Shown piece by piece: positions 1-64,000 of a stretch of 64,000 nt of DNA. Under the pieces are notes generated by a model. That model was not told the origin of the DNA, did not search any database, and saw only the letters and a program-made list of their open reading frames with translations. The translations under genes and the position numbers were made by a program. Origin of the DNA: Acidobacteriota bacterium (GTDB lineage Bacteria > Acidobacteriota > Polarisedimenticolia > J045); assembly GCA_025456425.1 (NCBI GenBank), contig JALOKP010000001.1, positions 1 to 64,000 of the forward strand. The letters are read 5' to 3'. Each line of letters starts with the position of its first letter. The stretch's first letter is position 1.

Positions 1-274
1 CGTTCGCCATCTCATGGGAGCCGGAGAGAGCAAGCCGCGGGCCGACGGGAAACCCCCGTCTCTCCGCGCTCCCGATCCCACGCCCGTCCGCCCGCGGTCA
101 TTCCGGGCCGGACACCTGTCTGCCGGCGGTCACGCGCCCGGGCCGCTCACCAACACGCTTGCGGCCACCGTGGACGATCGGTCGGAGCGCGGCTTACTCC
201 TGGTATGGGTCCGGGTTTGCGGCCGGATCGACCGCACGCCATCCTCCCCACCCGCTATCCGGAGAGGACACGCC

Positions 275-991
<717 letters not shown>

Positions 992-1010
992 CCACCCCGC
1001 CGTTGTCGAG

Positions 1011-1036
1011 CGGCCCGGGTGTGGGAGCCCGGGCCG
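1011..1036 (+). terminator. Hairpin after sodA
   Basis: A perfect 9-bp stem, CGGCCCGGG (1011-1019) with CCCGGGCCG (1028-1036), with an 8-base loop lies 20 bases after the sodA stop. No T-tract follows, so it is a GC-rich hairpin of the kind often seen downstream of genes in such genomes rather than a proven intrinsic terminator. Confidence 0.4.
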
Positions 1037-1194
1037 TGGCCACCGCACCGCCTCCTTGAGGTCGTTTACGAGGCAGAGCATTCCGGTTTGTGGGGCCCTC
1101 GAGCGTATCCTTCTCGCGTCGTCTCGAGCCGGCCGCCGGCCCTGAAATCGTCCCTGGCGCGCCCTCTGAGACCCAGGCGCGCTAGGGGGGTGCC

Positions 1195-4100
1195 ATGAGC
1201 CGTCGCCGGTGGTTCGTCGCAGGCTTGGTCGTCGTGTTCTCGCTGCTCGGTCTCGGCTCTTCGCCCGCGCTGGCAGACCCGCCCTCGCTCGAGAAGATGC
1301 TCGCCCCGGATCACCTGCCGGGCGAGCTGCTCGTCAAGTTCCGGGAGGGCGCACCCGAGCCCGCCGCGCGCTCGCTGCGTGTCCAGCTCGCGGCCCGCGT
1401 CGCGACGCGCTTTCGCAGCGGCGCCGAACACTGGCTGCTCGGCCCGGGCCACGACGTCGAAGAAGGGCTTCGGCTCCTGGTCGGACATCCGCTCGTGGCC
1501 TACGCCGAGCCGAACTACCGCGTCTTCCCGATCCGCACGCCCGACGATCCGAGCTTCTCCGCGCTGTGGGGCCTGCACAACACGGGGCAGTTCGGCGGCA
1601 TCCCCGGCGCCGACATCGACGCCCAGCGGGCCTGGGACCTGACGACGGGCGATCGCCGTGTCCGCGTCGCGGTGATCGACACCGGGGTCGAGGCCGCGCA
1701 CCCCGACCTCGCGGCGCAGATCTGGACCAACCCCGGCGAGATCCCGGGCAACGGGCTGGATGACGACGCCAACGGGTACGTCGACGACGCACACGGCTGG
1801 GACTTCTGCGACGACGACAACGACCCGGCCGACGATCACGGACACGGTACCCACGTCTCGGGGACGATCGGCGCGATCGGGAACAACGGGCGTGGCGTCG
1901 TCGGTGTGGCCTGGTCGGTGTCGATCGTCCCGATCAAGTTCCTGTGCAACGGGTGGGGTACCAACGTCGACGCCATCGCATCGATCGAGTACGCGACGGC
2001 GCTCGGCGTCGACGTGATGAACAACTCGTGGGGAGGCGGCGAGTTCTCGCAGGCCATGCTGGACGCGATCAACGCCGCCGCGCAGCGGGAGATCCTGTTC
2101 GTCGCAGCAGCCGGCAACAACACCAGCGACAACGACCTCTGGCCGTTCTACCCCGCGACCTACGACGCACCGAACCTCGTGTCGGTTGCCGCCACCGGGG
2201 GCTCGGACGAGCTCGCCTGGTTCTCGAACTGGGGCGCCCAGTCGGTCGATCTGGGGGCGCCGGGCATCGACATCTACAGCACGTACATGGGCGGCACTTA
2301 CGGCTACATGAACGGCACCTCGATGGCCACGCCGCACGTCAGCGGCGTCGCCGCCCTGATGCGCGCGCTCGTCCCCGACATGGGCGTGGTGGAGCTCAGG
2401 CAACTGCTGTTCGAGTCGGTCGAGCCGGTTGCCAGCCTCGGCGGAATCACCGCGACGGGCGGCCGCCTGGACGCATTCCAGGCAATCTCGGGGATCGACG
2501 GCACGCCCCCGGCCGCGGTGGGCGACCTCGCTGTCGAAGGGACGACCTCGAGTTCCGTGACGCTGACCTGGAGCGCCCCGGGAGATGACGGCGACCAGGG
2601 GACCGCCAGCGCCTACGACCTGCGTTACTCGACAGCGCCGATCGACGCCGGCAACTTCGCAGCCGCGACGCCGGCGCCCGCCCCCGCGCCGCAGCCGGCC
2701 GGCTCGCGGCAACAGGTCGAGGTTGGCGGCCTCGACGCGGCGAGCTCGTACCACTTCGCGCTCGTCGGTTCCGACGAGGTGGGCAACGCAGGCCCGCTGT
2801 CGAACGTGGTCTCGGGAACGACGCTCGACCCCCCCACGATCGCGACCGCTCCGGCCTCCTTCTCGGCCAGTCTGATCACCGGGGCGCGAAGCAACCAGGT
2901 GCTGACGATCGAGAACGTCGGCGTCGGCACGCTGGACTGGGTCATCCCGCCTCCCGAGCGGGGCGCGCCTCCCGCCAAGAGTACGTCCGACCAGATGAGC
3001 CTGGGCAAGGGCGAGCCCGACCCGCGCAAGGGGCCGGCTCCGGCCTCGCTGGGCGGACCCGATCCCTTCGGCTACCGGTTCATCGACAGCGATGAGCCGG
3101 ACGGCCCGCCGTTCGAGTGGGTCGACATCTCGGGCTCGGGAACGGCGATCGCCGGGCTGACCGGGGACGATCAGTCGGTGGCGATCCCGATCGGCTTCCC
3201 CTTCGATTTCTACGGCACGCGCTTCGAGTTCGTGAACGTCGCCACCAACGGCTTCCTGAGCTTCACGAACGGGAGCGCCGAGTTCAACAACCAGCCGCTG
3301 CCGGGCAGCCTGGCACCGGAGTTCCTGATCGCGCCGTTCTGGGACGACCTCGACTTCGGCGGGCAGGCACGCGCTTCCTACCTCACCGACGGCTCCTGCC
3401 TCACGATCCAGTTCACGAACGTCGCGCGCCTGCAGGGTGACGGCGTCTTCACCTTCCAGGTCTCGCTCTACCACGACGGCGGGATCGTGCTCCGCTACCA
3501 GTCGATGAGCGGCCTGTCTGACAGCGCGACGATCGGGATCCAGGACGGGACGCAGTCGCGCGGGCTGCAGGTCGTCTTCAACGCGCCCTACGTCCATGAC
3601 GGCCTTGCAGTCCGGATCTACCGCACGCCGGACTGGCTCCGCGCCGCGCCGACGACCGGCCGGCTGTGGAGCGGCGAACGGGCGGAGGTGACCGTCACGA
3701 TCGACGCCGCGCGCCTGTTCGGCGGCCACTACGACGGCTTCCTGACCGTCGATTCGAACGACCCGCAGCGCCCGTCGATCCCGCACCCGGTGTCGCTCGA
3801 CGTCACGGCAGCCCCGGACATCGCGGTGTCGCCCGCGACGCTCGACTTCGGGCCGGTGCTGCTCGGCGAGTCGCGCTCCCTGCCGCTCGCCGTCAGCAAC
3901 GACGGGACCGAGCCGCTGCAGGTCGACTCGATCGGAAGCGACCGCTCCGAGTTCGTTCCGGACCACAGCTCGCTCGCGCTCTCGCCGTTCGACGCCGAGA
4001 CCGTCGGCGTCGTCTTCACCCCGGCCGAGATCGGCGCGTTCGAGGGGACCCTGACGCTCGCAAGCGATGACCCCGACGAGCCGGTGACCACCGTGCGCCT

Positions 4101-7100
4101 GGCCGGCGTCGGCGCGGTCCCGCCGCGGATCGAGGTGGCACCGCCCGAGCTGGACGCGACCCTGAACCAGTTCGCGCAGGAGACGCAGCCGTTGACGGTC
4201 TCCAACGTCGGCGGGCTCGTCCTGGACTTCACGGCCGAGGTCGTGCCACGCGGGCCCGGCCTGCAGCGCTCGCCGTTCGCCGGGCTCTCGACCGGCGACG
4301 GGCGGTCGGACAACGCGGCGCCGTCCAACTCCGGCAACGGGCCCGCAGCGCCGTCGGCGTTCCACGGCGCCGACGCGTCGTTCGAGCCGCTCCCGGCCAG
4401 CCCGGCCGCGCTGACCTGTGTGGTCGGCGACCCGGAGGGGAGGGCCGTCTACGCGCAGGCAAACCAAGGTTACGACTTCTTCCGTTTCCGTCCCGAAACG
4501 GGAGCGTGGGAGACGCTGAGCGGCTGCCCGCTCCACTCCGGCAACAATGGTGGCGCGGCGCTGCTCGGTGGAGCGGTCTACACCAGCTACACGGCCTCAG
4601 GGACCGAGCTGGGCGTCTACGACGTCACGACCGACAGCTGGACGAGCCGACCGCACCCGCTCGGAGGGGGGACCGCCAACATCGCGAGCGACGGGACCGC
4701 GTTCCTTTACTTCGCCCTGGGGCGGCGGCTGGTCCGCTACGATCCCGCCAGCGGCGAACAGATCGACCTCGCCGCACCGCCCTTTGCGTTCGAGCCCTGG
4801 GGCGGCCTTGCCTACAACGGCGGACGGCTCTACGGCCACGAAGGTAACGGGCTGACGGGGTTCGCGGTCTACGAGGTCGCGCACGATGTCTGGCGCGAAC
4901 TCCCGCCGATCCCGGCGGGAGCCGTGGCGGGGGCGGCGATCGACCCGCTGGCGCAGGAGTACGCGGCCGCCGGGCCCTACGGCGGCAGCAACCTCTACCG
5001 CTTCTCGCTGGCCGACGAGTCCTGGCGCGTCTCGACGCTGCCCTTCTTCGTGGGCGACGGTGGGCTGGGCTGGCTGCCCGGGCGCCCCTCGGGGCTCTAC
5101 GTCGTGCAGGGCGAGGACGGCGTCGCATTCACGCGCCTGGTCGGCGCGCCCTCCTGGCTGCGGGTGACGCCCGACTCGGGAAGCGTGCCGCCCGGCAGCG
5201 CGGCAGTGCTCGACGTGACCTTCGACTCCGCCCCACTGCTCGGCGGCGACTACGCCGCGACGATCGAGATCCGGAGCAGCGACCCGGACACGCCGCTGGT
5301 CTCCGTGCCGGCGGACCTGACGGTCACCGGGGTGCCGGACATCGCGCTGGCCGGAGTCGAGCAGCGGCTCGAGTCGGCAATCGACTACGGCGGGAGCGGC
5401 GCCCTGACGCCGCACTCGTTCTGGATCGTCGTCCCTCCGACGACTGGCGGCACGATCGAGCTGGTCGCCGACGGCGACTACGGCGACGAGACCGAGCAGG
5501 CGACGGCGAGTGCCGAGGGCCTGACTCTGGGGACGGTCGGCTCGACCGGCTTGGACTGCAGCGCGGCGAGCGGGCGGTTCCCGATCTCAGCCGTGGACCT
5601 GGCCGCCCTGGCCGCGGACGGCGTGGTGCGCGTCGACGTCCAGAACAGCGCCTGGGTCGAAGTATTCTGCGCGGTGAACCGGCACACGGTTCGCCTGCGC
5701 TATCGCGGCGCCGCTGACCGTCTCGAGTTCGGGGAGCTGTTCCCCGGCCAGTCCCGGATCCTGGAGCTGGAAGTGCGGAACGGCGGGTCCAGCCCACTCG
5801 ACATCTCGTCGATCGTCAGCGACCTGCCGGAGTTCGTCCCCTCCGCGACCTCGCTCGACCTGGCGCCTCACGCCACCGTGTTCCTCGCCGTCCAATTCAC
5901 GCCGGGGGCCGTCGGCACGTACGACGGCACGCTGACCTTCACCAGCAACGACCCCGACGAGCCGGCCGTGACCGTGGCCCTGTCCGGCGCCGGTGTCGAG
6001 CCACCGCAACTCACGGTCACGCCGTCCGGGTTGAGCGCGACCCTCGAGCAGGGGAACCAGGAGACGCAGCTGCTGACGCTGTCGAACTCGGGTGGCGGCT
6101 TGCTCGAGTACACGGCCGAGGTCGTACCGCGCGGCGCTGACCTGGTGCGCACGACGTACTCCGCGCTCTCCGCCGGGGGCCCTTCCAACAACCCGCCGCC
6201 GGCGCCCTCCGGTGCCCCGCCCGCGGAACCGCCCCCCTTCCGGGGCGCCGACGCGGCGTTCGAGCTGCTGCCCCCCAGCCCGGCCGCGCTGACCTGCGTC
6301 GTCGCGGACCCCTCCGGTCGGGCGATCTACGCGCAGCAGGAGGCTGGCACCCGGTTCTTCCGCTACCGCCCCGAGAACAGGGCCTGGGAGCCGCTGTCCC
6401 CGGCGCCGATCTATCCGGGCAACAACGGCGGCGCGGCACTGCTCGGGGGCACGATCTTCACGACCTACAACGACTGGGGATCGCTGCTCGGCGTGTACGA
6501 CATCGCAACCGACAGCTGGTCGACGCGCCCGCATCCGCTCGGAGGCGGTACCTCCAACGTGGCGAGCGATGGGACGCGCTACCTTTACTTCGCTCTGGGA
6601 ACGCGGCTGGTGCGCTACGACCCCGCCAGCCAGGAGCAGACCGAGCTCGCCGTCCCTCCCTTCGCATTCGAGAGCTGGGGCGGCCTCGCCTACTCCAACG
6701 GCCTGCTCTACGGTCACGCCGGGAACGGACGGGTCGAGTTCGCGACTTACGACATCGCCGGCGACGCCTGGCGCCTGCTGCCCCAGCTCCCCGGGGGGGC
6801 GGTGCTCGGTGCGGCGATCGACCCGCTGGCGCAGGAATACGCGGCGGTCGGGCCGTACTACGGGACCAACCTGTACCGCTTCTCGCTGATCGACGAGACC
6901 TGGAGCGTCTCGAGCCTGCCGTTCCTCGTGGATGACAGCGGCCTGGCCTGGCTGCCGGGCCGGCCCTCCGGGCTCTACATCGTCCAGGGCGAACGCGGTG
7001 CCTCGTTTGCGCGCCTGGTTGGCGCGCCGGCCTGGCTGCAGGTCTCGCCCGACGCCGGGAGCGTGCCGCCGGGCGGCTCTGCCGACCTGCAGGTCACGTT

Positions 7101-10100
7101 CGACAGCAGCCTGCTGCCCGGCGGCGAGTTCGGGGCGGAGATCGAGATCCGCAGCAACGATCCGCTGGCGTCTCTGGTCGCGGTGCCGGCCGACCTGACG
7201 GTGACCGGCGCACCGGACATCGCGCTGCTCGGAGCCGCGCAGCGGCTCGAGTCCGCGGTCGACTACAGAATGGAAGGGGCCGTCACGCAGCACCAGCTCA
7301 CGGTGACCGTGCCCCCCGGCGGTGACGGTGAGTTCGAGCTGGTCGCCGACGGCGACTATGGTGACCCTGGCGAGCGGGCGTACGCGACTGCAGACGGCCT
7401 GGAGCTCGGGAGCGTGGGCGCGGTCGGTTCCGACTGCGTTCCCGCGACCGGCCGGTTCCCGCTCGGGGCCGAGCAGTTGGCGGCGCTGGCCGCCGACGGC
7501 TTCGTCAACGTCGAGGTCCGCAACGATTGGTCCGTTGGCGTGTTCTGCGGCGTCAACCGGCATACGGTGCGCCTGCACTACCGCGCGGCGGCCGACCGGC
7601 TCGACTTCGGGGCGCACTACCTCGGCCTGTCGCCGGTCCTCGAGATCGAGGTAAGGAACGACGGGATCGCCCCGCTCGAGGTCTCCTCGATCACCAGCGA
7701 TCTCCCGGAATTCGTCCCCTCCGCGTCCTCGCTGACGCTTGCGCCGCGCACGACCACGCGCCTCTCCGTGACCTTCACCCCCAGCGCCGACCAGGTCTTC
7801 GACGGCATCCTCACGCTCGTCAGCAACGATCCGGATGAGCCACTCGTGACGGTCGCGCTGTACGGCGAAGGGGTCGTCCCTCCCTCGATCTCGATCGATC
7901 CGCTGTCGTACTCGGAGGCCCTGAACTCGGGCGAGACGACCGTCCGGACGCTGACCATCGCAAACAGCGGTGGCGACACCCTGCGCTGGACGGCCGAGAT
8001 CGACGCCGCCGAGGCGGGTCGCCTGCTCAGCGCCAGCCCGACTTTTGGCGGCCTCGAGCCGCAGGCCGGCCAGCCCAAGGATGAGACGCCCGCGCCGCAG
8101 GGACCTCCGGCCGCCGACCGGCTGTACACCGCGGAGTTCCCCGCCGCGCCCGGTCCGGCCGACTCCCACCCGACGGCCGCGCCGCGCCCGCCGCTCGAGG
8201 ATCTCCTGCCGGAGCTGGACGCCGGCTACCTGGGGATCACCAGCCTCATCCCCGGCCGCTTCGACTTCTCCGAAGGGGAGACCGGGACCTACATCTCGGA
8301 CGGCGGCGGCGACATGTACGACGGCGGCAACTACCTCTCCACGGACCTTGGCGACAGCCTCTCCTACTCGAACGGGGTGATCACCGGCTCCGGACTGTTC
8401 GGACCCGGAGGGCGCTACTTCACGCGCAAGTACCCCGGCCTGTTCGTGCTCGCGGCGGACCTGGACGGCGTCTCGGGGTTCACGATCAGCGGCGGCCTCG
8501 GGGCGGACGGGTCAGGCAGCGTGGACGGCGCCGTGTTCGAGACGACGATCTCGGGTGCGACCTACCGCGGGTTCGTCAAGCGGGTCTTCAACGCGGGCGA
8601 CCCGAGCGTCAACCACCTCGTCATCGTACCGCTCGACCCCCTGGTCAGCCACGAGTTCTCGACCTATACCGACAACGACTACCACCGCGTCTTCGGCCTC
8701 CGGGGCGTCGCTCGCCTCTATTACCTGCTGTACTCGACGACGAACGGAAGCCGGGTGGACGACGCAACCACGCTGTCGATCATGGAGTCGTTCCTCCGGC
8801 TGCTCGGGGCGGGCTGGCTGCAGATCGAACCGGACGCCGGCGAACTGGCTCCGGGGGCGTCGCTCGCCGCCGCGGTGACGTTCGACGCATCGGAACTCGA
8901 CGGCGGCCGGTACGCCACCACGATCCGTATCCGCAGCAACGACCCGCTCTCGCCGGAGATCCCGGTCCCGGCCGATCTGGCGGTGACGGGGGTGCCCGAC
9001 ATCACGCTCTACGGGGCCGACCAGCAGGTCGAGTCGGCGGTCGATTTCTACGCGGACGGCGCCGTGACGCAGCACGCGTTGTCTCTCGTCACGCCGCCGT
9101 CCGGCGGCGGGACGATCGAGCTGGTCGCGGACGGCGACTACGGCGACCAGTCCGAGCAGGCGACGGCAACGGCCGAGGGGTACACGCTGGGGAGCGTCGG
9201 CGTTACGGGCAACGACTGCTCGCCAGCGGACGGCAGCTTCCCGATCGCGCCGGACCAACTGCTCGAGCTGGCCGCGGACGGCGTCGTCGCCGTGGAGGTG
9301 CGGAACACCCCCGACGTCGGGACCTTCTGCGCGCTCAACCGGCACACGGTCCGCTTGCGCTACCGGGGTTCCGCCGACCGGCTCGACTTCGGTCCGCTCT
9401 TCATCGGCCTGTCGCGGACGCTGGAGATCGAGGTCCGCAACGGCGGAAGCGACCGGCTCGAGGTCACTTCGATCTCCAGCGACCTGTCGGAGTACACGCC
9501 ATCCCACGCGTCCCTGAGTCTCGCCCCCCGCTCCTCGACGATCCTGACTGTTACCTTCGCCCCCGCGTCCACCGGGCCGTTCGACGGCGCCCTGACGCTC
9601 GCCAGCAACGATCCGGACGAGCCGGTGACGACGGTCTCCCTGGCGGGGGTCGGGCTCGAGCCGCCGGTCCTCGGGGTCGCACCGACCGAGCTGGACCTGG
9701 TCCTCGACCAGGGAACGCAGCAGACCCTGCCGCTGACCCTCTCCAACTCGGGCGGCAGTCCGCTGGAGTTCACGGCCGAGGTGGCGCTCCGCGGGCCCGG
9801 CCTGCGGCGCACCAGGTTCACTGCGCTCTCCGCCGGCGACGGCCGCTCCAGCAACCCGCCGCCGGTCGGCGCGGCGGCCGCGCCGGCGGAGCCCGCACCC
9901 TTCCGCGCGGCGAACGCGACGTTCGAGATGCTGCCCGACAGCCCGAGGACGCTGACCTGCGTCGCCGGCGACGCCGACGGTCACGCGGTCTACGCGCAGA
10001 TGGACTCGGGCTACGAATTCCGGCGCTTCCGTACCGACGCTGGAACCTGGGAGCGTCTCGCCGACTCTCCGCTCCATTCCAGTGGCAACGGGGGGGCCGC

Positions 10101-13100
10101 GCTGCTCGGCGGCCGGATCTACACCAGCTACACGAGTCAGGGCAGCTCGATCGGGGTCTACGAGATCGCCACCGATAGCTGGACGACCCGCGCGCACCCC
10201 GTTGGCGCCGGAACGGCGAACCTCGCCAGCGACGGGGAGCGGTACATCTATTTCGCCCTGAACAGGCGGCTCGTGCGGTACGAACCGGCGACGCTGGCCT
10301 GGGAGGACCGGGCGGTACCGCCGTTCGCGTTCGAGCCCTGGGGCGGGCTCGCCTACTTCGAGGGGAAGCTCTATGGCCACGCAGGCAACGGGCGGAGGGA
10401 CTTTGCGGTCTACGACGTCGCTGCGAACGCGTGGAGCGTGCTGCCCGCCCTGCCGGCGGGAGCCGTGCTGGGAGCGGCAATCGACCCGCTGGCCCGCGAA
10501 TACGCGGCCGTCGGGTCCTACGGCGGAACCAACCTCTACTCATTCTCGCTGACCGACGAGACCTGGAGCGTCTCGACGCTGCCGTTCGCGGTGGACGACG
10601 GCGGACTGACCTGGCTGCCCGGCCGGCCGTCGGGCCTGTACCTGGTGCAGGGCGAGCGCGGCACCGCGTTCGCGCGCCGGGTCGGCGGGCCGGCCTGGCT
10701 GCGGGTCGCGCCCGACGCGGGGAGCGTCCCGGCGGGGCAGAGCGCAGTCCTCGACGTGACCTTCGACAGCAGCCTGCTGCTCGACGGCGAGTTCGGGGCG
10801 GCGCTCGAGATCCGCAGCAACGACCCGCTCGCGCCGCTGGTGTCGGTGCCGGCCGACCTGCGTGTGGTCGGCTGGCCGGACTTGGTGCTGCGCGGTGCGG
10901 AGCAGCGGCTCGAGTCGGTCCTCTCCTATGGTACGGACGCGGCCCTGACGCGGCACGACCTGTCGGTCGCCGTGCCCCCCGCGGGCGAGGGCTCGCTCGA
11001 GGTGCTCGCCGACGGCGACTTTGGAGATTACTCCGAGCTGGCGACCGTCACGGTCGAGGGGCTCGCGCTGGGCAATGTGGGCAACACCGGAACGGACTGC
11101 TCCGAGGCGCGGCAGGAGTTCCCGCTGGAAGCCGACACCCTGTTGGCGCTGGCCGCCGACGGCGTCGTGCAGGTCGAGGTCCAGAACGCCGGCGATGTGG
11201 GTGCCTTCTGCACGCGGAACCAGCACACGGTTCGGCTGCGCTACCGCAACGCCGGGAGCAGCCTCGACTTCGGTGCGCTGTTCGTCGGCCTGTCGCGGAC
11301 CCTGGAGGTCGAGGTGCAGAACGCCGGGACCCGTCCGCTCGAGGTCTCCGCGATCTCGAGCGACCTCCCCGAGTTCGTACCCGCCGAGACCTCGCTGATC
11401 GTGCCGCCGCGCCAAGCGGCGATCGTCTCCGTCACCTTCACCCCCGGTGCCGCGCAGGCGTTTGACGGCACCCTGTCGTTCGCCAGCAACGATCCAAACG
11501 AACCGGTGACGACGCTGGCGCTGCACGGCGAGGGGCTCGTACCGCCCGAGATCGCGGTCACGCCCGATTCGCTCGCGGCCGACCTGCTCACCGGGGGAGC
11601 CGACCTGCAGGCGCTGACGATCGAGAATCTCGGCGGCAGCGACCTCGTCTGGTCCGCGGAAGTGGTCTTCGGCGACGAGGGCCGCGTCGTGAGCACGAGC
11701 CCCGTCTTCCGCGGACCCGAGTCGGGCCGTCCGGAAGTCGAGAGGGTGCTCCCGCCGCCGGCCGGTCCGCCGGCCGACGGGGATCTCTACTCCGCCGGCG
11801 TCGCCGGGCCGCAAGATCCCGCGGCGAACATGCCGGCGCAGGCGCACCCCCCGGCCCTCGGCGCAGCCCTGGACCATCTGGATTCCCGCTTCGCCGACGT
11901 CACGCAGCTGATCCCCGACCGCTTCGACTTCAGCGAGGGCGTGAGTGGCACCTCGATTTCAGACGGCGGTCTCAACATGTACGACAACGGCAACTACCTC
12001 TCGTCGGATCTGGGGGGCGGCCTGTCCTACTCCGATGGGAAGATCGTCGGGGCCACCATTCTCGGGCCTGGCGGCCGCTACTTCACCCGGAAGCACCCGG
12101 GTCTGTTCGTCTTCGCGGGCGACGTCCAAGGCATCCAGACCTTCACGATCGACGGATACCTGGGAACGGGTGGCCGCGGCGCCGTCGACGGCGCCGTGCT
12201 CGACGCCACGGTGCAGGGCGTCGCCTACCGCGGCTTCGTCAAGCGCGTCTTCGACGCGGGCGTGCCCAGCGTCAACCACCTGGTGATCGTGCCGTTCGAC
12301 CCGGCCCTCGATCACCAGTACAGCTCCTGGACCTACTACGATTACCACCGCGTCCAGGGTCTGCAGAACGTCCGGCGGATCTACTACCTGCTCTACGCCA
12401 CGGAGGGTGGCGGATACGTCGACAACGCGACGACGCTGGCGATCATGAAGGCGTTCCTCGAGGCACTCCTGCCCCCCTGGCTCTCAGTGGACCCGCCCTC
12501 CGGAACGGTCCCCGTGGGGGAGTCGGCCGCACTGGCTGTTCGGTTCGACGCGGCCGGGCTGGACGGCGGCGACTACGCGGCCACGATCCGCCTGTCCAGC
12601 AACGACCCCGACGAAACCGTCGTACGCATCGCGGCGGCGCTGCACGTTACGGCCGCCCCGGACATCCTGCTCGCCGGCCCCGGGCAGACCCTCGAGTCGG
12701 CGGTCGACTACGGCACGGCCGGCGCCCTGACGCAGCACGCCTTCCCGGCCGGCGCACCGCCGGTCCTCGACGGGACGCTCGAACTGGTCGCGGACGGCGA
12801 CTACGGCGACTACTACGAGTGGGCGACAGTGAGCGCCGAGGGCCTGGTTCTGGGCCGCGCGGGCGCGACCGGAACCGACTGCTCGACCGCGAGCGAGCAG
12901 TTTGTCGTATCGGCGGCCGACCTGGCCCTGCTTGCGTCCGACGGCGTGGTGCACGTCGACGTGCAGAACAGCCTCGACGTCGGCTCGTCATGCGGCGTCA
13001 ACCGGCATACGGTTCGCCTGAGCTTCCGTACCGAGGCCGACCGGGTCGAATTCGGGCCCGTCTACATCGGATCGCCGCGGACGATCGAGATCCAGGTCCA

Positions 13101-16100
13101 CAACGTCGGGACCGCTCCGCTCGAGGTCACCGCGATCGCCAGCGACCGGGCGGAGTTCGTCCCGTCCGTCGCATCCCTGACCGTCGCGCCGCGGAGTTTC
13201 TCACCGCTGACGATCACCTTCGCGCCCGGCGCCGTGGAGAACTACGCCGCGACGCTCAGCCTGTCCAGCAACGACCAGGACCAGCCGCTCGCGACCCTCG
13301 CACTGCTCGGTGCCGGGCTGGTCCCGCCCGATATCCAGGTGGATCCGCTCGCGCTCGAGGCCGACCTCTACACCGGCCGCTCCGCTACAAGGACGCTCGC
13401 GATCGCCAACGGCGGAGGAGACACCCTGCGCTGGACGGCGGAGATCGACTACGGCACGGGGGGGCGCGTGCTGAGCGCCAGCCCGCGGTTCGCCGGCGTC
13501 GAGCCGCAGCAGGACCGGCCGAAAGACGATCGTCCACCTGCCGACGGACGGCCCCCCGCCGACCAGGTCTACACCGACGGCCTGGCGGGAACCCCCGCCC
13601 CGGCCGCCGCGGAGGAGCCGGCCCGTCAGAGCGCGGCGCTCGAGGATGTCCTGCTGCAGCTCGACGCCCGCTTCGGTGAGGTCACCGCCCTCGTCCCGAA
13701 CCGCTTCGACTTTTCCGAGGGGGTGACCGGAAGCAGCATCTCGGACGGCGGCAACGACATGTACGACGGCGGGAACTACCTGAGGACCGATCTGGGATCC
13801 TACCTGGACTACTCGGACGGCTCGATCCGGGGGTCCTACCTGCTGGGCCCGACCGGGCGGTACTTCACGCGCAAGGTCCCCGGTCTCTTCGTGCTGGCAG
13901 CCGACCTCGACGGCGCGGCGCAGTTCACGATCGACGGCAACCTGGGCGCCGACGGCGGCGGAAGCGTCGGCGGATCCGTGCTGGAGACGACGGTCTTCGG
14001 TACCCGCTACCGCGGGTTCGTCAAGCGCGTCTTCGCCACCTCCGACCCGAGCGTCAACCACCTCGTCATCGTCCCGTACGACCCGGCAGTCGGTCACGAG
14101 TTCTCGACCGACTCGAACTCGGACTACCACCGCGTCACCGGGCTCCGGCAAGTTCCGCGGATCTACTACCTGCTCTACTCCTCGGCCAGTGGCGGCTACG
14201 TGGACGACGCAACCACGCTGTCGATCATGGAGGCGTTCCTGCGGCTGCTCAGCCCGCCGTGGCTGGGGATCGAGCCCGCGGCCGGCGAGCTGGCCCCGGG
14301 TGCGGCCGTGGCGCCCACGGTGTCGTTCGATGCGGCGGGACTCGACGGAGGCGACCGTCGCGCCACGATCAGGATCAGAAGCAACGACCCGGACCAGCCC
14401 GAGGTCCCGGTCTCGGCCTTACTCCGGGTGACAGCCGCGCCGACGATCGGCGTCGCACCCGACCGGCTCGATTTCGGACGGCTCTACGTCGGCGCGACCG
14501 AAGCGCTGCCGCTCACGGTCCGCAACGATGGCACGCTCCCGCTCTCGGTCTCCGACGTCGCGCCAGACGACGGCGCTTTCTCGGCCGAGCCGCGCGCCTT
14601 CACGGTCCTGCCCGGCGGACAGGTCGAGATCGTCGTCGCCTTCGCTCCGCCCGAGGCGCGCGAGTACTCCGCCAGCCTCTCGATCGCGAGCGACGACCCG
14701 CTCCAGCCCGTGACGACGGTCGCGCTGCTCGGCATCGGACTGGTACCCCCGGAGATCGTGATCACTCCGCCGGAGTTCGACGAGTCGCTCTACTCCGACC
14801 AGCTCGCGACGCGAACGCTGACGATCGAGAATGCCGGCGGGTCCGACCTTGCCTTCCAGATCGACGCGCTGTCGCGATCCGGCACCCGGCGGGACGCACC
14901 GGACGGGGCGCCCGGCATTCCCGGCGACGAACCGCGCAATCCGCCCGCGCCGAGCGAGACGGCGGGGCCGCCGGACCGGCCCCTCGACCCGGCGGGAAGC
15001 GTCCCGCCGGCCGCTCTGCCGCTGCGCGACGGCTTCGAGGACGGGGATTTCCTCGGCTGGCAGGTCGCGATGTCCGCCAACCTCAGCGAAGTGACCGAGC
15101 TCACCGCGGCTCCCGGAGGCCGCTTCAGCTTCCACCACCGGACGGTCACGGACGGCGTTCACATGTCGGGCATCTACCGCGACCTGGGCCCCGTCCAGCC
15201 GCGGTACATTTCCTTCTGGGTCCGCTCGGGATCGACCGGCGCGAACGACGGCTACTTCGTGCTGCGCAACCGGAACGCCGACGAGGTCATCTGGTTCTTC
15301 GCCCGAGCCGACGGGAAGTTCTACGTCAACACCGACGTCGGCGGGGACTCGAGCTACCCATACGCCGCTCAGACCTGGTACCACGTCGAGTTCCGCGGCA
15401 TCGACTTCGCCACCAAGCGTTTCGACTACTACGTCGACGGGCAGCTCGTACGGGCTGGCATCCCATTCCGCAACTCCTGGCGCACGGAGGACGTCGCGCG
15501 GCTCGATCTCTACAACTGGACGCCCGGCTCGGAGGCCTGGTGGGACGAGATCGTGATCCAGGCCGAGGAGCCGCCAGGCTGGCTGCGCATCGAGCCGCCG
15601 GCCGGGGTCGTGCCCGCGGGCGGGCGACTCGACGTCGCGGTGACCTTCGACGCAACCGGCCTCTTCGGCGGCGACTACGCCGCGGACCTGGAGCTGACCA
15701 GCAACGACCCGGACGAGCCCCTGACGGTGGTTCCGGTCCGGCTTCACGTGACCGGGATTCCGCGGATCGAGGCGCGCGGTCCAAGTTCCGCCCCGGAGTC
15801 CACGGTCCCCTTCTATCTGAACATGGCGACGACGGTGCATCGTTTCGACGTACCCGGTTTCCCGCTGGACCGCGCGGAACTGGAGCTGGTCGCCGACGGG
15901 GATTTCGGCTGGTCCTCCGAACAGGCCGTCGCATCCGCCGAAGGCCAGCCGATCGGCTCCGTCGGGGGCGTCGGCAACGATTGCGCCCCGGCCGCCGGGG
16001 CCTTCGCGATCGACGGAGCGACCCTCGCGGCGCTGGCTGCCGACGGGAGGGTCGACGTCCACGTCTCCAACACGTACGACGTCGACCCCTCCCTGTGCTC

Positions 16101-18324
16101 CGTCAACCAACACACCGTCCGCTTCGCGTTCTTCGGTCCGTCCGACCGGCTGGACTTCGGCCCGATCTTCGTCGGGACCTCCCTGGAAGTTCAGCTGGAG
16201 CTCGCCAACGGCGGCACCGATACGCTGACCATCTCGTCGATCGTCTCCGACCGGGGCGAGGTCGTTCCGCTCGTGACGCAACTGGACATCCCGGCGCGCG
16301 GGTCCGCTCTGGTGCCGATCGTCTATTCGCCGCTGGCCGAGGGTCCACTCGAGGGAACGCTGCGGATCTCCAGCAACGACCCGTTCCGGCCCGAGCTCGC
16401 GCTCCCGCTCGCGGGCGCCGGGCTGATCCCGCCGGAGATCGCGACGCGGCCCGGCGCGCTCGCCGAGCGGCTCCTGCCGGGCGACGTGGTCACGGTTCCG
16501 GTCGCGATCGACAACGACGGCGGGAGCGACCTGGAGTTCAAGGTCTCGATCGCCCCGAACGCCGTCCGGGCCGGGCTGCCGCCGGCACCCGAGGGCGCTC
16601 CGCAGCGGAGCGACAACCGCCCCGCGGGACTGGCCGAGGCGGTCTCCTCGCCGCGCACGATGACGGGGGCCGAGGTCCTGATCGTCGAGGATGTCCCGCC
16701 CTGGAACTCGAGTTCCAGCGCCCGGATCCTGGATCTCGACGGGATTCCGTACGACCTGGTCTCGGCCGCTTCGCTGCCTGCGACCGACCTCTCGCGATAT
16801 CGCCTCATCATCCTTTCGTCCGACCAGCCCGCGGGCTATTACGCCGCGCTCTCCGGCCTCGGTCCGGAGCTGGACCAGTTCGTGTCGGCCGGGGGAGTGC
16901 TCGAGTTCCACGCCGCGGACGGCGGCTGGCAGTATGGCGATTCGTCGCTGGTACCGGTGCCGGGGGGCCTGTCCGCCGTGACCGCGTACTCCGCGACGAA
17001 CTTCCTGCTGGACGAGACGCACCCGATCGTGATTGGGGTGACGTCCCCGATCTACGCCTCCAACGCCAGCCACGCCTATCTCACCGGAGTCCCTGTCGGC
17101 GCAGTGCTGCTCGCGGCGGACGAGTTCATGCGCCCCACACTTCTCACTTACCCTCACGGAGCCGGTCTCGTCGTCGCTTCGGGCCAGACCCTGGAGTTCC
17201 TCTACAGCCGGGGCCACGACGCCGGTCGCCTGCTCGTCAACATGATCCCGTTCTCCCTCGGCGCGGCCCGCCGCTGGCTGGCCGCCGAGCCGCTCTCCGG
17301 GACGGTGGCTCCGGGAGCATCGCTGGATCTGACGGTGACGCTCGACGCGAGCGGCCTCTCACCCGGCACCTACGCCGGCGAGCTCTCGATCCGGAGCAAC
17401 GATCCGACCACTCCTCGGCTCGGCCTCCCGGTGAACCTGGCGGTCGTTCGGCTGATCGCCCAGGGCGGCCCGGACCAGTCGGTCGAATGCGAGGGCGGCG
17501 GCGCGAACGTGACGTTCGATGGGTCCGCGTCACGGCACATCGACGGCCACGGCGCGATCCTGCGCTACCAGTGGTACGAGGGCGATGCGCTGCTCGGCGA
17601 AGGCGAGCGGCTCGCGGTGGAGCTGCCGCTCGGGTCCCACGCGATCACCCTCCGGATCTCCGATGCGGCCGCCGACACCAGCAGCGACGAGCTGCTCGTG
17701 CAGGTGGTCGACACGACCCCGCCCGCAGGACGAATCACCGCGCCGTCGGGCGGGCAATGCTTCGGCCCGGCGGCGCTCCCCGTGACCGTGACCGACAGCT
17801 TCACGGATGCGTGCGCCGGGACGGTCGAGCGGTTCTACAGCCTGCCCCAGGGCGCGGTCTACACGGAGCACGGCGACTGGTCCGTCGGTCTCGTGGCGAG
17901 CGATCCGTCCGGGAACGCCGCGGCCGAGGAGACCGTCTCCTTCACGATCGACACCGTGCCGCCGGCCGTCGACATCATCATGCTCCCTGCCCGCTGGACC
18001 TTCCCGAAGTTCATTCCCTTCCAGAGCATCTTCGTCTCCGGCGACGACGACCGGGCGAGCGGCGCCGTCGTCCACGAGACGATCGCCGTCGACGGCTGCG
18101 TCATGTACGACGGGCTGACGTTCGGCGACGGGGACGGTCTGCTGCTGGACGAGGTCCTCCCCGCCGCCGAGGACGAGATGTGCCGGTTGGTGCGGCTCTG
18201 CGGTCGGCGGAACTGGGAGAACCCGGTCGTGACCGTGACGGTGACCGACTGTGGGGGCAACCCGGCGACCGACACGATGATCAAGCCGGGGAAGTACTAC
18301 GCCTCCCCGCAGCGCTGCCCGTGA
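1195..18324 (+). CDS. Giant secreted subtilisin-like (S8) protein with nine slot-exchange super-repeats
   Basis: A 5709-residue exported protein. Start ATG 1195 follows AGGGGGG and gives a clear signal peptide (residues 1-27, ending SSPALA). Residues ~40-105 look like an S8 propeptide (ends of the type VAYAEPNYR). The peptidase domain has the full triad D162 (VIDTGVEAAHPDL), H217 (HGHGTHVSG), S376 (GTSMATPHVSG) and oxyanion N308. An FN3 domain follows (~nt 2500-2825), then repeated units of Ig-like linker, exchangeable domain, BACON-like domain, a 'VADGD' module and an ASH/choice-of-anchor-D domain (see repeat entries), a GATase-like domain (~16660-17260), a PKD domain (~17460-17715) and a last Cys-containing domain. 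It ends ...SPQRCP. Likely a cell-surface or matrix protein with protease activity; substrate unknown. No LPXTG, membrane anchor or recognisable secretion partner is nearby. Long frames on the opposite strand are composition shadows. Confidence 0.92.
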   Translation: MSRRRWFVAGLVVVFSLLGLGSSPALADPPSLEKMLAPDHLPGELLVKFREGAPEPAARSLRVQLAARVATRFRSGAEHWLLGPGHDVEEGLRLLVGHPLVAYAEPNYRVFPIRTPDDPSFSALWGLHNTGQFGGIPGADIDAQRAWDLTTGDRRVRVAVIDTGVEAAHPDLAAQIWTNPGEIPGNGLDDDANGYVDDAHGWDFCDDDNDPADDHGHGTHVSGTIGAIGNNGRGVVGVAWSVSIVPIKFLCNGWGTNVDAIASIEYATALGVDVMNNSWGGGEFSQAMLDAINAAAQREILFVAAAGNNTSDNDLWPFYPATYDAPNLVSVAATGGSDELAWFSNWGAQSVDLGAPGIDIYSTYMGGTYGYMNGTSMATPHVSGVAALMRALVPDMGVVELRQLLFESVEPVASLGGITATGGRLDAFQAISGIDGTPPAAVGDLAVEGTTSSSVTLTWSAPGDDGDQGTASAYDLRYSTAPIDAGNFAAATPAPAPAPQPAGSRQQVEVGGLDAASSYHFALVGSDEVGNAGPLSNVVSGTTLDPPTIATAPASFSASLITGARSNQVLTIENVGVGTLDWVIPPPERGAPPAKSTSDQMSLGKGEPDPRKGPAPASLGGPDPFGYRFIDSDEPDGPPFEWVDISGSGTAIAGLTGDDQSVAIPIGFPFDFYGTRFEFVNVATNGFLSFTNGSAEFNNQPLPGSLAPEFLIAPFWDDLDFGGQARASYLTDGSCLTIQFTNVARLQGDGVFTFQVSLYHDGGIVLRYQSMSGLSDSATIGIQDGTQSRGLQVVFNAPYVHDGLAVRIYRTPDWLRAAPTTGRLWSGERAEVTVTIDAARLFGGHYDGFLTVDSNDPQRPSIPHPVSLDVTAAPDIAVSPATLDFGPVLLGESRSLPLAVSNDGTEPLQVDSIGSDRSEFVPDHSSLALSPFDAETVGVVFTPAEIGAFEGTLTLASDDPDEPVTTVRLAGVGAVPPRIEVAPPELDATLNQFAQETQPLTVSNVGGLVLDFTAEVVPRGPGLQRSPFAGLSTGDGRSDNAAPSNSGNGPAAPSAFHGADASFEPLPASPAALTCVVGDPEGRAVYAQANQGYDFFRFRPETGAWETLSGCPLHSGNNGGAALLGGAVYTSYTASGTELGVYDVTTDSWTSRPHPLGGGTANIASDGTAFLYFALGRRLVRYDPASGEQIDLAAPPFAFEPWGGLAYNGGRLYGHEGNGLTGFAVYEVAHDVWRELPPIPAGAVAGAAIDPLAQEYAAAGPYGGSNLYRFSLADESWRVSTLPFFVGDGGLGWLPGRPSGLYVVQGEDGVAFTRLVGAPSWLRVTPDSGSVPPGSAAVLDVTFDSAPLLGGDYAATIEIRSSDPDTPLVSVPADLTVTGVPDIALAGVEQRLESAIDYGGSGALTPHSFWIVVPPTTGGTIELVADGDYGDETEQATASAEGLTLGTVGSTGLDCSAASGRFPISAVDLAALAADGVVRVDVQNSAWVEVFCAVNRHTVRLRYRGAADRLEFGELFPGQSRILELEVRNGGSSPLDISSIVSDLPEFVPSATSLDLAPHATVFLAVQFTPGAVGTYDGTLTFTSNDPDEPAVTVALSGAGVEPPQLTVTPSGLSATLEQGNQETQLLTLSNSGGGLLEYTAEVVPRGADLVRTTYSALSAGGPSNNPPPAPSGAPPAEPPPFRGADAAFELLPPSPAALTCVVADPSGRAIYAQQEAGTRFFRYRPENRAWEPLSPAPIYPGNNGGAALLGGTIFTTYNDWGSLLGVYDIATDSWSTRPHPLGGGTSNVASDGTRYLYFALGTRLVRYDPASQEQTELAVPPFAFESWGGLAYSNGLLYGHAGNGRVEFATYDIAGDAWRLLPQLPGGAVLGAAIDPLAQEYAAVGPYYGTNLYRFSLIDETWSVSSLPFLVDDSGLAWLPGRPSGLYIVQGERGASFARLVGAPAWLQVSPDAGSVPPGGSADLQVTFDSSLLPGGEFGAEIEIRSNDPLASLVAVPADLTVTGAPDIALLGAAQRLESAVDYRMEGAVTQHQLTVTVPPGGDGEFELVADGDYGDPGERAYATADGLELGSVGAVGSDCVPATGRFPLGAEQLAALAADGFVNVEVRNDWSVGVFCGVNRHTVRLHYRAAADRLDFGAHYLGLSPVLEIEVRNDGIAPLEVSSITSDLPEFVPSASSLTLAPRTTTRLSVTFTPSADQVFDGILTLVSNDPDEPLVTVALYGEGVVPPSISIDPLSYSEALNSGETTVRTLTIANSGGDTLRWTAEIDAAEAGRLLSASPTFGGLEPQAGQPKDETPAPQGPPAADRLYTAEFPAAPGPADSHPTAAPRPPLEDLLPELDAGYLGITSLIPGRFDFSEGETGTYISDGGGDMYDGGNYLSTDLGDSLSYSNGVITGSGLFGPGGRYFTRKYPGLFVLAADLDGVSGFTISGGLGADGSGSVDGAVFETTISGATYRGFVKRVFNAGDPSVNHLVIVPLDPLVSHEFSTYTDNDYHRVFGLRGVARLYYLLYSTTNGSRVDDATTLSIMESFLRLLGAGWLQIEPDAGELAPGASLAAAVTFDASELDGGRYATTIRIRSNDPLSPEIPVPADLAVTGVPDITLYGADQQVESAVDFYADGAVTQHALSLVTPPSGGGTIELVADGDYGDQSEQATATAEGYTLGSVGVTGNDCSPADGSFPIAPDQLLELAADGVVAVEVRNTPDVGTFCALNRHTVRLRYRGSADRLDFGPLFIGLSRTLEIEVRNGGSDRLEVTSISSDLSEYTPSHASLSLAPRSSTILTVTFAPASTGPFDGALTLASNDPDEPVTTVSLAGVGLEPPVLGVAPTELDLVLDQGTQQTLPLTLSNSGGSPLEFTAEVALRGPGLRRTRFTALSAGDGRSSNPPPVGAAAAPAEPAPFRAANATFEMLPDSPRTLTCVAGDADGHAVYAQMDSGYEFRRFRTDAGTWERLADSPLHSSGNGGAALLGGRIYTSYTSQGSSIGVYEIATDSWTTRAHPVGAGTANLASDGERYIYFALNRRLVRYEPATLAWEDRAVPPFAFEPWGGLAYFEGKLYGHAGNGRRDFAVYDVAANAWSVLPALPAGAVLGAAIDPLAREYAAVGSYGGTNLYSFSLTDETWSVSTLPFAVDDGGLTWLPGRPSGLYLVQGERGTAFARRVGGPAWLRVAPDAGSVPAGQSAVLDVTFDSSLLLDGEFGAALEIRSNDPLAPLVSVPADLRVVGWPDLVLRGAEQRLESVLSYGTDAALTRHDLSVAVPPAGEGSLEVLADGDFGDYSELATVTVEGLALGNVGNTGTDCSEARQEFPLEADTLLALAADGVVQVEVQNAGDVGAFCTRNQHTVRLRYRNAGSSLDFGALFVGLSRTLEVEVQNAGTRPLEVSAISSDLPEFVPAETSLIVPPRQAAIVSVTFTPGAAQAFDGTLSFASNDPNEPVTTLALHGEGLVPPEIAVTPDSLAADLLTGGADLQALTIENLGGSDLVWSAEVVFGDEGRVVSTSPVFRGPESGRPEVERVLPPPAGPPADGDLYSAGVAGPQDPAANMPAQAHPPALGAALDHLDSRFADVTQLIPDRFDFSEGVSGTSISDGGLNMYDNGNYLSSDLGGGLSYSDGKIVGATILGPGGRYFTRKHPGLFVFAGDVQGIQTFTIDGYLGTGGRGAVDGAVLDATVQGVAYRGFVKRVFDAGVPSVNHLVIVPFDPALDHQYSSWTYYDYHRVQGLQNVRRIYYLLYATEGGGYVDNATTLAIMKAFLEALLPPWLSVDPPSGTVPVGESAALAVRFDAAGLDGGDYAATIRLSSNDPDETVVRIAAALHVTAAPDILLAGPGQTLESAVDYGTAGALTQHAFPAGAPPVLDGTLELVADGDYGDYYEWATVSAEGLVLGRAGATGTDCSTASEQFVVSAADLALLASDGVVHVDVQNSLDVGSSCGVNRHTVRLSFRTEADRVEFGPVYIGSPRTIEIQVHNVGTAPLEVTAIASDRAEFVPSVASLTVAPRSFSPLTITFAPGAVENYAATLSLSSNDQDQPLATLALLGAGLVPPDIQVDPLALEADLYTGRSATRTLAIANGGGDTLRWTAEIDYGTGGRVLSASPRFAGVEPQQDRPKDDRPPADGRPPADQVYTDGLAGTPAPAAAEEPARQSAALEDVLLQLDARFGEVTALVPNRFDFSEGVTGSSISDGGNDMYDGGNYLRTDLGSYLDYSDGSIRGSYLLGPTGRYFTRKVPGLFVLAADLDGAAQFTIDGNLGADGGGSVGGSVLETTVFGTRYRGFVKRVFATSDPSVNHLVIVPYDPAVGHEFSTDSNSDYHRVTGLRQVPRIYYLLYSSASGGYVDDATTLSIMEAFLRLLSPPWLGIEPAAGELAPGAAVAPTVSFDAAGLDGGDRRATIRIRSNDPDQPEVPVSALLRVTAAPTIGVAPDRLDFGRLYVGATEALPLTVRNDGTLPLSVSDVAPDDGAFSAEPRAFTVLPGGQVEIVVAFAPPEAREYSASLSIASDDPLQPVTTVALLGIGLVPPEIVITPPEFDESLYSDQLATRTLTIENAGGSDLAFQIDALSRSGTRRDAPDGAPGIPGDEPRNPPAPSETAGPPDRPLDPAGSVPPAALPLRDGFEDGDFLGWQVAMSANLSEVTELTAAPGGRFSFHHRTVTDGVHMSGIYRDLGPVQPRYISFWVRSGSTGANDGYFVLRNRNADEVIWFFARADGKFYVNTDVGGDSSYPYAAQTWYHVEFRGIDFATKRFDYYVDGQLVRAGIPFRNSWRTEDVARLDLYNWTPGSEAWWDEIVIQAEEPPGWLRIEPPAGVVPAGGRLDVAVTFDATGLFGGDYAADLELTSNDPDEPLTVVPVRLHVTGIPRIEARGPSSAPESTVPFYLNMATTVHRFDVPGFPLDRAELELVADGDFGWSSEQAVASAEGQPIGSVGGVGNDCAPAAGAFAIDGATLAALAADGRVDVHVSNTYDVDPSLCSVNQHTVRFAFFGPSDRLDFGPIFVGTSLEVQLELANGGTDTLTISSIVSDRGEVVPLVTQLDIPARGSALVPIVYSPLAEGPLEGTLRISSNDPFRPELALPLAGAGLIPPEIATRPGALAERLLPGDVVTVPVAIDNDGGSDLEFKVSIAPNAVRAGLPPAPEGAPQRSDNRPAGLAEAVSSPRTMTGAEVLIVEDVPPWNSSSSARILDLDGIPYDLVSAASLPATDLSRYRLIILSSDQPAGYYAALSGLGPELDQFVSAGGVLEFHAADGGWQYGDSSLVPVPGGLSAVTAYSATNFLLDETHPIVIGVTSPIYASNASHAYLTGVPVGAVLLAADEFMRPTLLTYPHGAGLVVASGQTLEFLYSRGHDAGRLLVNMIPFSLGAARRWLAAEPLSGTVAPGASLDLTVTLDASGLSPGTYAGELSIRSNDPTTPRLGLPVNLAVVRLIAQGGPDQSVECEGGGANVTFDGSASRHIDGHGAILRYQWYEGDALLGEGERLAVELPLGSHAITLRISDAAADTSSDELLVQVVDTTPPAGRITAPSGGQCFGPAALPVTVTDSFTDACAGTVERFYSLPQGAVYTEHGDWSVGLVASDPSGNAAAEETVSFTIDTVPPAVDIIMLPARWTFPKFIPFQSIFVSGDDDRASGAVVHETIAVDGCVMYDGLTFGDGDGLLLDEVLPAAEDEMCRLVRLCGRRNWENPVVTVTVTDCGGNPATDTMIKPGKYYASPQRCP
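2821..17450 (+). repeat. Nine coding super-repeats with an exchangeable central domain
   Basis: Each unit begins with a short Ig-like segment of the form PPxI.V.P..L...L..G....LTI.N.GG..L.W.AE, then carries one variable domain, then a WL.V.P.SG.V..G....V.FD...L.GG.Y.A.I.I.SNDP segment, usually a VADGD module, and an ASH domain. Unit starts are near 2830, 4120, 6000, 7880, 9660, 11550, 13325, 14750 and 16430. The variable slot holds, in order: a beta-sandwich (3065-3610); kelch-like propeller (4381-5150); kelch-like (6253-7030); ISDGG domain (8200-8810); kelch-like (9910-10690); ISDGG (11870-12475); ISDGG (13640-14260); LamG/concanavalin-like (15025-15570); GATase-like (16660-17260). Units 1 and 7 lack the VADGD module; the last lacks VADGD and ASH. 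Confidence 0.82.
5335..16140 (+). repeat. Six copies of an unnamed ~120-residue 'VADGD' module
   Basis: Copies lie near 5335-5710, 7210-7590, 8992-9370, 10876-11250, 12655-13030 and 15760-16140. Shared features are an opening LES.VDY....A.T.H, the core E(L/V)(V/L)ADGD(Y/F)G, a Glu in S/TEQAT, LG.VG.TG.DC, L..LAADG.V.V.V.N, and a closing C..N.HTVR. Two cysteines per copy (in DCS/DCV/DCA and FC/LC) could pair. The acidic DGDYGD segment suggests Ca binding (inference). It always sits directly before an ASH domain. Confidence 0.75.
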
Positions 18325-18688
18325 TACCACCCGCCGGGCGGGCGCGGCCCCTTCGGGCCGGGTCCGCCTGGCGGGGTCTTCCGGGCTCCATCCCGGCGGC
18401 CGAGCAGGAACTCGTCCAGCGACCGCGGAGGCCCATGACCATCCCGCGTTCGTCTCCCTTCGCGATCGCCGGATCGGGCGGTTCTGAACGACGCCCGATG
18501 CGGTTCAAATCGTCCCCGGGCCAGGCGCAGAGGCCCAGCGGTCGCGTGACGGCGACATGACGTCGGCCTGACCCGCGCGACGCGTCAACCCAGCCGCGGA
18601 ACGCCCGTCCTGACTGAAGGGGCGTCGCGCGCCGCGTCCCGAGGGGCAGGACGACCCGCCGGGAGCGACATTCCCCGTGGAGGGCGAG
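18325..18688. other. 364-base gap after the giant gene
   Basis: Contains GC-rich hairpins close to the stop of the giant gene: CCCGC/GCGGG near 18330 and CGGCCC (18345-18350) with GGGCCG (18355-18360) closing a CTTC loop, a plausible transcript end without a T-tract. A 41-residue open frame (18435-18560) begins with ATG five bases after GGAG, but it is Arg/Ser/Pro-rich, has no recognisable feature and is kept only as a possibility. No clear promoter was seen. Confidence 0.4.
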
Positions 18689-20320
18689 ATGTTCGTCAGC
18701 AGCAGTAGGTCGGGGCCGCTTCCGATCCGGTTCGCCGCAGCGGGCTTCGCCTGCGCCGCGGCGCTGGCGCTCGCGGCGCCGCCCTCTCCGGGATGCACCC
18801 CGAGCTTCGTCCAGGCCGACGCCGTCGTCGACCTTCACCGGGTGGAGCGCGGTCTGCCGGGTGCGGCGATCGCGGTCTTCGACGGCGCGGGAGCGTCGTA
18901 TCACGAGCGGTTCTTCGGGACATACGGGCCCGGCACTTTCGTGCCGATCGCATCCGCGAGCAAGGTCGTGTCGGCGAGCGTCATCATGAGCCTCGTCGAC
19001 GACGGTACGATGTCGCTCGACGACACGATCGCCGACTACCTGCCGCAGTACGCGGGGACGCCGAACGGCTCGATCACGCTGCGGCAGGCGTTCAGCCAGA
19101 CCTCCGGACTCTGGAACGATGAGTGGCCTTGCGTCGCCGACCCCGGCGCGACGCTGGCGGACTGCACGATCGACATCCTCGACCGCGCGCCGCGCGTCTC
19201 CGCGCCCGGGGCGACGTTCTTCTACGGCAGCAACTCGATGCACGTCGCAGGCCGGATGGCCGAGATCGCGTACTGCAACCGGTTCCCGGCGAACTGCGTC
19301 GGGCTCGGCTCGGGCGCCGTCTGGCGCCGCATCTTCGCCGAGCGCGTGCGCGACCCGCTCGGCATCGGGATGTTCTACAACAGCACGACGAACCCACGGA
19401 TCGACGGCGGGGTCATCAGCCGCTTGTCCGACTACCGTACGCTCTGGCGCATGATCATGAACGGCGGCGAGGTGGACGGTGTGCGGATCCTCTCGCCCGA
19501 GGCCGTGCAGGAGATCACGCGCGACCAGACGCGCGGGGCGGCGCTGTACTACTCCGCCGCCCAGCCCTACAACCGCTACGGCCTCGGCATGTGGCGATTC
19601 AATCCCGACTCCCGGGGCGTGCCGCGCGTGCTCAGCGACCCGGGGCGCTTCGGGTTCCACCCGTTCTGGCAGATCGCGACCGGGATGGGCGGCATCGTGA
19701 TGATCAACGACCCGCAGGGCGCGGGACCGGGGGGCGGGCGCCACGTTGCGAACCAGGTCGAGCGGATCGTGCACGACCGGACCGCCGGAGGGGCCACCAC
19801 CGACCGGGACGGCGACGGCGTGTGCGACGCGGCCGACCTGTGTCCCGGCGTGGCCGATCCGGCGCAGACGGATGGCGACGGGGACGGTGCCGGCGACGCG
19901 TGCGACGACGCACCGGCGACTCGTCGGGCGTGGAGCGCGCCCGGCGAGACGGGCATCCTGGTCTTCTACCCGGCGGGCGGCTGCCTGTCGGTCTCCTACA
20001 GCCAGCAGACCGGCGCGATCACGTGCCTGCCCACCGAGAACGTGCTCGACTGGTACCAGCCGGACGAGCCCGGCGCGATCGTGACCGACCTCAGGTACGA
20101 CGTGATCCGGAGCTCGGACCCCGCGGAGTTCACGGCGGGCGCGTCGTGCGAGGCCTCGTCCATCGAACGCAACGGGCCGTTCAACGACGCGTACATGGTC
20201 CTGGACCCTATCGCCGGGAGCCTCTTCGCATACCTGGCGCGGGCGCGCGGCCCGGGTGCTGTCGGCCCGGCAGGTTTTGCGAGCGACGGCAGCGCGATCG
20301 CGGCACGGGACTGCCCCTGA
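18689..20320 (+). CDS. Secreted beta-lactamase-fold serine hydrolase with TSP3 linker and Cys-Pro C-terminus
   Basis: 543 residues from ATG 18689, five bases after GGAGG; an in-frame GTG at 18677 is less well placed. A signal peptide is visible (residues ~13-35). The N-terminal ~340 residues match the beta-lactamase/DD-peptidase/esterase (class C, EstB-like) fold: SxxK is S89-A-S-K92 in PIASASKVVS, and the Tyr motif is Y180-GSN183 rather than the usual YxN. LSDYRTLWRMIMNGG is typical of this family. A thrombospondin type-3 Ca-binding segment follows (DRDGDGVCDAADLCP then DGDGDGAGDACDD), then a C-terminal module with YDVIRSSD... YLARARG...GFASDG ending in DCP. Substrate is unknown: it could be an esterase, a peptidase on peptidoglycan or an antibiotic hydrolase. 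The extra linker and tail suggest surface display. Confidence 0.85.
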   Translation: MFVSSSRSGPLPIRFAAAGFACAAALALAAPPSPGCTPSFVQADAVVDLHRVERGLPGAAIAVFDGAGASYHERFFGTYGPGTFVPIASASKVVSASVIMSLVDDGTMSLDDTIADYLPQYAGTPNGSITLRQAFSQTSGLWNDEWPCVADPGATLADCTIDILDRAPRVSAPGATFFYGSNSMHVAGRMAEIAYCNRFPANCVGLGSGAVWRRIFAERVRDPLGIGMFYNSTTNPRIDGGVISRLSDYRTLWRMIMNGGEVDGVRILSPEAVQEITRDQTRGAALYYSAAQPYNRYGLGMWRFNPDSRGVPRVLSDPGRFGFHPFWQIATGMGGIVMINDPQGAGPGGGRHVANQVERIVHDRTAGGATTDRDGDGVCDAADLCPGVADPAQTDGDGDGAGDACDDAPATRRAWSAPGETGILVFYPAGGCLSVSYSQQTGAITCLPTENVLDWYQPDEPGAIVTDLRYDVIRSSDPAEFTAGASCEASSIERNGPFNDAYMVLDPIAGSLFAYLARARGPGAVGPAGFASDGSAIAARDCP

Positions 20321-20327
20321 CGCAGGA

Positions 20328-20358
20328 GTCGTCGCATCCTCCGGCCCATGGCGACGAC
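20328..20358. terminator. Bidirectional hairpin between convergent genes
   Basis: GTCGTCGC (20328-20335) pairs with GCGACGAC (20351-20358) across a 15-base loop in the 55-base gap between two converging genes. It lacks a T-tract on either side, so its role as a shared transcript end is inferred from position. Confidence 0.4.
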
Positions 20359-20375
20359 AGGAAGGGCGGGCGAGA

Positions 20376-23300
20376 TCAGGGCCCCTCGTCCGAAGCAGCC
20401 TGCTTCTTCAGCTCCGTCTTCGTCGCCCGCCACTGGGCGATCTCCTCGTCCACGTAGGCGTCGAGGTCCTCCGGCGGGTCCGGGCCGAGCCGCGCGTACC
20501 AGTGACGCGCTCCGAGCAGGTCGAGCTCGGTCTTCTTTCCGCCCAGGCCGATCCCGACACCGATCCAGTCGTAGACGATGAGGAGCTGTCCCGCCGGCTT
20601 CCTGTCGTCGACCTGCAGCCGGGCCTTGGCCTGCGCGCGGTTGCTGACGATCTCCAGGTCCTTCACCTCGACCCGCTCCGGGCTGTAGGAGACGACGGCG
20701 CTGCCCGAGACGTCGCTGACGTCCATCGCGCGGGCGAGAAAGCGCGGGAGGTGCGTTCGCGAGGTGAAGAACTGCACGATCGGGGCGGTGTCGCGCATCT
20801 TCAAGGAGACATCGCCTGCGGCGGTGATCTCCCCCTTCAGGACGAGATCCGCGTCGTCGACGCCGACGTTCGCCCACCAGCCGGTGGTCCAGTCGCCGCG
20901 CCCGGTCTCGCCACCCGCGACATCGAACTGCGACAGGCCGACCGTCGCCCCGTCGATCTTGAAACTGCCGGCGAGCAGGTCGCCATCGGACAGCGGCACG
21001 TCGACTGCGACGTCGCCGACGAAGTCGTAGCCCGGTGCCGACATCGCCAGCCGTTCGCCGCGGACCCGGATCGAGCCGTTCCCGTCCTTGCCGCCGGAGG
21101 AGCCCGCCAGCTCGGCGTCGACGCGCGCGCTGCCGTCCGTGAAGACCACGCCGGTACCCTTCGGCAGCAGCCCGTTGAGGCCGACGATCGTGTCCAGGCG
21201 CGCGTTGCGGAGCGCGACCTTCACGTCGACGTCCTTCGGTGCCTTCCCGAGCTGCAGCTCGCGCGTGCGGGCCTGGAGCGTCACCCCCTCGGCCTCGGCC
21301 AGCCCCTCTGTCCTCCTGCGCGAGACCTTCACGTCGGTCAGCTCGGCCTCCAGCTCCCCGAACTCGCCCCCTGCGTCGCTGCCGATCCAGGCCCGGACGT
21401 TCGCGTCGCCGCCGGCGCGGAAGTCGGTGACCGTCAGCGCCAGGTCGTCCAGCTGGAGCGTGGCGCTGGAGCCCGGCATCAGCGAGCCCTTCTCGGCAAC
21501 CGCCTCCAGCGTGACGAAGCCGATCCCGCCCTCGAACTCCAACCACTGGACGTTCTTCAGCAGGTTGTTCAGAGCGCGCAGCCCGGCAGCGGTGCGGGCC
21601 GTGAGCAGGGCGCGCCCCGAGGTCACGGGCAGGATCCCGCCGCGCTCGCGGGTCCCGTAGTCGTACGGTCCCAACGTCGCCTTGCCGGCGACGGTGGCGC
21701 GCGCCAAGAGCGCCGTGCCATCGATGTCGAGATCGAGGTGCGGGAAGTCGACCGTGTCGCAGTCCAGCAGGAACTGGCTCCCCGGGCCCAGCGCCAGGTT
21801 TCCCGCGATGCGCGCGGTCCCGGCCAGGGCCAGGTCGAGCCGCACGGTGTCCGGCCCGATCTCCTCCTGGACTTTCCGGGGCAGGGGATCGTCGAGGCGC
21901 GCCACATCGTCCAGGTTCAGCTCCGTCATCGAGAGCGTGAAGTCGAACGCCTTGCGCGGCCCCTGCAGCGCGCCCAGTGGAGCGTGCGCCGTCAGCACGA
22001 GGCGCTCGCCGCGGCCCGCCGCGGTCTCGGCTTCTGGGTGCGTGACGCTGATCCCGGTGAGGGTCGTCTCCAGCGCCAGCTCGTTCTCCGGTTTCACCTG
22101 GGCCGTCAGGTCGACCGCCGCTCGCGCCACCACGCCCGATGCGGTGACCTCGAGGCCGTCGCTCCGGACGGCGACGCGCGAGCCGGGGAGGGCCACTCCG
22201 TGCTCCAGCGAGACGTCGGCGGCGAGGTTCACGGCGTCCCCGCCGAACGCGACCTGTGCGTCGGCCGGCAGCAGCGCGCGCAGCCCCGCCAGTCCGGCCG
22301 GCGTGCGGGCGTCGAGCTGCACGCGCCCGGACAGCGACTCCAGCAGCCGCCTGCCGTCGATCCGCCTCGACAGTGCAACCGGGCCCAGCGTGCCGCGGGT
22401 CGCCAGGCGCAGCTCGTCCAGCAGCGGCTGCCCGTCGAGCCGGACTGCGAGCCCCGGGACCTCCAGCGGTCCCCACCGCAGGAGCGTGGCGCCCGCGGTC
22501 GTCGTCACGCCGGCGTCGACGAGCACCGGGCCCGCTGTCGTCGCCGACAGCGCCCGAGCGCGCGGTCCGACCGCGCCGTCGTAACGCAGCCCGGAAAGGT
22601 CGCCGACAATCGAGAGCTGCCGCGGCAGGCCGCGAAGCGTGATGCCGTCCGCGGCCGCCTTCAGGGCGACCCGCTCGCCGCGCATCACCGCGGCGCCGGC
22701 CGCCGGGAGGCGCAGCACGAGCCCGCCGAGCACGACGTCGGCTCTGCCCGCCCCGTCGCCGGTCAGCACGGCGTCCAGGTCGATCGCCCCGAGCGCCTCG
22801 AGCCCCTTCCCGGCCCGCACACCGACGCGATCGGACCGCAGCGACAGCGTCGAGCCGGCCGCCGGCCGGCCCCGGTCCACGGCGCCCTTCAGCGCGACGC
22901 GCACCGGCCCGCCCGAGAGCGAGAACCCGGCGCGCGGCCCCAGGATCGGCTGCAGCGCGGCCAGTTCCGGGCCGGCCATGAGCTCCAGGTCGACGGTCCC
23001 GGAGATCGTAGAAGCCCACGCGCCCCGCGACGCGCTGTCCTTCGGAATCGGCCCGACGCTCCCGGTGCTGGCCAGGCGCCCCCTGTCGACGATCGTCCGC
23101 CCGTCTGCCGTCGCCCTCAGCCCGGAGAACTCGACCGGGCCCCAGCGCGCGGAGAACCCGCCCCCGTCGCCCAGCTCGACCTGGCCCGCGGCGCGTGCGT
23201 TCCCCTCCAGGGCCACGTCGAGGCGCGGCCCGACGCGCCCGCGGGTGCGGTCCGGTGGCAGGTCGAGCAGGTTGTCGATCCGCAGGTCCGCCACCGTCAC

Positions 23301-24476
23301 GCCGAGGTCGGCCCGCTTCGGCCGCACCCCCAGCGCGAGTCCCGGCAGGCCGGCGACGGCGTGCAGCGTGCGCGCGCCCGCGACCTCCACCGTCCCGTCG
23401 CGCCCCTCCGCGCGCACCCGCAGGCCATCCAGCGCCAGGTCGAGGTCCAACCCGCGCGCCGGCCCCACGCCGCCGATCGTCGCCGCAAGGCGCAGCGCCG
23501 CGCTCGCGTGCAGTCCTCGGAACGAGGCGTCGCCGCGCGCGGTCGAGAGGTCGACCCGCGTCCCGGGAACCAGCGCCCCGGATTCCATCCGCACCGCAAC
23601 CGTGTACTCGAGCGGCTCTCCGGCCAGGGACAGCCCCGCGACACCCGCCAGCAGCGGCTGCACGGCAGCGAGCCCGCGCGACGTGATCCCCTTCAGGTCG
23701 GCCAGGCCGGAAAAGTGCGACAGCAGCCGGGCGACGTCCTCCTCGTCGGACTCGAACGGCGTGATCCTGCCGGTTGAGCGCAGCTCGGCAGCGGGCAGCA
23801 CGGTCTCGTTCCGGAAGAGCAGCTCGAGTGCCGGGAAGTCGCACTCGTCCCAGCGGACTTCGACCCGCCGGGCCGGGCCGATCGTGAACGCGCCACGCAC
23901 CGTGCCGGGGCCCTTCACCCGCACGGACTGGTACCAGAACTCCCGGACTTCCAGGACCTCGACCGCCTCGATCACGAACCTCCACTGCGACGGCGGCCGG
24001 AATTTCCGCGGGACCCGCAGGCTGAACGGCAGCCCCTCGATCGGCGGGACGAAGGGCTCGGACGCCCGCTGCTCCTCCGCGGTCTCGGGGCGCGAACGCA
24101 GCCAGACCTTCGGGCCCCGAACCTTGCCCTTCAGGATCCGGACCTCCTTCGCGAGGAGCGGCAGCGGGTTCGCCACCGCCCAGACCCTGTCGGCCGTGAT
24201 CTGGAGCTGGCTGCGCGAGGCCTGGTTGCGGACCGACACGCCGTAGGCCAGTACGTGGCCCGGGAAGAAGGTGAAGGCCCGCCGGTATGTGATGAGCAGC
24301 TTCTCGGGGCGCTTGTTCGTCAGCGACTCGATGAAGGGCGTCTGCAGCAACAGGTTGGCGGCCACCAGGTAGACAGCGCAAAGGCCGACGACGCTCAGGA
24401 CCAGGGCACGCAGAATCCTGCGGCCGCGGCCGATCGGCCGATCCGCCTGCTCCTCGCCCTCGCTCCCGCCCGGCAT
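20376..24476 (-). CDS. AsmA/TamB-like membrane-anchored envelope protein
   Basis: 1366 residues. A basic cytoplasmic start (GRGRRILRAL) leads into one transmembrane helix (~21-43), and the remainder is a very long periplasmic region built from beta-rich repeats such as GD.SL, V.LRL.GL.V and 'AGLRAL...P' units repeated every ~100 residues. This layout, with long repeated beta segments about fatty-substrate-groove proteins, is that of the AsmA/TamB/YhdP superfamily, which bridges inner and outer membrane and handles phospholipid transport or outer-membrane assembly. Family membership is from pattern recognition, not from a catalytic motif. No Shine-Dalgarno precedes ATG 24476; a CATAAT -10-like element ends only 10 bases before it, which fits a leaderless transcript. 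It faces an outer-membrane barrel gene on the other strand. Confidence 0.7.
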   Translation of the reverse strand: MPGGSEGEEQADRPIGRGRRILRALVLSVVGLCAVYLVAANLLLQTPFIESLTNKRPEKLLITYRRAFTFFPGHVLAYGVSVRNQASRSQLQITADRVWAVANPLPLLAKEVRILKGKVRGPKVWLRSRPETAEEQRASEPFVPPIEGLPFSLRVPRKFRPPSQWRFVIEAVEVLEVREFWYQSVRVKGPGTVRGAFTIGPARRVEVRWDECDFPALELLFRNETVLPAAELRSTGRITPFESDEEDVARLLSHFSGLADLKGITSRGLAAVQPLLAGVAGLSLAGEPLEYTVAVRMESGALVPGTRVDLSTARGDASFRGLHASAALRLAATIGGVGPARGLDLDLALDGLRVRAEGRDGTVEVAGARTLHAVAGLPGLALGVRPKRADLGVTVADLRIDNLLDLPPDRTRGRVGPRLDVALEGNARAAGQVELGDGGGFSARWGPVEFSGLRATADGRTIVDRGRLASTGSVGPIPKDSASRGAWASTISGTVDLELMAGPELAALQPILGPRAGFSLSGGPVRVALKGAVDRGRPAAGSTLSLRSDRVGVRAGKGLEALGAIDLDAVLTGDGAGRADVVLGGLVLRLPAAGAAVMRGERVALKAAADGITLRGLPRQLSIVGDLSGLRYDGAVGPRARALSATTAGPVLVDAGVTTTAGATLLRWGPLEVPGLAVRLDGQPLLDELRLATRGTLGPVALSRRIDGRRLLESLSGRVQLDARTPAGLAGLRALLPADAQVAFGGDAVNLAADVSLEHGVALPGSRVAVRSDGLEVTASGVVARAAVDLTAQVKPENELALETTLTGISVTHPEAETAAGRGERLVLTAHAPLGALQGPRKAFDFTLSMTELNLDDVARLDDPLPRKVQEEIGPDTVRLDLALAGTARIAGNLALGPGSQFLLDCDTVDFPHLDLDIDGTALLARATVAGKATLGPYDYGTRERGGILPVTSGRALLTARTAAGLRALNNLLKNVQWLEFEGGIGFVTLEAVAEKGSLMPGSSATLQLDDLALTVTDFRAGGDANVRAWIGSDAGGEFGELEAELTDVKVSRRRTEGLAEAEGVTLQARTRELQLGKAPKDVDVKVALRNARLDTIVGLNGLLPKGTGVVFTDGSARVDAELAGSSGGKDGNGSIRVRGERLAMSAPGYDFVGDVAVDVPLSDGDLLAGSFKIDGATVGLSQFDVAGGETGRGDWTTGWWANVGVDDADLVLKGEITAAGDVSLKMRDTAPIVQFFTSRTHLPRFLARAMDVSDVSGSAVVSYSPERVEVKDLEIVSNRAQAKARLQVDDRKPAGQLLIVYDWIGVGIGLGGKKTELDLLGARHWYARLGPDPPEDLDAYVDEEIAQWRATKTELKKQAASDEGP

Positions 24477-24620
24477 CTGGAGGGGATTATGGGGTGGGGG
24501 CGGCGACCCCGACTAGCCCCGGCGACGGCCCCGCGTCAGGCCAACGACAGCCAGTTGGTGCTAACCTTTGCCCGTACGGAGACGCGGGACGCTTCGCCGG
24601 CCCGCCACACAGGAGAGCTC

Positions 24621-25496
24621 ATGACGATCCCGCTGCCCTTGTGCCGCACTGCGGTCGCGGCCGTTGCCTCGGCCGCTCTCTTCGCCTTCCTGGCGCTGCC
24701 CGCGGCTGCCGCCGACGAGTCGGCCGGCCCCCGGCCCGCGCGCGTGCTGTCCGATACCTGGCACTTCGAACTCGGCGGGCTCTGGGCCAACTTCAACTCG
24801 TCCCTCCAGCTCAGCAAAGGCAAGGTCATCGGGACCGCCATCAACCTCGAGGACGACCTGGACCTCTCGTCGGACACGACGACATGGAACCTCAACGGGT
24901 CCTGGCGCTTCGGGAGCGCCAGCTCCCTCGGTTTCGCCTATACCTCGTTCAACCGCGACGGCAGCAACAAGCTCGACCGGACGTTCACGGTCGGCGACAC
25001 CGTCTTCGACGTCGACGCGAAGATCGACACCGAAGTGGATCTCGACTTCCTGCAGCTCTATTACCGGTGGTCGGCGATCAACAGCGGGAAGACCGAGGCC
25101 GGCTTCTCGTTCGGCCTCAGCACCTACAAGATCAGCGCTTCGATCGCCGGCGAGGGGACCGTGACCGAGGGGGGCGAGTCGACCTTCCGCAAGCAAGCTC
25201 AGGAAGGAGAGGACATCACCGCCCCGATCCCGGTGGTCGGCCTGTTCATCAATTACGCGTTCACGCCGAACCTGATCCTGATGGCCGACGCGAATTTCTT
25301 CCGCATCGACGTGGGCGACATCTCGGGCAGCGTCATCTCCAGCCAGGCCAAGCTGGACTACTACTTCACTAGGAACATCGGCGCCGGCGTCAGCGTCTTC
25401 GGGAACTACGTCCGGGCCGACGTGTCGGGTGACACCGACTGGACCATCGGGCTCAACCAGAACGGTTTCGGCGCCCACCTGTCGTGCGTGTTCTGA
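24621..25496 (+). CDS. Outer-membrane beta-barrel protein
   Basis: 291 residues from ATG 24621 with AGGAG five bases upstream; the open frame extends further upstream but without a start signal. A signal peptide ends near AAA-ADES (~residue 31). The mature part alternates hydrophobic and polar residues in short strands (WHFELGGLWANFNSSL, LGFAYTSFNRD, LQLYYRWSAI, AGFSFGLSTYKIS, LKYRA-type turns) and ends in Phe (LSCVF), as expected for a Bam-assembled barrel of about 10-12 strands. Acidic turn DLEDDLDLSSDTTTWNL resembles small outer-membrane proteins of unknown function found in Gram-negatives. It is divergent from an AsmA/TamB-like gene, so both may serve envelope upkeep. Role as porin or structural protein is unknown. 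Confidence 0.8.
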   Translation: MTIPLPLCRTAVAAVASAALFAFLALPAAAADESAGPRPARVLSDTWHFELGGLWANFNSSLQLSKGKVIGTAINLEDDLDLSSDTTTWNLNGSWRFGSASSLGFAYTSFNRDGSNKLDRTFTVGDTVFDVDAKIDTEVDLDFLQLYYRWSAINSGKTEAGFSFGLSTYKISASIAGEGTVTEGGESTFRKQAQEGEDITAPIPVVGLFINYAFTPNLILMADANFFRIDVGDISGSVISSQAKLDYYFTRNIGAGVSVFGNYVRADVSGDTDWTIGLNQNGFGAHLSCVF

Positions 25497-25575
25497 CGCC
25501 AGTGCCTTCACCCGCGTTCTGATCGCGGCCGCAGGCGCCCCGCGGTGGTCGGGGCGCGTGCGATAATCCCGGCCG

Positions 25576-28125
25576 ATGTCGAACCCGAACGGACCTCCGC
25601 ACGACGATCCCGGGAAGACTTCGACGCACCTCCCCGGGCAAGGGGGCTCCTCGGCGCCGACCGGGTCCGGCCAGGGGGTCCTCCCGGCCGGGCCAGGGCC
25701 GGCGATCGGGCCCTACCGGTTGATCCGGCAGATCGGTGAGGGCGGGATGGGCCAGGTCTGGCTCGCCGAGCAGACCGAGCCGGTCACGCGTCGGGTCGCC
25801 CTCAAGCTGGTGCGCGCGGGCCGCTTCGACGCGGCCCTGCTCGGCCGCTTCGAGGCCGAGCGGCAGGCCCTGGCGATCATGGAGCACCCGGCGATCGCCA
25901 AGGTCTTCGACGCCGGCTCGACGCCTGACGGGCAGCCGTACTTCGTCATGGAGTACGTCGACGGCCAGCCGATCACCGAGTACTGCGACGCCAGGCAGCT
26001 CCCGCTGCCGGCGCGACTCGCCCTGTTCATGCAGGTCTGCGAGGGAGTGCAGCACGCGCACCTCAAGGCGATCATCCACCGCGACCTGAAACCCTCCAAC
26101 GTGCTGGTGACGGAGATCGACGGGAGGCCGGCGCCGCGGATCATCGACTTCGGCATCGCCAAGGCGATCGACCCCGTGGGGCGTGAGGCGACCCAGGCGA
26201 CGAGCGCCGGGAGCGTGATCGGCACGCTGGGGTATATGAGTCCCGAGCAGGCCGATCCGCGCATCGCCGACATCGACACGCGGACCGACGTCTATGCGCT
26301 GGGCGTGATCCTGTTCGAGCTGCTCACCGGGGCGCGGCCATTCGAAGTGCACCGTGCGCCGCTCGACGAGGTGCTGCGGCGGCTGCGCGAGGACGATCCG
26401 CCCCCGCTGATCACCGCGATGTCGAAGGACACCGGCACTGCCGGAACGACGGCCGAGCGTCGCGGCGTGGACCTCAAGCGGCTGGCCGGGATGCTGAGGG
26501 GCGACCTGGACAGCATCACGCGCAAGGCGCTCGCCCGCGAACGGGACCGGCGCTACGCCACTCCGCTCGAGCTGGCCGCCGACCTGCAGCGCCACCTGAG
26601 CGACCTGCCGGTCGAGGCGAGGCCTGCGAGCACGCTGTACCTGGTGCGCAAGCACGTGCGGCGGCACCGCTTCGGCATCGCCGCCGGGGCTTTGGTGCTG
26701 ATGCTGCTCGTCGGGTTCGCGATCGCGCAGGCGGTGCAGCTGCGACGCATCACGCGCGAGCGCGACCGGGCCGACCGGATCGCGGACTTCATGACCAGCA
26801 TCTTCCGCGTCGTCCACCCCAGCGAAGCGCGCGGCAGGAGCGTTTCGGCGCGCGAGGTGCTCGACCGCGCCGCGCGCGAGATCGCCGCGACGCCGGATCT
26901 CGACCCGGTCGTCCGGGCGCGGTTGATGGCGACGATGGGCAGGACCTACACGGGGCTCGGCCTGTACGAGCGGGCCGAGGAGCTGCTGGCGCCGGCGGCC
27001 GAGATGCAGGCGCGCGCACTCGGCCCCGACGCGAAGGAGACGCTGGAGACGACCGCCCGGCGCGCGTTCGCGTTGTCCGGGATCGGCCGGCTCGATGAGG
27101 CCCGGGAGCTGCTGGCGGCGACGCTGGCCCGGCAGCAGGCGCTCTTCGGCCCCCATGACTCCTCGGCGCTGGTGACGATGGACGACCTGGCCCAGGTGCT
27201 CTCGAGGCAAGGAAAGCCTGCCGATGCCGAGAGACTGCTGCGGGAGGCGATCCGCGCGGGCACCGCGGCGCGGGGGGCGGATCACCCGGAGACGCTGCAC
27301 GCGCGGCGGAGCCTCGGCGCGACGCTGTACGACCAGGCGCGCTACGCCGATGCCGAGGCCTGCGAGCGCGAATCGCTGGAGATCGAGCGGCGGGTGCTGG
27401 GGCCCGATCACCCGGGGACGCTCCTGACGATGAGCAACCTGGCGCGCGCCCTCGGCCGGCTGGGGCGCCCCGCGGAGGCCGAGCAGATCAACCGCGAGGT
27501 CCACGCGGCGTCGGTGCGCGTCAACGGGCCGGATCACCGCAATACGTGGGTCGCCTTCGCCTCGATCATCGACGACGTGCGCCAGCAGGGACGCTTCGAC
27601 GAGGCGGTGAGGATGAGCCGCGAGCTGCTCGCGGCGCAGCAGCGCCTGAACCCGCCGGAGAGCCCGGATGTCCTCGAAGCGCTCGACGTGCTGGCGGTCG
27701 CGCTCGGCACGGCGGGGCAGACCACGGAGGCGGCCACGATCCAGGAGCAGGCCCTGGAACTCCGACGCAAGCAGCTGGGGCCCGATGCGCCGAGCGTCGG
27801 CGCCTCGACGCTGAACCTCGCCTTCACGCTCAGCTATGCCGGACGGCACGCCGAAGCCGATCCGTACTACCGCGAGGCGATACGCATCGCGGGAACGACC
27901 CAGCGCCAGAATGCGGTATCGGACGCCTGGCTGGGCTATGCGATGGGCGCGACGATGGCGGGGAAGAAGGACCTCGCGTTCGACTGCCTGCGCAAGTCGC
28001 TCGACAGCGGCTTCGGCTACATCGCACAGCTCGGCGCGCTGGACGACCTCAAGCCGCTGCGCGGTGATCCCCGCTACCAGGTGCTGCTCGCGGAGATCAC
28101 ATCGAGGAGCGCCGGGAAGCCCTGA
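25576..28125 (+). CDS. Transmembrane Ser/Thr protein kinase with TPR tail
   Basis: 849 residues. A PknB-type kinase domain (~residues 48-330) carries GEGGMGQVW, Lys77 (VALKLV), catalytic Asp170 (HRDLKPSN), Mg-binding Asp191 (DFGIAK) and GTLGYMSPEQ, so it should be active. A single transmembrane helix lies at ~366-388. The outside half (~400-830) is a run of tetratricopeptide repeats of the kinesin-light-chain type (ADAERLLREAI..., GPDHPGTLLTMSNLA). The kinase therefore signals from a periplasmic TPR sensor to cytoplasmic targets. No phosphatase or FHA partner lies next to it. A GATAAT -10-like element (25562-25567) ends eight bases before ATG 25576, and no ribosome site is visible, which suggests leaderless translation. 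Upstream of the kinase the N-terminus is Pro/Gly-rich and disordered. Confidence 0.92.
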   Translation: MSNPNGPPHDDPGKTSTHLPGQGGSSAPTGSGQGVLPAGPGPAIGPYRLIRQIGEGGMGQVWLAEQTEPVTRRVALKLVRAGRFDAALLGRFEAERQALAIMEHPAIAKVFDAGSTPDGQPYFVMEYVDGQPITEYCDARQLPLPARLALFMQVCEGVQHAHLKAIIHRDLKPSNVLVTEIDGRPAPRIIDFGIAKAIDPVGREATQATSAGSVIGTLGYMSPEQADPRIADIDTRTDVYALGVILFELLTGARPFEVHRAPLDEVLRRLREDDPPPLITAMSKDTGTAGTTAERRGVDLKRLAGMLRGDLDSITRKALARERDRRYATPLELAADLQRHLSDLPVEARPASTLYLVRKHVRRHRFGIAAGALVLMLLVGFAIAQAVQLRRITRERDRADRIADFMTSIFRVVHPSEARGRSVSAREVLDRAAREIAATPDLDPVVRARLMATMGRTYTGLGLYERAEELLAPAAEMQARALGPDAKETLETTARRAFALSGIGRLDEARELLAATLARQQALFGPHDSSALVTMDDLAQVLSRQGKPADAERLLREAIRAGTAARGADHPETLHARRSLGATLYDQARYADAEACERESLEIERRVLGPDHPGTLLTMSNLARALGRLGRPAEAEQINREVHAASVRVNGPDHRNTWVAFASIIDDVRQQGRFDEAVRMSRELLAAQQRLNPPESPDVLEALDVLAVALGTAGQTTEAATIQEQALELRRKQLGPDAPSVGASTLNLAFTLSYAGRHAEADPYYREAIRIAGTTQRQNAVSDAWLGYAMGATMAGKKDLAFDCLRKSLDSGFGYIAQLGALDDLKPLRGDPRYQVLLAEITSRSAGKP

Positions 28126-28279
28126 ACGACCGGGGTGGGGCCCGGCGCCGGGGATCGCGGGCCGGCGTTCGAACATCCCAGGTCGGCGTCCCTGTTACTG
28201 GTGCGGCGCCAGCGGGATGGGAGTACCCTTAGGGCGGTGTCGTACCGAGCAGATCGGGGGCCCCATGGAGGTGACTGTC

Positions 28280-28735
28280 ATGAGGAACGGCCGCGGTTTC
28301 ACCCTGATCGAGCTCCTGATCGTCGTCGCCATCATCGGCATCATCGCCGCCATCGCGATCCCCAACCTGCTCAACGCGATCGACCGCGGCAAGCAGAAGC
28401 GGACGATGGCGGACATGCGCTCGATCGGGACGGCGGTGGAAAGCTACTCGGTTGATTTCAACTTCTATCCGGTCTACTCCGGTCCCGTCGACGGCAGCGC
28501 TGCCGGCCTGAGCATCGAGCCGGTCTACATCAAGAAGGCCCCGACGAAGGACGGCTGGAGCGGCGTCATGCAGTACGACTGCGCCGATGGCTCCGAGTAC
28601 ACCGTGCAGTCCTACGCGAAGGGCGGCGCCGACGACGGGCTCGTGGGCACGGGCGGCCCCACGCAGAGCTTCTCGGCCGACATCTTCCTCAGCAATGGCG
28701 CCTTCGTGCAGTGGCCGGAGGGCCAGCAGCGCTGA
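28280..28735 (+). CDS. Type IV/type II pseudopilin, stand-alone
   Basis: 151 residues from ATG 28280, seven bases after GGAGGT; an in-frame ATG at 28265 overlaps that ribosome site and is rejected. A short basic leader (MRNGRG) precedes FTLIELLIVVAIIGIIAAIAI, the classic prepilin-peptidase site (cleavage after the Gly) and N-terminal helix. Residues 40-60 continue the helix with DRGKQKRTMADMRSIGTAVE, and the globular part has a GspG-like disposition (YPVYSG...VYIKKAPTKDGW...YTVQSYAKGG). It is probably a major-type pseudopilin of a type II secretion system or a minor pilin. No other pilus or secretion gene is in the window. With so many secreted proteins nearby, a T2SS role is attractive but inferred. 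Confidence 0.88.
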   Translation: MRNGRGFTLIELLIVVAIIGIIAAIAIPNLLNAIDRGKQKRTMADMRSIGTAVESYSVDFNFYPVYSGPVDGSAAGLSIEPVYIKKAPTKDGWSGVMQYDCADGSEYTVQSYAKGGADDGLVGTGGPTQSFSADIFLSNGAFVQWPEGQQR

Positions 28736-29039
28736 CCTGAGCGACTGGCACGGCGATCCGGCCTCGTCGATGCCCGCTGCGTTCCGGCTCCGGGCGCGGC
28801 TCGCGGTCATCCTCGTGAGTGTCCTGCTCGCCGGGCACACGAAAGGCCTGGGCTGGGCTCCCGGCTGCGGCCCCTTGGATCCGTCCCGGGCCTGAGGCGA
28901 TACTCCTCCGACCGAGCCCGGCCCGGGCGCCGTCCCGGGTCGCAGACGGCAAGAGGGCGGTGGACAGCCGCGCAGCGGCACCAGCTCACGGCGCACCGCA
29001 GCACGGGCGTCGATCGAACAGCGATCAAGGAGCCGAAAG
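28736..29039. other. 304-base gap before the OmpA-family gene
   Basis: Noncoding in all frames as far as can be judged. A possible promoter is TTGGAT (28875-28880), an 18-base spacer and GATACT (28899-28904), which would give a ~130-base leader to the gene at 29040. Several short GC-rich palindromes (CCCGGG types) lie at 28880-28940. No small gene is supported. Confidence 0.3.
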
Positions 29040-29924
29040 ATGACCGAGCGATTCACGAGATCGGAGATCTGGCGCGTGGCGGTCCTCGGGTGCGTCCTGG
29101 CCGCGGGGATGCTTGCATCGGGCCCCGTCTTCGGCGCTTCCGCGCCGGCCGAGACGCGGGCCGTTCCGGCCGGCGAGAACGTCGAGATGAAAGGCGTGAT
29201 CGTCAGCCGTGACGGCGAGACGCTCGTGCTGCGGGATTCCACCCGTACCGACACCGTCCTTCTCCTGACCGACACCACGACCATCAAGACGAAGGCCTCG
29301 GGCGACAAGCCCGGCGAGAAGTTCGACGTCACCGCGCTCGTCCCGGGCCTGATCGTCACGGCCAAGGGCACCGGCGATGCCGAGGGCCGGCTGGTGGTCC
29401 GGGGCATCCGGTTCAAGAAGTCGGACTACAAGGCGGCGGTCACGGCCTACACGATGACGGACCCGGTTGCGGACAAGGCCGACCAGGCGCTGCGGGACAT
29501 CGCGTCGACCGACCAGCGGATCGCGGCCCTCGACGACTACGACCTGGTGAAGACCGTGACCGTGTACTTCGCCGTCAACAAGGCCGACCTGTCGCCGGAG
29601 GCCAAGGCGTCGCTCGACGAGGCCGCCGCGAGCGCGCCCGGCGCCAGGAACTACACGGTCGAGGTCCAGGGATTCACCGACTCGACGGGCGACTTCGACA
29701 AGAACCTCGAGCTGAGCCAGCGCCGCGCCAACGCCGTCGTCCAGTACCTGGCGGTGAAGCACGACATTCCGCTGCGGCGGATCGTCACGCCGATGGGCTA
29801 CGGCTCCACGAAGGCCGTCGCGGACGAAAGCACCGCCGAGGGGCGCGCCCAGAATCGCCGGGTCGAGGTCCGGGTGCTGGTCAACAAAGGGCTCGGTCAG
29901 GGGTCCGCCGGCGGGGCGAAGTAG
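29040..29924 (+). CDS. OmpA-family peptidoglycan-binding protein with DUF5666-like N-domain
   Basis: 294 residues from ATG 29040, with AGGAG just upstream. Residues 1-32 form a signal peptide. Residues ~45-130 form a small beta domain (ENVEMKGVIVSRDGETLVLRD, then TALVPGLIVTAKGTG), similar to DUF5666-type exported domains. Residues ~170-285 form an OmpA-like domain: VKTVTVYFAVNKADLSPEAK, the helix NLELSQRRANAVVQYL and the motif GYGSTKAVADESTAEGRAQN with RRVEVRVL. The OmpA fold binds diaminopimelate of peptidoglycan, so the protein links cell wall and outer membrane or matrix. The tail is Gly-rich. No neighbour on the same strand; the next gene downstream is convergent. Confidence 0.9.
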   Translation: MTERFTRSEIWRVAVLGCVLAAGMLASGPVFGASAPAETRAVPAGENVEMKGVIVSRDGETLVLRDSTRTDTVLLLTDTTTIKTKASGDKPGEKFDVTALVPGLIVTAKGTGDAEGRLVVRGIRFKKSDYKAAVTAYTMTDPVADKADQALRDIASTDQRIAALDDYDLVKTVTVYFAVNKADLSPEAKASLDEAAASAPGARNYTVEVQGFTDSTGDFDKNLELSQRRANAVVQYLAVKHDIPLRRIVTPMGYGSTKAVADESTAEGRAQNRRVEVRVLVNKGLGQGSAGGAK

Positions 29925-29982
29925 CCAGCCGGGGCGGCGCCGCCTTCGCCAGGCCAGTCCGGAGGCGGGGGCGTGGGCCGGC

Positions 29983-30011
29983 AAAAAAAAGGCGCGGCCA
30001 GTGGCCGCGCC
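29983..30011 (-). terminator. Intrinsic terminator of the 67-residue minus-strand gene
   Basis: Read on the minus strand, a perfect 10-bp stem (plus coordinates 29991-30000 and 30002-30011, single-base apex so effectively a 3-5 base loop) is followed by eight T (29983-29990 are all A on plus). It lies 25 bases after the stop at 30037 and is the only classical hairpin-plus-T-tract terminator I found. A second small CATCG-TTCG-CGATG hairpin (30015-30028) precedes it. Confidence 0.85.
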
Positions 30012-30036
30012 TCGCATCGTTCGCGATGTGGACCGG

Positions 30037-30240
30037 TTACCGACGCGCGCCCCTCTGCAGCGCCGCCCAGAGCGAATCCGACACGGCGATCTTCTGGTCG
30101 GGCGACAGGTTGCCGATGGCCTTCATGTTCGCCGGCAGGGTGGAGTCCGCCGGCAGCATCGCCAGGAGCTGGCCGATGGTGGTGAAGACGGTCGGGGCAA
30201 CGCGGTTCTCGAGTTCGGTCACCTGCAGCTTGCGGCTCAT
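30037..30240 (-). CDS. 67-residue protein with LENRVAP N-terminus
   Basis: A short minus-strand gene with an excellent ribosome site (GGAGGAGAG, eight bases before ATG) and an intrinsic terminator, so it is very likely expressed. The sequence begins MSRKLQVTELENRVAPTV, then an Ala/Leu-rich helix-like segment (IGQLLAMLPADSTLP) and NLSPDQKIAVSDSLWAALQRG. There is no signal peptide, transmembrane helix or Cys. The RKLQ.. ..LENRVAPTV start resembles the L-E-x-R-V-x-P motif seen at the N-termini of many secreted Planctomycetes proteins, but here the rest is only 50 residues. It could be a structural or regulatory peptide, or a leaderless modified peptide; without cysteines a lanthipeptide is unlikely. 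Function unknown. Confidence 0.8.
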   Translation of the reverse strand: MSRKLQVTELENRVAPTVFTTIGQLLAMLPADSTLPANMKAIGNLSPDQKIAVSDSLWAALQRGARR

Positions 30241-30643
30241 CTAGCTCTCCTCCGGCGGGGTCTCCGCCTGTCCCGGATCGGGACTCTCCTCTTTCCTGGG
30301 CATCGCCGTCCGCCACGCCCGACTGCGCGGGAACGACTTCCCAATGAGCAAGACGCGGGCCAACGCGCCGTTTCCTTGGCGTGCTGCAGAGGCCCTTTTC
30401 TGGTGGAGGTTTCCGCCTGCGGCGGCGCCGGCGTCGAACGGGCGGTCGCTGCCGCGAAGACGAACCGCGCAAGGTCGTCGACGAATCCGGCAGGGAGTGT
30501 TCACTCCCGAGACAGGCGCCCCTCCGCCCCGCGGCGAAAAGCGTGAGCCATCGGGCGTGGCCGCGGCGAGGCGTGAAACCGGGTGCCGGGGGTGTTCGGC
30601 CGGGTTCGGACGAGGGGGCGGCGCCTGCCGGGCGCCGCCCCCC
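30241..30643. other. 403-base gap with a strong hairpin at its left edge of the S8 gene
   Basis: Holds the upstream region of the 67-residue gene and the downstream region of the S8 peptidase gene. A perfect 12-bp stem, GGGGGCGGCGCC (30614-30625) with GGCGCCGCCCCC (30631-30642), sits directly after the S8 stop and is likely its transcript end. Remaining open frames are short and Arg/Pro-rich; none has a ribosome site worth noting. Confidence 0.5.
30614..30642 (-). terminator. Hairpin after the 1022-residue S8 peptidase gene
   Basis: Perfect 12-bp GC stem with a 5-base loop (TGCCG) starting two bases after the minus-strand stop. No T-tract, so a Rho-independent role is uncertain, but position and perfect pairing favour it. 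Confidence 0.5.
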
Positions 30644-33600
30644 TCAGGGGCACGCCGCCCGGCCGTGGTCGTCCGCGCTCATCCCGCAGAGCGTGCCGAC
30701 GGTCCAACCGCGGGGCCCGCTCGACGAGAAGCCCGGGTGACCCGCCGTCTCTTCGGCCGTCCAGAGCAGGTTGTACCAGACGTTCTCCTGGCCCGTGCTG
30801 TCGACCACGGTGGAGCCGCCGTTGCCGCCGTCGGCCTGCGCGCAGCCGGCGTAGCCGTCCCAGGCACCGAGCGCGTTGTAGAGCACGACCACCTTCTGCG
30901 CGCTGCAACTCGCCGCGTCGTAGGTCACGCTGAGCAGGTTCCCCGCGCTGCGCGTGAACCGGACGCTGTCCGCGACCGGCGGAGGCGGGGCTTGACCCGT
31001 CTCGCAGGTCGATCCGACGGCCGCGTCGCGAACGACGACGGTATCGACGTACCACCCGGCCGAGGCCCCGCTGCTGTCTTCGCCCTCGTGCCAGCGCAGG
31101 CGCACGGTCTGCCCCGCGAGCGCTCCCAGGTCGAGCACCACCGGCTGCGCCGAGCTGTTCGACACGCACCACGCGCGCTTGCCGGCGAGCGGGTTGCTGC
31201 AGCAGGTGCTCACCGTGCCGTTGAAGCCGTTGGCGGTGAACCACGCGTCGGGGACGACCGTCCAGGTTGCAAAGGTCGGGCCGACCGCGTACTCGAGCGT
31301 TCCGCCGTCCTTGCACGACGCCACCGTCCCCTCGAAGCGGAAGCCGTGGAAAAACGAGAGCCGGCTTCCGGCCTGCACCCCGAACGCCGGGCTCGTGAGC
31401 ACCTTGTCCCCGCGGCTGCCGGCGTCCCGCGCGTACCACGAGTGGGTCGGCGACTCGGCGTAGGTGTCGGACCAGGCCCAGTTCACCGCCCCGCTCAGCG
31501 CAGCGGCGCTCCAGCCGGGCAGGTCGAAACCACCCGCCCCCTCGAAGGTCTCGGTCAGGGTCTGGGTCGAGATCGGTCCGGACGGCGCGCCCGCCCGCTC
31601 CACGGCGTTCGGATCCTCGGAGCCGTTCGACAGGTCGACGGCCCGCACGACGTAGTAGTAGGTCGCGCCGCCGGCCAGGCCCGCGGCGTCGAGGTAGCTC
31701 GTCCCGTCGACGCCCGAGGCGATCACGTTGCCCGGCACGAGCGCCACGGGACTGGTCGTGGAGCGGTAGACCCGGTAGCGCACCGGACCCGGGCAGGCGG
31801 CGGTCGCAGCGGGCCACGCGAGCGACAGGGCGCAGGTCGACTGACCCGGGTTCGTCACCGACTCCAGCCCGGCGAAGGACGGGGCCAGCGTGCACGGGCC
31901 CGTCGCCGTGGCCTCGGCGCAGGCCGACGGCGCGGACTCGCAGCCGCCCGTCGAGTCGACTGCCGCGACCTTGTAGGAATACGTGATGCCGCCGCTGACG
32001 CCGGTGTCGGTCCAGGGCGACGCGGGCTGGCCGGAGCGGACGAGTTCGAACGCGCCGCCCGGGCAGGCGCCGGTCGAGCGGTAAACGCTGTAGGTCTCGC
32101 CAGCCGGGACGCCAGCGTCCCAGCTCACGGTAATGCTGTTGTCAGCGGGCACGGTGGCCCCGTCGATCGCGGGGGTCCCCGGAACGGTGCACAGGCACCC
32201 CGCGTTCACCGCCGAGAGGATGTTCAGTCGGCCGTTACCCCAGGTGTTGTTCGGACCGGTGGTGTAGTCCCCGCCGCAACTCTCCACCGTACCCGGCAGG
32301 TCGAGCGCGGCCGCGCTCAGCGCGATCTGGGTGTCGTCCTGCGCGTTCAGGAAGCAGGAATGAGCCGACCAGAGCAGCGCGACCGCGCCCGCTACGTGCG
32401 GGCCGGCCATGCTCGTCCCGTCCATCGTGGTGTAGGCCGAGTCGCTCGAGTTGTACGCCGAGCGCACACCCGATCCCGGGGCCACGATCTCGGGCTTCAT
32501 CGCTCCGGTACCGGTAGCGTAGCCGCGGCTGCTGAAACCCGAGATCGAATCCGAGCTGGTGGTGGAGCCGACGGTATAGGCGGAGAGGTAGAGCGCGGGC
32601 GGGTCGGTGACCGTGTTGCAGCTCGAGCCGGAGTTGCCGGCCGAGGCGACGGTCATGATCCCCGCGGCCTTCTGGTTGTCGACGGCGGCCTGCAGCGTGT
32701 CCCACGAGCAGCCTTCCGAGGTCGGGCAGCCCCAGGAGTTGTTGGTCACGTCGGGGGCCTTCGTCGGGTCCGGGTTCGTACCGTCGATTCTCGTCGGCGC
32801 CAGGAAGAACTCGAAGCACTCGAGATAGGTCGCGGGGGTGCCGACGCCGGCGTTCATGTTGCGGCAGCCGATCCACTTCGCGCCTGGCGCCATTCCGACC
32901 TGGTTCGAGCCGCCGTCGTCACCGACGACCGTGCCCATCGTGTGCGTGCCGTGGCCGTGGTCGTCGCAGGGGACCGGCGAATCGGCGCCGCAGCTGCTGC
33001 CGGTCTCGTGGATCGCGTCGTGCCAGTTGTAGTTGTGATCGGCGGCCGAGCCGTTCCAGCCGCGGTACTTGCTCTTCAGAGTGTTGTGGGTCCAGCGGAT
33101 CCCGGTGTCCTGGCCGGCGACGACGATCCCCTCGCCGCGGAAGCCGAGGTTCCAGACCGCGGGGGCCTGCACCTTGCTGATGTTCCACTCGACGGCGTCG
33201 GGCTCGCCACCGGCGGCCGGTGATCCCGGCGCGGCAGCGGGCGCGGGCCCCGCCTGCTCGTCGATCGCGCCCGGCCGGGGCAGGAGGTTCCGGATCGCGG
33301 GGTTCCCCTCGACGCGGTCCACTTCCGGCCGGCGGGCCGCCTCCACGGCGAGCGCGCGGTCGCCACCCTGGACCAGGATCGCGTTGACGATCCAGTACGG
33401 CCGGTACCGCACCCCGCGCGTGTCGAGCCAGGTGCGCACCGGGCCCTGCGCCGCGTCCGCGGCCTGGGTCAGGGCCGAGAAGACGAAGCGGCCCTTGTCC
33501 TTCTTGTCGGCCAGGGCGCGGGCCGCCGACAGGTCGGCCTGGTGCTTGAGCACGATGAAGAAGTCGGCCCGCTGGCCGTTCTCGGTCTGCTGCACGACCC

Positions 33601-33712
33601 ACCAATGAAGGTTCGGCGGGAGATCCGAGGCGGCGTCGCCGGCGGAGGACACGGGAAGGAAGGCGGCGCAGAGCAGCAGCGACAGCAGGACGGGCCGGGC
33701 GATCCGGAGCAT
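30644..33712 (-). CDS. Secreted S8 (subtilisin-like) peptidase with FN3 and anchor-J-like domains
   Basis: 1022 residues; start is ATG 33712 with a GAGGG ribosome site and a signal peptide (ends ~SSAGDA). An upstream in-frame extension to 33823 has no start signal. The propeptide (~35-140) is followed by the catalytic domain with D202 (VAGQDTG), H254 (DDHGHGTHTMG), N360 (SAGNSG) and S434 (DGTSMAGPHVAG), all intact, with the wide insert typical of larger subtilases. Then two FN3 domains (VSWDAG..., RVYRST...) and a jelly-roll like choice-of-anchor-J/MAM segment (NWAWSDTY, HSWYARDAGSRGDK) follow. The last ~110 residues form an FN3-like module with four Cys that ends GRAACP, matching the Cys-Pro end of four other secreted proteins in the window. 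Substrate unknown; probably extracellular protein degradation. Confidence 0.92.
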   Translation of the reverse strand: MLRIARPVLLSLLLCAAFLPVSSAGDAASDLPPNLHWWVVQQTENGQRADFFIVLKHQADLSAARALADKKDKGRFVFSALTQAADAAQGPVRTWLDTRGVRYRPYWIVNAILVQGGDRALAVEAARRPEVDRVEGNPAIRNLLPRPGAIDEQAGPAPAAAPGSPAAGGEPDAVEWNISKVQAPAVWNLGFRGEGIVVAGQDTGIRWTHNTLKSKYRGWNGSAADHNYNWHDAIHETGSSCGADSPVPCDDHGHGTHTMGTVVGDDGGSNQVGMAPGAKWIGCRNMNAGVGTPATYLECFEFFLAPTRIDGTNPDPTKAPDVTNNSWGCPTSEGCSWDTLQAAVDNQKAAGIMTVASAGNSGSSCNTVTDPPALYLSAYTVGSTTSSDSISGFSSRGYATGTGAMKPEIVAPGSGVRSAYNSSDSAYTTMDGTSMAGPHVAGAVALLWSAHSCFLNAQDDTQIALSAAALDLPGTVESCGGDYTTGPNNTWGNGRLNILSAVNAGCLCTVPGTPAIDGATVPADNSITVSWDAGVPAGETYSVYRSTGACPGGAFELVRSGQPASPWTDTGVSGGITYSYKVAAVDSTGGCESAPSACAEATATGPCTLAPSFAGLESVTNPGQSTCALSLAWPAATAACPGPVRYRVYRSTTSPVALVPGNVIASGVDGTSYLDAAGLAGGATYYYVVRAVDLSNGSEDPNAVERAGAPSGPISTQTLTETFEGAGGFDLPGWSAAALSGAVNWAWSDTYAESPTHSWYARDAGSRGDKVLTSPAFGVQAGSRLSFFHGFRFEGTVASCKDGGTLEYAVGPTFATWTVVPDAWFTANGFNGTVSTCCSNPLAGKRAWCVSNSSAQPVVLDLGALAGQTVRLRWHEGEDSSGASAGWYVDTVVVRDAAVGSTCETGQAPPPPVADSVRFTRSAGNLLSVTYDAASCSAQKVVVLYNALGAWDGYAGCAQADGGNGGSTVVDSTGQENVWYNLLWTAEETAGHPGFSSSGPRGWTVGTLCGMSADDHGRAACP

Positions 33713-33873
33713 GGGGGACCCTCGCGCGAGTTTCCGGAAAGGTACGCTGGAACGAACGGGAAAGTAAACGGCAGGGCCGGGTTTCACGATCCGGCCGGGC
33801 CGCAGGGCGAGGCGGTTCGGCATGGAGTCGGGGCTGGACCGCGGCTATCCTGCGCAGCAGGAGGGAACAGGCG

Positions 33874-34467
33874 ATGGCGACCACGCGTGTCGGAGGCCGG
33901 AGCGCTTCGGGCCCGAGCCACGCGGCCTTCCTGCGCGCCATCAACGTCGGCGGGAAGGGCCAGGTCGGGATGGCCGAGCTCCGGGAGGCGTTCACCGCGT
34001 CCGGTTGCCACGACGTGAGCACCTGGATCCAGAGTGGCAACGTGCTGTTCGCCGCGCCGGGCGGGTCGCTGGAGCGGGTCCGGCCGCGGATCGTGGCCGC
34101 GGTGTCGGAGCTGCTGCGGGGCGATGCCGTGATCGTCTTCCGGACCGTCGCCGAGTTGTCGGCGCTGGTGCGTCAGGACCCCTTCGCCGGCCGAGTCGAG
34201 GACGGCGATACGAAGCTCTATGTCGCGTTCCTGGCCGAGGCGCCGCGCCGCTGGCCCGCGCTCCCGCTGGCCTCCGAGAAGGACGGGCTGGAAGTACTTT
34301 CCCGGCGCGGGCTCGACCTGCTCCTGCTGAGCCGGCGGCTCCGGAGCGGCCGCTTCGGCTTTCCGAACAACTTCGTCGAGCAGACACTCGGCGTCGCCGC
34401 GACGAGCCGCAACTGGAACACCGTACGGAGGGTGGCGCCGTTGGCGGCGGGGCCCGGCGGCGGGTGA
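33874..34467 (+). CDS. DUF1697 family protein
   Basis: 197 residues. The family signature is clear: AAFLRAINVGGKGQVGMAEL, DVSTWIQSGNVLF, DTKLYVAFL and GFPNNFVEQTLGVAATSRNWNT. DUF1697 proteins are small cytoplasmic alpha/beta proteins, common in bacteria, with no established role. A GGAGG ribosome site stands before ATG 33874. No signal peptide. It lies divergent from the S8 gene and 64 bases before the YHS-domain gene on the same strand, so it may share that transcript. Confidence 0.88.
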   Translation: MATTRVGGRSASGPSHAAFLRAINVGGKGQVGMAELREAFTASGCHDVSTWIQSGNVLFAAPGGSLERVRPRIVAAVSELLRGDAVIVFRTVAELSALVRQDPFAGRVEDGDTKLYVAFLAEAPRRWPALPLASEKDGLEVLSRRGLDLLLLSRRLRSGRFGFPNNFVEQTLGVAATSRNWNTVRRVAPLAAGPGGG

Positions 34468-34531
34468 GCACGCAGGCGCGGCGACTTCGACGGCAGCGCA
34501 CCACGCTGCGCGCGGGACAGAGGGAGGACTG

Positions 34532-35635
34532 ATGCGTCCTGGACTGGCGTACCTGGCTCTCGTCGTGCTGCTCGCCTCCGCCGGCTGGTTCTCTCTTCCG
34601 GCAGCCCGGGCGGCAGAGCCGCAGCTCGTGCTCCGGGGTCTCGACCCGATCGAGCTGATCGCGGGGCGCGAGGTCCCCGGTCGGCCCGCGATCAGCTCCG
34701 TGCGGGGTGCCTACCGGTACCAGTTCGCGAGCGAAGAGAACAAGCGGCGTTTCGAGGCGGGCGGCGAACGCTACGCGGTCCAGATCGGCGGCGCCTGTGC
34801 CAAGATGGGACCGCTCTCCGGGAAGGGGAGCCCCGATCGATTCCTCGTCTTCGACGGGCGGATCTTCCTGTTCGCCTCCGACTCGTGCCGCAACGCCTTC
34901 ACCACCGAGCCGGAGAAGTACGTCGATCGCGCCGATCCGGCGCCCACCGGGACGCCCGAGCAGGCGCAACGCGCGGCCGTGCTGCTCGAGAAGGCGATCG
35001 CGGCAGTCGGGGGGCCGGAACGGCTGCGAGATCTGGCCGAGGTGCAGGAGCGGAGGAGGATCTCCGGCGAGTCGGGCGGCACGCCGTACTCCTACACCGA
35101 GACGATCCAGCTTGGTTTCCCGGAGTCGATCCGCGTGATCGACGATTTCGGCGGGTCGACGTACGGATGGGCGCTCGAGCCGGCGGGCGCCGTTCTCCTC
35201 GAGAAGGGCGAGGCAACGCCGACGGAGCCGTCGGTCACCGAGTTCGTTCGCCGCGAGTACTACCGCCAGCCCCTGGCGCTGCTCGAGGCATGGCAACGAC
35301 GTGCCGCGACCGCGTTTGCGCGCGGCCCTGCTCGCGCGAACGAGACCGCACTCGAACGCGTGACCATGCACGCCGGCGGTGCGACCACGACGCTGGGGAT
35401 CGACCCCGCGACGGGTCGGGTCGTGGAAGCGTCGTACCGGGGCCGGATCACCCGCGGAATCAGCGAGGCGGTGCTGCGCTACTCCGACTTCCGCGACGTG
35501 GACGGGATTCTCGTTCCCTTCAGGATCGATCGCTGGGCGGATGGGGCACCGCTGACCCAGCCGGGCCTCGCGATCGAGTCGGTGGAGGTGCGGTTCCGGA
35601 CGCGCGCCAAGCCTCCGGTCCCGCAGGCGCCCTGA
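34532..35635 (+). CDS. Exported YHS-domain protein with a lipoprotein-like beta C-domain
   Basis: 367 residues; ATG 34532 has GGGAGGA upstream. A signal peptide (1-27) precedes a YHS-type metal-binding domain (~35-130): GLDPIELIAGREVPG, YRYQFASEENKRRFEAG, then GGACAKMGPLSGKG and a Cys in SDSCRNAFTTEPEKY. The YHS fold usually binds copper or other metals and serves in metal handling. The second half (~140-360) is a beta-sheet domain of the type found in exported lipid or protein carriers (ERRRISGES, YTETIQLGFPESIRV, RGISEAVLRYSDFRDVDG, VPFRIDRW), similar in pattern to the LolA/LolB-like DUFs. The fusion points to a periplasmic metal-linked or lipid-linked role; that is inference. Confidence 0.65.
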   Translation: MRPGLAYLALVVLLASAGWFSLPAARAAEPQLVLRGLDPIELIAGREVPGRPAISSVRGAYRYQFASEENKRRFEAGGERYAVQIGGACAKMGPLSGKGSPDRFLVFDGRIFLFASDSCRNAFTTEPEKYVDRADPAPTGTPEQAQRAAVLLEKAIAAVGGPERLRDLAEVQERRRISGESGGTPYSYTETIQLGFPESIRVIDDFGGSTYGWALEPAGAVLLEKGEATPTEPSVTEFVRREYYRQPLALLEAWQRRAATAFARGPARANETALERVTMHAGGATTTLGIDPATGRVVEASYRGRITRGISEAVLRYSDFRDVDGILVPFRIDRWADGAPLTQPGLAIESVEVRFRTRAKPPVPQAP

Positions 35636-35696
35636 CGCTCCCGGCCGGGCCTGGCGCCCGCCACGGGGGGGCCCTCCCGGCCCCTGCGGGCGTCCC

Positions 35697-35725
35697 TTGA
35701 CATTCTGACAGTACGCACTTACACT
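35697..35725 (+). promoter_or_regulatory. Sigma70 promoter and probable TetR operator
   Basis: A consensus -35 TTGACA (35697-35702), a 17-base spacer and -10 TACACT (35720-35725) give a strong promoter. An 18-base imperfect palindrome, TGACAGTACGCACTTACA (35706-35723; 6 of 9 pairs match), overlaps spacer and -10. A TetR-family gene starts 24 bases downstream, so autorepression is likely. Confidence 0.65.
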
Positions 35726-35748
35726 ACGCGGCGATCGGGAGGCCCGCC

Positions 35749-36336
35749 GTGCCGCGTCCCAACCGTTCCGCCAAGAAGCGTGAGGAGCTGCTCCCCGTCC
35801 TGGCCGAGGCCTTCGCCGAGGTCGGCTACCGCCGGGCCACCACCGCGGAGCTGGCCCGCCGCTGCGGGGTCCAGGAGACGATCCTCTACCGTCTCTGGAA
35901 CGACAAGAAGGCGATGTTCCTGGCCGCGATCGACCACGTCTACGAGCGGTCCCTGACGATCTGGGACGGGCTGCTCGACGCGGGCGAGGGGAAGGGGACC
36001 GGGGCGGAGCGGATCCTCGCGCACGAGGCGACGCACCACGGCGAGTTCGGCCTCTACCGCGTGCTCTTCGCCGGGCTCGACGAGGTCGACGACGACGAGG
36101 TCAAGGAGCGCCTGCGGGCGACTTACCGCCGCTTTCACCGCTACATCCGCGACCGGATCTTCGAGCACCGCGCCGCCCGCGGGATCCGGGACGGCGTCGA
36201 CGCCGACGCCGCGGCCTGGGCGCTGCTGGGGCTCGGCACGATCTCGAACATCGGGCGCGAGGTGGGGCTGCTGACGGGTGCGGCGCGCCGGACGCTGCTC
36301 AGGGACATCGGACAGATTCTGCTGGAGGGACGATGA
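35749..36336 (+). CDS. TetR/AcrR-family transcriptional regulator
   Basis: 195 residues from GTG 35749, six bases after GGGAGG. The N-terminal DNA-binding domain is typical: SAKKREELLPVLAEAFAEVGYRRATTAELARRCGVQETILYRLWNDKKAMFLAAI (helix-turn-helix at ~27-48). The C-terminal ligand-binding half is all-helical (~60-190) and has the ILAHEATHHGEFGLYRVLFAGLDEVDDDEV region and a GLGTISNIG helix. It probably represses its own promoter, whose palindrome overlaps the -10, and the small membrane protein encoded by the next gene with a 4-base overlap. The inducer is unknown. Confidence 0.93.
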   Translation: MPRPNRSAKKREELLPVLAEAFAEVGYRRATTAELARRCGVQETILYRLWNDKKAMFLAAIDHVYERSLTIWDGLLDAGEGKGTGAERILAHEATHHGEFGLYRVLFAGLDEVDDDEVKERLRATYRRFHRYIRDRIFEHRAARGIRDGVDADAAAWALLGLGTISNIGREVGLLTGAARRTLLRDIGQILLEGR

Positions 36337-36623
36337 GCAAGTTCCTGTTGATGGTCGGTGCCGCGGTGCTCGCCGCGGTCGTGCTGTTCACCCTTTGGGT
36401 CCGCACGCCGCGCGGCTGGACGAAGACCTTCCTGGCGATCGCCTGGATCTCCGCGATCGCCTTCCCGGTCTGCGCCGTGCTGCACAACGCGGTGGACGCG
36501 GTCTTCCACGTCGACGAGCCGGTCTTCTTCCTGCTGGCGATCATCGGTGCGCCCGTCGGGCTCGCGGTCGGACTGCTGGGGGCGGCGATCACCGAACTTC
36601 TCGCGCGCCGCAGGCCGGCTTAG
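36333..36623 (+). CDS. Small integral membrane protein in the TetR operon
   Basis: 96 residues starting with an ATGA overlap on the TetR stop, hence translationally coupled. It shows three transmembrane helices: residues ~4-22 (FLLMVGAAVLAAVVLFTLW), ~33-52 (FLAIAWISAIAFPVCAVL) and ~62-88 (VFFLLAIIGAPVGLAVGLLG). The end is basic (RRRPA). No family recognised. Coupling to a TetR repressor suggests an envelope-stress or efflux-accessory role, possibly an inducible membrane protein; this is inference from context only. Confidence 0.75.
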   Translation: MSKFLLMVGAAVLAAVVLFTLWVRTPRGWTKTFLAIAWISAIAFPVCAVLHNAVDAVFHVDEPVFFLLAIIGAPVGLAVGLLGAAITELLARRRPA

Positions 36624-36761
36624 GGAGACGCTCCTGCGGCGACTCGGCCCGTCGCCGCAGCCCCCGGCGGGTGCTAACCTGCAGGCTCCGGGCGAGGGTG
36701 TTTGGATGCGCAGGCGCGAGGGGCGGACGAACGGTTTCCGGGCGCGCCCGGGGACTGCACC

Positions 36762-37403
36762 GTGAGCGCCGAGCGCCGCTACGGCGCGGGCGACCCGGTC
36801 TTCGACCTTTGCCGGGCCTGCAAGGCCGAGCGCCGGCACACCGTGATCGTGGCCGACCCCGCCGGGCGGCCGCTGCGGGTCACCTGCGATTTCTGCGGCA
36901 GCCAGCACAACTTCCGCGGCGGCGCGCCGGCCGCCCCGGCCGCCGCTGCCGGCGCGATGCCCGGCGCGGCACGCCCCGCCACCTCCCGCAGCACCTTCCC
37001 GCTCGCCACCGAGCGCGAGCGCCGGGACCCGCCCATGGCCATCGATCTGAAGGACGGCTCCGTCGCCGATCTCGAGACCTTGCTGCGCCGCGTGATCCGC
37101 GAGGAATGCGGCATTACGCCGGTCGCACCCGCCGAGAAGTGGCGCGGAGGCGAGCTGGTGCTGCGGCCCGGCCGGCCCGGCGTGGCCGAGAAGAGCTGGC
37201 CGATCGAGACGCTGTTCCAGAAGATCGTGGCGGTCCGCAATCGCCTGCGCGTACTCGAACAGCAGATCAACGCGGCCGAGGAGCTGTCGGCGGAAGCCCG
37301 GCTGAAGCTGCAGGGCTACATCACGGGGTGCTACGGCTCGCTCACCAGCTTCAACGTGCTGTTCGCCGAGGACGACGATCGATTCAAGGGCAGCGGCGAG
37401 TAA
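36762..37403 (+). CDS. Zinc-ribbon protein of unknown function
   Basis: 213 residues from GTG 36762; an in-frame TTG at 36702 would add 20 residues and cannot be excluded, as no strong ribosome site marks either. Two CxxC pairs (C17/C20 in LCRACK and C42/C45 in TCDFCG) should hold zinc in an N-terminal ribbon. A Pro/Ala linker follows, then a helical region (~95-205): DGSVADLETLLRRVIREECG, TLFQKIVAVRNRLRVLEQQI and AEELSAEARLKLQGYITGCYGSLTSFNVLF. The second half looks like a coiled helical domain rather than an enzyme. Upstream lies an extended -10 like TGCTAACCT (36673-36681). Role unknown; nucleic-acid or protein binding is possible. Confidence 0.7.
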   Translation: MSAERRYGAGDPVFDLCRACKAERRHTVIVADPAGRPLRVTCDFCGSQHNFRGGAPAAPAAAAGAMPGAARPATSRSTFPLATERERRDPPMAIDLKDGSVADLETLLRRVIREECGITPVAPAEKWRGGELVLRPGRPGVAEKSWPIETLFQKIVAVRNRLRVLEQQINAAEELSAEARLKLQGYITGCYGSLTSFNVLFAEDDDRFKGSGE

Positions 37404-37500
37404 GCGAGCGGACCCGCCCCGCGCCGCCCCCGGCCGGACGGCCCCGAGCGGTGGCGGAGGGAAGTGGAGTCCGCGCCGGCACTGCCTGACCGATTTGTTT

Positions 37501-37547
37501 GTTCGGCAAAAGAACGCCGAACAGCTCTCCTCGAATCGACGTAGAAT
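37501..37547 (+). promoter_or_regulatory. Inverted repeat and -10 element before the InlB-repeat gene
   Basis: A perfect 7-bp inverted repeat, GTTCGGC (37501-37507) and GCCGAAC (37516-37522), flanks AAAAGAAC in an unusually AT-rich patch. Twenty bases later a TAGAAT (37542-37547) fits a -10 box. The repeat may be a regulator site at about the -35 position. Gene start follows at 37661. Confidence 0.4.
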
Positions 37548-37660
37548 TCCGCTTCGTCTCACGCAGGTCCGTGGCACGACTTCGCGCCATCGAAGCCCGA
37601 TCCAGCCGCCGGCGAGGGGATGCGGCTGGTCGCCGCTGTTTCCCCTCCCGAGGTGAAGGC

Positions 37661-40462
37661 ATGCGCTCGACCCGTCACAAGCTCACCGTGGCACTCGCGC
37701 TGCTCCTGGCGTTCCTGGCCACGGGCAGCAGCGCACTCGCACAGTCCACCAAGCCGTTCAAGATCAAGGCGACCGCGGGCAAGGGCGGTTCCGTGTCGCC
37801 GCGCTCGGCCAGCGTGCAGCCGGGAGCGGACCAGACCTTCCAGGTCACCGCGAGCAGCGGGTTCTACATCTCCTCCGTCGCGGTCGACGGGTCGAACCAG
37901 CCGGTGCCGCCGCAGGCGACGAGCTACAGCTACACCTTCACCAACGTCCAGGCCAAGCACTCGCTCAAGGCGAGCTTCGCGGCCTTCACCTACCCGGTAA
38001 CGGTCGAGGCGCGGGATGGGATCTCGGTCTCGCCCATGTCCGGGTCGTATACCGCGGGCAAGAAGGTCAAGTTCACGATCCGGCCGCCGGCCAGCGGCGG
38101 GACGATCCTGGCGACGCTCGACGGCCGGACGATCTCGCTCTCGCGCGCCGGGAAGAACTTCAGCTACACGCTGACCGTGTCCGGGCCGCACACGCTGGTC
38201 TTCGCACTCGACCTCCCGAACCAGTCGCTCACCGTCTCGCGCACCGGCAGCGGCAGCGGCGTGGTGACCAGCAACCCCGCCGGGATCAACTGCGGTGAGT
38301 CCTGCACCGCGAGCTACGACGCCGGAACGGTGGTCACGCTGACCGCTACGCCGATCCAGGGCTCGGTGTTCGCCGGCTGGAGCGGAGCCTGCACCGGGAC
38401 CGGGACCTGCAGCGTGACGATGAGCGCGGCGCGCAGCGTCACCGCGACCTTCAACGCGATCCCCGTCAACCGCACGCTGACGGTCAGTGTCACGCCCGAG
38501 CAGGGCGGTTTTGTCATCAGCGAGCCGCGCGGGATCGGCTGCGGGTCCGGCTACACCCTTTGTCAGAGTGATTTCCCCTCCGGCACCGTGATCGTGCTCA
38601 ACCCCGACCCGACCACGGGCTTCAGCTTCGCCGGCTGGACCGGGGCCTGCAGCGGCACCGGCCTCTGCGTGGTCACGCTCAACGCGGACTCGACGGTCGG
38701 GGCGAACTTCAGTGGGGTGGCCCAGCCGACGCTGAGCGTCAGCGTGACGCCGGACGCGGGCGGCTCGGTCGCCAGCGCGCCGGCCGGGATCTCGTGCGGC
38801 GCGGGCAATACGCAGTGCTCGAACGCATGGCCCGTCGGCACGGGGATCTCGCTCACGGCCACGCCGGTTTCGGGCTGGAACTTCACCGGCTGGAGCGGGG
38901 CCTGCACCGGCACCGGGAGCTGCGCGATCACGCTCAACGCCAACGCCAGCGTCGGCGCGAACTTCGCGCAGGTCACGCCCAAGCGCACACTTTCGGTCAA
39001 TGTCAGCGCCGGCGCCAACGCGGCCGGCGGCCGGGTCGACAGCACGCCGGCCGGGATCAACTGCGGCCAGGGGAACTCGGCCTGCTCCGCGCAGTACGAC
39101 GACGGGACCCAGGTCGGCCTCGCCGCCCACCCGGCGTCGGGCTGGAAGTTCACCGGCTGGAGCGGCGCCTGCAGCGGGACGGGCGCCTGCAGCGTCACGC
39201 TCAACGGCGATGCCTCGGTGGGCGCCGCCTTCGTCCAGGACGACGGCGGCGGCGGCAACCCGACGCTGGGCGTCAAGGTTGTCGACAACTGCGGCGTGCC
39301 CGTGTCCGGCGCGCTGGTGGCCGTCCACGACCGGAGCGACGGCACCGTCGAGAAGACCTTCACCACCGGGCCCAGCGGCGTGGTCGACCTCAGCTCGGAG
39401 ACGAAGCCGCTGACCTTCTCCGCCGGCCGGCCCAACACGACCGTCTCGGGCGACCTGATCTTCAGCTTCGTCGACATCCCGGACGGCGTCGGGACCCTGG
39501 TGGTCTCGCTGCCGGGCGGCGTCGAGGGCTGTGGCGTGACCGACCCGGAAGTGGGCACGGTGACGGTCTCGCTGAACCCGACGCCGACGCTGTTCGGCCG
39601 CGTCCAGCCGTTCGAGTTCGGCCCGACCTCCTGGATCGGCCAGACGTCCAAGCAGTACACGGTCAAGCAGAGCCACCTGCAGAACAACGGCACGATCTCG
39701 CTGATGGGCGACAACTCGAGCTTCAGCGACACCGGGCCGCCGAGCTACGGCTTCCTGCTGGACCAGCCTTTCACCAACGGCGCGAGCTACACGATCGACC
39801 TCAACCGTACCGCCGCCGCGCGGCTGTTCAACGCGGTCGACCCGGTGGACGTGATCACGGTCACGGGCGTCCGCGGCGAGCAGGCCTTCAGCGTCGGGAC
39901 CAAGAACTACTTCCCGGCCGCCTCGAACGGGCAGTACAACCTGTTCGACCAGTTCCCGCTGGACTACTGGATCACGCTGGCCAACCAGAGCTTCTTCCCG
40001 GTCAACGGCGCGCCGACCGCCTTCTCGACCTACACCGAGACCAGCAACACCGCCCCGCCCGCCACGCTCCAGGTGCCGCGCCTGATGCGGATCGATCCGT
40101 TCTCGTACTCCAGCGGCCTCATGACCTGGGGCCTCGACGACCCGCCGCCGGCCAAGAACAACAAGGTGGGCCGGGTCTGGTTCGTCTACACCGACCCCGC
40201 GCAGTCCGGCAAGGACCGGACCTGGCAGGTGGTGCTGAACCCCAAGGCCCGCACCAGCTGGAACGTCACCAACCTGACGCTCCCGCCGGAGCTGGCGCCG
40301 ACGGGGCTCAACCTGGATCGGCTCGTGTCGCTCTACGTGACCGACTACAGCCCGTCGTCCTCCTACGCCGAGACCCTCTCCCTGTTCTTCGCAGGCCAGG
40401 GCTCGTCGCCGTCGCTGCCGTTCACGGTGGTGACGACGCTGCGCTCGCCGCCGCTGAACTAG
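37661..40462 (+). CDS. Secreted protein with InlB-type Cys repeats
   Basis: 933 residues from ATG 37661, preceded by GAGGTGAAGG. A signal peptide ends near LATGSSALA-Q. A first beta repeat (~30-110: KIKATAGKGGSVSP, FYISSVAVDG) leads to four ~80-residue divergent InlB B-repeats (nt 38221-39240), each with the motif GWSGACxGTGxCxxT and paired cysteines. The second half (~540-930) opens with a CarboxypepD_reg-like domain (VVDNCGVPVSGALVAVHD, TTGPSGVVDLS) and continues as a beta-rich unrecognised region (FGPTSWIGQTSKQYTVKQ). Family members bind surfaces or host molecules, and repeat number varies. There is no LPXTG; a membrane anchor is not seen. Unlike its secreted neighbours it does not end in Cys-Pro. 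Confidence 0.85.
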   Translation: MRSTRHKLTVALALLLAFLATGSSALAQSTKPFKIKATAGKGGSVSPRSASVQPGADQTFQVTASSGFYISSVAVDGSNQPVPPQATSYSYTFTNVQAKHSLKASFAAFTYPVTVEARDGISVSPMSGSYTAGKKVKFTIRPPASGGTILATLDGRTISLSRAGKNFSYTLTVSGPHTLVFALDLPNQSLTVSRTGSGSGVVTSNPAGINCGESCTASYDAGTVVTLTATPIQGSVFAGWSGACTGTGTCSVTMSAARSVTATFNAIPVNRTLTVSVTPEQGGFVISEPRGIGCGSGYTLCQSDFPSGTVIVLNPDPTTGFSFAGWTGACSGTGLCVVTLNADSTVGANFSGVAQPTLSVSVTPDAGGSVASAPAGISCGAGNTQCSNAWPVGTGISLTATPVSGWNFTGWSGACTGTGSCAITLNANASVGANFAQVTPKRTLSVNVSAGANAAGGRVDSTPAGINCGQGNSACSAQYDDGTQVGLAAHPASGWKFTGWSGACSGTGACSVTLNGDASVGAAFVQDDGGGGNPTLGVKVVDNCGVPVSGALVAVHDRSDGTVEKTFTTGPSGVVDLSSETKPLTFSAGRPNTTVSGDLIFSFVDIPDGVGTLVVSLPGGVEGCGVTDPEVGTVTVSLNPTPTLFGRVQPFEFGPTSWIGQTSKQYTVKQSHLQNNGTISLMGDNSSFSDTGPPSYGFLLDQPFTNGASYTIDLNRTAAARLFNAVDPVDVITVTGVRGEQAFSVGTKNYFPAASNGQYNLFDQFPLDYWITLANQSFFPVNGAPTAFSTYTETSNTAPPATLQVPRLMRIDPFSYSSGLMTWGLDDPPPAKNNKVGRVWFVYTDPAQSGKDRTWQVVLNPKARTSWNVTNLTLPPELAPTGLNLDRLVSLYVTDYSPSSSYAETLSLFFAGQGSSPSLPFTVVTTLRSPPLN
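38221..39240 (+). repeat. Four divergent InlB B-repeats (coding)
   Basis: Units start near 38221, 38470, 38728 and 38983, each ~240-250 bases. Shared elements are LTVSxTPxxGG, PAGI.CG, FTGWSGACTGTG and a closing SVGANF. Each unit has a conserved Cys pair in GACxGTGxC plus Cys in CG...C. Divergence between units is high, so they are not recent duplications. Confidence 0.85.
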
Positions 40463-40478
40463 CGAACCCGCCGGACTC

Positions 40479-40515
40479 CGGCCGCGCCGGGCGGAACCCC
40501 CGCCCGGCGCGGCCG
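40479..40515 (+). terminator. 15-bp perfect hairpin after the InlB-repeat gene
   Basis: CGGCCGCGCCGGGCG (40479-40493) and its exact reverse complement (40501-40515) enclose a 7-base loop, 17 bases after the stop. No T-tract, but this is the strongest stem in the window and separates two transcription units. Confidence 0.6.
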
Positions 40516-40553
40516 CAGCCGCGAGCCATCTCCTTGCGCCGCGACCGGCCGTC

Positions 40554-40581
40554 TTGCCGGTCTCCCCGCGGCCGGTACAAT
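40554..40581 (+). promoter_or_regulatory. Promoter of the bacillithiol operon
   Basis: TTGCCG (40554-40559), a 16-base spacer and TACAAT (40576-40581; five of six consensus bases). It would start transcription near 40588 and give a ~62-base leader to the DUF2911 gene at 40650. Strength is inferred from consensus match only. Confidence 0.45.
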
Positions 40582-40649
40582 CCCGCGGTTCGGCGTGCCA
40601 CCGCGTCCCCGGCCGCCACTCCCGGCGTCCGGCAGTTCAGGAGCCCTCC

Positions 40650-41513
40650 ATGCACAGATCGTTCGTTTACAAGGCAGTTTGTTCCGCCCTCGTCCTGGCC
40701 GGCCTCGCGGCCGCCCCCGCCCTCGCGCAGAGCGCGATGGAGACCCCGGCCTCCAGCCCCAAGGCCAAGGTCGAGCAGCGGATCGGGATCACCGACTTCT
40801 CGATCGAGTACTCGAGCCCGGCGGTCAAGGGCCGCGTCATCTGGGGCGAGCTGGTGCCGATCGACACGCTCTGGCGGACCGGCGCCAACATGGCGACCAA
40901 GCTGACCGCCAGCCGCGATTTCGCGTTCGGCGGCAAGCCGGTCCCGGCCGGCAGCTACTCGCTCTTCACGATCCCCGGCAAGGCCAGCTGGACCGTGATC
41001 CTCAACTCCAAGCCCGACCTGTCGGGGACCAACGGCTACGACGAGAAGAACGACGTCGCCCGCATCACCGTCACGCCGCAGGCGATGGGCGCCTTGCGCG
41101 AGCGCCTGACCTTCCTCTTCTCCGACACCACCGACTCCGGCGCGAACCTCGACCTGGAGTGGGAGAAGATGCGGGTCCGGATCCCGATCACCGTCGACAC
41201 CAAGGCCCAGGTCGCGGCCAGCATCGACAAGACGCTGGGTGACGCCTGGCGTCCGCACTGGCAGGCGGCCCGCTACCTGCTCGACTCGGGCGGCGACCTG
41301 AACCAGGCCCTCTCGTACATCAACACCTCGATCGCGATCGAGCCGAACTGGTGGAACAACTGGGTCAAGGCCAGCATCCTCGGAAAGCAGGGGAAGAAGG
41401 CCGAGGCGCTCGCCGCCGCCGAGCAGTCGCAGAAGCTGGGGCCGGGCAACAGCATCTACGACCAGTTCTTCAAGGAAGACATCGCGAAGGCGATCGCCGA
41501 CTGGAAGAAGTAG
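40650..41513 (+). CDS. Exported DUF2911 protein with TPR-like tail
   Basis: 287 residues from ATG 40650, with AGGAG six bases upstream. A signal peptide ends at AAAPALAQ. The family pattern is clear: QRIGITDFSIEYSSPAVKGRVIWGELVP, DTLWRTGANMATKLTASRDF, GKPVPAGSYSLFTIPG and the DLEWEKMRVRIPI strand. DUF2911 proteins are exported beta proteins of unknown role, mostly found in Bacteroidota and Acidobacteriota. The last 80 residues form TPR-like helices (ALSYINTSIAIEPNWW, KKAEALAAAEQSQKLGPG). It opens the seven-gene operon, with its stop two bases before the GTG of bshC, so a link to thiol or envelope maintenance is possible; that is inference. Confidence 0.9.
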   Translation: MHRSFVYKAVCSALVLAGLAAAPALAQSAMETPASSPKAKVEQRIGITDFSIEYSSPAVKGRVIWGELVPIDTLWRTGANMATKLTASRDFAFGGKPVPAGSYSLFTIPGKASWTVILNSKPDLSGTNGYDEKNDVARITVTPQAMGALRERLTFLFSDTTDSGANLDLEWEKMRVRIPITVDTKAQVAASIDKTLGDAWRPHWQAARYLLDSGGDLNQALSYINTSIAIEPNWWNNWVKASILGKQGKKAEALAAAEQSQKLGPGNSIYDQFFKEDIAKAIADWKK

Positions 41514-41515
41514 CC

Positions 41516-43039
41516 GTGACGCACGACGACCGCCGCGCGGCCCCGGGCCGCGCGGCGCGTCCCGTTCCACCCGGGCTGCTGGACGCGCTGGCGGCGCAGA
41601 ACGCCTGCCGGGCGCCCAGCCCCGCCCGCGACGCGCACCTGGCCGCACTGGCTGCCGGCGCGCCCGCGGTCGTCACCGGCCAGCAGGTCGGGCTGTTCCT
41701 CGGCCCGCTCTTCACGCTCTACAAGGCCGCGAGCGCGGTCCGCGTCGCGCAGGCCCTGGCCGCGGAGTCGGGCCGCCCCGTCGTCCCCGTCTTCTGGCTG
41801 CAGACTGAAGATCACGACCTCCCGGAGCTCGCGAGCATCCGGATCGGGCGGCCGCAGGGCGAGCCGCTGACGCTGTCTCTTCCCGCGGACGCCGCCGGCC
41901 GCCGCTCCGTCGCGCACGCGGTGCTGCCGTTCGAAGTGGGCGGGCAACTCGACGCGCTGCGCGCGGAGCTGGCGCACCTGCCGCACGGCGCGGCCCACGC
42001 CGAGCGCCTGGCGCGCCACTACCGGCCCGGCGCGGGCTGGGCCGAAGCGTTCGCCGGCGTGCTGGCCGAGCTGTTCGCCGACGAGGGGCTGCTGCTGCTC
42101 GATCCGCGCGACCCGGCGATCGCCGCATTGGCCGCGCCGGTCCACGCGCGGGCGCTGCGCGAGGCGGCACCGCTCGCGGCCGCGCTCGCGGCGCGGGCGG
42201 CAGAGCTGGAGAGGGCGGGGCGCGCCGTGCAGGTCCCGATCCGGGCGGGCGCGCCGCTCTCGTTCTTCCATCCGCACGGCGCGGCCGGGCCGCGCTATCG
42301 CCTGGAGCCGGAGGGCGACGCCTTCCGGACCGCCGGCGGCGGCACGCGGCACTCGCTCGCCGAGCTGCTGGCCGCATTGGAGGCCGATCCGCGCGCCTTC
42401 AGCAGCAGCGCGCTGCTGCGGCCGATCGTGCAGGACACGCTGCTGCCGACGGCGGCCTACGTCGGCGGCCCGGCCGAAGTCGCCTACTTCGAGCAGCTCC
42501 CGCCACTCTACGCGGCGTTCGGCATGACGATGCCGCGGGTCGTGCCGCGGGCGCGCTTCCGCGTCGTGGACGAGAAGACCGGGGCGCTGCTCGACCGACT
42601 GGGGCTGGCCCCGGCCGACGCGGAGCGGCCGGAGGCCGAGCTGCTGGCACGGCTGGCCGGCGGCGCCGACGTGGCACGCGACGCGGCCGAGATCGAAGGG
42701 GCGCTGACCGGACCGTTCGACGCGGCCCTGGGTGCGCTGGCGCCACGGCTCCTGGCCGCCGGTCCCGGTCTCGACACCGCGCTCGAGAAGACCGCCGCGA
42801 GCGTGCGCGGGTCGGTCGAGAAGCTGGCGGCGAAATACCGCGCGGCGCTGCTGCATCGCGATGCCGCCCGCGTCGAGGAGCTGCGCCGCGTGCAGCGGAT
42901 GCTGCACCCCGGCGGCGCGCCGCAGGAGCGTGTCTTCGGCCTCGCCACCTTCGCCTCCTGCTGGGGCGATCGCGCGTTCGTGGCCCGCCTGCTGGACGCG
43001 ATCGACCCGTTCGATTCCACCTTGAAGGACCTCCGATGA
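41516..43039 (+). CDS. bshC: Bacillithiol synthase BshC
   Basis: 507 residues from GTG 41516, two bases after the DUF2911 stop and preceded by GGAAGAAG. BshC joins cysteine to glucosamine-malate to finish bacillithiol in the cytoplasm. Hallmarks include VVTGQQVGLFLGPLFTLYKA, VVPVFWLQTEDHDLPE and VQDTLLPTAAYVGGPAEVAY, which belong to the nucleotide-binding core, and the C-terminal coiled-coil (KTAASVRGSVEKLAAKYRAA) used for dimerisation. Residues line up over the entire length of the family (~540 in Bacillus, slightly shorter here). It is followed by bshB1 with a 4-base overlap, so all three pathway genes are cotranscribed. An open frame from 41351 is out of register with DUF2911. Confidence 0.93.
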   Translation: MTHDDRRAAPGRAARPVPPGLLDALAAQNACRAPSPARDAHLAALAAGAPAVVTGQQVGLFLGPLFTLYKAASAVRVAQALAAESGRPVVPVFWLQTEDHDLPELASIRIGRPQGEPLTLSLPADAAGRRSVAHAVLPFEVGGQLDALRAELAHLPHGAAHAERLARHYRPGAGWAEAFAGVLAELFADEGLLLLDPRDPAIAALAAPVHARALREAAPLAAALAARAAELERAGRAVQVPIRAGAPLSFFHPHGAAGPRYRLEPEGDAFRTAGGGTRHSLAELLAALEADPRAFSSSALLRPIVQDTLLPTAAYVGGPAEVAYFEQLPPLYAAFGMTMPRVVPRARFRVVDEKTGALLDRLGLAPADAERPEAELLARLAGGADVARDAAEIEGALTGPFDAALGALAPRLLAAGPGLDTALEKTAASVRGSVEKLAAKYRAALLHRDAARVEELRRVQRMLHPGGAPQERVFGLATFASCWGDRAFVARLLDAIDPFDSTLKDLR

Positions 43040-43800
43040 GCGAGTTCGGCCTCGACCTGCTGGCGGTCGGCCCGCACCCCGACGACGTCGAGCTGTTCTG
43101 CGGAGGGACGCTGATCCGCGCGGCCGAGCTGGGGCACTCGACCGGCGTCCTCGACCTGACCCGCGGCGAGCGGGCGACGCACGGAACGCCCGACGAGCGC
43201 GCGCGCGAGTCCGCGGCGGCGGCCGAGGTGATGGGCCTGAAGCGGCGCGAGAACCTCGGCCTGCCCGACGCGGGCCTGGACCCGGCGGCGCCGGAGCAGG
43301 TGGCCGCCGTCGTGCAGGCGCTGCGCCGGATCCGTCCCGAGATCGTGCTGATCCCGTGGATCGAGGACCGGCACCCCGACCACGAGGCGGCCGCGGCGCT
43401 GCTGCTCCGGGCGACCTTCCTGGCCGGTCTGGCGCGCTATCCGGACGGCGCGGGCGCCGCGGCGCCCTTCGTTCCGCGCCAGGTCCTGCACTACGCGCTG
43501 CGCCACCGGATGACGCCGAGCTTCGTCGTCGACACTTCGGCCGCCGCGGCGCGCAAGGCGGCGGCGATCGCCTGCCACGCTTCGCAGGTCGCGCCCCCGG
43601 CTGGCGGCGCGCCGACGTTGATCGGCTCGTCCGGCGCGCTGGCGGCGATCGAGGCCCGCGACCGCTACTACGGCAGCCTGATCGGCGTCGCTCACGGCGA
43701 GCCGCTGCGCGCGGTCGCGACGCCGGGGCTGGCCGACCCGGTGCGCCACTTCCGGGACAACCCGTTCGCGGGCGCCCACGCCTTCGAGCCCCGCCGATGA
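43036..43800 (+). CDS. bshB1: Bacillithiol deacetylase BshB1 (PIG-L family)
   Basis: 254 residues, ATG overlapping the bshC stop by four bases. It removes the acetyl group of GlcNAc-malate to give GlcN-malate. Zinc-site motifs are GPHPDDVELFCGGTL and DRHPDHEAAA, and LTRGERATHGTPDERARESA is characteristic of BshB1. A KAAAIACHASQV segment and YYGSLIGVAHGEPL agree with the 'BshB1' subfamily rather than mycothiol MshB or the larger PIG-L family. Cytoplasmic, no signal. Between bshC and bshA, with 4-base overlaps at both ends. Confidence 0.94.
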   Translation: MSEFGLDLLAVGPHPDDVELFCGGTLIRAAELGHSTGVLDLTRGERATHGTPDERARESAAAAEVMGLKRRENLGLPDAGLDPAAPEQVAAVVQALRRIRPEIVLIPWIEDRHPDHEAAAALLLRATFLAGLARYPDGAGAAAPFVPRQVLHYALRHRMTPSFVVDTSAAAARKAAAIACHASQVAPPAGGAPTLIGSSGALAAIEARDRYYGSLIGVAHGEPLRAVATPGLADPVRHFRDNPFAGAHAFEPRR

Positions 43801-44984
43801 CCTCGCCGCTCGCGATCGGCATCGTCTGCTTCCCGAGCCTCGGCGGGAGCGGCGTGGTGGCCTCGGAGCTGGCGCTGGGCATGGCCCGGCGCGGCCACCG
43901 GATCCACCTGATCGCCTCGTCCCGCCCCAGCCGCGAGCTGCCCCCCTGCGCCGGCGAGACCTTCCACGAGGTCCGCGTCCCGCCCTACCCGGTGTTCGAG
44001 CATGCGCCGTACACGCTGGCCGTGGCCTCGACGATCGTCGACATCGCGCGGACCCACGGGCTCGACCTGGTGCAGGTCCACTACGCCGTGCCGCACGCGA
44101 CCAGCGCGCTGCTGGCGCGGCAGGTGCTCGAGGCCGGCGGCGCGCGGGCGCCCGCGCTGGTGGCCTCGCTGCACGGCACCGACGTGACGCGCGTCGGCTC
44201 CGACCCGGCCTACCGGCCGGTCACGGCCCACGCCGTGGCCGCCGCCGACGGGATCACGGTCCCCTCCGACTTCCTCCGGCGCGAGGCGCGCCGCTGTCTC
44301 GGGATCCCGGAGGGGCAACCGATCGACGTGCTGCCCAACTTCGTCGACACCGAGCACTACGCGCCGGCGCCCGCGCCCGATCCCGCGCGCCTTGCCGCAC
44401 TGTTCGCGGGGCCGGAAGCGCCCGGCACGGCCTACCTGTTCCACGTCAGCAACTTCCGCGAGGTGAAGCGAGTCCCGGAGCTGATGGAGGTGCTGGCCCA
44501 CGTGCGGCGCGAGCGGCCGGCGCGGCTGGTACTGGTCGGCGACGGCCCGACCCGCGGCGCGGCGGTCGAGCGCGCCGACGCGCTGGGGGTCAGCGACGCG
44601 GTGGCGTTCCTGGGCCGCCGCGCGGAGTTCATCGAGTACCTCCAGCACGCCGACGCCTTCGTCCTGCCGAGCGAGACCGAGAGCTTCGGCGTCGCCGCGC
44701 TCGAGGCGCAGAGCGCCGGCGTGCCGGTCTTCGCCTTCCGCGTCGGCGGGATCCCCGAGGTGATCGTCGACGGTGCGACCGGCTGTCTGGTCGAACCGCA
44801 CGATCCCGAGCGCCTGGCCCGCGCGCTGATCGAGGTGCTGGGCGATCCGGCGCGCCGCGCGGCGATGGGCGGGGCGGCGCGCGCCCACGCCGTCGCGCAC
44901 TTTGCGGAGCCGGCCGCCTTCGACCGCTACGAGGCCTTCTTCCGGCGCGTGCTCGAGCGCCGCCGGTCCCGGGACAGCCGATGA
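43797..44984 (+). CDS. bshA: Bacillithiol glycosyltransferase BshA
   Basis: 395 residues, ATG overlapping the bshB1 stop. It transfers GlcNAc from UDP-GlcNAc to L-malate, the first step of bacillithiol synthesis. The GT4 fold is evident: GIVCFPSLGGSGVVASELAL, LVQVHYAVPHATSALLARQ, SLHGTDVTRVGSDP, HVSNFREVKRVPEL, LVGDGPTRG and the nucleotide-sugar motif SETESFGVAALEAQSAGVPV. GSGVVASELALG and HYAVPHATSA are BshA-specific. A slight excess length at the C-terminus (RRVLERRRSRDSR) is basic. The next gene starts with a 4-base overlap. The open frame beginning at 43356 belongs to bshB1 shadows. Confidence 0.95.
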   Translation: MTSPLAIGIVCFPSLGGSGVVASELALGMARRGHRIHLIASSRPSRELPPCAGETFHEVRVPPYPVFEHAPYTLAVASTIVDIARTHGLDLVQVHYAVPHATSALLARQVLEAGGARAPALVASLHGTDVTRVGSDPAYRPVTAHAVAAADGITVPSDFLRREARRCLGIPEGQPIDVLPNFVDTEHYAPAPAPDPARLAALFAGPEAPGTAYLFHVSNFREVKRVPELMEVLAHVRRERPARLVLVGDGPTRGAAVERADALGVSDAVAFLGRRAEFIEYLQHADAFVLPSETESFGVAALEAQSAGVPVFAFRVGGIPEVIVDGATGCLVEPHDPERLARALIEVLGDPARRAAMGGAARAHAVAHFAEPAAFDRYEAFFRRVLERRRSRDSR

Positions 44985-47464
44985 TCAAGCCGCTCTCCGC
45001 CCCGGCCGCGACGGCCGCCGTCCTCCTCGCCGCGGCCCTCCCCGCCGCGGCCGCGGAGCCCCTCATGCACGCCGGACACCTCGCGCACGAGCTGGACCGC
45101 CTGAGCAGCACCGGCCGCGTGCTCTACGTCGCGGCCCACCCCGACGACGAGAACACGCGCCTTTTGGCCTACCTCGCCAACGGCCGCCACCTCGCCGCCG
45201 CCTACCTGTCGATGACGCGCGGTGGCGGCGGGCAGAATCTGATCGGCGCCGAGCAGGGTGACCTGCTCGACGTGATCCGCACCGAGGAGCTGCTGGCCGC
45301 CCGGCGCACCGACGGCGCGCAGCAGCGCTTCACGCGGATGCGCGACTTCGGCTACTCCAAATCGGCGGCCGAGACGCTGTCGTGGTGGGATCACGACGAG
45401 GCGCTGGCCGACGTGGTCTGGGTAATCCGCACCTTCCGGCCCGACGTGATCGTCACCCGCTTCGACGAGAACCCGCCGAACCACGGCCACCACACCGCGT
45501 CGGCGATCCTGGCACGCGAGGCGTTCGCCGCCGCGGCCGACCCGGCGCGCTTCCCCCAGCAATTGCGGGGCGGCGTGACGCCGTGGCAGGCCGAGCGCCT
45601 GTTCCGCAACCAGGGGTTGTGGCGCGGCGATCCGCCGCCGGAAGGCGCGCTCAAGCTGAACGTCGGCGCCTACGACCCGCGGCTGGGCCTGGGCTACGGC
45701 GAGCTGGCGGCGCTCTCGCGCAGCCAGCACCGCAGCCAGGGGTTCGGCGTGCCGGGCCAGCGTGGCGAGGTCCTCGAGTACTTCGTCCCGCTGGCCGGGT
45801 CGAAGCCGCCCGGCGACGACGTCCTGGGCGGGCTCGACCTGACCTGGAGTCGCTTCGGCCCCCCCGCTGCGCCGCTGATCGAGGCGCTCGATCGGGCCCG
45901 TGCGACGCTCGAGCGCGACGCGCCGGAGCGCGCGATCCCGGCGCTGCTCGACGCGCACCGTGCGCTCGACGCGCTCCCCGCAGCGGACGTCCGGGTGCGC
46001 GACGCGCGAGCGGCGTTGGAGCACCTGGTCGCATCGGCGGCCGGCCTGTTCGTGAGGGCCACCGCCCCCACGCCGACGGCCTCGCCCGGCAGCGAGGTCA
46101 AGCTCGAGCTGGAGATCGCACTGGGCCGGCCGACCGCGGTCGTGCTGCAGCGGATCGAGTTCCCGTACGCACCGCCGCTCGAACCGGGCGCGGCGCTCGC
46201 CGCCGGCGCGCGCCGGACCTTCCCGCAGGCGGTCCGGTTGCCGGCCGACGCGCCGGTCTCGGTCCCGTACTGGCTGGCTGCGCCCGGCACGCGCGGGCGG
46301 CAGGCGGTGACCGACCCGCGGCTGGTGGGGGAGCCGCTCGGCCCGCCGCCGCTGGCGGTGACCGCGCGCTTCCGCTTCGGCGAGCGCGAGCTGGCGATCG
46401 CCGTGCCGGTCGAGCACGCCGCGGTCGACCCCGTGCTCGGAGAGCGCCTGCGCCCGTTCGTGATCGTGCCGCCGGCGACGGTCACGCCGGCGCGCGAGGC
46501 GGCGATGCTGGTCAACGGCCGCCCGGCCACGGTTGCCGTGCGCGTGCGCGCGGGACGCGACGCGCTGGAGGCCGAGGTGGCGCTGCCGCTCCCGGCCGGC
46601 TGGAAGGCCGAGCCGGCGGCGCAGCCGGTGAAGCTGACGAAGGCGGGCGAGGAGACGACGGTCGCGTTCACGGTCACGGCGCCGGCCGGCGCCGCGCCGA
46701 TCGAGGCCGCGCCGGTGCTGAGCGCGGACGGCCGCCGCTGGTCGCTCGCCGAGTCGACGATCGACTACCCGCACATCCCGGTGCAGCTCGTGCTGCAGCC
46801 GGCGACGCTGCGGCTGGCGCCGCTGTCGATCGAGCTGCCGCCCGGCGTGATCGGGTACATCCTCGGCTCCGGCGATTCGGTGGCGGACGACCTGGCCTCG
46901 ATCGGGGCGTCCGTCGCCGTGCTCGACGAGGAGACGGTCCGCGCCGGCGACCTCTCGCGGTACGCGGCGATCGTCGTCGGGATCCGGGCCTACAACACGC
47001 GCCCCTGGCTGCGCGCGGCGCACCCGCGCCTGATGGCCTTCGTCGAGCAGGGCGGGACGCTGGTGGCGCAGTACAGCACCAACAGCCGGCTCGCCCCGAT
47101 GGAGTCGCAGATCGGGCCCTACCCGTTCGAGATCAGCCGCGACCGGGTCACGGACGAGACGGCGGCGGTCGCGCTGCTGGCCCCGGGCGACCCGGCGCTG
47201 CGCGTCCCGAACGCGCTCGGCGAGGCCGACTTCGCGGGCTGGGTCCAGGAGCGCGGGATCTACTTCGCGGCCAAGTGGGACGAGCGGTACACGCCGCTGT
47301 TCGCGATCGCCGACCCCGGCGAGGAGCCGCTGAAGGGGAGCACGATCGTCGCCCGCCACGGCAAGGGGCGATTCGTCTACACCGGCCTCGCCTTCTTCCG
47401 GCAACTCCCGGCCGGCGTGCCGGGCGCCTACCGGCTGCTCGCCAACCTGCTCGCCAGGGGCTGA
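44981..47464 (+). CDS. Large exported PIG-L family deacetylase with GATase-like tail
   Basis: 827 residues, ATG overlapping the bshA stop by four bases. A signal peptide (1-25) puts it in the periplasm. Residues ~40-290 form a PIG-L de-N-acetylase domain: H53-PDDEN in YVAAHPDDEN, MTRGGGGQNLIG, LDVIRTEELLAARR and NPPNHGHHTAS for the zinc site. Residues ~350-580 are beta-rich and NEW3-like. Residues ~615-820 resemble a ThuA/DUF4350-type GATase-like fold (GYILGSGDSVADDLASIGASVAVLDE, YNTRPWLRAAHPRLMAFVEQGGTLVAQYST). Family members of this size are thought to act on sugar amides; the substrate is unknown. Standing in the bacillithiol operon, it may process bacillithiol conjugates or exported GlcNAc compounds. 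That link is inference. Confidence 0.85.
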   Translation: MIKPLSAPAATAAVLLAAALPAAAAEPLMHAGHLAHELDRLSSTGRVLYVAAHPDDENTRLLAYLANGRHLAAAYLSMTRGGGGQNLIGAEQGDLLDVIRTEELLAARRTDGAQQRFTRMRDFGYSKSAAETLSWWDHDEALADVVWVIRTFRPDVIVTRFDENPPNHGHHTASAILAREAFAAAADPARFPQQLRGGVTPWQAERLFRNQGLWRGDPPPEGALKLNVGAYDPRLGLGYGELAALSRSQHRSQGFGVPGQRGEVLEYFVPLAGSKPPGDDVLGGLDLTWSRFGPPAAPLIEALDRARATLERDAPERAIPALLDAHRALDALPAADVRVRDARAALEHLVASAAGLFVRATAPTPTASPGSEVKLELEIALGRPTAVVLQRIEFPYAPPLEPGAALAAGARRTFPQAVRLPADAPVSVPYWLAAPGTRGRQAVTDPRLVGEPLGPPPLAVTARFRFGERELAIAVPVEHAAVDPVLGERLRPFVIVPPATVTPAREAAMLVNGRPATVAVRVRAGRDALEAEVALPLPAGWKAEPAAQPVKLTKAGEETTVAFTVTAPAGAAPIEAAPVLSADGRRWSLAESTIDYPHIPVQLVLQPATLRLAPLSIELPPGVIGYILGSGDSVADDLASIGASVAVLDEETVRAGDLSRYAAIVVGIRAYNTRPWLRAAHPRLMAFVEQGGTLVAQYSTNSRLAPMESQIGPYPFEISRDRVTDETAAVALLAPGDPALRVPNALGEADFAGWVQERGIYFAAKWDERYTPLFAIADPGEEPLKGSTIVARHGKGRFVYTGLAFFRQLPAGVPGAYRLLANLLARG

Positions 47465-47467
47465 GCG

Positions 47468-47626
47468 GTGGGGACCTCCGAGCCGCGCGAGCCATCGGCC
47501 CGGCCCGGCACCGGGGACGAGCCGCCCCCGCTGCTCGGCAGCTGGCGCAACGTCTACCTGCTGCTGCTGGCGGAGCTGGCGGCGCTGGTCGCGGCCTTCG
47601 CGCTGCTGGCCTGGTGGGCGGCGTGA
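47468..47626 (+). CDS. 52-residue single-helix membrane peptide
   Basis: GTG 47468 lies three bases after the PIG-L stop, and its TGA overlaps the GTG start of the symporter (GTGA). The first ~20 residues are Pro/Glu-rich (PREPSARPGTGDEPPPLL), followed by GSWRNVYLLLLAELAALVA and a tail of aromatic and Ala residues, one transmembrane helix (~28-50). The coupling suggests a small subunit or regulator of the Na+/solute symporter, as seen for several SSF transporters with small partner peptides. No motif decides a function. The sequence was read by eye from the nucleotide and is not an isolated accident, given the exact fit between two operon genes. Confidence 0.8.
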   Translation: MGTSEPREPSARPGTGDEPPPLLGSWRNVYLLLLAELAALVAAFALLAWWAA

Positions 47627-49323
47627 CGGCGCTCGACTGGGTCGTCCTGGCCGCGACGCTGGGATTCATCGCGATCTACGGCGCGTGGAAGTCGCGCGAC
47701 GTCAAGGACCTCGACGGCTACCTGCGCGGCGGCAACACGCTGGCCTGGCCGACGATCGGGCTCTCGATCATGGCCACCCAGGCCAGCGCGATCACCTTCC
47801 TGTCGACCCCCGGCCAGGCCTACCAGGACGGGATGCGCTTCGTGCAGTTCTACTTCGGCCTGCCGCTGGCGATGATCGTGATCGCCGCGGTCTTCGTGCC
47901 GATCTTCCACCGCCTCAAGGTCTACACCGCCTACGAGTACCTCGAGCACCGCTTCGACGGGCGGGTCCGCACGCTGGGCGCGCTGCTGTTCCTGATCCAG
48001 CGCGGACTCGCCGCCGGAATCACGATCTACGCCCCGTCGATCATCCTCAGCACCGTGCTGGGCTGGCCGCTCCACCTGACCAACCTCGGGATGGGGCTGT
48101 TCGTCGTCGCCTACACCGTCTCCGGTGGGACGCGCGCGGTCAGCCAGACCCAGAAGCAGCAGATGATCGTGATGCTCTCCGGGATGGCCGTGGCCGGCGT
48201 GGTCATCCTGTTCAACCTGCCCGACTCCGTCTCGCTGCCGAACGCGGTCAAGCTGGCCGGCGCGCTGGACCGGATGAACCCCGTCAGCTTCCAGCTCGAC
48301 TTCGAGAGCCGCTACAACTTCTGGTCGGGGATCGCCGGGGGGTTCTTCCTGGCGCTGGCCTATTTCGGCACCGACCAGTCGCAGGTCGGGCGCTACCTGG
48401 CCGGCCGCTCGGTCACCGAGAGCCGGCTGGGACTGGTCTTCAACGGACTGTTCAAGATCCCGATGCAATTCGGAATCCTGTTCATCGGCGTGCTGGTCTT
48501 CGTCTTCTACCTCTTCACGCCCCCGCCGGTCTTCTTCAACGGCCCGGCGCTCGAGCGCGTGGCCCGGGGGCCGCACGCGGCCGAACTGGCGGCGCTGGAG
48601 TCGCGCTACGAGGCCGCCTTCGCGGCGCAGCGCGGCGCGGCCGAGGCCTACGTCGCGGCGCTCGACCGCGGGGCGGGGGAGGAGCCGGCGAAGGCCGCCC
48701 TGCGCGCGGCCCACGGCGCGACCGAGGAGCTGCGCGAGGAGGCCCGGGCGCTGGTCGCAAAGGCGGTCCCGGGGGCCGAGACCAAGGACGCCGACTACGT
48801 CTTCATCTCGTTCGTGCTGCGCTACCTGCCGCACGGGATCGTCGGGCTGCTGATCGCGGTGATCCTCTGTGCGGCGATGAGCTCGGTCGCGAGCGAGCTG
48901 TCAGCGCTGGGCAGCACCAGCGTGATCGACCTCTGGAAGCGCTTCGGGCCGCTCGCGGCGCGGACCGCGACGCCCCGCGCCGACCTGCTGGTGTCGAAGG
49001 GGTTCACCGTGCTGTGGGGCCTCGTCGCGGTCGGCTTCGCGACCTTCGCCTCGCTGCTGGACAACCTGATCCAGGCGGTCAACATCCTGGGCTCGATCTT
49101 CTACGGCACGGTGCTGGGGCTGTTCGTCGTGGCCTTCTTCCTCAAGCGCATCACGGCGACGCCGGTCCTGGTCGGCGCGCTGGCGGCGCAGGCCACGGTG
49201 ATCGCGCTCTTCTTCGCGTCCGACCTGGGGTTCCTCTGGTACAACGTGGTCGGGTGCGGGGTGGTCGTGCTGGTCTCGACGGTGCTGCAGGGGCTGGGAG
49301 TCAGCTCCCGCCCGCCGCGCTGA
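47623..49323 (+). CDS. Sodium/solute symporter (SSF family)
   Basis: 566 residues from GTG 47623. About 13 transmembrane helices are visible, with SSF hallmarks: AGWKSRDVKDLDGYLRGG-type loop (WKSRDVKDLDGYLRGGNT), LSIMATQASAITFLSTPGQAY, and GGFFLALAYFGTDQSQVGRYLA (Na+-binding unwound helix). A long charged insertion (~310-370: LAALESRYEAAFAAQRGAAEAY and more) lies between helices and is unusual. The family moves sugars, amino acids, acids or vitamins with sodium; the substrate cannot be read from the sequence. Context (bacillithiol genes and a deacetylase) favours a GlcNAc-like or organic-acid substrate. The apparent 1313-residue frame starting at 45382 wrongly merges an upstream shadow with this gene. 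Confidence 0.9.
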   Translation: MTALDWVVLAATLGFIAIYGAWKSRDVKDLDGYLRGGNTLAWPTIGLSIMATQASAITFLSTPGQAYQDGMRFVQFYFGLPLAMIVIAAVFVPIFHRLKVYTAYEYLEHRFDGRVRTLGALLFLIQRGLAAGITIYAPSIILSTVLGWPLHLTNLGMGLFVVAYTVSGGTRAVSQTQKQQMIVMLSGMAVAGVVILFNLPDSVSLPNAVKLAGALDRMNPVSFQLDFESRYNFWSGIAGGFFLALAYFGTDQSQVGRYLAGRSVTESRLGLVFNGLFKIPMQFGILFIGVLVFVFYLFTPPPVFFNGPALERVARGPHAAELAALESRYEAAFAAQRGAAEAYVAALDRGAGEEPAKAALRAAHGATEELREEARALVAKAVPGAETKDADYVFISFVLRYLPHGIVGLLIAVILCAAMSSVASELSALGSTSVIDLWKRFGPLAARTATPRADLLVSKGFTVLWGLVAVGFATFASLLDNLIQAVNILGSIFYGTVLGLFVVAFFLKRITATPVLVGALAAQATVIALFFASDLGFLWYNVVGCGVVVLVSTVLQGLGVSSRPPR

Positions 49324-49336
49324 CCCGCGCTGCGCG

Positions 49337-51223
49337 CTACGGGCAGGGATGGGCGTTGGGCCGCGTCACCCCCGATCCGGCGCCGAGCGGTTCCTCGCCT
49401 CCCGCGCCGACCCCGGCCGCCAGCCAGTAGAACGCTTCGCCCGGGTCCGGCAGCAGCCCGTCGTCCTGCCAGGGAACAGCCAGCCCGCAGAAGCGGCCGG
49501 CGTAGGGGTTGGAGCCGGGCTCCTGCGTGTACTCGCCGGTCGCACGCAGCGCCGCGAGCGAGCCCCGGTAGAGGTTGAACGACGGATACGCCGGGTCGCC
49601 CTGCCAGGCGACGCGCGGCTGCTCGATCCGCTCGAAGAGCGTGACCGCGTCGTCGAGGTCGCAGGCGTCGCCCTCCCCGTCCGCGTCGAGGTCCGACTGC
49701 GGCTCGTTGCGCGTCTCCGGGCAGTTGTCGCAGGCCCCGGCGACGCCGTCGAGATCGCCGTCCACCGTCCCCGCGCGATCGTCGACCAGCGCGTTGCAGT
49801 CGTCGTCGCGGCCGTTGCACGCCTCGGTCGCGCCCGGGTAGGCGGTCGGGTCGCCGTCGTCGCAATCGGTGCAGGAGGACGCGAGGTCGCCGTCAGCGTC
49901 CAGGCAGTTGCACCCGACGATATTCGTCACGACGCGCCACGCCCCGGACTGCTCGCGCGACGCGATCCCGTAGCGCGCGCCGGTCCAGGCCAGGCAGGGG
50001 TAGTCGAACGGCAGGGAGCCGGAGGAGACGCGGACCGCGGGGGCGGCGGGAGCGCCGTCGGCGTCGGCCGTCGTGAAGACGATCTTCCGCTCGATCCCGT
50101 CCCGGGGTTCGCTCCACGCGACGCCGAACTCCTGCCCGGTCCACGCCACGTCCGGGTCGAGCGAGACGGCGTCCGAGAGCGGCTGGTCCGCGCCGAGCTT
50201 CGCGCCCGAGGCGTCGAGTCGCGCGAGGAAGGCGCGGTGGCTGCCCAGCCGCCGGTCGTGCCAGGCGACGGCGAAGCCGCTTCCGGACCAGGCCAGCCGC
50301 GGGTTCGAGGTCTCGGCCGCCGTCGCGTTCGAGGTCACGGGGGCGGGCCCCCCGAGCAGGTCTCCCGCCGCGGAGAGGCGCTGCAGGAAGACCTGCCCGC
50401 GGCCGCCGTCGAAGCCGCTCCACGCCACCGCGAACTCGTCGCCGGTCCACGCGATCGCGGCCCGGTTGGGCCACGCCGTGTGCGTCGCGACGCTCGTCAC
50501 CGGGCCCGTCCGCAGGCCGGCACGGTCGACGGCCGCGAAAGTGAGGCCGCTCGCCTCGCCGGTCCAGACGATCCCGAAGACGCGTCCGTTCCACGCGAGG
50601 TCGGGCCAGCCCGAGATCTCCTCGCCGGCGGTGAGCGCGACCTCCGGAAAGAGCTTCGCCCCGGCGGGATCGAGCAGCGTGAAGTAGATCTCGAGCGCAC
50701 CGTCGCGCGAGTCGGCCCAGACGACGCCGTAGCCCGATCCGGTCCAGGCGATCGCGGGGTCCTTGGCCCAGCCCGCGCTGGCCGAGACCGGGATCTCGCC
50801 CCCGAGGCGCGAGCCGGACGCGTCCGCGAAGGCGACGAAGATGGCGTCGCGCCCACCGCGTGCGTCGGACCAGGCGGTGGCAAAGCCGCCGCCGTTCCAC
50901 GCGGTCCGTGGCCGGCTCCCGGCGCCGATCCCGCCGCCGCTGCTGAGAAGCCGGTCGCCACCGACCGCTTCCGGCGGGCTGCAGGTGCGGTCGCAGGCGG
51001 GGTCGTCGTCGATCAGCCCGTCGCAGTCGTTGTCGAAGCCGTCGCACGGCTCGGCCGCCCCGGGGTAGGCCGCCGCCCAGCCGTCGTTGCAGTCGAGAAA
51101 CACGAACGGGCAGGCCGCGGAGGCGGGGTTTCCGTAGCCGTCCCCGTCGGTGTCGACGCACTGGGCGGACGCTTCCAGCCCGCAGCACGCGGCGAGGCAC
51201 GCGACGATCGTCGCAAGGCGCAT
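49337..51223 (-). CDS. Secreted MopE-type protein with propeller and Cys-Pro end
   Basis: 628 residues; ATG 51223 has GGAGG upstream and a signal peptide (ends ~ASAQ). The upstream extension to 51283 is not supported. Residues ~25-85 are a MopE metal-binding motif (CVDTDGDGYGNP, DCNDGWAAAYPGA, CDGFDNDCDGLIDDD). A repeating region (~95-440) of AW.G.GF..AWSD.RDG.. blades forms a propeller-like domain. A second MopE and TSP3 segment follows (CTDCDDGDPTAYPGA, DGDLDGVAGACDNCP, DLDADGEGDACD). The last ~100 residues are FN3-like (NLYRGSLAALRATGEYTQ, EAFYWLAAGVGAGGEEPLG) ending NAHPCP. MopE motifs bind copper or calcium in secreted proteins; function unknown. Ends 13 bases from the convergent symporter. 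Confidence 0.85.
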   Translation of the reverse strand: MRLATIVACLAACCGLEASAQCVDTDGDGYGNPASAACPFVFLDCNDGWAAAYPGAAEPCDGFDNDCDGLIDDDPACDRTCSPPEAVGGDRLLSSGGGIGAGSRPRTAWNGGGFATAWSDARGGRDAIFVAFADASGSRLGGEIPVSASAGWAKDPAIAWTGSGYGVVWADSRDGALEIYFTLLDPAGAKLFPEVALTAGEEISGWPDLAWNGRVFGIVWTGEASGLTFAAVDRAGLRTGPVTSVATHTAWPNRAAIAWTGDEFAVAWSGFDGGRGQVFLQRLSAAGDLLGGPAPVTSNATAAETSNPRLAWSGSGFAVAWHDRRLGSHRAFLARLDASGAKLGADQPLSDAVSLDPDVAWTGQEFGVAWSEPRDGIERKIVFTTADADGAPAAPAVRVSSGSLPFDYPCLAWTGARYGIASREQSGAWRVVTNIVGCNCLDADGDLASSCTDCDDGDPTAYPGATEACNGRDDDCNALVDDRAGTVDGDLDGVAGACDNCPETRNEPQSDLDADGEGDACDLDDAVTLFERIEQPRVAWQGDPAYPSFNLYRGSLAALRATGEYTQEPGSNPYAGRFCGLAVPWQDDGLLPDPGEAFYWLAAGVGAGGEEPLGAGSGVTRPNAHPCP

Positions 51224-51342
51224 GAGGTCCTCCCCTGACCGCCGACCAGAGTAGCGCGAGGCGCCGAGAAACCGAGCCGTCAAGTCGAGTTAGACGGGGT
51301 TTCGCGCCCGGGCCGCGGGCGGAGGGAGCGGAGGGGGGAAGC

Positions 51343-51367
51343 GGGCGGAGGGCTGTGCCCTTCGCCC
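51343..51367 (-). terminator. Hairpin after the beta-helix/MopE gene
   Basis: An 11-bp stem (51343-51353 with 51357-51367, one G-T wobble) with a 3-base loop lies 12 bases downstream of the minus-strand stop at 51380. No T-tract. Confidence 0.4.
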
Positions 51368-51379
51368 GCCCCGCTCGAA

Positions 51380-54300
51380 CTACGGACAGGCCTGCGGCGA
51401 GGCCGCGATCCCCGGGTCGCGGGGGGCGGCCAGGCCGGCCTGCGCCGATTCGCCGGCGTCGTAGCTGCTGACGCCGGCGCAGTTCGCGGCGCGCACGAGG
51501 TACCAGTGCCCGTCGCCCGGCGCGGGCACCTCCGGCGCCCCCCAGGAGGTCAGCTCGACGTTGTCGATCAGGCACAGGTCGGTCGCCACGCTGAAGTCCC
51601 CGCCGCTGGTCACCAGCAGCGGCAGCCGGCCGCGCAGCACGTCGTAGGTGAGGGCTGCGGGGACGGACGGCCAGCTCAGGATCGCCGAGCCGGAGGAGGG
51701 TGAGCGCTCGGCGCCGAGCTGCAGCGGCCCGTCGGGGACCGGGATGTTGTTGTCGCCGATCCCGTCGCAGTCGTCGTCCAGGTAGTTGCAGACCTCGGGG
51801 CTGGGCTCGCCGGGGGTGCAGACCTCGACCGGCCGGCCGGCCTCGCACACGATCGAGCCCAGCGCCGCGCAGGTGCCGACGCCGCAGACCGTCGGCTGGA
51901 CGGCGTAGTCCTCGTCGACCTGGCCGCTGCAGTCATCGTCCTGTCCGTTGCACGAGGCGTCGTCGGGCGCCGCCGGCGGGCCGGGCACGCAACTGTCCTG
52001 GACCGCCCCGCCCACGCAGGAGGTCGAGCCGACCCGTTCGCAGACGCCGGTGCCGCAGGCGGTGACGAGCGGCAGGTAGCCGTCGTCGACCAGGCCGTCG
52101 CAGTTGTCGTCGACGCCGTCGCAGGTCGTGTCGGAGGGCGCGAGCGGCGGTCCCGGCACGCAGGAGTCGCCCGCCACGCCGTCGACGCAGGAACTGACGC
52201 CGGTCGAGGCGCAGACCCCGAGCCCACAGCTGGTCGGGCCTGCGGCGAATTCCTCGTCCGACTGGCCGTCGCAGTCGTCGTCCAGCGCGTTGCAGGTCGC
52301 GTCGGTCGGCGCGATCGGGTTGCCGGGAGCGCAGGTGTCCTGGACCACCCCGCCGACGCACGAGACCGCGCCCGACCGCGCGCAGACCCCGATGCCGCAG
52401 GTCGTCGGCGTCGTCGGGTAGTCGTCGTCGGCCGTGCCGTCGCAGTCCTCATCGACCGCATCGCAGGTCGCGTCGGTCGGGGAGGGCGGCTCCAGCGGCT
52501 GGCAACTGTCCTGGACCAGCCCGCCGACGCACGCCGTCACGCCGGTGGCGGCGCAGACGCCCGTCCCGCACTGCGTCGCCGCCGGGAGGAAGTCCTCGTC
52601 GAGCGTGCCGTCGAGGTCGTTGTCGAAGGCGTCGCAGCCGTCGACGGGGTGGATCAGCGGGTTGCCGTCGTCGGGGTCGCCCTGGCACTCCGAGACCCCG
52701 TCGCCGTCCGCGTCGTCGAGCGCCGAGGAGGCCAGGAAGTCGGCGTAGTCGACCCCCGCCGTGACGCTCGTGCCCGTTCCCGGCCCGGCGCCCGACGGCC
52801 CGCTCGGCGAGCCCCACCAGTTGCGGCGCGCCAGCAGCGTGTCGGCGGTGTTGTTGACGATCCCGCTGGTGTCGGAAACCAGGTCGGTCCGTTCGAGCTG
52901 CGCGCCGCCGACCCAGTCGGCGACCACGCCCTTCCAGGCGCCGCGGATCGTCGAGCAGGAGACCCGGGTGTCGACCGGCGCGCCGTTGTCGCCGGCCTTG
53001 TGGACCAGGTACAGCCCGGTTCCCGAGTTGTCGATCATGTCGATGGTCGAGCGCTCGACCCGCGTCCGCGCGCTGTCGGCGGCCTCGCACGAGCGGCTGC
53101 CCAGGATCGCGATCGCGCGGTTCACGCCGCGGTTCCCGATCTCCGGGTTGTCGTGGATCCAGGTGTCGCTGGAGGCCTCGATCCAGATGTTCTGCGCGTC
53201 CGGCTCCGGCCACTCGTCGCTGGGCACGCCGTGGACCACGCTGCCCGCGATCTCGGTGGCGTTGGCCCAGCGCAGCTTGATCGAGCGCGTGATGTGGTAG
53301 GTGCTCGAGTTGAGGATCCGGTTGCGGTCCGCCGTGGCGCCGGCTCCGCCCTCGCAGGCTCGCGGGCCGCCGTCGATCAGGAACCCCTCGCGCGAGCGGT
53401 GGCCGCAGCGGTCCTCGTTGTCGCCGTCGCGGATCATCCCGTCCAGGTAGATCTCGTCGAAGGTGTTGTCGTCCGAGTCCCCGCGCACGCGGATCTCGGT
53501 CGTGCCGTTCTCCCGGAGGTCGAGGAACTGGAACAGCGAGTTCTTGACGTTGACCAGGTCGAGCCCGACCTCCGTGTCCTGGTGCCCTCCGTAGCAGGCC
53601 GGCGTCCCCATCCCGGCCCCGTGGATCGTCAGGTAGCGCAGCGTGACGCCGCTGACGCTGGAGAGGGTCAGCGCCGGCCGGCGCGGCCCGCTGAACTGCG
53701 TGCCGTCGATCACGGCGCGGTAGCAGTTGTCGCAGTACGGCAGCGGGATCTTGCCCGGGATCCCCTCGAGGTCGACCGGCCGGGTCATCGTCGCCTGGCC
53801 GCGGATCTCGCCCTCGCCGATCAGGATCAGGCTGCCGGTCGGAGCGGCGTCGAGCGCGGGCTGCAGCGTGTCGTAGCAGGCGCCGGTGGCGCGCGACCAG
53901 CCGCCGGTCTTCGGCGCCTTGGCCAGCACCGGCTGCAGCGTGCGCGCGATGAAGTTGCCGACATCGGCCGGGCCGGTGACGGTGTCCCCGGTTCCGCCCA
54001 CGCCGCCCGGTCCGCCCGGTCCCGAGGCCGCGCCCCACCAGTTGTGGCGGGCATCGACCGGCGCGGTACCGCCGTTCAAGAGCCCCTGTCCGTTGGCGTA
54101 GACGATCGTCTCGTTGATCCGCACGCCGGGCGCGCTCCCGGCCGCGATCTCGATCGCCGGGCCGGTCTGGTTGAAGAACCGGTTCTGCAGCGCGGCGAGC
54201 CCGGTCACGGTGCCGCTCACCGCGAGCCCGCCGTCGTTGCCGCGCATCTCGTTGCAGAAGAACTCGACGCCGTTCGCGCCGTCGATCCAGGCTCCCCGCC

Positions 54301-55129
54301 CGTCGTCGACCGCGCCCAGGCCGGTCTGCCCGGTGAACAGGTTCCCTTCCATCCGCAGGTCGGTGGCGCCGTGGATCTCGACCGCGGCGCGGCCGGAGGC
54401 GAGGATCGCGAGCGCATTGTTCGTGAAGGTGTTGCCGGCCAGCTGGAGCGTCCCGTTGCCGCCGGACGCCAGCTTCACGGCCGGGCCGCCGTTGCCGCTG
54501 AAGTCGTTCTGGCGGATGTCGACGCGGCCGGCCCCGCCGGTGAGCAGCACCCCGACGCCGCCGTTCGCGGAGCCGTCGGCCGCGTGGTTGGCGACGATGT
54601 TGCCCGTGATGCGGATCCAGTCGCCGGCAGCCCCGACCGAGTCGACGACGATGCCCGTGGTGCAACCGGAGACATTCAGGTTCGTGAGCTGGGTGGTGCG
54701 CACCCCCGGGTGCGCCGCGTCGCCGATCCGGATGCAGGCCCGGCCGGGGTTGGGGCCGGTGACCGCGAACCCGTTGAGCTGCGCGCCGGAGGCCAGGATC
54801 CGCACGATGTCGGAGACACCGGCGCCGCGCAGGATCGTGTTGGCGTTGTTGCCCGTGCTGTTGACGTAGACCGCGCGGTCGATCAGCACGTCCTCGGTCC
54901 AGGTCCCCTCGCCGACCTCGACCGCGTCGTTGGCGCAGGCGAGCGCGATGCCGTGGTTGATCGTCCGGCACGGGGAAGCGGAGGACAGGCAGTTGTTGGC
55001 GGCGTCGCTGCCCGTCTGGGCGATCCAGCGGGTGCCGCACTGGGCCCGGGCCGGGACGGACCCGGCGGCGAGGGCCAGTGCGAGGACGGCCAGGGGGAAG
55101 AGCACCCGCATGCGACGCGTCACGGTCAT
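51380..55129 (-). CDS. Secreted right-handed beta-helix protein with five MopE Cys repeats
   Basis: 1249 residues; ATG 55129 has GGAGG five bases upstream and a signal peptide ending ~PARAQ. Residues ~30-780 form a right-handed beta-helix of the pectate-lyase/NosD kind, with asparagine-ladder turns (DWIRITGNIVAN, LQLAGNTFTNN, DIRQNDFSGNGG) and two repeats of the NWWG.. motif. Residues ~830-1118 carry five ~57-residue units of the form CGxGVCxxxG.xSCVxGxxxDSC.PG and CxxxDDDCDGxxDE. The last ~110 residues are FN3-like (ILSWPSVPAALTYDVLRG, WYLVRAANCAG) ending SPQACP. It may bind or cleave polysaccharide; no catalytic set is certain. A candidate promoter lies at 55336-55364 and gives a ~200-base leader. 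Confidence 0.88.
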   Translation of the reverse strand: MTVTRRMRVLFPLAVLALALAAGSVPARAQCGTRWIAQTGSDAANNCLSSASPCRTINHGIALACANDAVEVGEGTWTEDVLIDRAVYVNSTGNNANTILRGAGVSDIVRILASGAQLNGFAVTGPNPGRACIRIGDAAHPGVRTTQLTNLNVSGCTTGIVVDSVGAAGDWIRITGNIVANHAADGSANGGVGVLLTGGAGRVDIRQNDFSGNGGPAVKLASGGNGTLQLAGNTFTNNALAILASGRAAVEIHGATDLRMEGNLFTGQTGLGAVDDGRGAWIDGANGVEFFCNEMRGNDGGLAVSGTVTGLAALQNRFFNQTGPAIEIAAGSAPGVRINETIVYANGQGLLNGGTAPVDARHNWWGAASGPGGPGGVGGTGDTVTGPADVGNFIARTLQPVLAKAPKTGGWSRATGACYDTLQPALDAAPTGSLILIGEGEIRGQATMTRPVDLEGIPGKIPLPYCDNCYRAVIDGTQFSGPRRPALTLSSVSGVTLRYLTIHGAGMGTPACYGGHQDTEVGLDLVNVKNSLFQFLDLRENGTTEIRVRGDSDDNTFDEIYLDGMIRDGDNEDRCGHRSREGFLIDGGPRACEGGAGATADRNRILNSSTYHITRSIKLRWANATEIAGSVVHGVPSDEWPEPDAQNIWIEASSDTWIHDNPEIGNRGVNRAIAILGSRSCEAADSARTRVERSTIDMIDNSGTGLYLVHKAGDNGAPVDTRVSCSTIRGAWKGVVADWVGGAQLERTDLVSDTSGIVNNTADTLLARRNWWGSPSGPSGAGPGTGTSVTAGVDYADFLASSALDDADGDGVSECQGDPDDGNPLIHPVDGCDAFDNDLDGTLDEDFLPAATQCGTGVCAATGVTACVGGLVQDSCQPLEPPSPTDATCDAVDEDCDGTADDDYPTTPTTCGIGVCARSGAVSCVGGVVQDTCAPGNPIAPTDATCNALDDDCDGQSDEEFAAGPTSCGLGVCASTGVSSCVDGVAGDSCVPGPPLAPSDTTCDGVDDNCDGLVDDGYLPLVTACGTGVCERVGSTSCVGGAVQDSCVPGPPAAPDDASCNGQDDDCSGQVDEDYAVQPTVCGVGTCAALGSIVCEAGRPVEVCTPGEPSPEVCNYLDDDCDGIGDNNIPVPDGPLQLGAERSPSSGSAILSWPSVPAALTYDVLRGRLPLLVTSGGDFSVATDLCLIDNVELTSWGAPEVPAPGDGHWYLVRAANCAGVSSYDAGESAQAGLAAPRDPGIAASPQACP
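51775..52640 (-). repeat. Five MopE-type Cys/Asp repeats (coding)
   Basis: Each unit has six cysteines and the acidic DDDCDG loop, at ~170-base spacing. The units differ from each other at many positions, so the array is old. Acidic loops suggest Ca or Cu binding; pairs of Cys suggest disulphides. Confidence 0.8.
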
Positions 55130-55522
55130 GGCGCCTCCATCGCTCACCGGCTCGGGTTGGGCGGAGGGCGGTGCCCGAATCATCGCGGAACGGGCGCGGC
55201 CCCTTCTGGGCCGCCCGCTCCGTGGGCACACCGCCAGCCCCCCCTGCGCCGTGGCGACGCTCGGCAGGAATGTACGCGGAGCGCCCACGGAAAGAAGGGA
55301 CAGTCGCGGGGGAGGGACCGAGGATGTTTGTCCAAATTATACCGTATTAAACCAGAATCGTCCACTGTTCAAGATCCACCACCCCTCCGGCCACACCCCT
55401 CCGGACCGGATCGCGGGTCCGCCGGCTGCCGAGCCAGGCTTGATCCGTCCCGGCCCCAGGCGTATAGGAGGGCCGCGGAGCAGTGCTGCCAGCAGTCGAG
55501 GCGTCCAGGGGGAGGACCCACG
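55130..55522. other. 393-base divergent gap
   Basis: Separates the minus-strand beta-helix gene and the plus-strand kinase. It holds an AT-rich island (55322-55375), exceptional in this GC-rich region, a candidate minus-strand promoter, and a GC hairpin (gcggccc/gggccgc, near 55196-55215) that lies within the beta-helix gene's leader. No small gene is supported. Confidence 0.55.
55336..55364 (-). promoter_or_regulatory. Sigma70-type promoter for the beta-helix gene
   Basis: On the minus strand a perfect -10, TATAAT (55341-55336), is preceded at 17 bases by TGGACG (55364-55359; four of six consensus bases). Transcription would begin near 55329, giving a ~200-base leader to the start at 55129. 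Confidence 0.55.
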
Positions 55523-58500
55523 CTGCAGATCGGTCCGTACCAAGTCGAGCGCCTGCTGGGTAGAGGGGGCATGGGCGAGGTCTTCCTCGCCCGGGACACG
55601 CGGCTGGACCGCCCGGTCGCGATCAAGGCGGTACATCCCGACCTGCTCGCCCGCCCCGACGTCCGCGCCCGGTTTGTGCGCGAAGCCCGCATCGCGGCAT
55701 CGATCGTCAATCCCTTCGTCGCCACCGTCTTCGACGTGCTCGAGCAGGAAGACAGGACCTTCCTCGTCATGGAGTACCTCGAGGGCCGGTCCCTGGCCGA
55801 CGCCGAGAGAGACGGGAGCGTCGGGATCGACCAGCGCCTCGCGTGGTGCGCCGAACTGGCTGACGCCCTGCGCGCGGTACACGAGCACGGACTCGTCCAC
55901 CGCGACGTCAAGCCCACGAATGTCATCGTCACGAGCAGCGGACACGTGAAGCTGCTCGACTTCGGCCTGGCGCGAGCGGCCTCCGTTTCCCCCGTGCCGG
56001 ACTCGACCGCCGCCACTGCGGACGAATCGCTGACGCATCACGGCGCGGTCGTCGGAACGATTGCGTACATGTCTCCCGAGCAGTTGCGGGCCCAGGAACT
56101 CGGGCCCGCCAGCGATCTGTTCTCGCTCGCCGTCGTCGGTTTCGAGCTGACGACAGGTGTGCACCCGTTCCGCCGCGAGACGCAGGCCGAGACGATCAGC
56201 GCGATTCTCTCGGAGCCGCCCGCCGAGCGGGAAGCGTCGCGCACATTCGACAGTACGCCCGGTCTGCGCGCGGTCCTGGAGCGCGGGCTGCGAAAGCGCC
56301 CCGAGGAGCGCTACGCCAGCGCGGAGGAACTGGCGGAGGACCTGCGGCGGGTCCAGCGCGGCGAGTGGACCCGGGCACGCGGCGCCGCGGATGCGTTACG
56401 CCGCCGTCGCCTCGCCCTGGTGCTCGCGATCGTCACCGTGCCGACGCTGGCGGGGGCGGCCGCCGGCTGGCAGTGGCTGCGCACGCCGCCACGACGGGAC
56501 GAGCCGCGGGTCGCGATCGCGGTCGCGGCCCTGGAGGACCGCACCGGGGAGCCCGACGGTGCGGTGCGGGCGACGATGGTCGCGGACCTGATCTCGACCG
56601 ACCTCTCGGCCTCGCGGCTGGCGCGGGTGCGCGGGCCGGCCCAACTCGCGGAAGTGCTCGGCAGGTCGCGGGTCCGCCTCGACCCCGTCTCGGCGCGGCG
56701 CTTCGCCCAGACCCTCGGCCTCGACTACCTCCTCACAGGCACGCTCTACCGCGACGGCGCCCGTTACGTCGCGACCCTCGAGTCGGTGCCGGCGGAGGGC
56801 CGAGTCGAGCTGGCCGCGGTGCGCGCCGAGGCGGGCGATGCGCTGGAACTGGCGGAGCGTCTCTCGTCCCAGCTCCGGGCGATGCTGCCCGGCGTCGGCC
56901 GCCTGACCGCCTGGCGCGACGACCAGGTCGATCTGGCCGGCCTGACCTCCGACTCGGAAGAGGCCCGGCTGCTGTTCGAACGGGGCCAGGCGGCGATGCG
57001 CGACGGGAAGCTCAACGAGGCGATCGCGCGGCTCGAGGCGGCGGTCCAGGCGGATGCCGGTTTCGCGATGGCCTACGGTCGGCTCGCCGAGGCCTTCGAT
57101 GAGGCGGGCTACGGCTCCAAGGCGCGCGACGCGGCCACGCGGGCGATGGAGCTGGCGCCCGGCGCCGACACGCCCGAGGGTGAACGGCAGGCGCTGACGC
57201 TGAAGGCGATCTGGGCCCGGACCTTCGGCCGTACCAGCGAAGCCGTCGACGCAACCGCGGCGTTGGTCGAGCGCTTCCCCGACGAAGCGAACCTGCTGCG
57301 CCTGCACGCTGGAGCTCTGGCCGACGCCGGACGGCTCCCGGAGAGCGTCGCCACGCTGCAGCGCGCGATCGAACGCGAGCCGGCCGATCCCTCGCTGCAC
57401 CTGGCGCGGGCCGAGACGCTGATCCTCGCCGATCAGCCGCTCCGCGCGGCCGCCGAACTGGACGCGGCGGAGCGGCTCTACGGGCAGCTCGACAGCGCCG
57501 AGGGGCTGGCCGCGACGACCTTCACGCGGGGTCAGGTGGCCGTGATGTCGGCCGACTTCGGCGCGGCCGGGCCGGCCTTCGCGTCGGCTGCGGACCAGTT
57601 CGAGCGGGCCGGACGCACGGTCGGCGCCACCCGCGCGGAGATGGAGTTTGCGGCCAACGAGCTGCGGCTGGGCCGGCCGCGCGAGGCCGACCGCGCGCTG
57701 CAGAAGGCCGAGGCAACGGCGCGCGCGACCGGCCACCTGGCCTTGCTGAACGAGGTGTTGCTGCGCCGCGGCGTGCAGGCCTACCTGCAGAGCGACTTCG
57801 GCCAGGCGGAGCGGCTGATGCGCGAGTCGCTCGACCTGGCGCGGCAACTGCAAGACGAACCGCTGATGCTCGATCCGCTCGTCAACCTGGGCAGCCTGTT
57901 CCAGTACACCGGGCGCGCGGCGGACGCCGGGCCGATGCTGGCGGAAGCGCTCGACCTGGCGCGCAAGCTGGATCGGCCCGACATGGCGGTGACGAGCGCG
58001 GCGATGCTGGCCGATCTCCGCTATCAGGCGGGAGAGATCGAGGCCGCCATCCAGCTCTACCGCGAGGTGACGGGCGATGCGCCGCCGGAGAAGGCCTCGC
58101 AGGCGGCCGGGTGGGGCTGGGCCGGGCTGGCAGAAATCTTCGAGCGGCAGGGACGACTCGCCGAGGCCCTCGACAGTGCCACGCGCGCCGCGGCCGTGTT
58201 CGACGCACGCGCGTTGCCCGCCTATGTCGCGTACGCGAACCTGCGCCGCGCGCAGCTCCTGGCCGCGCTGGGCCGCGACGGCGAGGCGCAGGACGAGATC
58301 GAAGCGGCTCACCGCGCGGCGCGCAAGGCGCGCGGGCTGGCCGACCTCGAGGCGCGAGTCGAGCTGGCGCGCGGGATCGCGTCGGCCTACGCCGGCCGGT
58401 GGGACGACGCCCGGCGCGCGGCCCGCCGGGTGCAGTCGATGCCGGGCGGAAGCGTGGCCATGCTGCGCATCCTGGCGCTGGAGCTGGAAGCGGAGGCCGC

Positions 58501-58918
58501 GCTCCGGCGGGGTCGCAAGAGCGAGGCCCGCCAGGCCTGCGATGCCGCGCTCGCCCTGAACGGGGCCCCGCGACCGGATCGAGTCGACACCGTCGCGCTG
58601 CGGGCCGAGGTCCTGGCGGCGTCCGGGGACCACGCCGCCGCAGCGGCCGCGGCCCGGGAAGCGTTCACCGAAGCGGAGCGGATGGAGCTGCGGCTGGCCA
58701 CCGCGCGCGCTGCGGCGGTGCTGGTGGCCGAGAGGGCAGGGAACGAGTCGGAACGCGCGGTCTGGCGCCAACGAGGCCTGGCCGCGCTCGACGCATACGA
58801 GGCGGGGGCGCCTCCCGAGAGTCGGGAGCGCGTCGCCGCGCGAGTCGATCTGCAGCGGATGCGGGCCGCGCTGGGGGGCGGTTCGGCCGCTGCCGAAAAC
58901 CAGGGGAGGGGTCCATGA
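55523..58918 (+). CDS. Transmembrane Ser/Thr kinase with TolB-like and TPR regions (CTG start)
   Basis: 1131 residues. The best start is CTG 55523, eight bases after GGGGGAGG; no ATG, GTG or TTG lies in frame in the 80 bases before it, and the next ATG (55571) would delete the nucleotide loop. Translation LQIGPYQVERLLGRGGMGEVF fits family N-termini. Kinase motifs are intact: K35 (VAIKAV), D128 (HRDVKPTN), D146 (DFGLAR) and GTIAYMSPEQ. One transmembrane helix is at ~297-320. Residues ~325-470 resemble the adenylate-cyclase/kinase-linked TolB-N-like domain (VAIAVAALEDRTG, LGLDYLLTGTLYRDG), and ~480-1090 are tetratricopeptide repeats. It overlaps the following gene by four bases (ATGA). The substrate is unknown; downstream exported proteins may be its regulated output. 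Confidence 0.85.
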   Translation: MQIGPYQVERLLGRGGMGEVFLARDTRLDRPVAIKAVHPDLLARPDVRARFVREARIAASIVNPFVATVFDVLEQEDRTFLVMEYLEGRSLADAERDGSVGIDQRLAWCAELADALRAVHEHGLVHRDVKPTNVIVTSSGHVKLLDFGLARAASVSPVPDSTAATADESLTHHGAVVGTIAYMSPEQLRAQELGPASDLFSLAVVGFELTTGVHPFRRETQAETISAILSEPPAEREASRTFDSTPGLRAVLERGLRKRPEERYASAEELAEDLRRVQRGEWTRARGAADALRRRRLALVLAIVTVPTLAGAAAGWQWLRTPPRRDEPRVAIAVAALEDRTGEPDGAVRATMVADLISTDLSASRLARVRGPAQLAEVLGRSRVRLDPVSARRFAQTLGLDYLLTGTLYRDGARYVATLESVPAEGRVELAAVRAEAGDALELAERLSSQLRAMLPGVGRLTAWRDDQVDLAGLTSDSEEARLLFERGQAAMRDGKLNEAIARLEAAVQADAGFAMAYGRLAEAFDEAGYGSKARDAATRAMELAPGADTPEGERQALTLKAIWARTFGRTSEAVDATAALVERFPDEANLLRLHAGALADAGRLPESVATLQRAIEREPADPSLHLARAETLILADQPLRAAAELDAAERLYGQLDSAEGLAATTFTRGQVAVMSADFGAAGPAFASAADQFERAGRTVGATRAEMEFAANELRLGRPREADRALQKAEATARATGHLALLNEVLLRRGVQAYLQSDFGQAERLMRESLDLARQLQDEPLMLDPLVNLGSLFQYTGRAADAGPMLAEALDLARKLDRPDMAVTSAAMLADLRYQAGEIEAAIQLYREVTGDAPPEKASQAAGWGWAGLAEIFERQGRLAEALDSATRAAAVFDARALPAYVAYANLRRAQLLAALGRDGEAQDEIEAAHRAARKARGLADLEARVELARGIASAYAGRWDDARRAARRVQSMPGGSVAMLRILALELEAEAALRRGRKSEARQACDAALALNGAPRPDRVDTVALRAEVLAASGDHAAAAAAAREAFTEAERMELRLATARAAAVLVAERAGNESERAVWRQRGLAALDAYEAGAPPESRERVAARVDLQRMRAALGGGSAAAENQGRGP

Positions 58919-59490
58919 AGCTCGCAGTCGTGCTCCTGCAGATTCTGTTGTTGGTCACCATCACAGCAGTGGTGGCGGGGGGGGGCGCGCAGTCCGGGCC
59001 GCCGGATACTCCACAGGAGACGCCCAAGTCTGGGGATGGGCCGGGCCCCGGACCCGCCCCGGGACCGATCGTCGTGATCAAGGGCGGCACCGGAGGCGCC
59101 GGCATCTCCTTCCAAGTGGACGAGATCGCACAGACGGCGGGTTCGCCCACGACTGGCTTGCTGCGCGGGGACTTCATCGGCCAATCCGTGAGGTCACTGG
59201 AGTGCAAGAACAGGACGACGGGGATCTGGGGCCCTGCCAGCAGCATCAGCATCACCGACGAGGGCGATCAGGTCTATCGGCTGGTGATCGAGAAGACGGC
59301 ACAGAAGACGCTCTGGTGGACGCTGGAAGAGAAGCAGCCGTCGCCGCCCCGTACGATCGCGCTCCGGCCCTCCAACCCGACGCCAGGGAAGGTCCCAGCG
59401 CAGTTTCTCGAACTCTCGGCTGGGACGATGAGGACCGGAGCGAATGTCGCCTGCTCTGAAGTCAGGTTCCAGGTCAACGTGGCGGAGTAG
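58915..59490 (+). CDS. Exported protein of unknown function, Gly/Pro linker
   Basis: 191 residues, ATG overlapping the kinase stop by four bases, with GGAGGGG before it. A signal peptide (1-25) is followed by a Gly/Pro-rich stretch (GPGPGPAPGPIVVIKGG) and a folded domain (~70-190) with IGQSVRSLECKNR, VYRLVIEKTAQKTLWWTLEE and FLELSAGTMRTGA. Two Cys (in LECKN and VACSEV) may pair. No family recognised. It shares its transcript with the kinase and two further exported proteins, so it may form part of the same surface system. Confidence 0.75.
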   Translation: MKLAVVLLQILLLVTITAVVAGGGAQSGPPDTPQETPKSGDGPGPGPAPGPIVVIKGGTGGAGISFQVDEIAQTAGSPTTGLLRGDFIGQSVRSLECKNRTTGIWGPASSISITDEGDQVYRLVIEKTAQKTLWWTLEEKQPSPPRTIALRPSNPTPGKVPAQFLELSAGTMRTGANVACSEVRFQVNVAE

Positions 59491-59495
59491 CGACG

Positions 59496-60080
59496 ATGTG
59501 CCGCAGTTCCTGCTTTGGGCTGCTTCTCCTGGCGACTGTGTGCCCCGGTGAGCACTGCCCCAGGCCCTTGGACGAGAGAATCTGCCATGCCGCATTGGCA
59601 TGGAAGATCGAGAACTCGCTCCACGGGGAGTACGCCCCCCTGAACGGGGACGAGCGCGTCCTTGGGCTGGTCTATGTCGGACCCGACGAGTTCGGGCCCG
59701 GATCGGCCACGCTTCAGCTCGTTTCGGACGGCATTCTGCCGCCCGCGTCGACCCGGCCTGAGCATCCTTCGGACGCGTTGCGGGAGGCTGGCTACTACGT
59801 GGGCACCTTCACCGCAGCCGATCAACCGCGCTTTCTGGCTCGCCTGGGAGCGCGAAGCGCGGTGCTCGGGGAGGGCGCCGTGGACGGTGGGCTGAGCGCC
59901 GTCCTCGAGGAGCCCGATAAGGTGGTCCTCGCCGGGCGGATTCCCTTCGTTGGCGACGACTATGTTGCGATGTTCGATGCTCGTGACGGGAAGGTGATGC
60001 AGGTTCGCTGGTCGTACAAGCTGGAGAAGAACCTGCGGACATCACAGTTGCCGCAGGCCGGCAGATGGGTGAGTCCATGA
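59496..60080 (+). CDS. Small exported protein of unknown function
   Basis: 194 residues starting ATG 59496, six bases after the preceding stop. The short hydrophobic start (FGLLLLATVC) looks like a signal; the Cys at its end could be a poor lipobox (TVC). The rest is a mixed domain with ALREAGYYVGTFTAADQPRFLARLG and VVLAGRIPFVGDDYVAMF, without a recognised fold. Codon use and GC are visibly lower than in most of the window, including common A/T third bases. Its stop overlaps the next start by four bases (ATGA at 60077). Function unknown. Confidence 0.7.
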   Translation: MCRSSCFGLLLLATVCPGEHCPRPLDERICHAALAWKIENSLHGEYAPLNGDERVLGLVYVGPDEFGPGSATLQLVSDGILPPASTRPEHPSDALREAGYYVGTFTAADQPRFLARLGARSAVLGEGAVDGGLSAVLEEPDKVVLAGRIPFVGDDYVAMFDARDGKVMQVRWSYKLEKNLRTSQLPQAGRWVSP

Positions 60081-61324
60081 GCGCCCGGGCCGGACTGGCC
60101 GCAACGCTGCTCCTCCTCGCCGCCGGCGCGTCCACGGCATCTCCCTGCCCGACCGTCCACTGGATCGTCAAGGGCCAGGACCCGAAGATCACGTACAACA
60201 TCCTCTTCCTCGGGGCTGGTTTCGGGGAAGACGATCTGCCCGCATTCCGGACGGTCGTCCAGGAACTAGCCTCGCAACTCCTTGAGCGCCCATCGTTCGC
60301 ACCATACAGCGGTTGGATCAATGTCTACAGGATGGACTTGGTGAGCAGCAGCGATGTCGATGTCGGAAGCTGCCCAGAGGGTTGCATCGGCGGAACGCCG
60401 CTAGCCACCGAGATCGACGAGCGAGTTGATGCAGTCTCCAGCAACGGAGGATCGGAGGACACGTTGGAGATCGATCTGGTGGCGCGGCGCTGCTGGCTCT
60501 CCCCAACAAGCCCCCCAAAAAAGCTCGGGAACTGCAACCTCGTCTGGCTCGACGCCGAAGACCGAGCCACCGTGTTGAAGCTGCAATTCTGCGCGCCCCA
60601 TATCAAGGCTGTCGTCGTCGTCGCGAACCTACGCGCCCTCGTGGGAGGGGGGGAGGAGGACCCCTTCTCGGCTGGGGTTGGTCTGACGGTTGTCGGATAT
60701 TCCCCGGGGGCCGAGGACGGCGATTCGTTGGCAGGCCCCTCGGCAGTAGCTCTGCTGGAGCACGAGTTCGGCCACCTGTTCGGCCTCTACGACGAGTACG
60801 TCACGGCTGCGGGCGCACCGCGAGGGGAATTCCACGCCGACCGAAACGTCTGGAGACCGATGGCGCCCGACGAGACGCAATCCGTCCTCGCCGATGCGAG
60901 GCACGACTACGAGAGATGCAAGCGATGGAGCCTTCGCACGGGCGAGCTGGCGCCGCCGATCCCGTGGCAGGCCACACTGGACGCGCACTGCAAGGAGCTG
61001 GGTCTCGGGATCTGCGAGAAGGAGCTCGGTCCTGGTCGGGAATACTGCGTCTGGAGTCCCTCGGAGGATCCCTGCGAGGTCACAGAGGCCGCGGAGGCCC
61101 CAGGGCTGTGGGAGGGAGCCTATTACAGCGAGGGGTGCTTCCACCGGGCGAAGTACAGTTGCCTGATGAGGGTGGCCTCACCCGACGATAAGCCGTGCGA
61201 GGCCTGCCAGCGACAGATCCATAGGGCCCTGTGCGGTCTAATACCCGGTGCGGAGAAATGCGGCGCGCAGTACGTGCCGCCCGCCGGAGAGCAGCGGATG
61301 GAGGAGAGTTCACCAGCCCAGTAG
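60077..61324 (+). CDS. Exported M64-type metallopeptidase
   Basis: 415 residues; ATG 60077 overlaps the previous stop by four bases, preferred over the ATG at 60065. A signal peptide ends near GASTASP. The zinc motif is H229-EFGH (LLEHEFGHLFGLYDEY), the exact form in IgA-peptidase M64 family enzymes, and the N-terminal YNILFLGAGFGEDDLPAF and INVYRMDLVSSSDVDV agree with that family. A metal-coordinating third ligand is likely further downstream (His/Asp in RHDYERC). The C-terminal region is Cys-rich (CKELGLGICEKELG, DKPCEACQRQIH), suggesting several disulphides. Substrate unknown; the family includes host-IgA proteases and matrix or cell-wall proteases. The gene ends the kinase operon and has lower GC than its surroundings. 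Confidence 0.85.
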   Translation: MSARAGLAATLLLLAAGASTASPCPTVHWIVKGQDPKITYNILFLGAGFGEDDLPAFRTVVQELASQLLERPSFAPYSGWINVYRMDLVSSSDVDVGSCPEGCIGGTPLATEIDERVDAVSSNGGSEDTLEIDLVARRCWLSPTSPPKKLGNCNLVWLDAEDRATVLKLQFCAPHIKAVVVVANLRALVGGGEEDPFSAGVGLTVVGYSPGAEDGDSLAGPSAVALLEHEFGHLFGLYDEYVTAAGAPRGEFHADRNVWRPMAPDETQSVLADARHDYERCKRWSLRTGELAPPIPWQATLDAHCKELGLGICEKELGPGREYCVWSPSEDPCEVTEAAEAPGLWEGAYYSEGCFHRAKYSCLMRVASPDDKPCEACQRQIHRALCGLIPGAEKCGAQYVPPAGEQRMEESSPAQ

Positions 61325-61347
61325 ACCACCCGGCCCGCCACAACGTT

Positions 61348-61381
61348 GCCGGCGGCGGAGCGCTTCCGCCCCGCCGCCGGC
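61348..61381. terminator. Hairpin between convergent genes
   Basis: GCCGGCGGCGG (61348-61358) pairs perfectly with CCGCCGCCGGC (61371-61381) over a 12-base loop in the 71-base gap between two converging genes. No T-tract. It may end both transcripts. Confidence 0.5.
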
Positions 61382-61395
61382 CGATCCACTAAGAC

Positions 61396-62577
61396 CTAGT
61401 AGTCCGTGAACAGCAGCAGGTCCGGCGAGCCGGTCCCCGCGTTCGCCACGACGCCCGTCGTCGCGTTCCCGGTCAGCGCCGCCGCCACCTGGGCCGGCGT
61501 CGCGCCGGGATTGCGCTGCAGGTAGAGCGCGGCCACGCCCGCGACGTGCGGTGCGGCCATCGAGGTCCCGCTCATCGTCGTCGTGGCGGTGTCCGAGCTG
61601 TTGTAGGTCGACTTGACCCCCTCGCCCGGGGCGAACAGGTCGAGGCAGCCGCCGTAGTTGGAGAACCCGGCGCGGCTGTCGCCCGAGTTCGTGGCGCCGA
61701 CCGTCAGCGCGGCCGGAACGCGCGCCGGCGAGGTGAAGCAGGCGTCGGCGCTGCTGTTGCCGGCCGCGATGGCATAGGTCACGCCGGCCGCGATCGAGCG
61801 CTGCACCGCGTCGTCGAGCGAGGTCGAGGCGCTGCCCCCCAGGCTCATGTTGGCGACCGCCGGCTTGCGGTGGTTGGAGGTCACCCAGTCGACCCCCGCG
61901 ACCACACCCGAGGTCGTCCCCGAGCCGAAGCAGTTGAGCACGCGGACCGGGTACAGGTTGACCTTCTTCGCCACACCGTAAGGCTTGCTGCCGACCGTGC
62001 CCGCGGTGTGCGTGCCGTGGCCGTTGCAGTCGCTGGTGCCGCGGCCGTCGTTGATCGAGCTGTAGCCCGCGCGCACGCGGCCGCCGAAGTCGACATGGGT
62101 GGAGCGGATCCCGGTGTCCAGGATGTAGGCGTGCACGCCGGTGCCGTTCACGGAGTAGGTGTAGTCGCCGCTCGACGGCAGCGCGCGCTGGTCGATGCGA
62201 TCCAGGCCCCAGGTCGGGTTGGGCTGCGTCGCGTCGGCGGTGACGATCCCGTCCTCCTCGACGTACCGTACCCGCTCGTCGCGCGCCAGCCGCTCCGCGG
62301 CCTCGGCGTTCAGGTTGATCGAGAAGCCGTCGAGTGCGGCGTGGTAGACGAAACCGACCGTTCCGCCATAGGCGAAGGCCAGCTCGCGCGCGAGCTGGTC
62401 CACGGTGGGCAGCAGGGCCGCGCTGCCGAATGTGCCCTTCAGCGCCGAGGGCTCGAGCACCACGATGTAGCTCCCCGCGACCGGCTGGGCGCTGCGCAGG
62501 ACCGGGCCGTTCCCGGCGAGCGCGGCTCCCGTGACGGCCACGGTGGCGAGCAGTACGAGGATCCTGTCCATCCGCAT
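61396..62577 (-). CDS. Secreted S8 peptidase of the aqualysin/proteinase-K type
   Basis: 393 residues; ATG 62577 follows GGAGGAGGAG, with a signal peptide (1-21). The propeptide (~35-110) has the I9 form [14 protein letters not shown] and ends [10 protein letters not shown]. The catalytic domain is complete: D154 ([14 protein letters not shown]), H187 (NGHGTHTAG), N274 (AAGNSS), S339 ([12 protein letters not shown]). Its compact size and the YIL-D-T-G-I context match aqualysin-type enzymes. Four or more Cys ([26 protein letters not shown]) suggest two disulphides, as in secreted thermophile enzymes. Unlike the other two S8 proteins it has no C-terminal additions and no Cys-Pro end. It is divergent from a sensor-type propeller gene. 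Substrate is likely protein in general. Confidence 0.94.
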
Positions 62578-62766
62578 CCGAATCTCCTCCTCCCGGGCGG
62601 CGCCATCCGCGCCCGCCCGCGGCGAAGCGAGAATATCTCCCGAATCTCGCTCCGTGGCACCCCTCATCCCGCGTCTTGGGGGCGCGGTTCATCCGCAGCG
62701 CGGCTGCCACGCCAGGGCCGGCCCCCGCGTTATCATCCGGTAAGGCGCGGAGGGGGCGGTGGACTC

Positions 62767-64000
62767 TTGAGCGCACGGAGCAGTCGGCCCGGCCGGGGCC
62801 TCGCGCTCGGACTCGGGCTCGCGGCGCTATTCGCCGTCCCGGTCGCGGCCGGCGAGTTGCCCCTGCGCTTCGAACGGCTCTCGCTCGAGCAGGGGCTCTC
62901 CCAGAGCATCGTCGAGTGCATCCTGCAGGACGCGCGCGGCTTCATGTGGTTCGGCACGGAGGACGGCCTGAACCGCTACGACGGCTACCAGTTCGTCGTG
63001 TTCCGGCCCAGCCCGGTCCGTGCCGGAGGGATCAGCACGGCCCACGTCACAGCGCTGACCCAGGACCGCACCGGGATCCTCTGGATCGGCACCTTCAACG
63101 GCGGGCTCAACCGCTACGATCCCCGGACGGGGGAGTTCCAGGTCTACCGCAGCCAGCCGGGCGACCCCCGCAGCCTGGGCCACGACCTGGTCCGCGCGAT
63201 CCGCGAGGACCGCGAGGGGCAGCTCTGGGTCGCCACCGGCGGCGGCGGGCTCTCCCGCTTCGATCCGGGGCGCGGGACCTTCACCCACTACGCGCACGAC
63301 CCGGACGACCCGCGCAGCCTGCCCGCGGATTTCGTCGACTCCCTGCTGATCGACCGGGCGGGGATCGTCTGGGCCGGGACGCGGGGCGGAGGGCTCGCGC
63401 GCCTCGACCCGCGCGAGGGCGCGTTCCGCACCTTCCGGCACGACCCCGCGCGCGCCGGATCGCTCAGCCACGACGACGTGACGGTGCTGCTCGAGGACCG
63501 GCAGGGCCGGCTCTGGGTCGGCACGCGCGGCGGCGGCCTCGACCTCCTGGACGATCCCGCGACCGGGACCTTCCGCCACTTCCGGCACGACCCCGCGCAG
63601 GGCGTGTCGCTCGGCCACGACCACGTGACGGCGCTCTACGAGGACCGCGCCGGCCGGCTCTGGGTCGGCACCAATGGCGGCGGCCTTCAGCTGTACGTGC
63701 CCGAGACCGGGAACTTCGAGCGCTACCGGACCGACCCGGCGGAGCCGGGCAGCCTGAGCCGCAACGAGGTCAAGGCGGTTCTCGAGGACGCCGGCGGGAT
63801 GCTCTGGGTCGGGACCTACGGCGGCGGCCTGAACCGCGCCGACCCGGGCCGTAAGCCGTTCCTCACCTACCGGGCGCGGCCGGGCGACCCCGACAGCGTG
63901 GGGAACGAGATCGTCTGGACCTTCCTCGAGGCCGCGGACGGAGGCGTCTGGGTCGGGAGCCACGGCGGCGGGCTCGAGCGGCTCGATCCGGCGACCGGGA
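62767..64000 (+). CDS. Sensor protein with two-component-regulator propeller (partial, runs off the window)
   Basis: At least 411 codons, from TTG 62767 (GGAGGGGG upstream at 62749-62756) to the end of the window; a signal peptide is visible (LALGLGLAALFAVPVAAGE). The repeat is plain: LWIGTFNGGLNRYDP, LWVATGGGGLSRFDP, VWAGTRGGGLARLDP, LWVGTRGGGLDLLDD, LWVGTNGGGLQLY, LWVGTYGGGLNRADP and VWVGSHGGGLERLDP, blades of a Reg_prop propeller. In known families this periplasmic sensor half precedes a Y_Y_Y domain and a cytoplasmic histidine kinase or other output module, which should lie beyond 64000. It likely senses a polysaccharide or other extracellular ligand. TATCAT (62731-62736) may be its -10. 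No ATG start is present in frame near here. Confidence 0.85.
   Translation, partial: MSARSSRPGRGLALGLGLAALFAVPVAAGELPLRFERLSLEQGLSQSIVECILQDARGFMWFGTEDGLNRYDGYQFVVFRPSPVRAGGISTAHVTALTQDRTGILWIGTFNGGLNRYDPRTGEFQVYRSQPGDPRSLGHDLVRAIREDREGQLWVATGGGGLSRFDPGRGTFTHYAHDPDDPRSLPADFVDSLLIDRAGIVWAGTRGGGLARLDPREGAFRTFRHDPARAGSLSHDDVTVLLEDRQGRLWVGTRGGGLDLLDDPATGTFRHFRHDPAQGVSLGHDHVTALYEDRAGRLWVGTNGGGLQLYVPETGNFERYRTDPAEPGSLSRNEVKAVLEDAGGMLWVGTYGGGLNRADPGRKPFLTYRARPGDPDSVGNEIVWTFLEAADGGVWVGSHGGGLERLDPATG

Follow-up and report, generated by a model that had tools for sequence, protein, structure and literature searches.

In daptide systems, leader removal is RRE-dependent and involves an RRE fused to a site-2 protease (MpaP/DapP), and the leader motif ELExMEAP, numbered with its P as -1, ends at the cut (PMC10036551). 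The same paper reports daptides only from Actinomycetota, Bacillota, and one case in Pseudomonadota (PMC10036551). The M50 protease EpeP is thought to cleave and also export its peptide (PMC10885120), and this supposed combination provides a precedent for uniting both steps. The RREs of lasso-peptide systems (TbiB1 and others) hold the leader peptide in the structures 5v1u and 6jx3.

Here, a 64,000-nucleotide stretch of an Acidobacteriota genome (the window) was analyzed, in which a small gene encodes a precursor-like protein carrying ELENRVAP near its N-terminus (ELExRIAP in its relatives). Its putative partner is a protein of 830-890 aa that combines a PqqD-like (RRE) N-terminus, an M50 site-2 protease, and an HlyD adaptor (RRE-M50-HlyD). 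Three features are shared with daptides: the precursor is short and has an ELExxxAP leader, an M50 site-2 protease carries an RRE at its N-terminus, and some genomes encode several precursors at one locus. The leader has the same frame and AP end as the daptide motif but differs in the middle, with R-I/V in place of M-E. The partner places its RRE as daptide proteases do, although it scored 195 bits against the daptide protease model NF041824 (cut-off, 300), and it is fused to an HlyD part that the daptide protease lacks. The invariant C-terminal Thr of daptides is absent (RR in the window protein), the host phylum differs, and neither DapB, DapC, DapD, and DapM nor a DUF-RRE protein, alcohol dehydrogenase, aminotransferase, or methyltransferase was found among the scanned neighbors of the partner gene in this genome or at the loci of relatives. 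A daptide identity was therefore rejected, on the missing Thr and the missing enzymes among scanned neighbors.

The likeness to EpeP/YydH (NF058609, YydH/LiaK) lies in a membrane M50 protease and a small peptide, whereas the RRE and HlyD parts are extra in our partner proteins, which matched NF058609 weakly (25-36 bits against a cut-off of 225); no epimerase-like family occurred among the scanned neighbors at the relatives' loci or at the partner locus of this genome. With lasso-peptide RREs the partner shares the fold, but its RRE forms part of an M50-HlyD fusion, and no lasso cyclase or B2 peptidase was seen.

The small gene and its family

The features of the small gene, whose product is MSRKLQVTELENRVAPTVFTTIGQLLAMLPADSTLPANMKAIGNLSPDQKIAVSDSLWAALQRGARR, are listed below.

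Features of the small gene in the window
Feature	Position	Strand	Basis
CDS, 67-aa precursor-like small protein	30037..30240	-	ORF with ATG start; homologues in 11 of 12 family genomes
Shine-Dalgarno site GGAGGAG	30247..30253	-	Sequence; GGAGGAGA or near variant ahead of ATG in nearly all homologues
Intrinsic terminator, 11-bp stem and T8	29983..30013	-	Hairpin at similar position in about 13 of 15 homologues
Predicted leader MSRKLQVTELENRVAP, codons 1-16	30193..30240	-	Motif L-x-V-x-x-L-E-x-R-[VI]-A-P; predicted cut after P16
Predicted mature product, 51 aa, TVFTTIGQLLAMLP...QRGARR	30040..30192	-	Fast evolving

The GGAGG of the ribosome site ends 8 nt before the ATG, and the terminator consists of an 11-pair stem (9 G-C), a 3-nt loop, and the T8 tract. 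Scanning both strands of the 64 kb for perfect stems of at least 8 pairs with at least 6 T in 8, and separately for T-runs of at least 7, returned this terminator alone in each case. The hairpin has no T tract on the opposite strand and was therefore assigned to the small gene. These results bear out the earlier note, which had described a perfect ribosome site, a textbook T8 terminator found only once in 64 kb, a length of 67 residues, and an N-terminus resembling L-E-x-R-V-x-P without a following large domain; this N-terminus proved to be conserved, as LExR[VI]AP. The search for paralogues in related genomes that the note had proposed was also productive: homologues were detected with a profile of relatives in 11 of the 12 genomes of the same acidobacterial family, 4 of these 11 peptide-bearing genomes carry paralogues, and the exact 67-aa protein occurs once in its own genome. 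A chance ORF is ruled out by these homologues and by the ribosome site and 3′ hairpin that recur in most of 15 homologues, so the gene is a genuine small-protein gene, as claimed. Since GGAGGAG-like sites and a 3′ hairpin run through most members, strong expression signals, as predicted from sequence, are a trait of the whole small-protein family, and we infer that the gene is probably strongly expressed. The flanking genes encode an OmpA-domain protein (29040-29924, + strand) and a subtilase (30644-33823, - strand); neither is conserved around the orthologue in the related genome G009, and both were therefore rejected as partners.

Family members range from 67 to 104 aa and share the N-terminus RKLxVxELExR[IV]AP, with a mean pairwise identity of 77% over the first 16 residues against 37% over the remainder. 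Between the window gene and its G009 orthologue, the leader showed a dN of 0.056 and a dS of 0.33, against a dN of 0.42 and a dS of 0.49 for the post-leader remainder. The two members of 67 aa appear to miss part of the middle present in longer members; the FTLSDNIVISD motif of the latter may have its counterpart in the C-terminal LSxxxxIxVSD-like stretch of the two short ones, a pairing that the automatic alignment does not make. C-termini vary, with RR in the window protein and GH, FG, GK, NR, and others in relatives. Two helices were weakly predicted (residues 16-27 and 55-66), and the AlphaFold2 model of the peptide had low confidence (pLDDT, 56), making the structure unreliable. A conserved leader followed by a variable core, which defines a RiPP precursor in the broad sense, characterizes the family, although its product, being long and partly conserved, is unlike typical RiPP cores. 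Neither Pfam nor NCBIfam holds a model for these peptides, and no text with the LExR[IV]AP motif was found in the open-access literature (subscription papers lay outside the search); judged from these sources, the family appears undescribed.

The putative RRE-M50-HlyD partner and its distribution

A gene for RRE-M50-HlyD lies directly upstream on the same strand at 10 of the 15 pattern-matched sites of the family. Across the phylum, the protein was detected (E ≤ 1e-70) in 20 of the 21 genomes with the motif against 34 of 396 overall, and in the 21st motif genome the partner copy is truncated at a contig end. Over the 12 family genomes, partner presence parallels peptide presence: G008 (99% complete), the sole family genome without the peptide, also lacks RRE-M50-HlyD. 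Conversely, 14 genomes, mostly of family f36, have a homologue of the partner with no detected LExRIAP peptide, so the link with the peptide covers parts of the RRE-M50-HlyD protein family, not all of it. In the partner tree, peptide-linked proteins fall into two separate deep groups, with support of 100 for the clade of the window's family and 88 for the non-family clade. Plasmids yielded only partial, distant matches, nothing on an RRE/PqqD-M50-HlyD combination was found in the open-access literature, and no outer-membrane channel, ABC transporter, or energy source lies beside the genes.

In the genome of the window, the partner gene (G000:C96:37681-40167) is on a different contig from the small gene. 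Its neighborhood is the same as in G009, including a small downstream gene that in another relative (G005) follows the peptide, and in the tree the two partner proteins group as sisters. In both genomes the peptide is missing from the partner locus and located at a different place in each, for which relocation of the peptide gene is the simplest reading. The partner protein matched PqqD (26.9 bits; cut-off, 23.4) and HlyD (63.5 bits) in Pfam, whereas its M50 score (26.0 bits) was slightly below the cut-off of 27.2; the protease motifs HExxH (HEMAH) and LDG are intact. For all four full-length partners scanned, NF041824 was the top-scoring NCBIfam family, below its cut-off. The AlphaFold2 model of the N-terminus exceeded a pLDDT of 90 over residues of about 10-90, and a Foldseek search with it ranked 5v1u and 6jx3, both complexes of a lasso-peptide RRE with its leader, first, followed by the heterocyclase TruD and, at lower ranks, by RiPP maturases such as those of sactipeptides; computation thus shows the modeled partner N-terminus as an RRE fold. 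The expectation in the earlier note that another protein serves the peptide was broadly right, but the note had suggested a modifying enzyme nearby, whereas the protein in question is encoded on another contig and predicted to be a fusion for leader binding, proteolysis, and export.

Several further observations concern these genes. The genome of the window holds three more PqqD-domain proteins (C191:6391, C242:4126, and C137:12730). On its contig C129 (locus L065), a second RRE-M50-HlyD gene (from L065:6661 onwards, - strand) adjoins an HlyD-type partner and is faced by a repeat-rich peptide gene (about 6030-6584, + strand; MSKPKSVTIKLTEKQRTQIKSATGVDHSEIRVE...KSALASKSALAS...). Leaders similar to that of the L065 peptide stand beside genes of the same type at L177 and L179, possibly forming a second leader family. 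In f36, the homologues without an LExRIAP peptide are those of L204-L208 and L212-L215, and at L204-L206 a protein with a formylglycine-generating-enzyme-like domain, judged by eye, is nearby. The RRE-M50-HlyD gene of G032 (L053:5358-7677, - strand) is interrupted by an in-frame TGA. At L023, L024, L046, and L047, the peptide has a large TPR protein in its vicinity (the only one scanned matched DUF3857), and a small conserved protein is encoded divergently from the partner gene at these four loci and at L144.

The predicted leader tag across Acidobacteriota

Searching 396 genomes of the phylum with the codon pattern L-x-[VI]-x-x-L-E-x-R-[VI]-A-P returned 48 sites. At 34 of them the motif is N-terminal in a short ORF, and an RRE-M50-HlyD gene adjoins 27 of the 34; these counts are not independent trials because the genomes are related. 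The other 14 sites fall in long or unrelated frames and look like background, comparable in number to the roughly 17 scattered single matches of a reversed-pattern control. Beyond the family of the window, the short ORFs are unrelated apart from the tag (31-76 aa, some in tandem); overall, the sequences that follow the tag, from 8 to about 88 residues, are entirely different. For instance, two genomes carry MAKKSTKKVVKLNVERLEKRIAP-TRAAIAMG in tandem, one with three copies and the other with four, L136 carries three different tagged peptides, and L053 and L142 encode LEQRIAP-SQPPGLLGYEGQPGNQG... peptides. Two further partner-linked peptides, at L174 and L211, have a variant motif that falls outside the codon pattern.

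A proposed secretion route and its alternatives

The same frame, position, and partner as in daptides led us to propose an RRE-bound leader, a cut after VAP, and HlyD-aided export. In this likely scenario, the window gene would give rise to a ribosomal precursor whose first 16 residues act as a leader, recognized by the RRE (PqqD-like) domain at the N-terminus of the partner encoded on C96. The site-2 protease part would then cleave after the A-P of LENRVAP, and the HlyD part would connect the product to an outer-membrane route, by which a 51-residue peptide would be released from the cell. As the scanned neighbors include no modifying enzyme, our first guess is that the product is unmodified. 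Product regions that differ so widely and change so fast fit secretion better than a housekeeping function; outside the cell, the peptide could serve as a signal, an antagonist, or a surface peptide. Counting against this scenario, the window gene is not beside its partner but between the OmpA and subtilase genes, and it appears to be an unlinked member of the leader-peptide family. The genomes with a partner homologue and no detected peptide, the atypical core, the low-confidence peptide model, and the lack of a channel, transporter, or energy source beside the genes weigh against it as well.

That RREs mostly work with modifying enzymes (PMC7470986), together with the further PqqD-domain proteins of this genome and a B12 radical-SAM protein encoded some 3 kb upstream of the RRE-M50-HlyD gene, would suit a true RiPP, in which a modifying enzyme encoded elsewhere would likewise be recruited by the leader, and leader removal by the M50 part would be just the final step. 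We regard this as unlikely, given that the loci compared share no modifying enzyme next to either the peptides or the partner gene, that this radical-SAM protein is closest to a hopanoid methylase, and that the product regions of different groups have no visible common pattern of modifiable residues. Less probable still is a small intracellular or membrane-associated protein that is not exported and uses its N-terminal motif as an interaction site to regulate RRE-M50-HlyD, for example, as an activator or adaptor. The C-terminal motif kept in the product region of the family and the ability of the peptide gene to sit apart from its partner are compatible with such a regulator; however, a tag shared by sequences that are wholly dissimilar, range from 8 to about 88 residues, and in some genomes stand in tandem fits substrates better than a fixed adaptor.

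The earlier note had also likened the N-terminus to the motif of Planctomycetes exported proteins, and this affiliation did not survive comparison with the corresponding model. A short, basic, leucine-rich LExR-like N-terminal stretch is indeed shared with PF07595 (Planc_extracel) proteins, and PF07595 was the only Pfam match of one relative (E, 0.33). However, the best relative reached 11.2 bits, well below the curated cut-off of 25.5; the window protein was missed and its whole genome returned zero matches, and the weak matches elsewhere equaled the level in control genomes. Considering also that the host is an acidobacterium, of another phylum, and that no large exported domain is present, we find it highly improbable that the peptide is a member of this group that lost its large domain.

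Returning to leader-guided cleavage and export, a broader and more tentative proposal, to which we would give somewhat less than even weight, is that LExR[IV]AP peptides and RRE-M50-HlyD form a self-contained Gram-negative secretion route, in which one protein would recognize the leader, cleave it, and couple the unmodified product to export, with products from 8 (TRAAIAMG) to about 88 residues. How the widespread but poorly cultured Acidobacteriota signal or compete is little understood. The window gene may expose a compact route for peptide secretion in these bacteria, and if this is true, LExR[IV]AP would be a searchable signature for secreted bacterial peptides.
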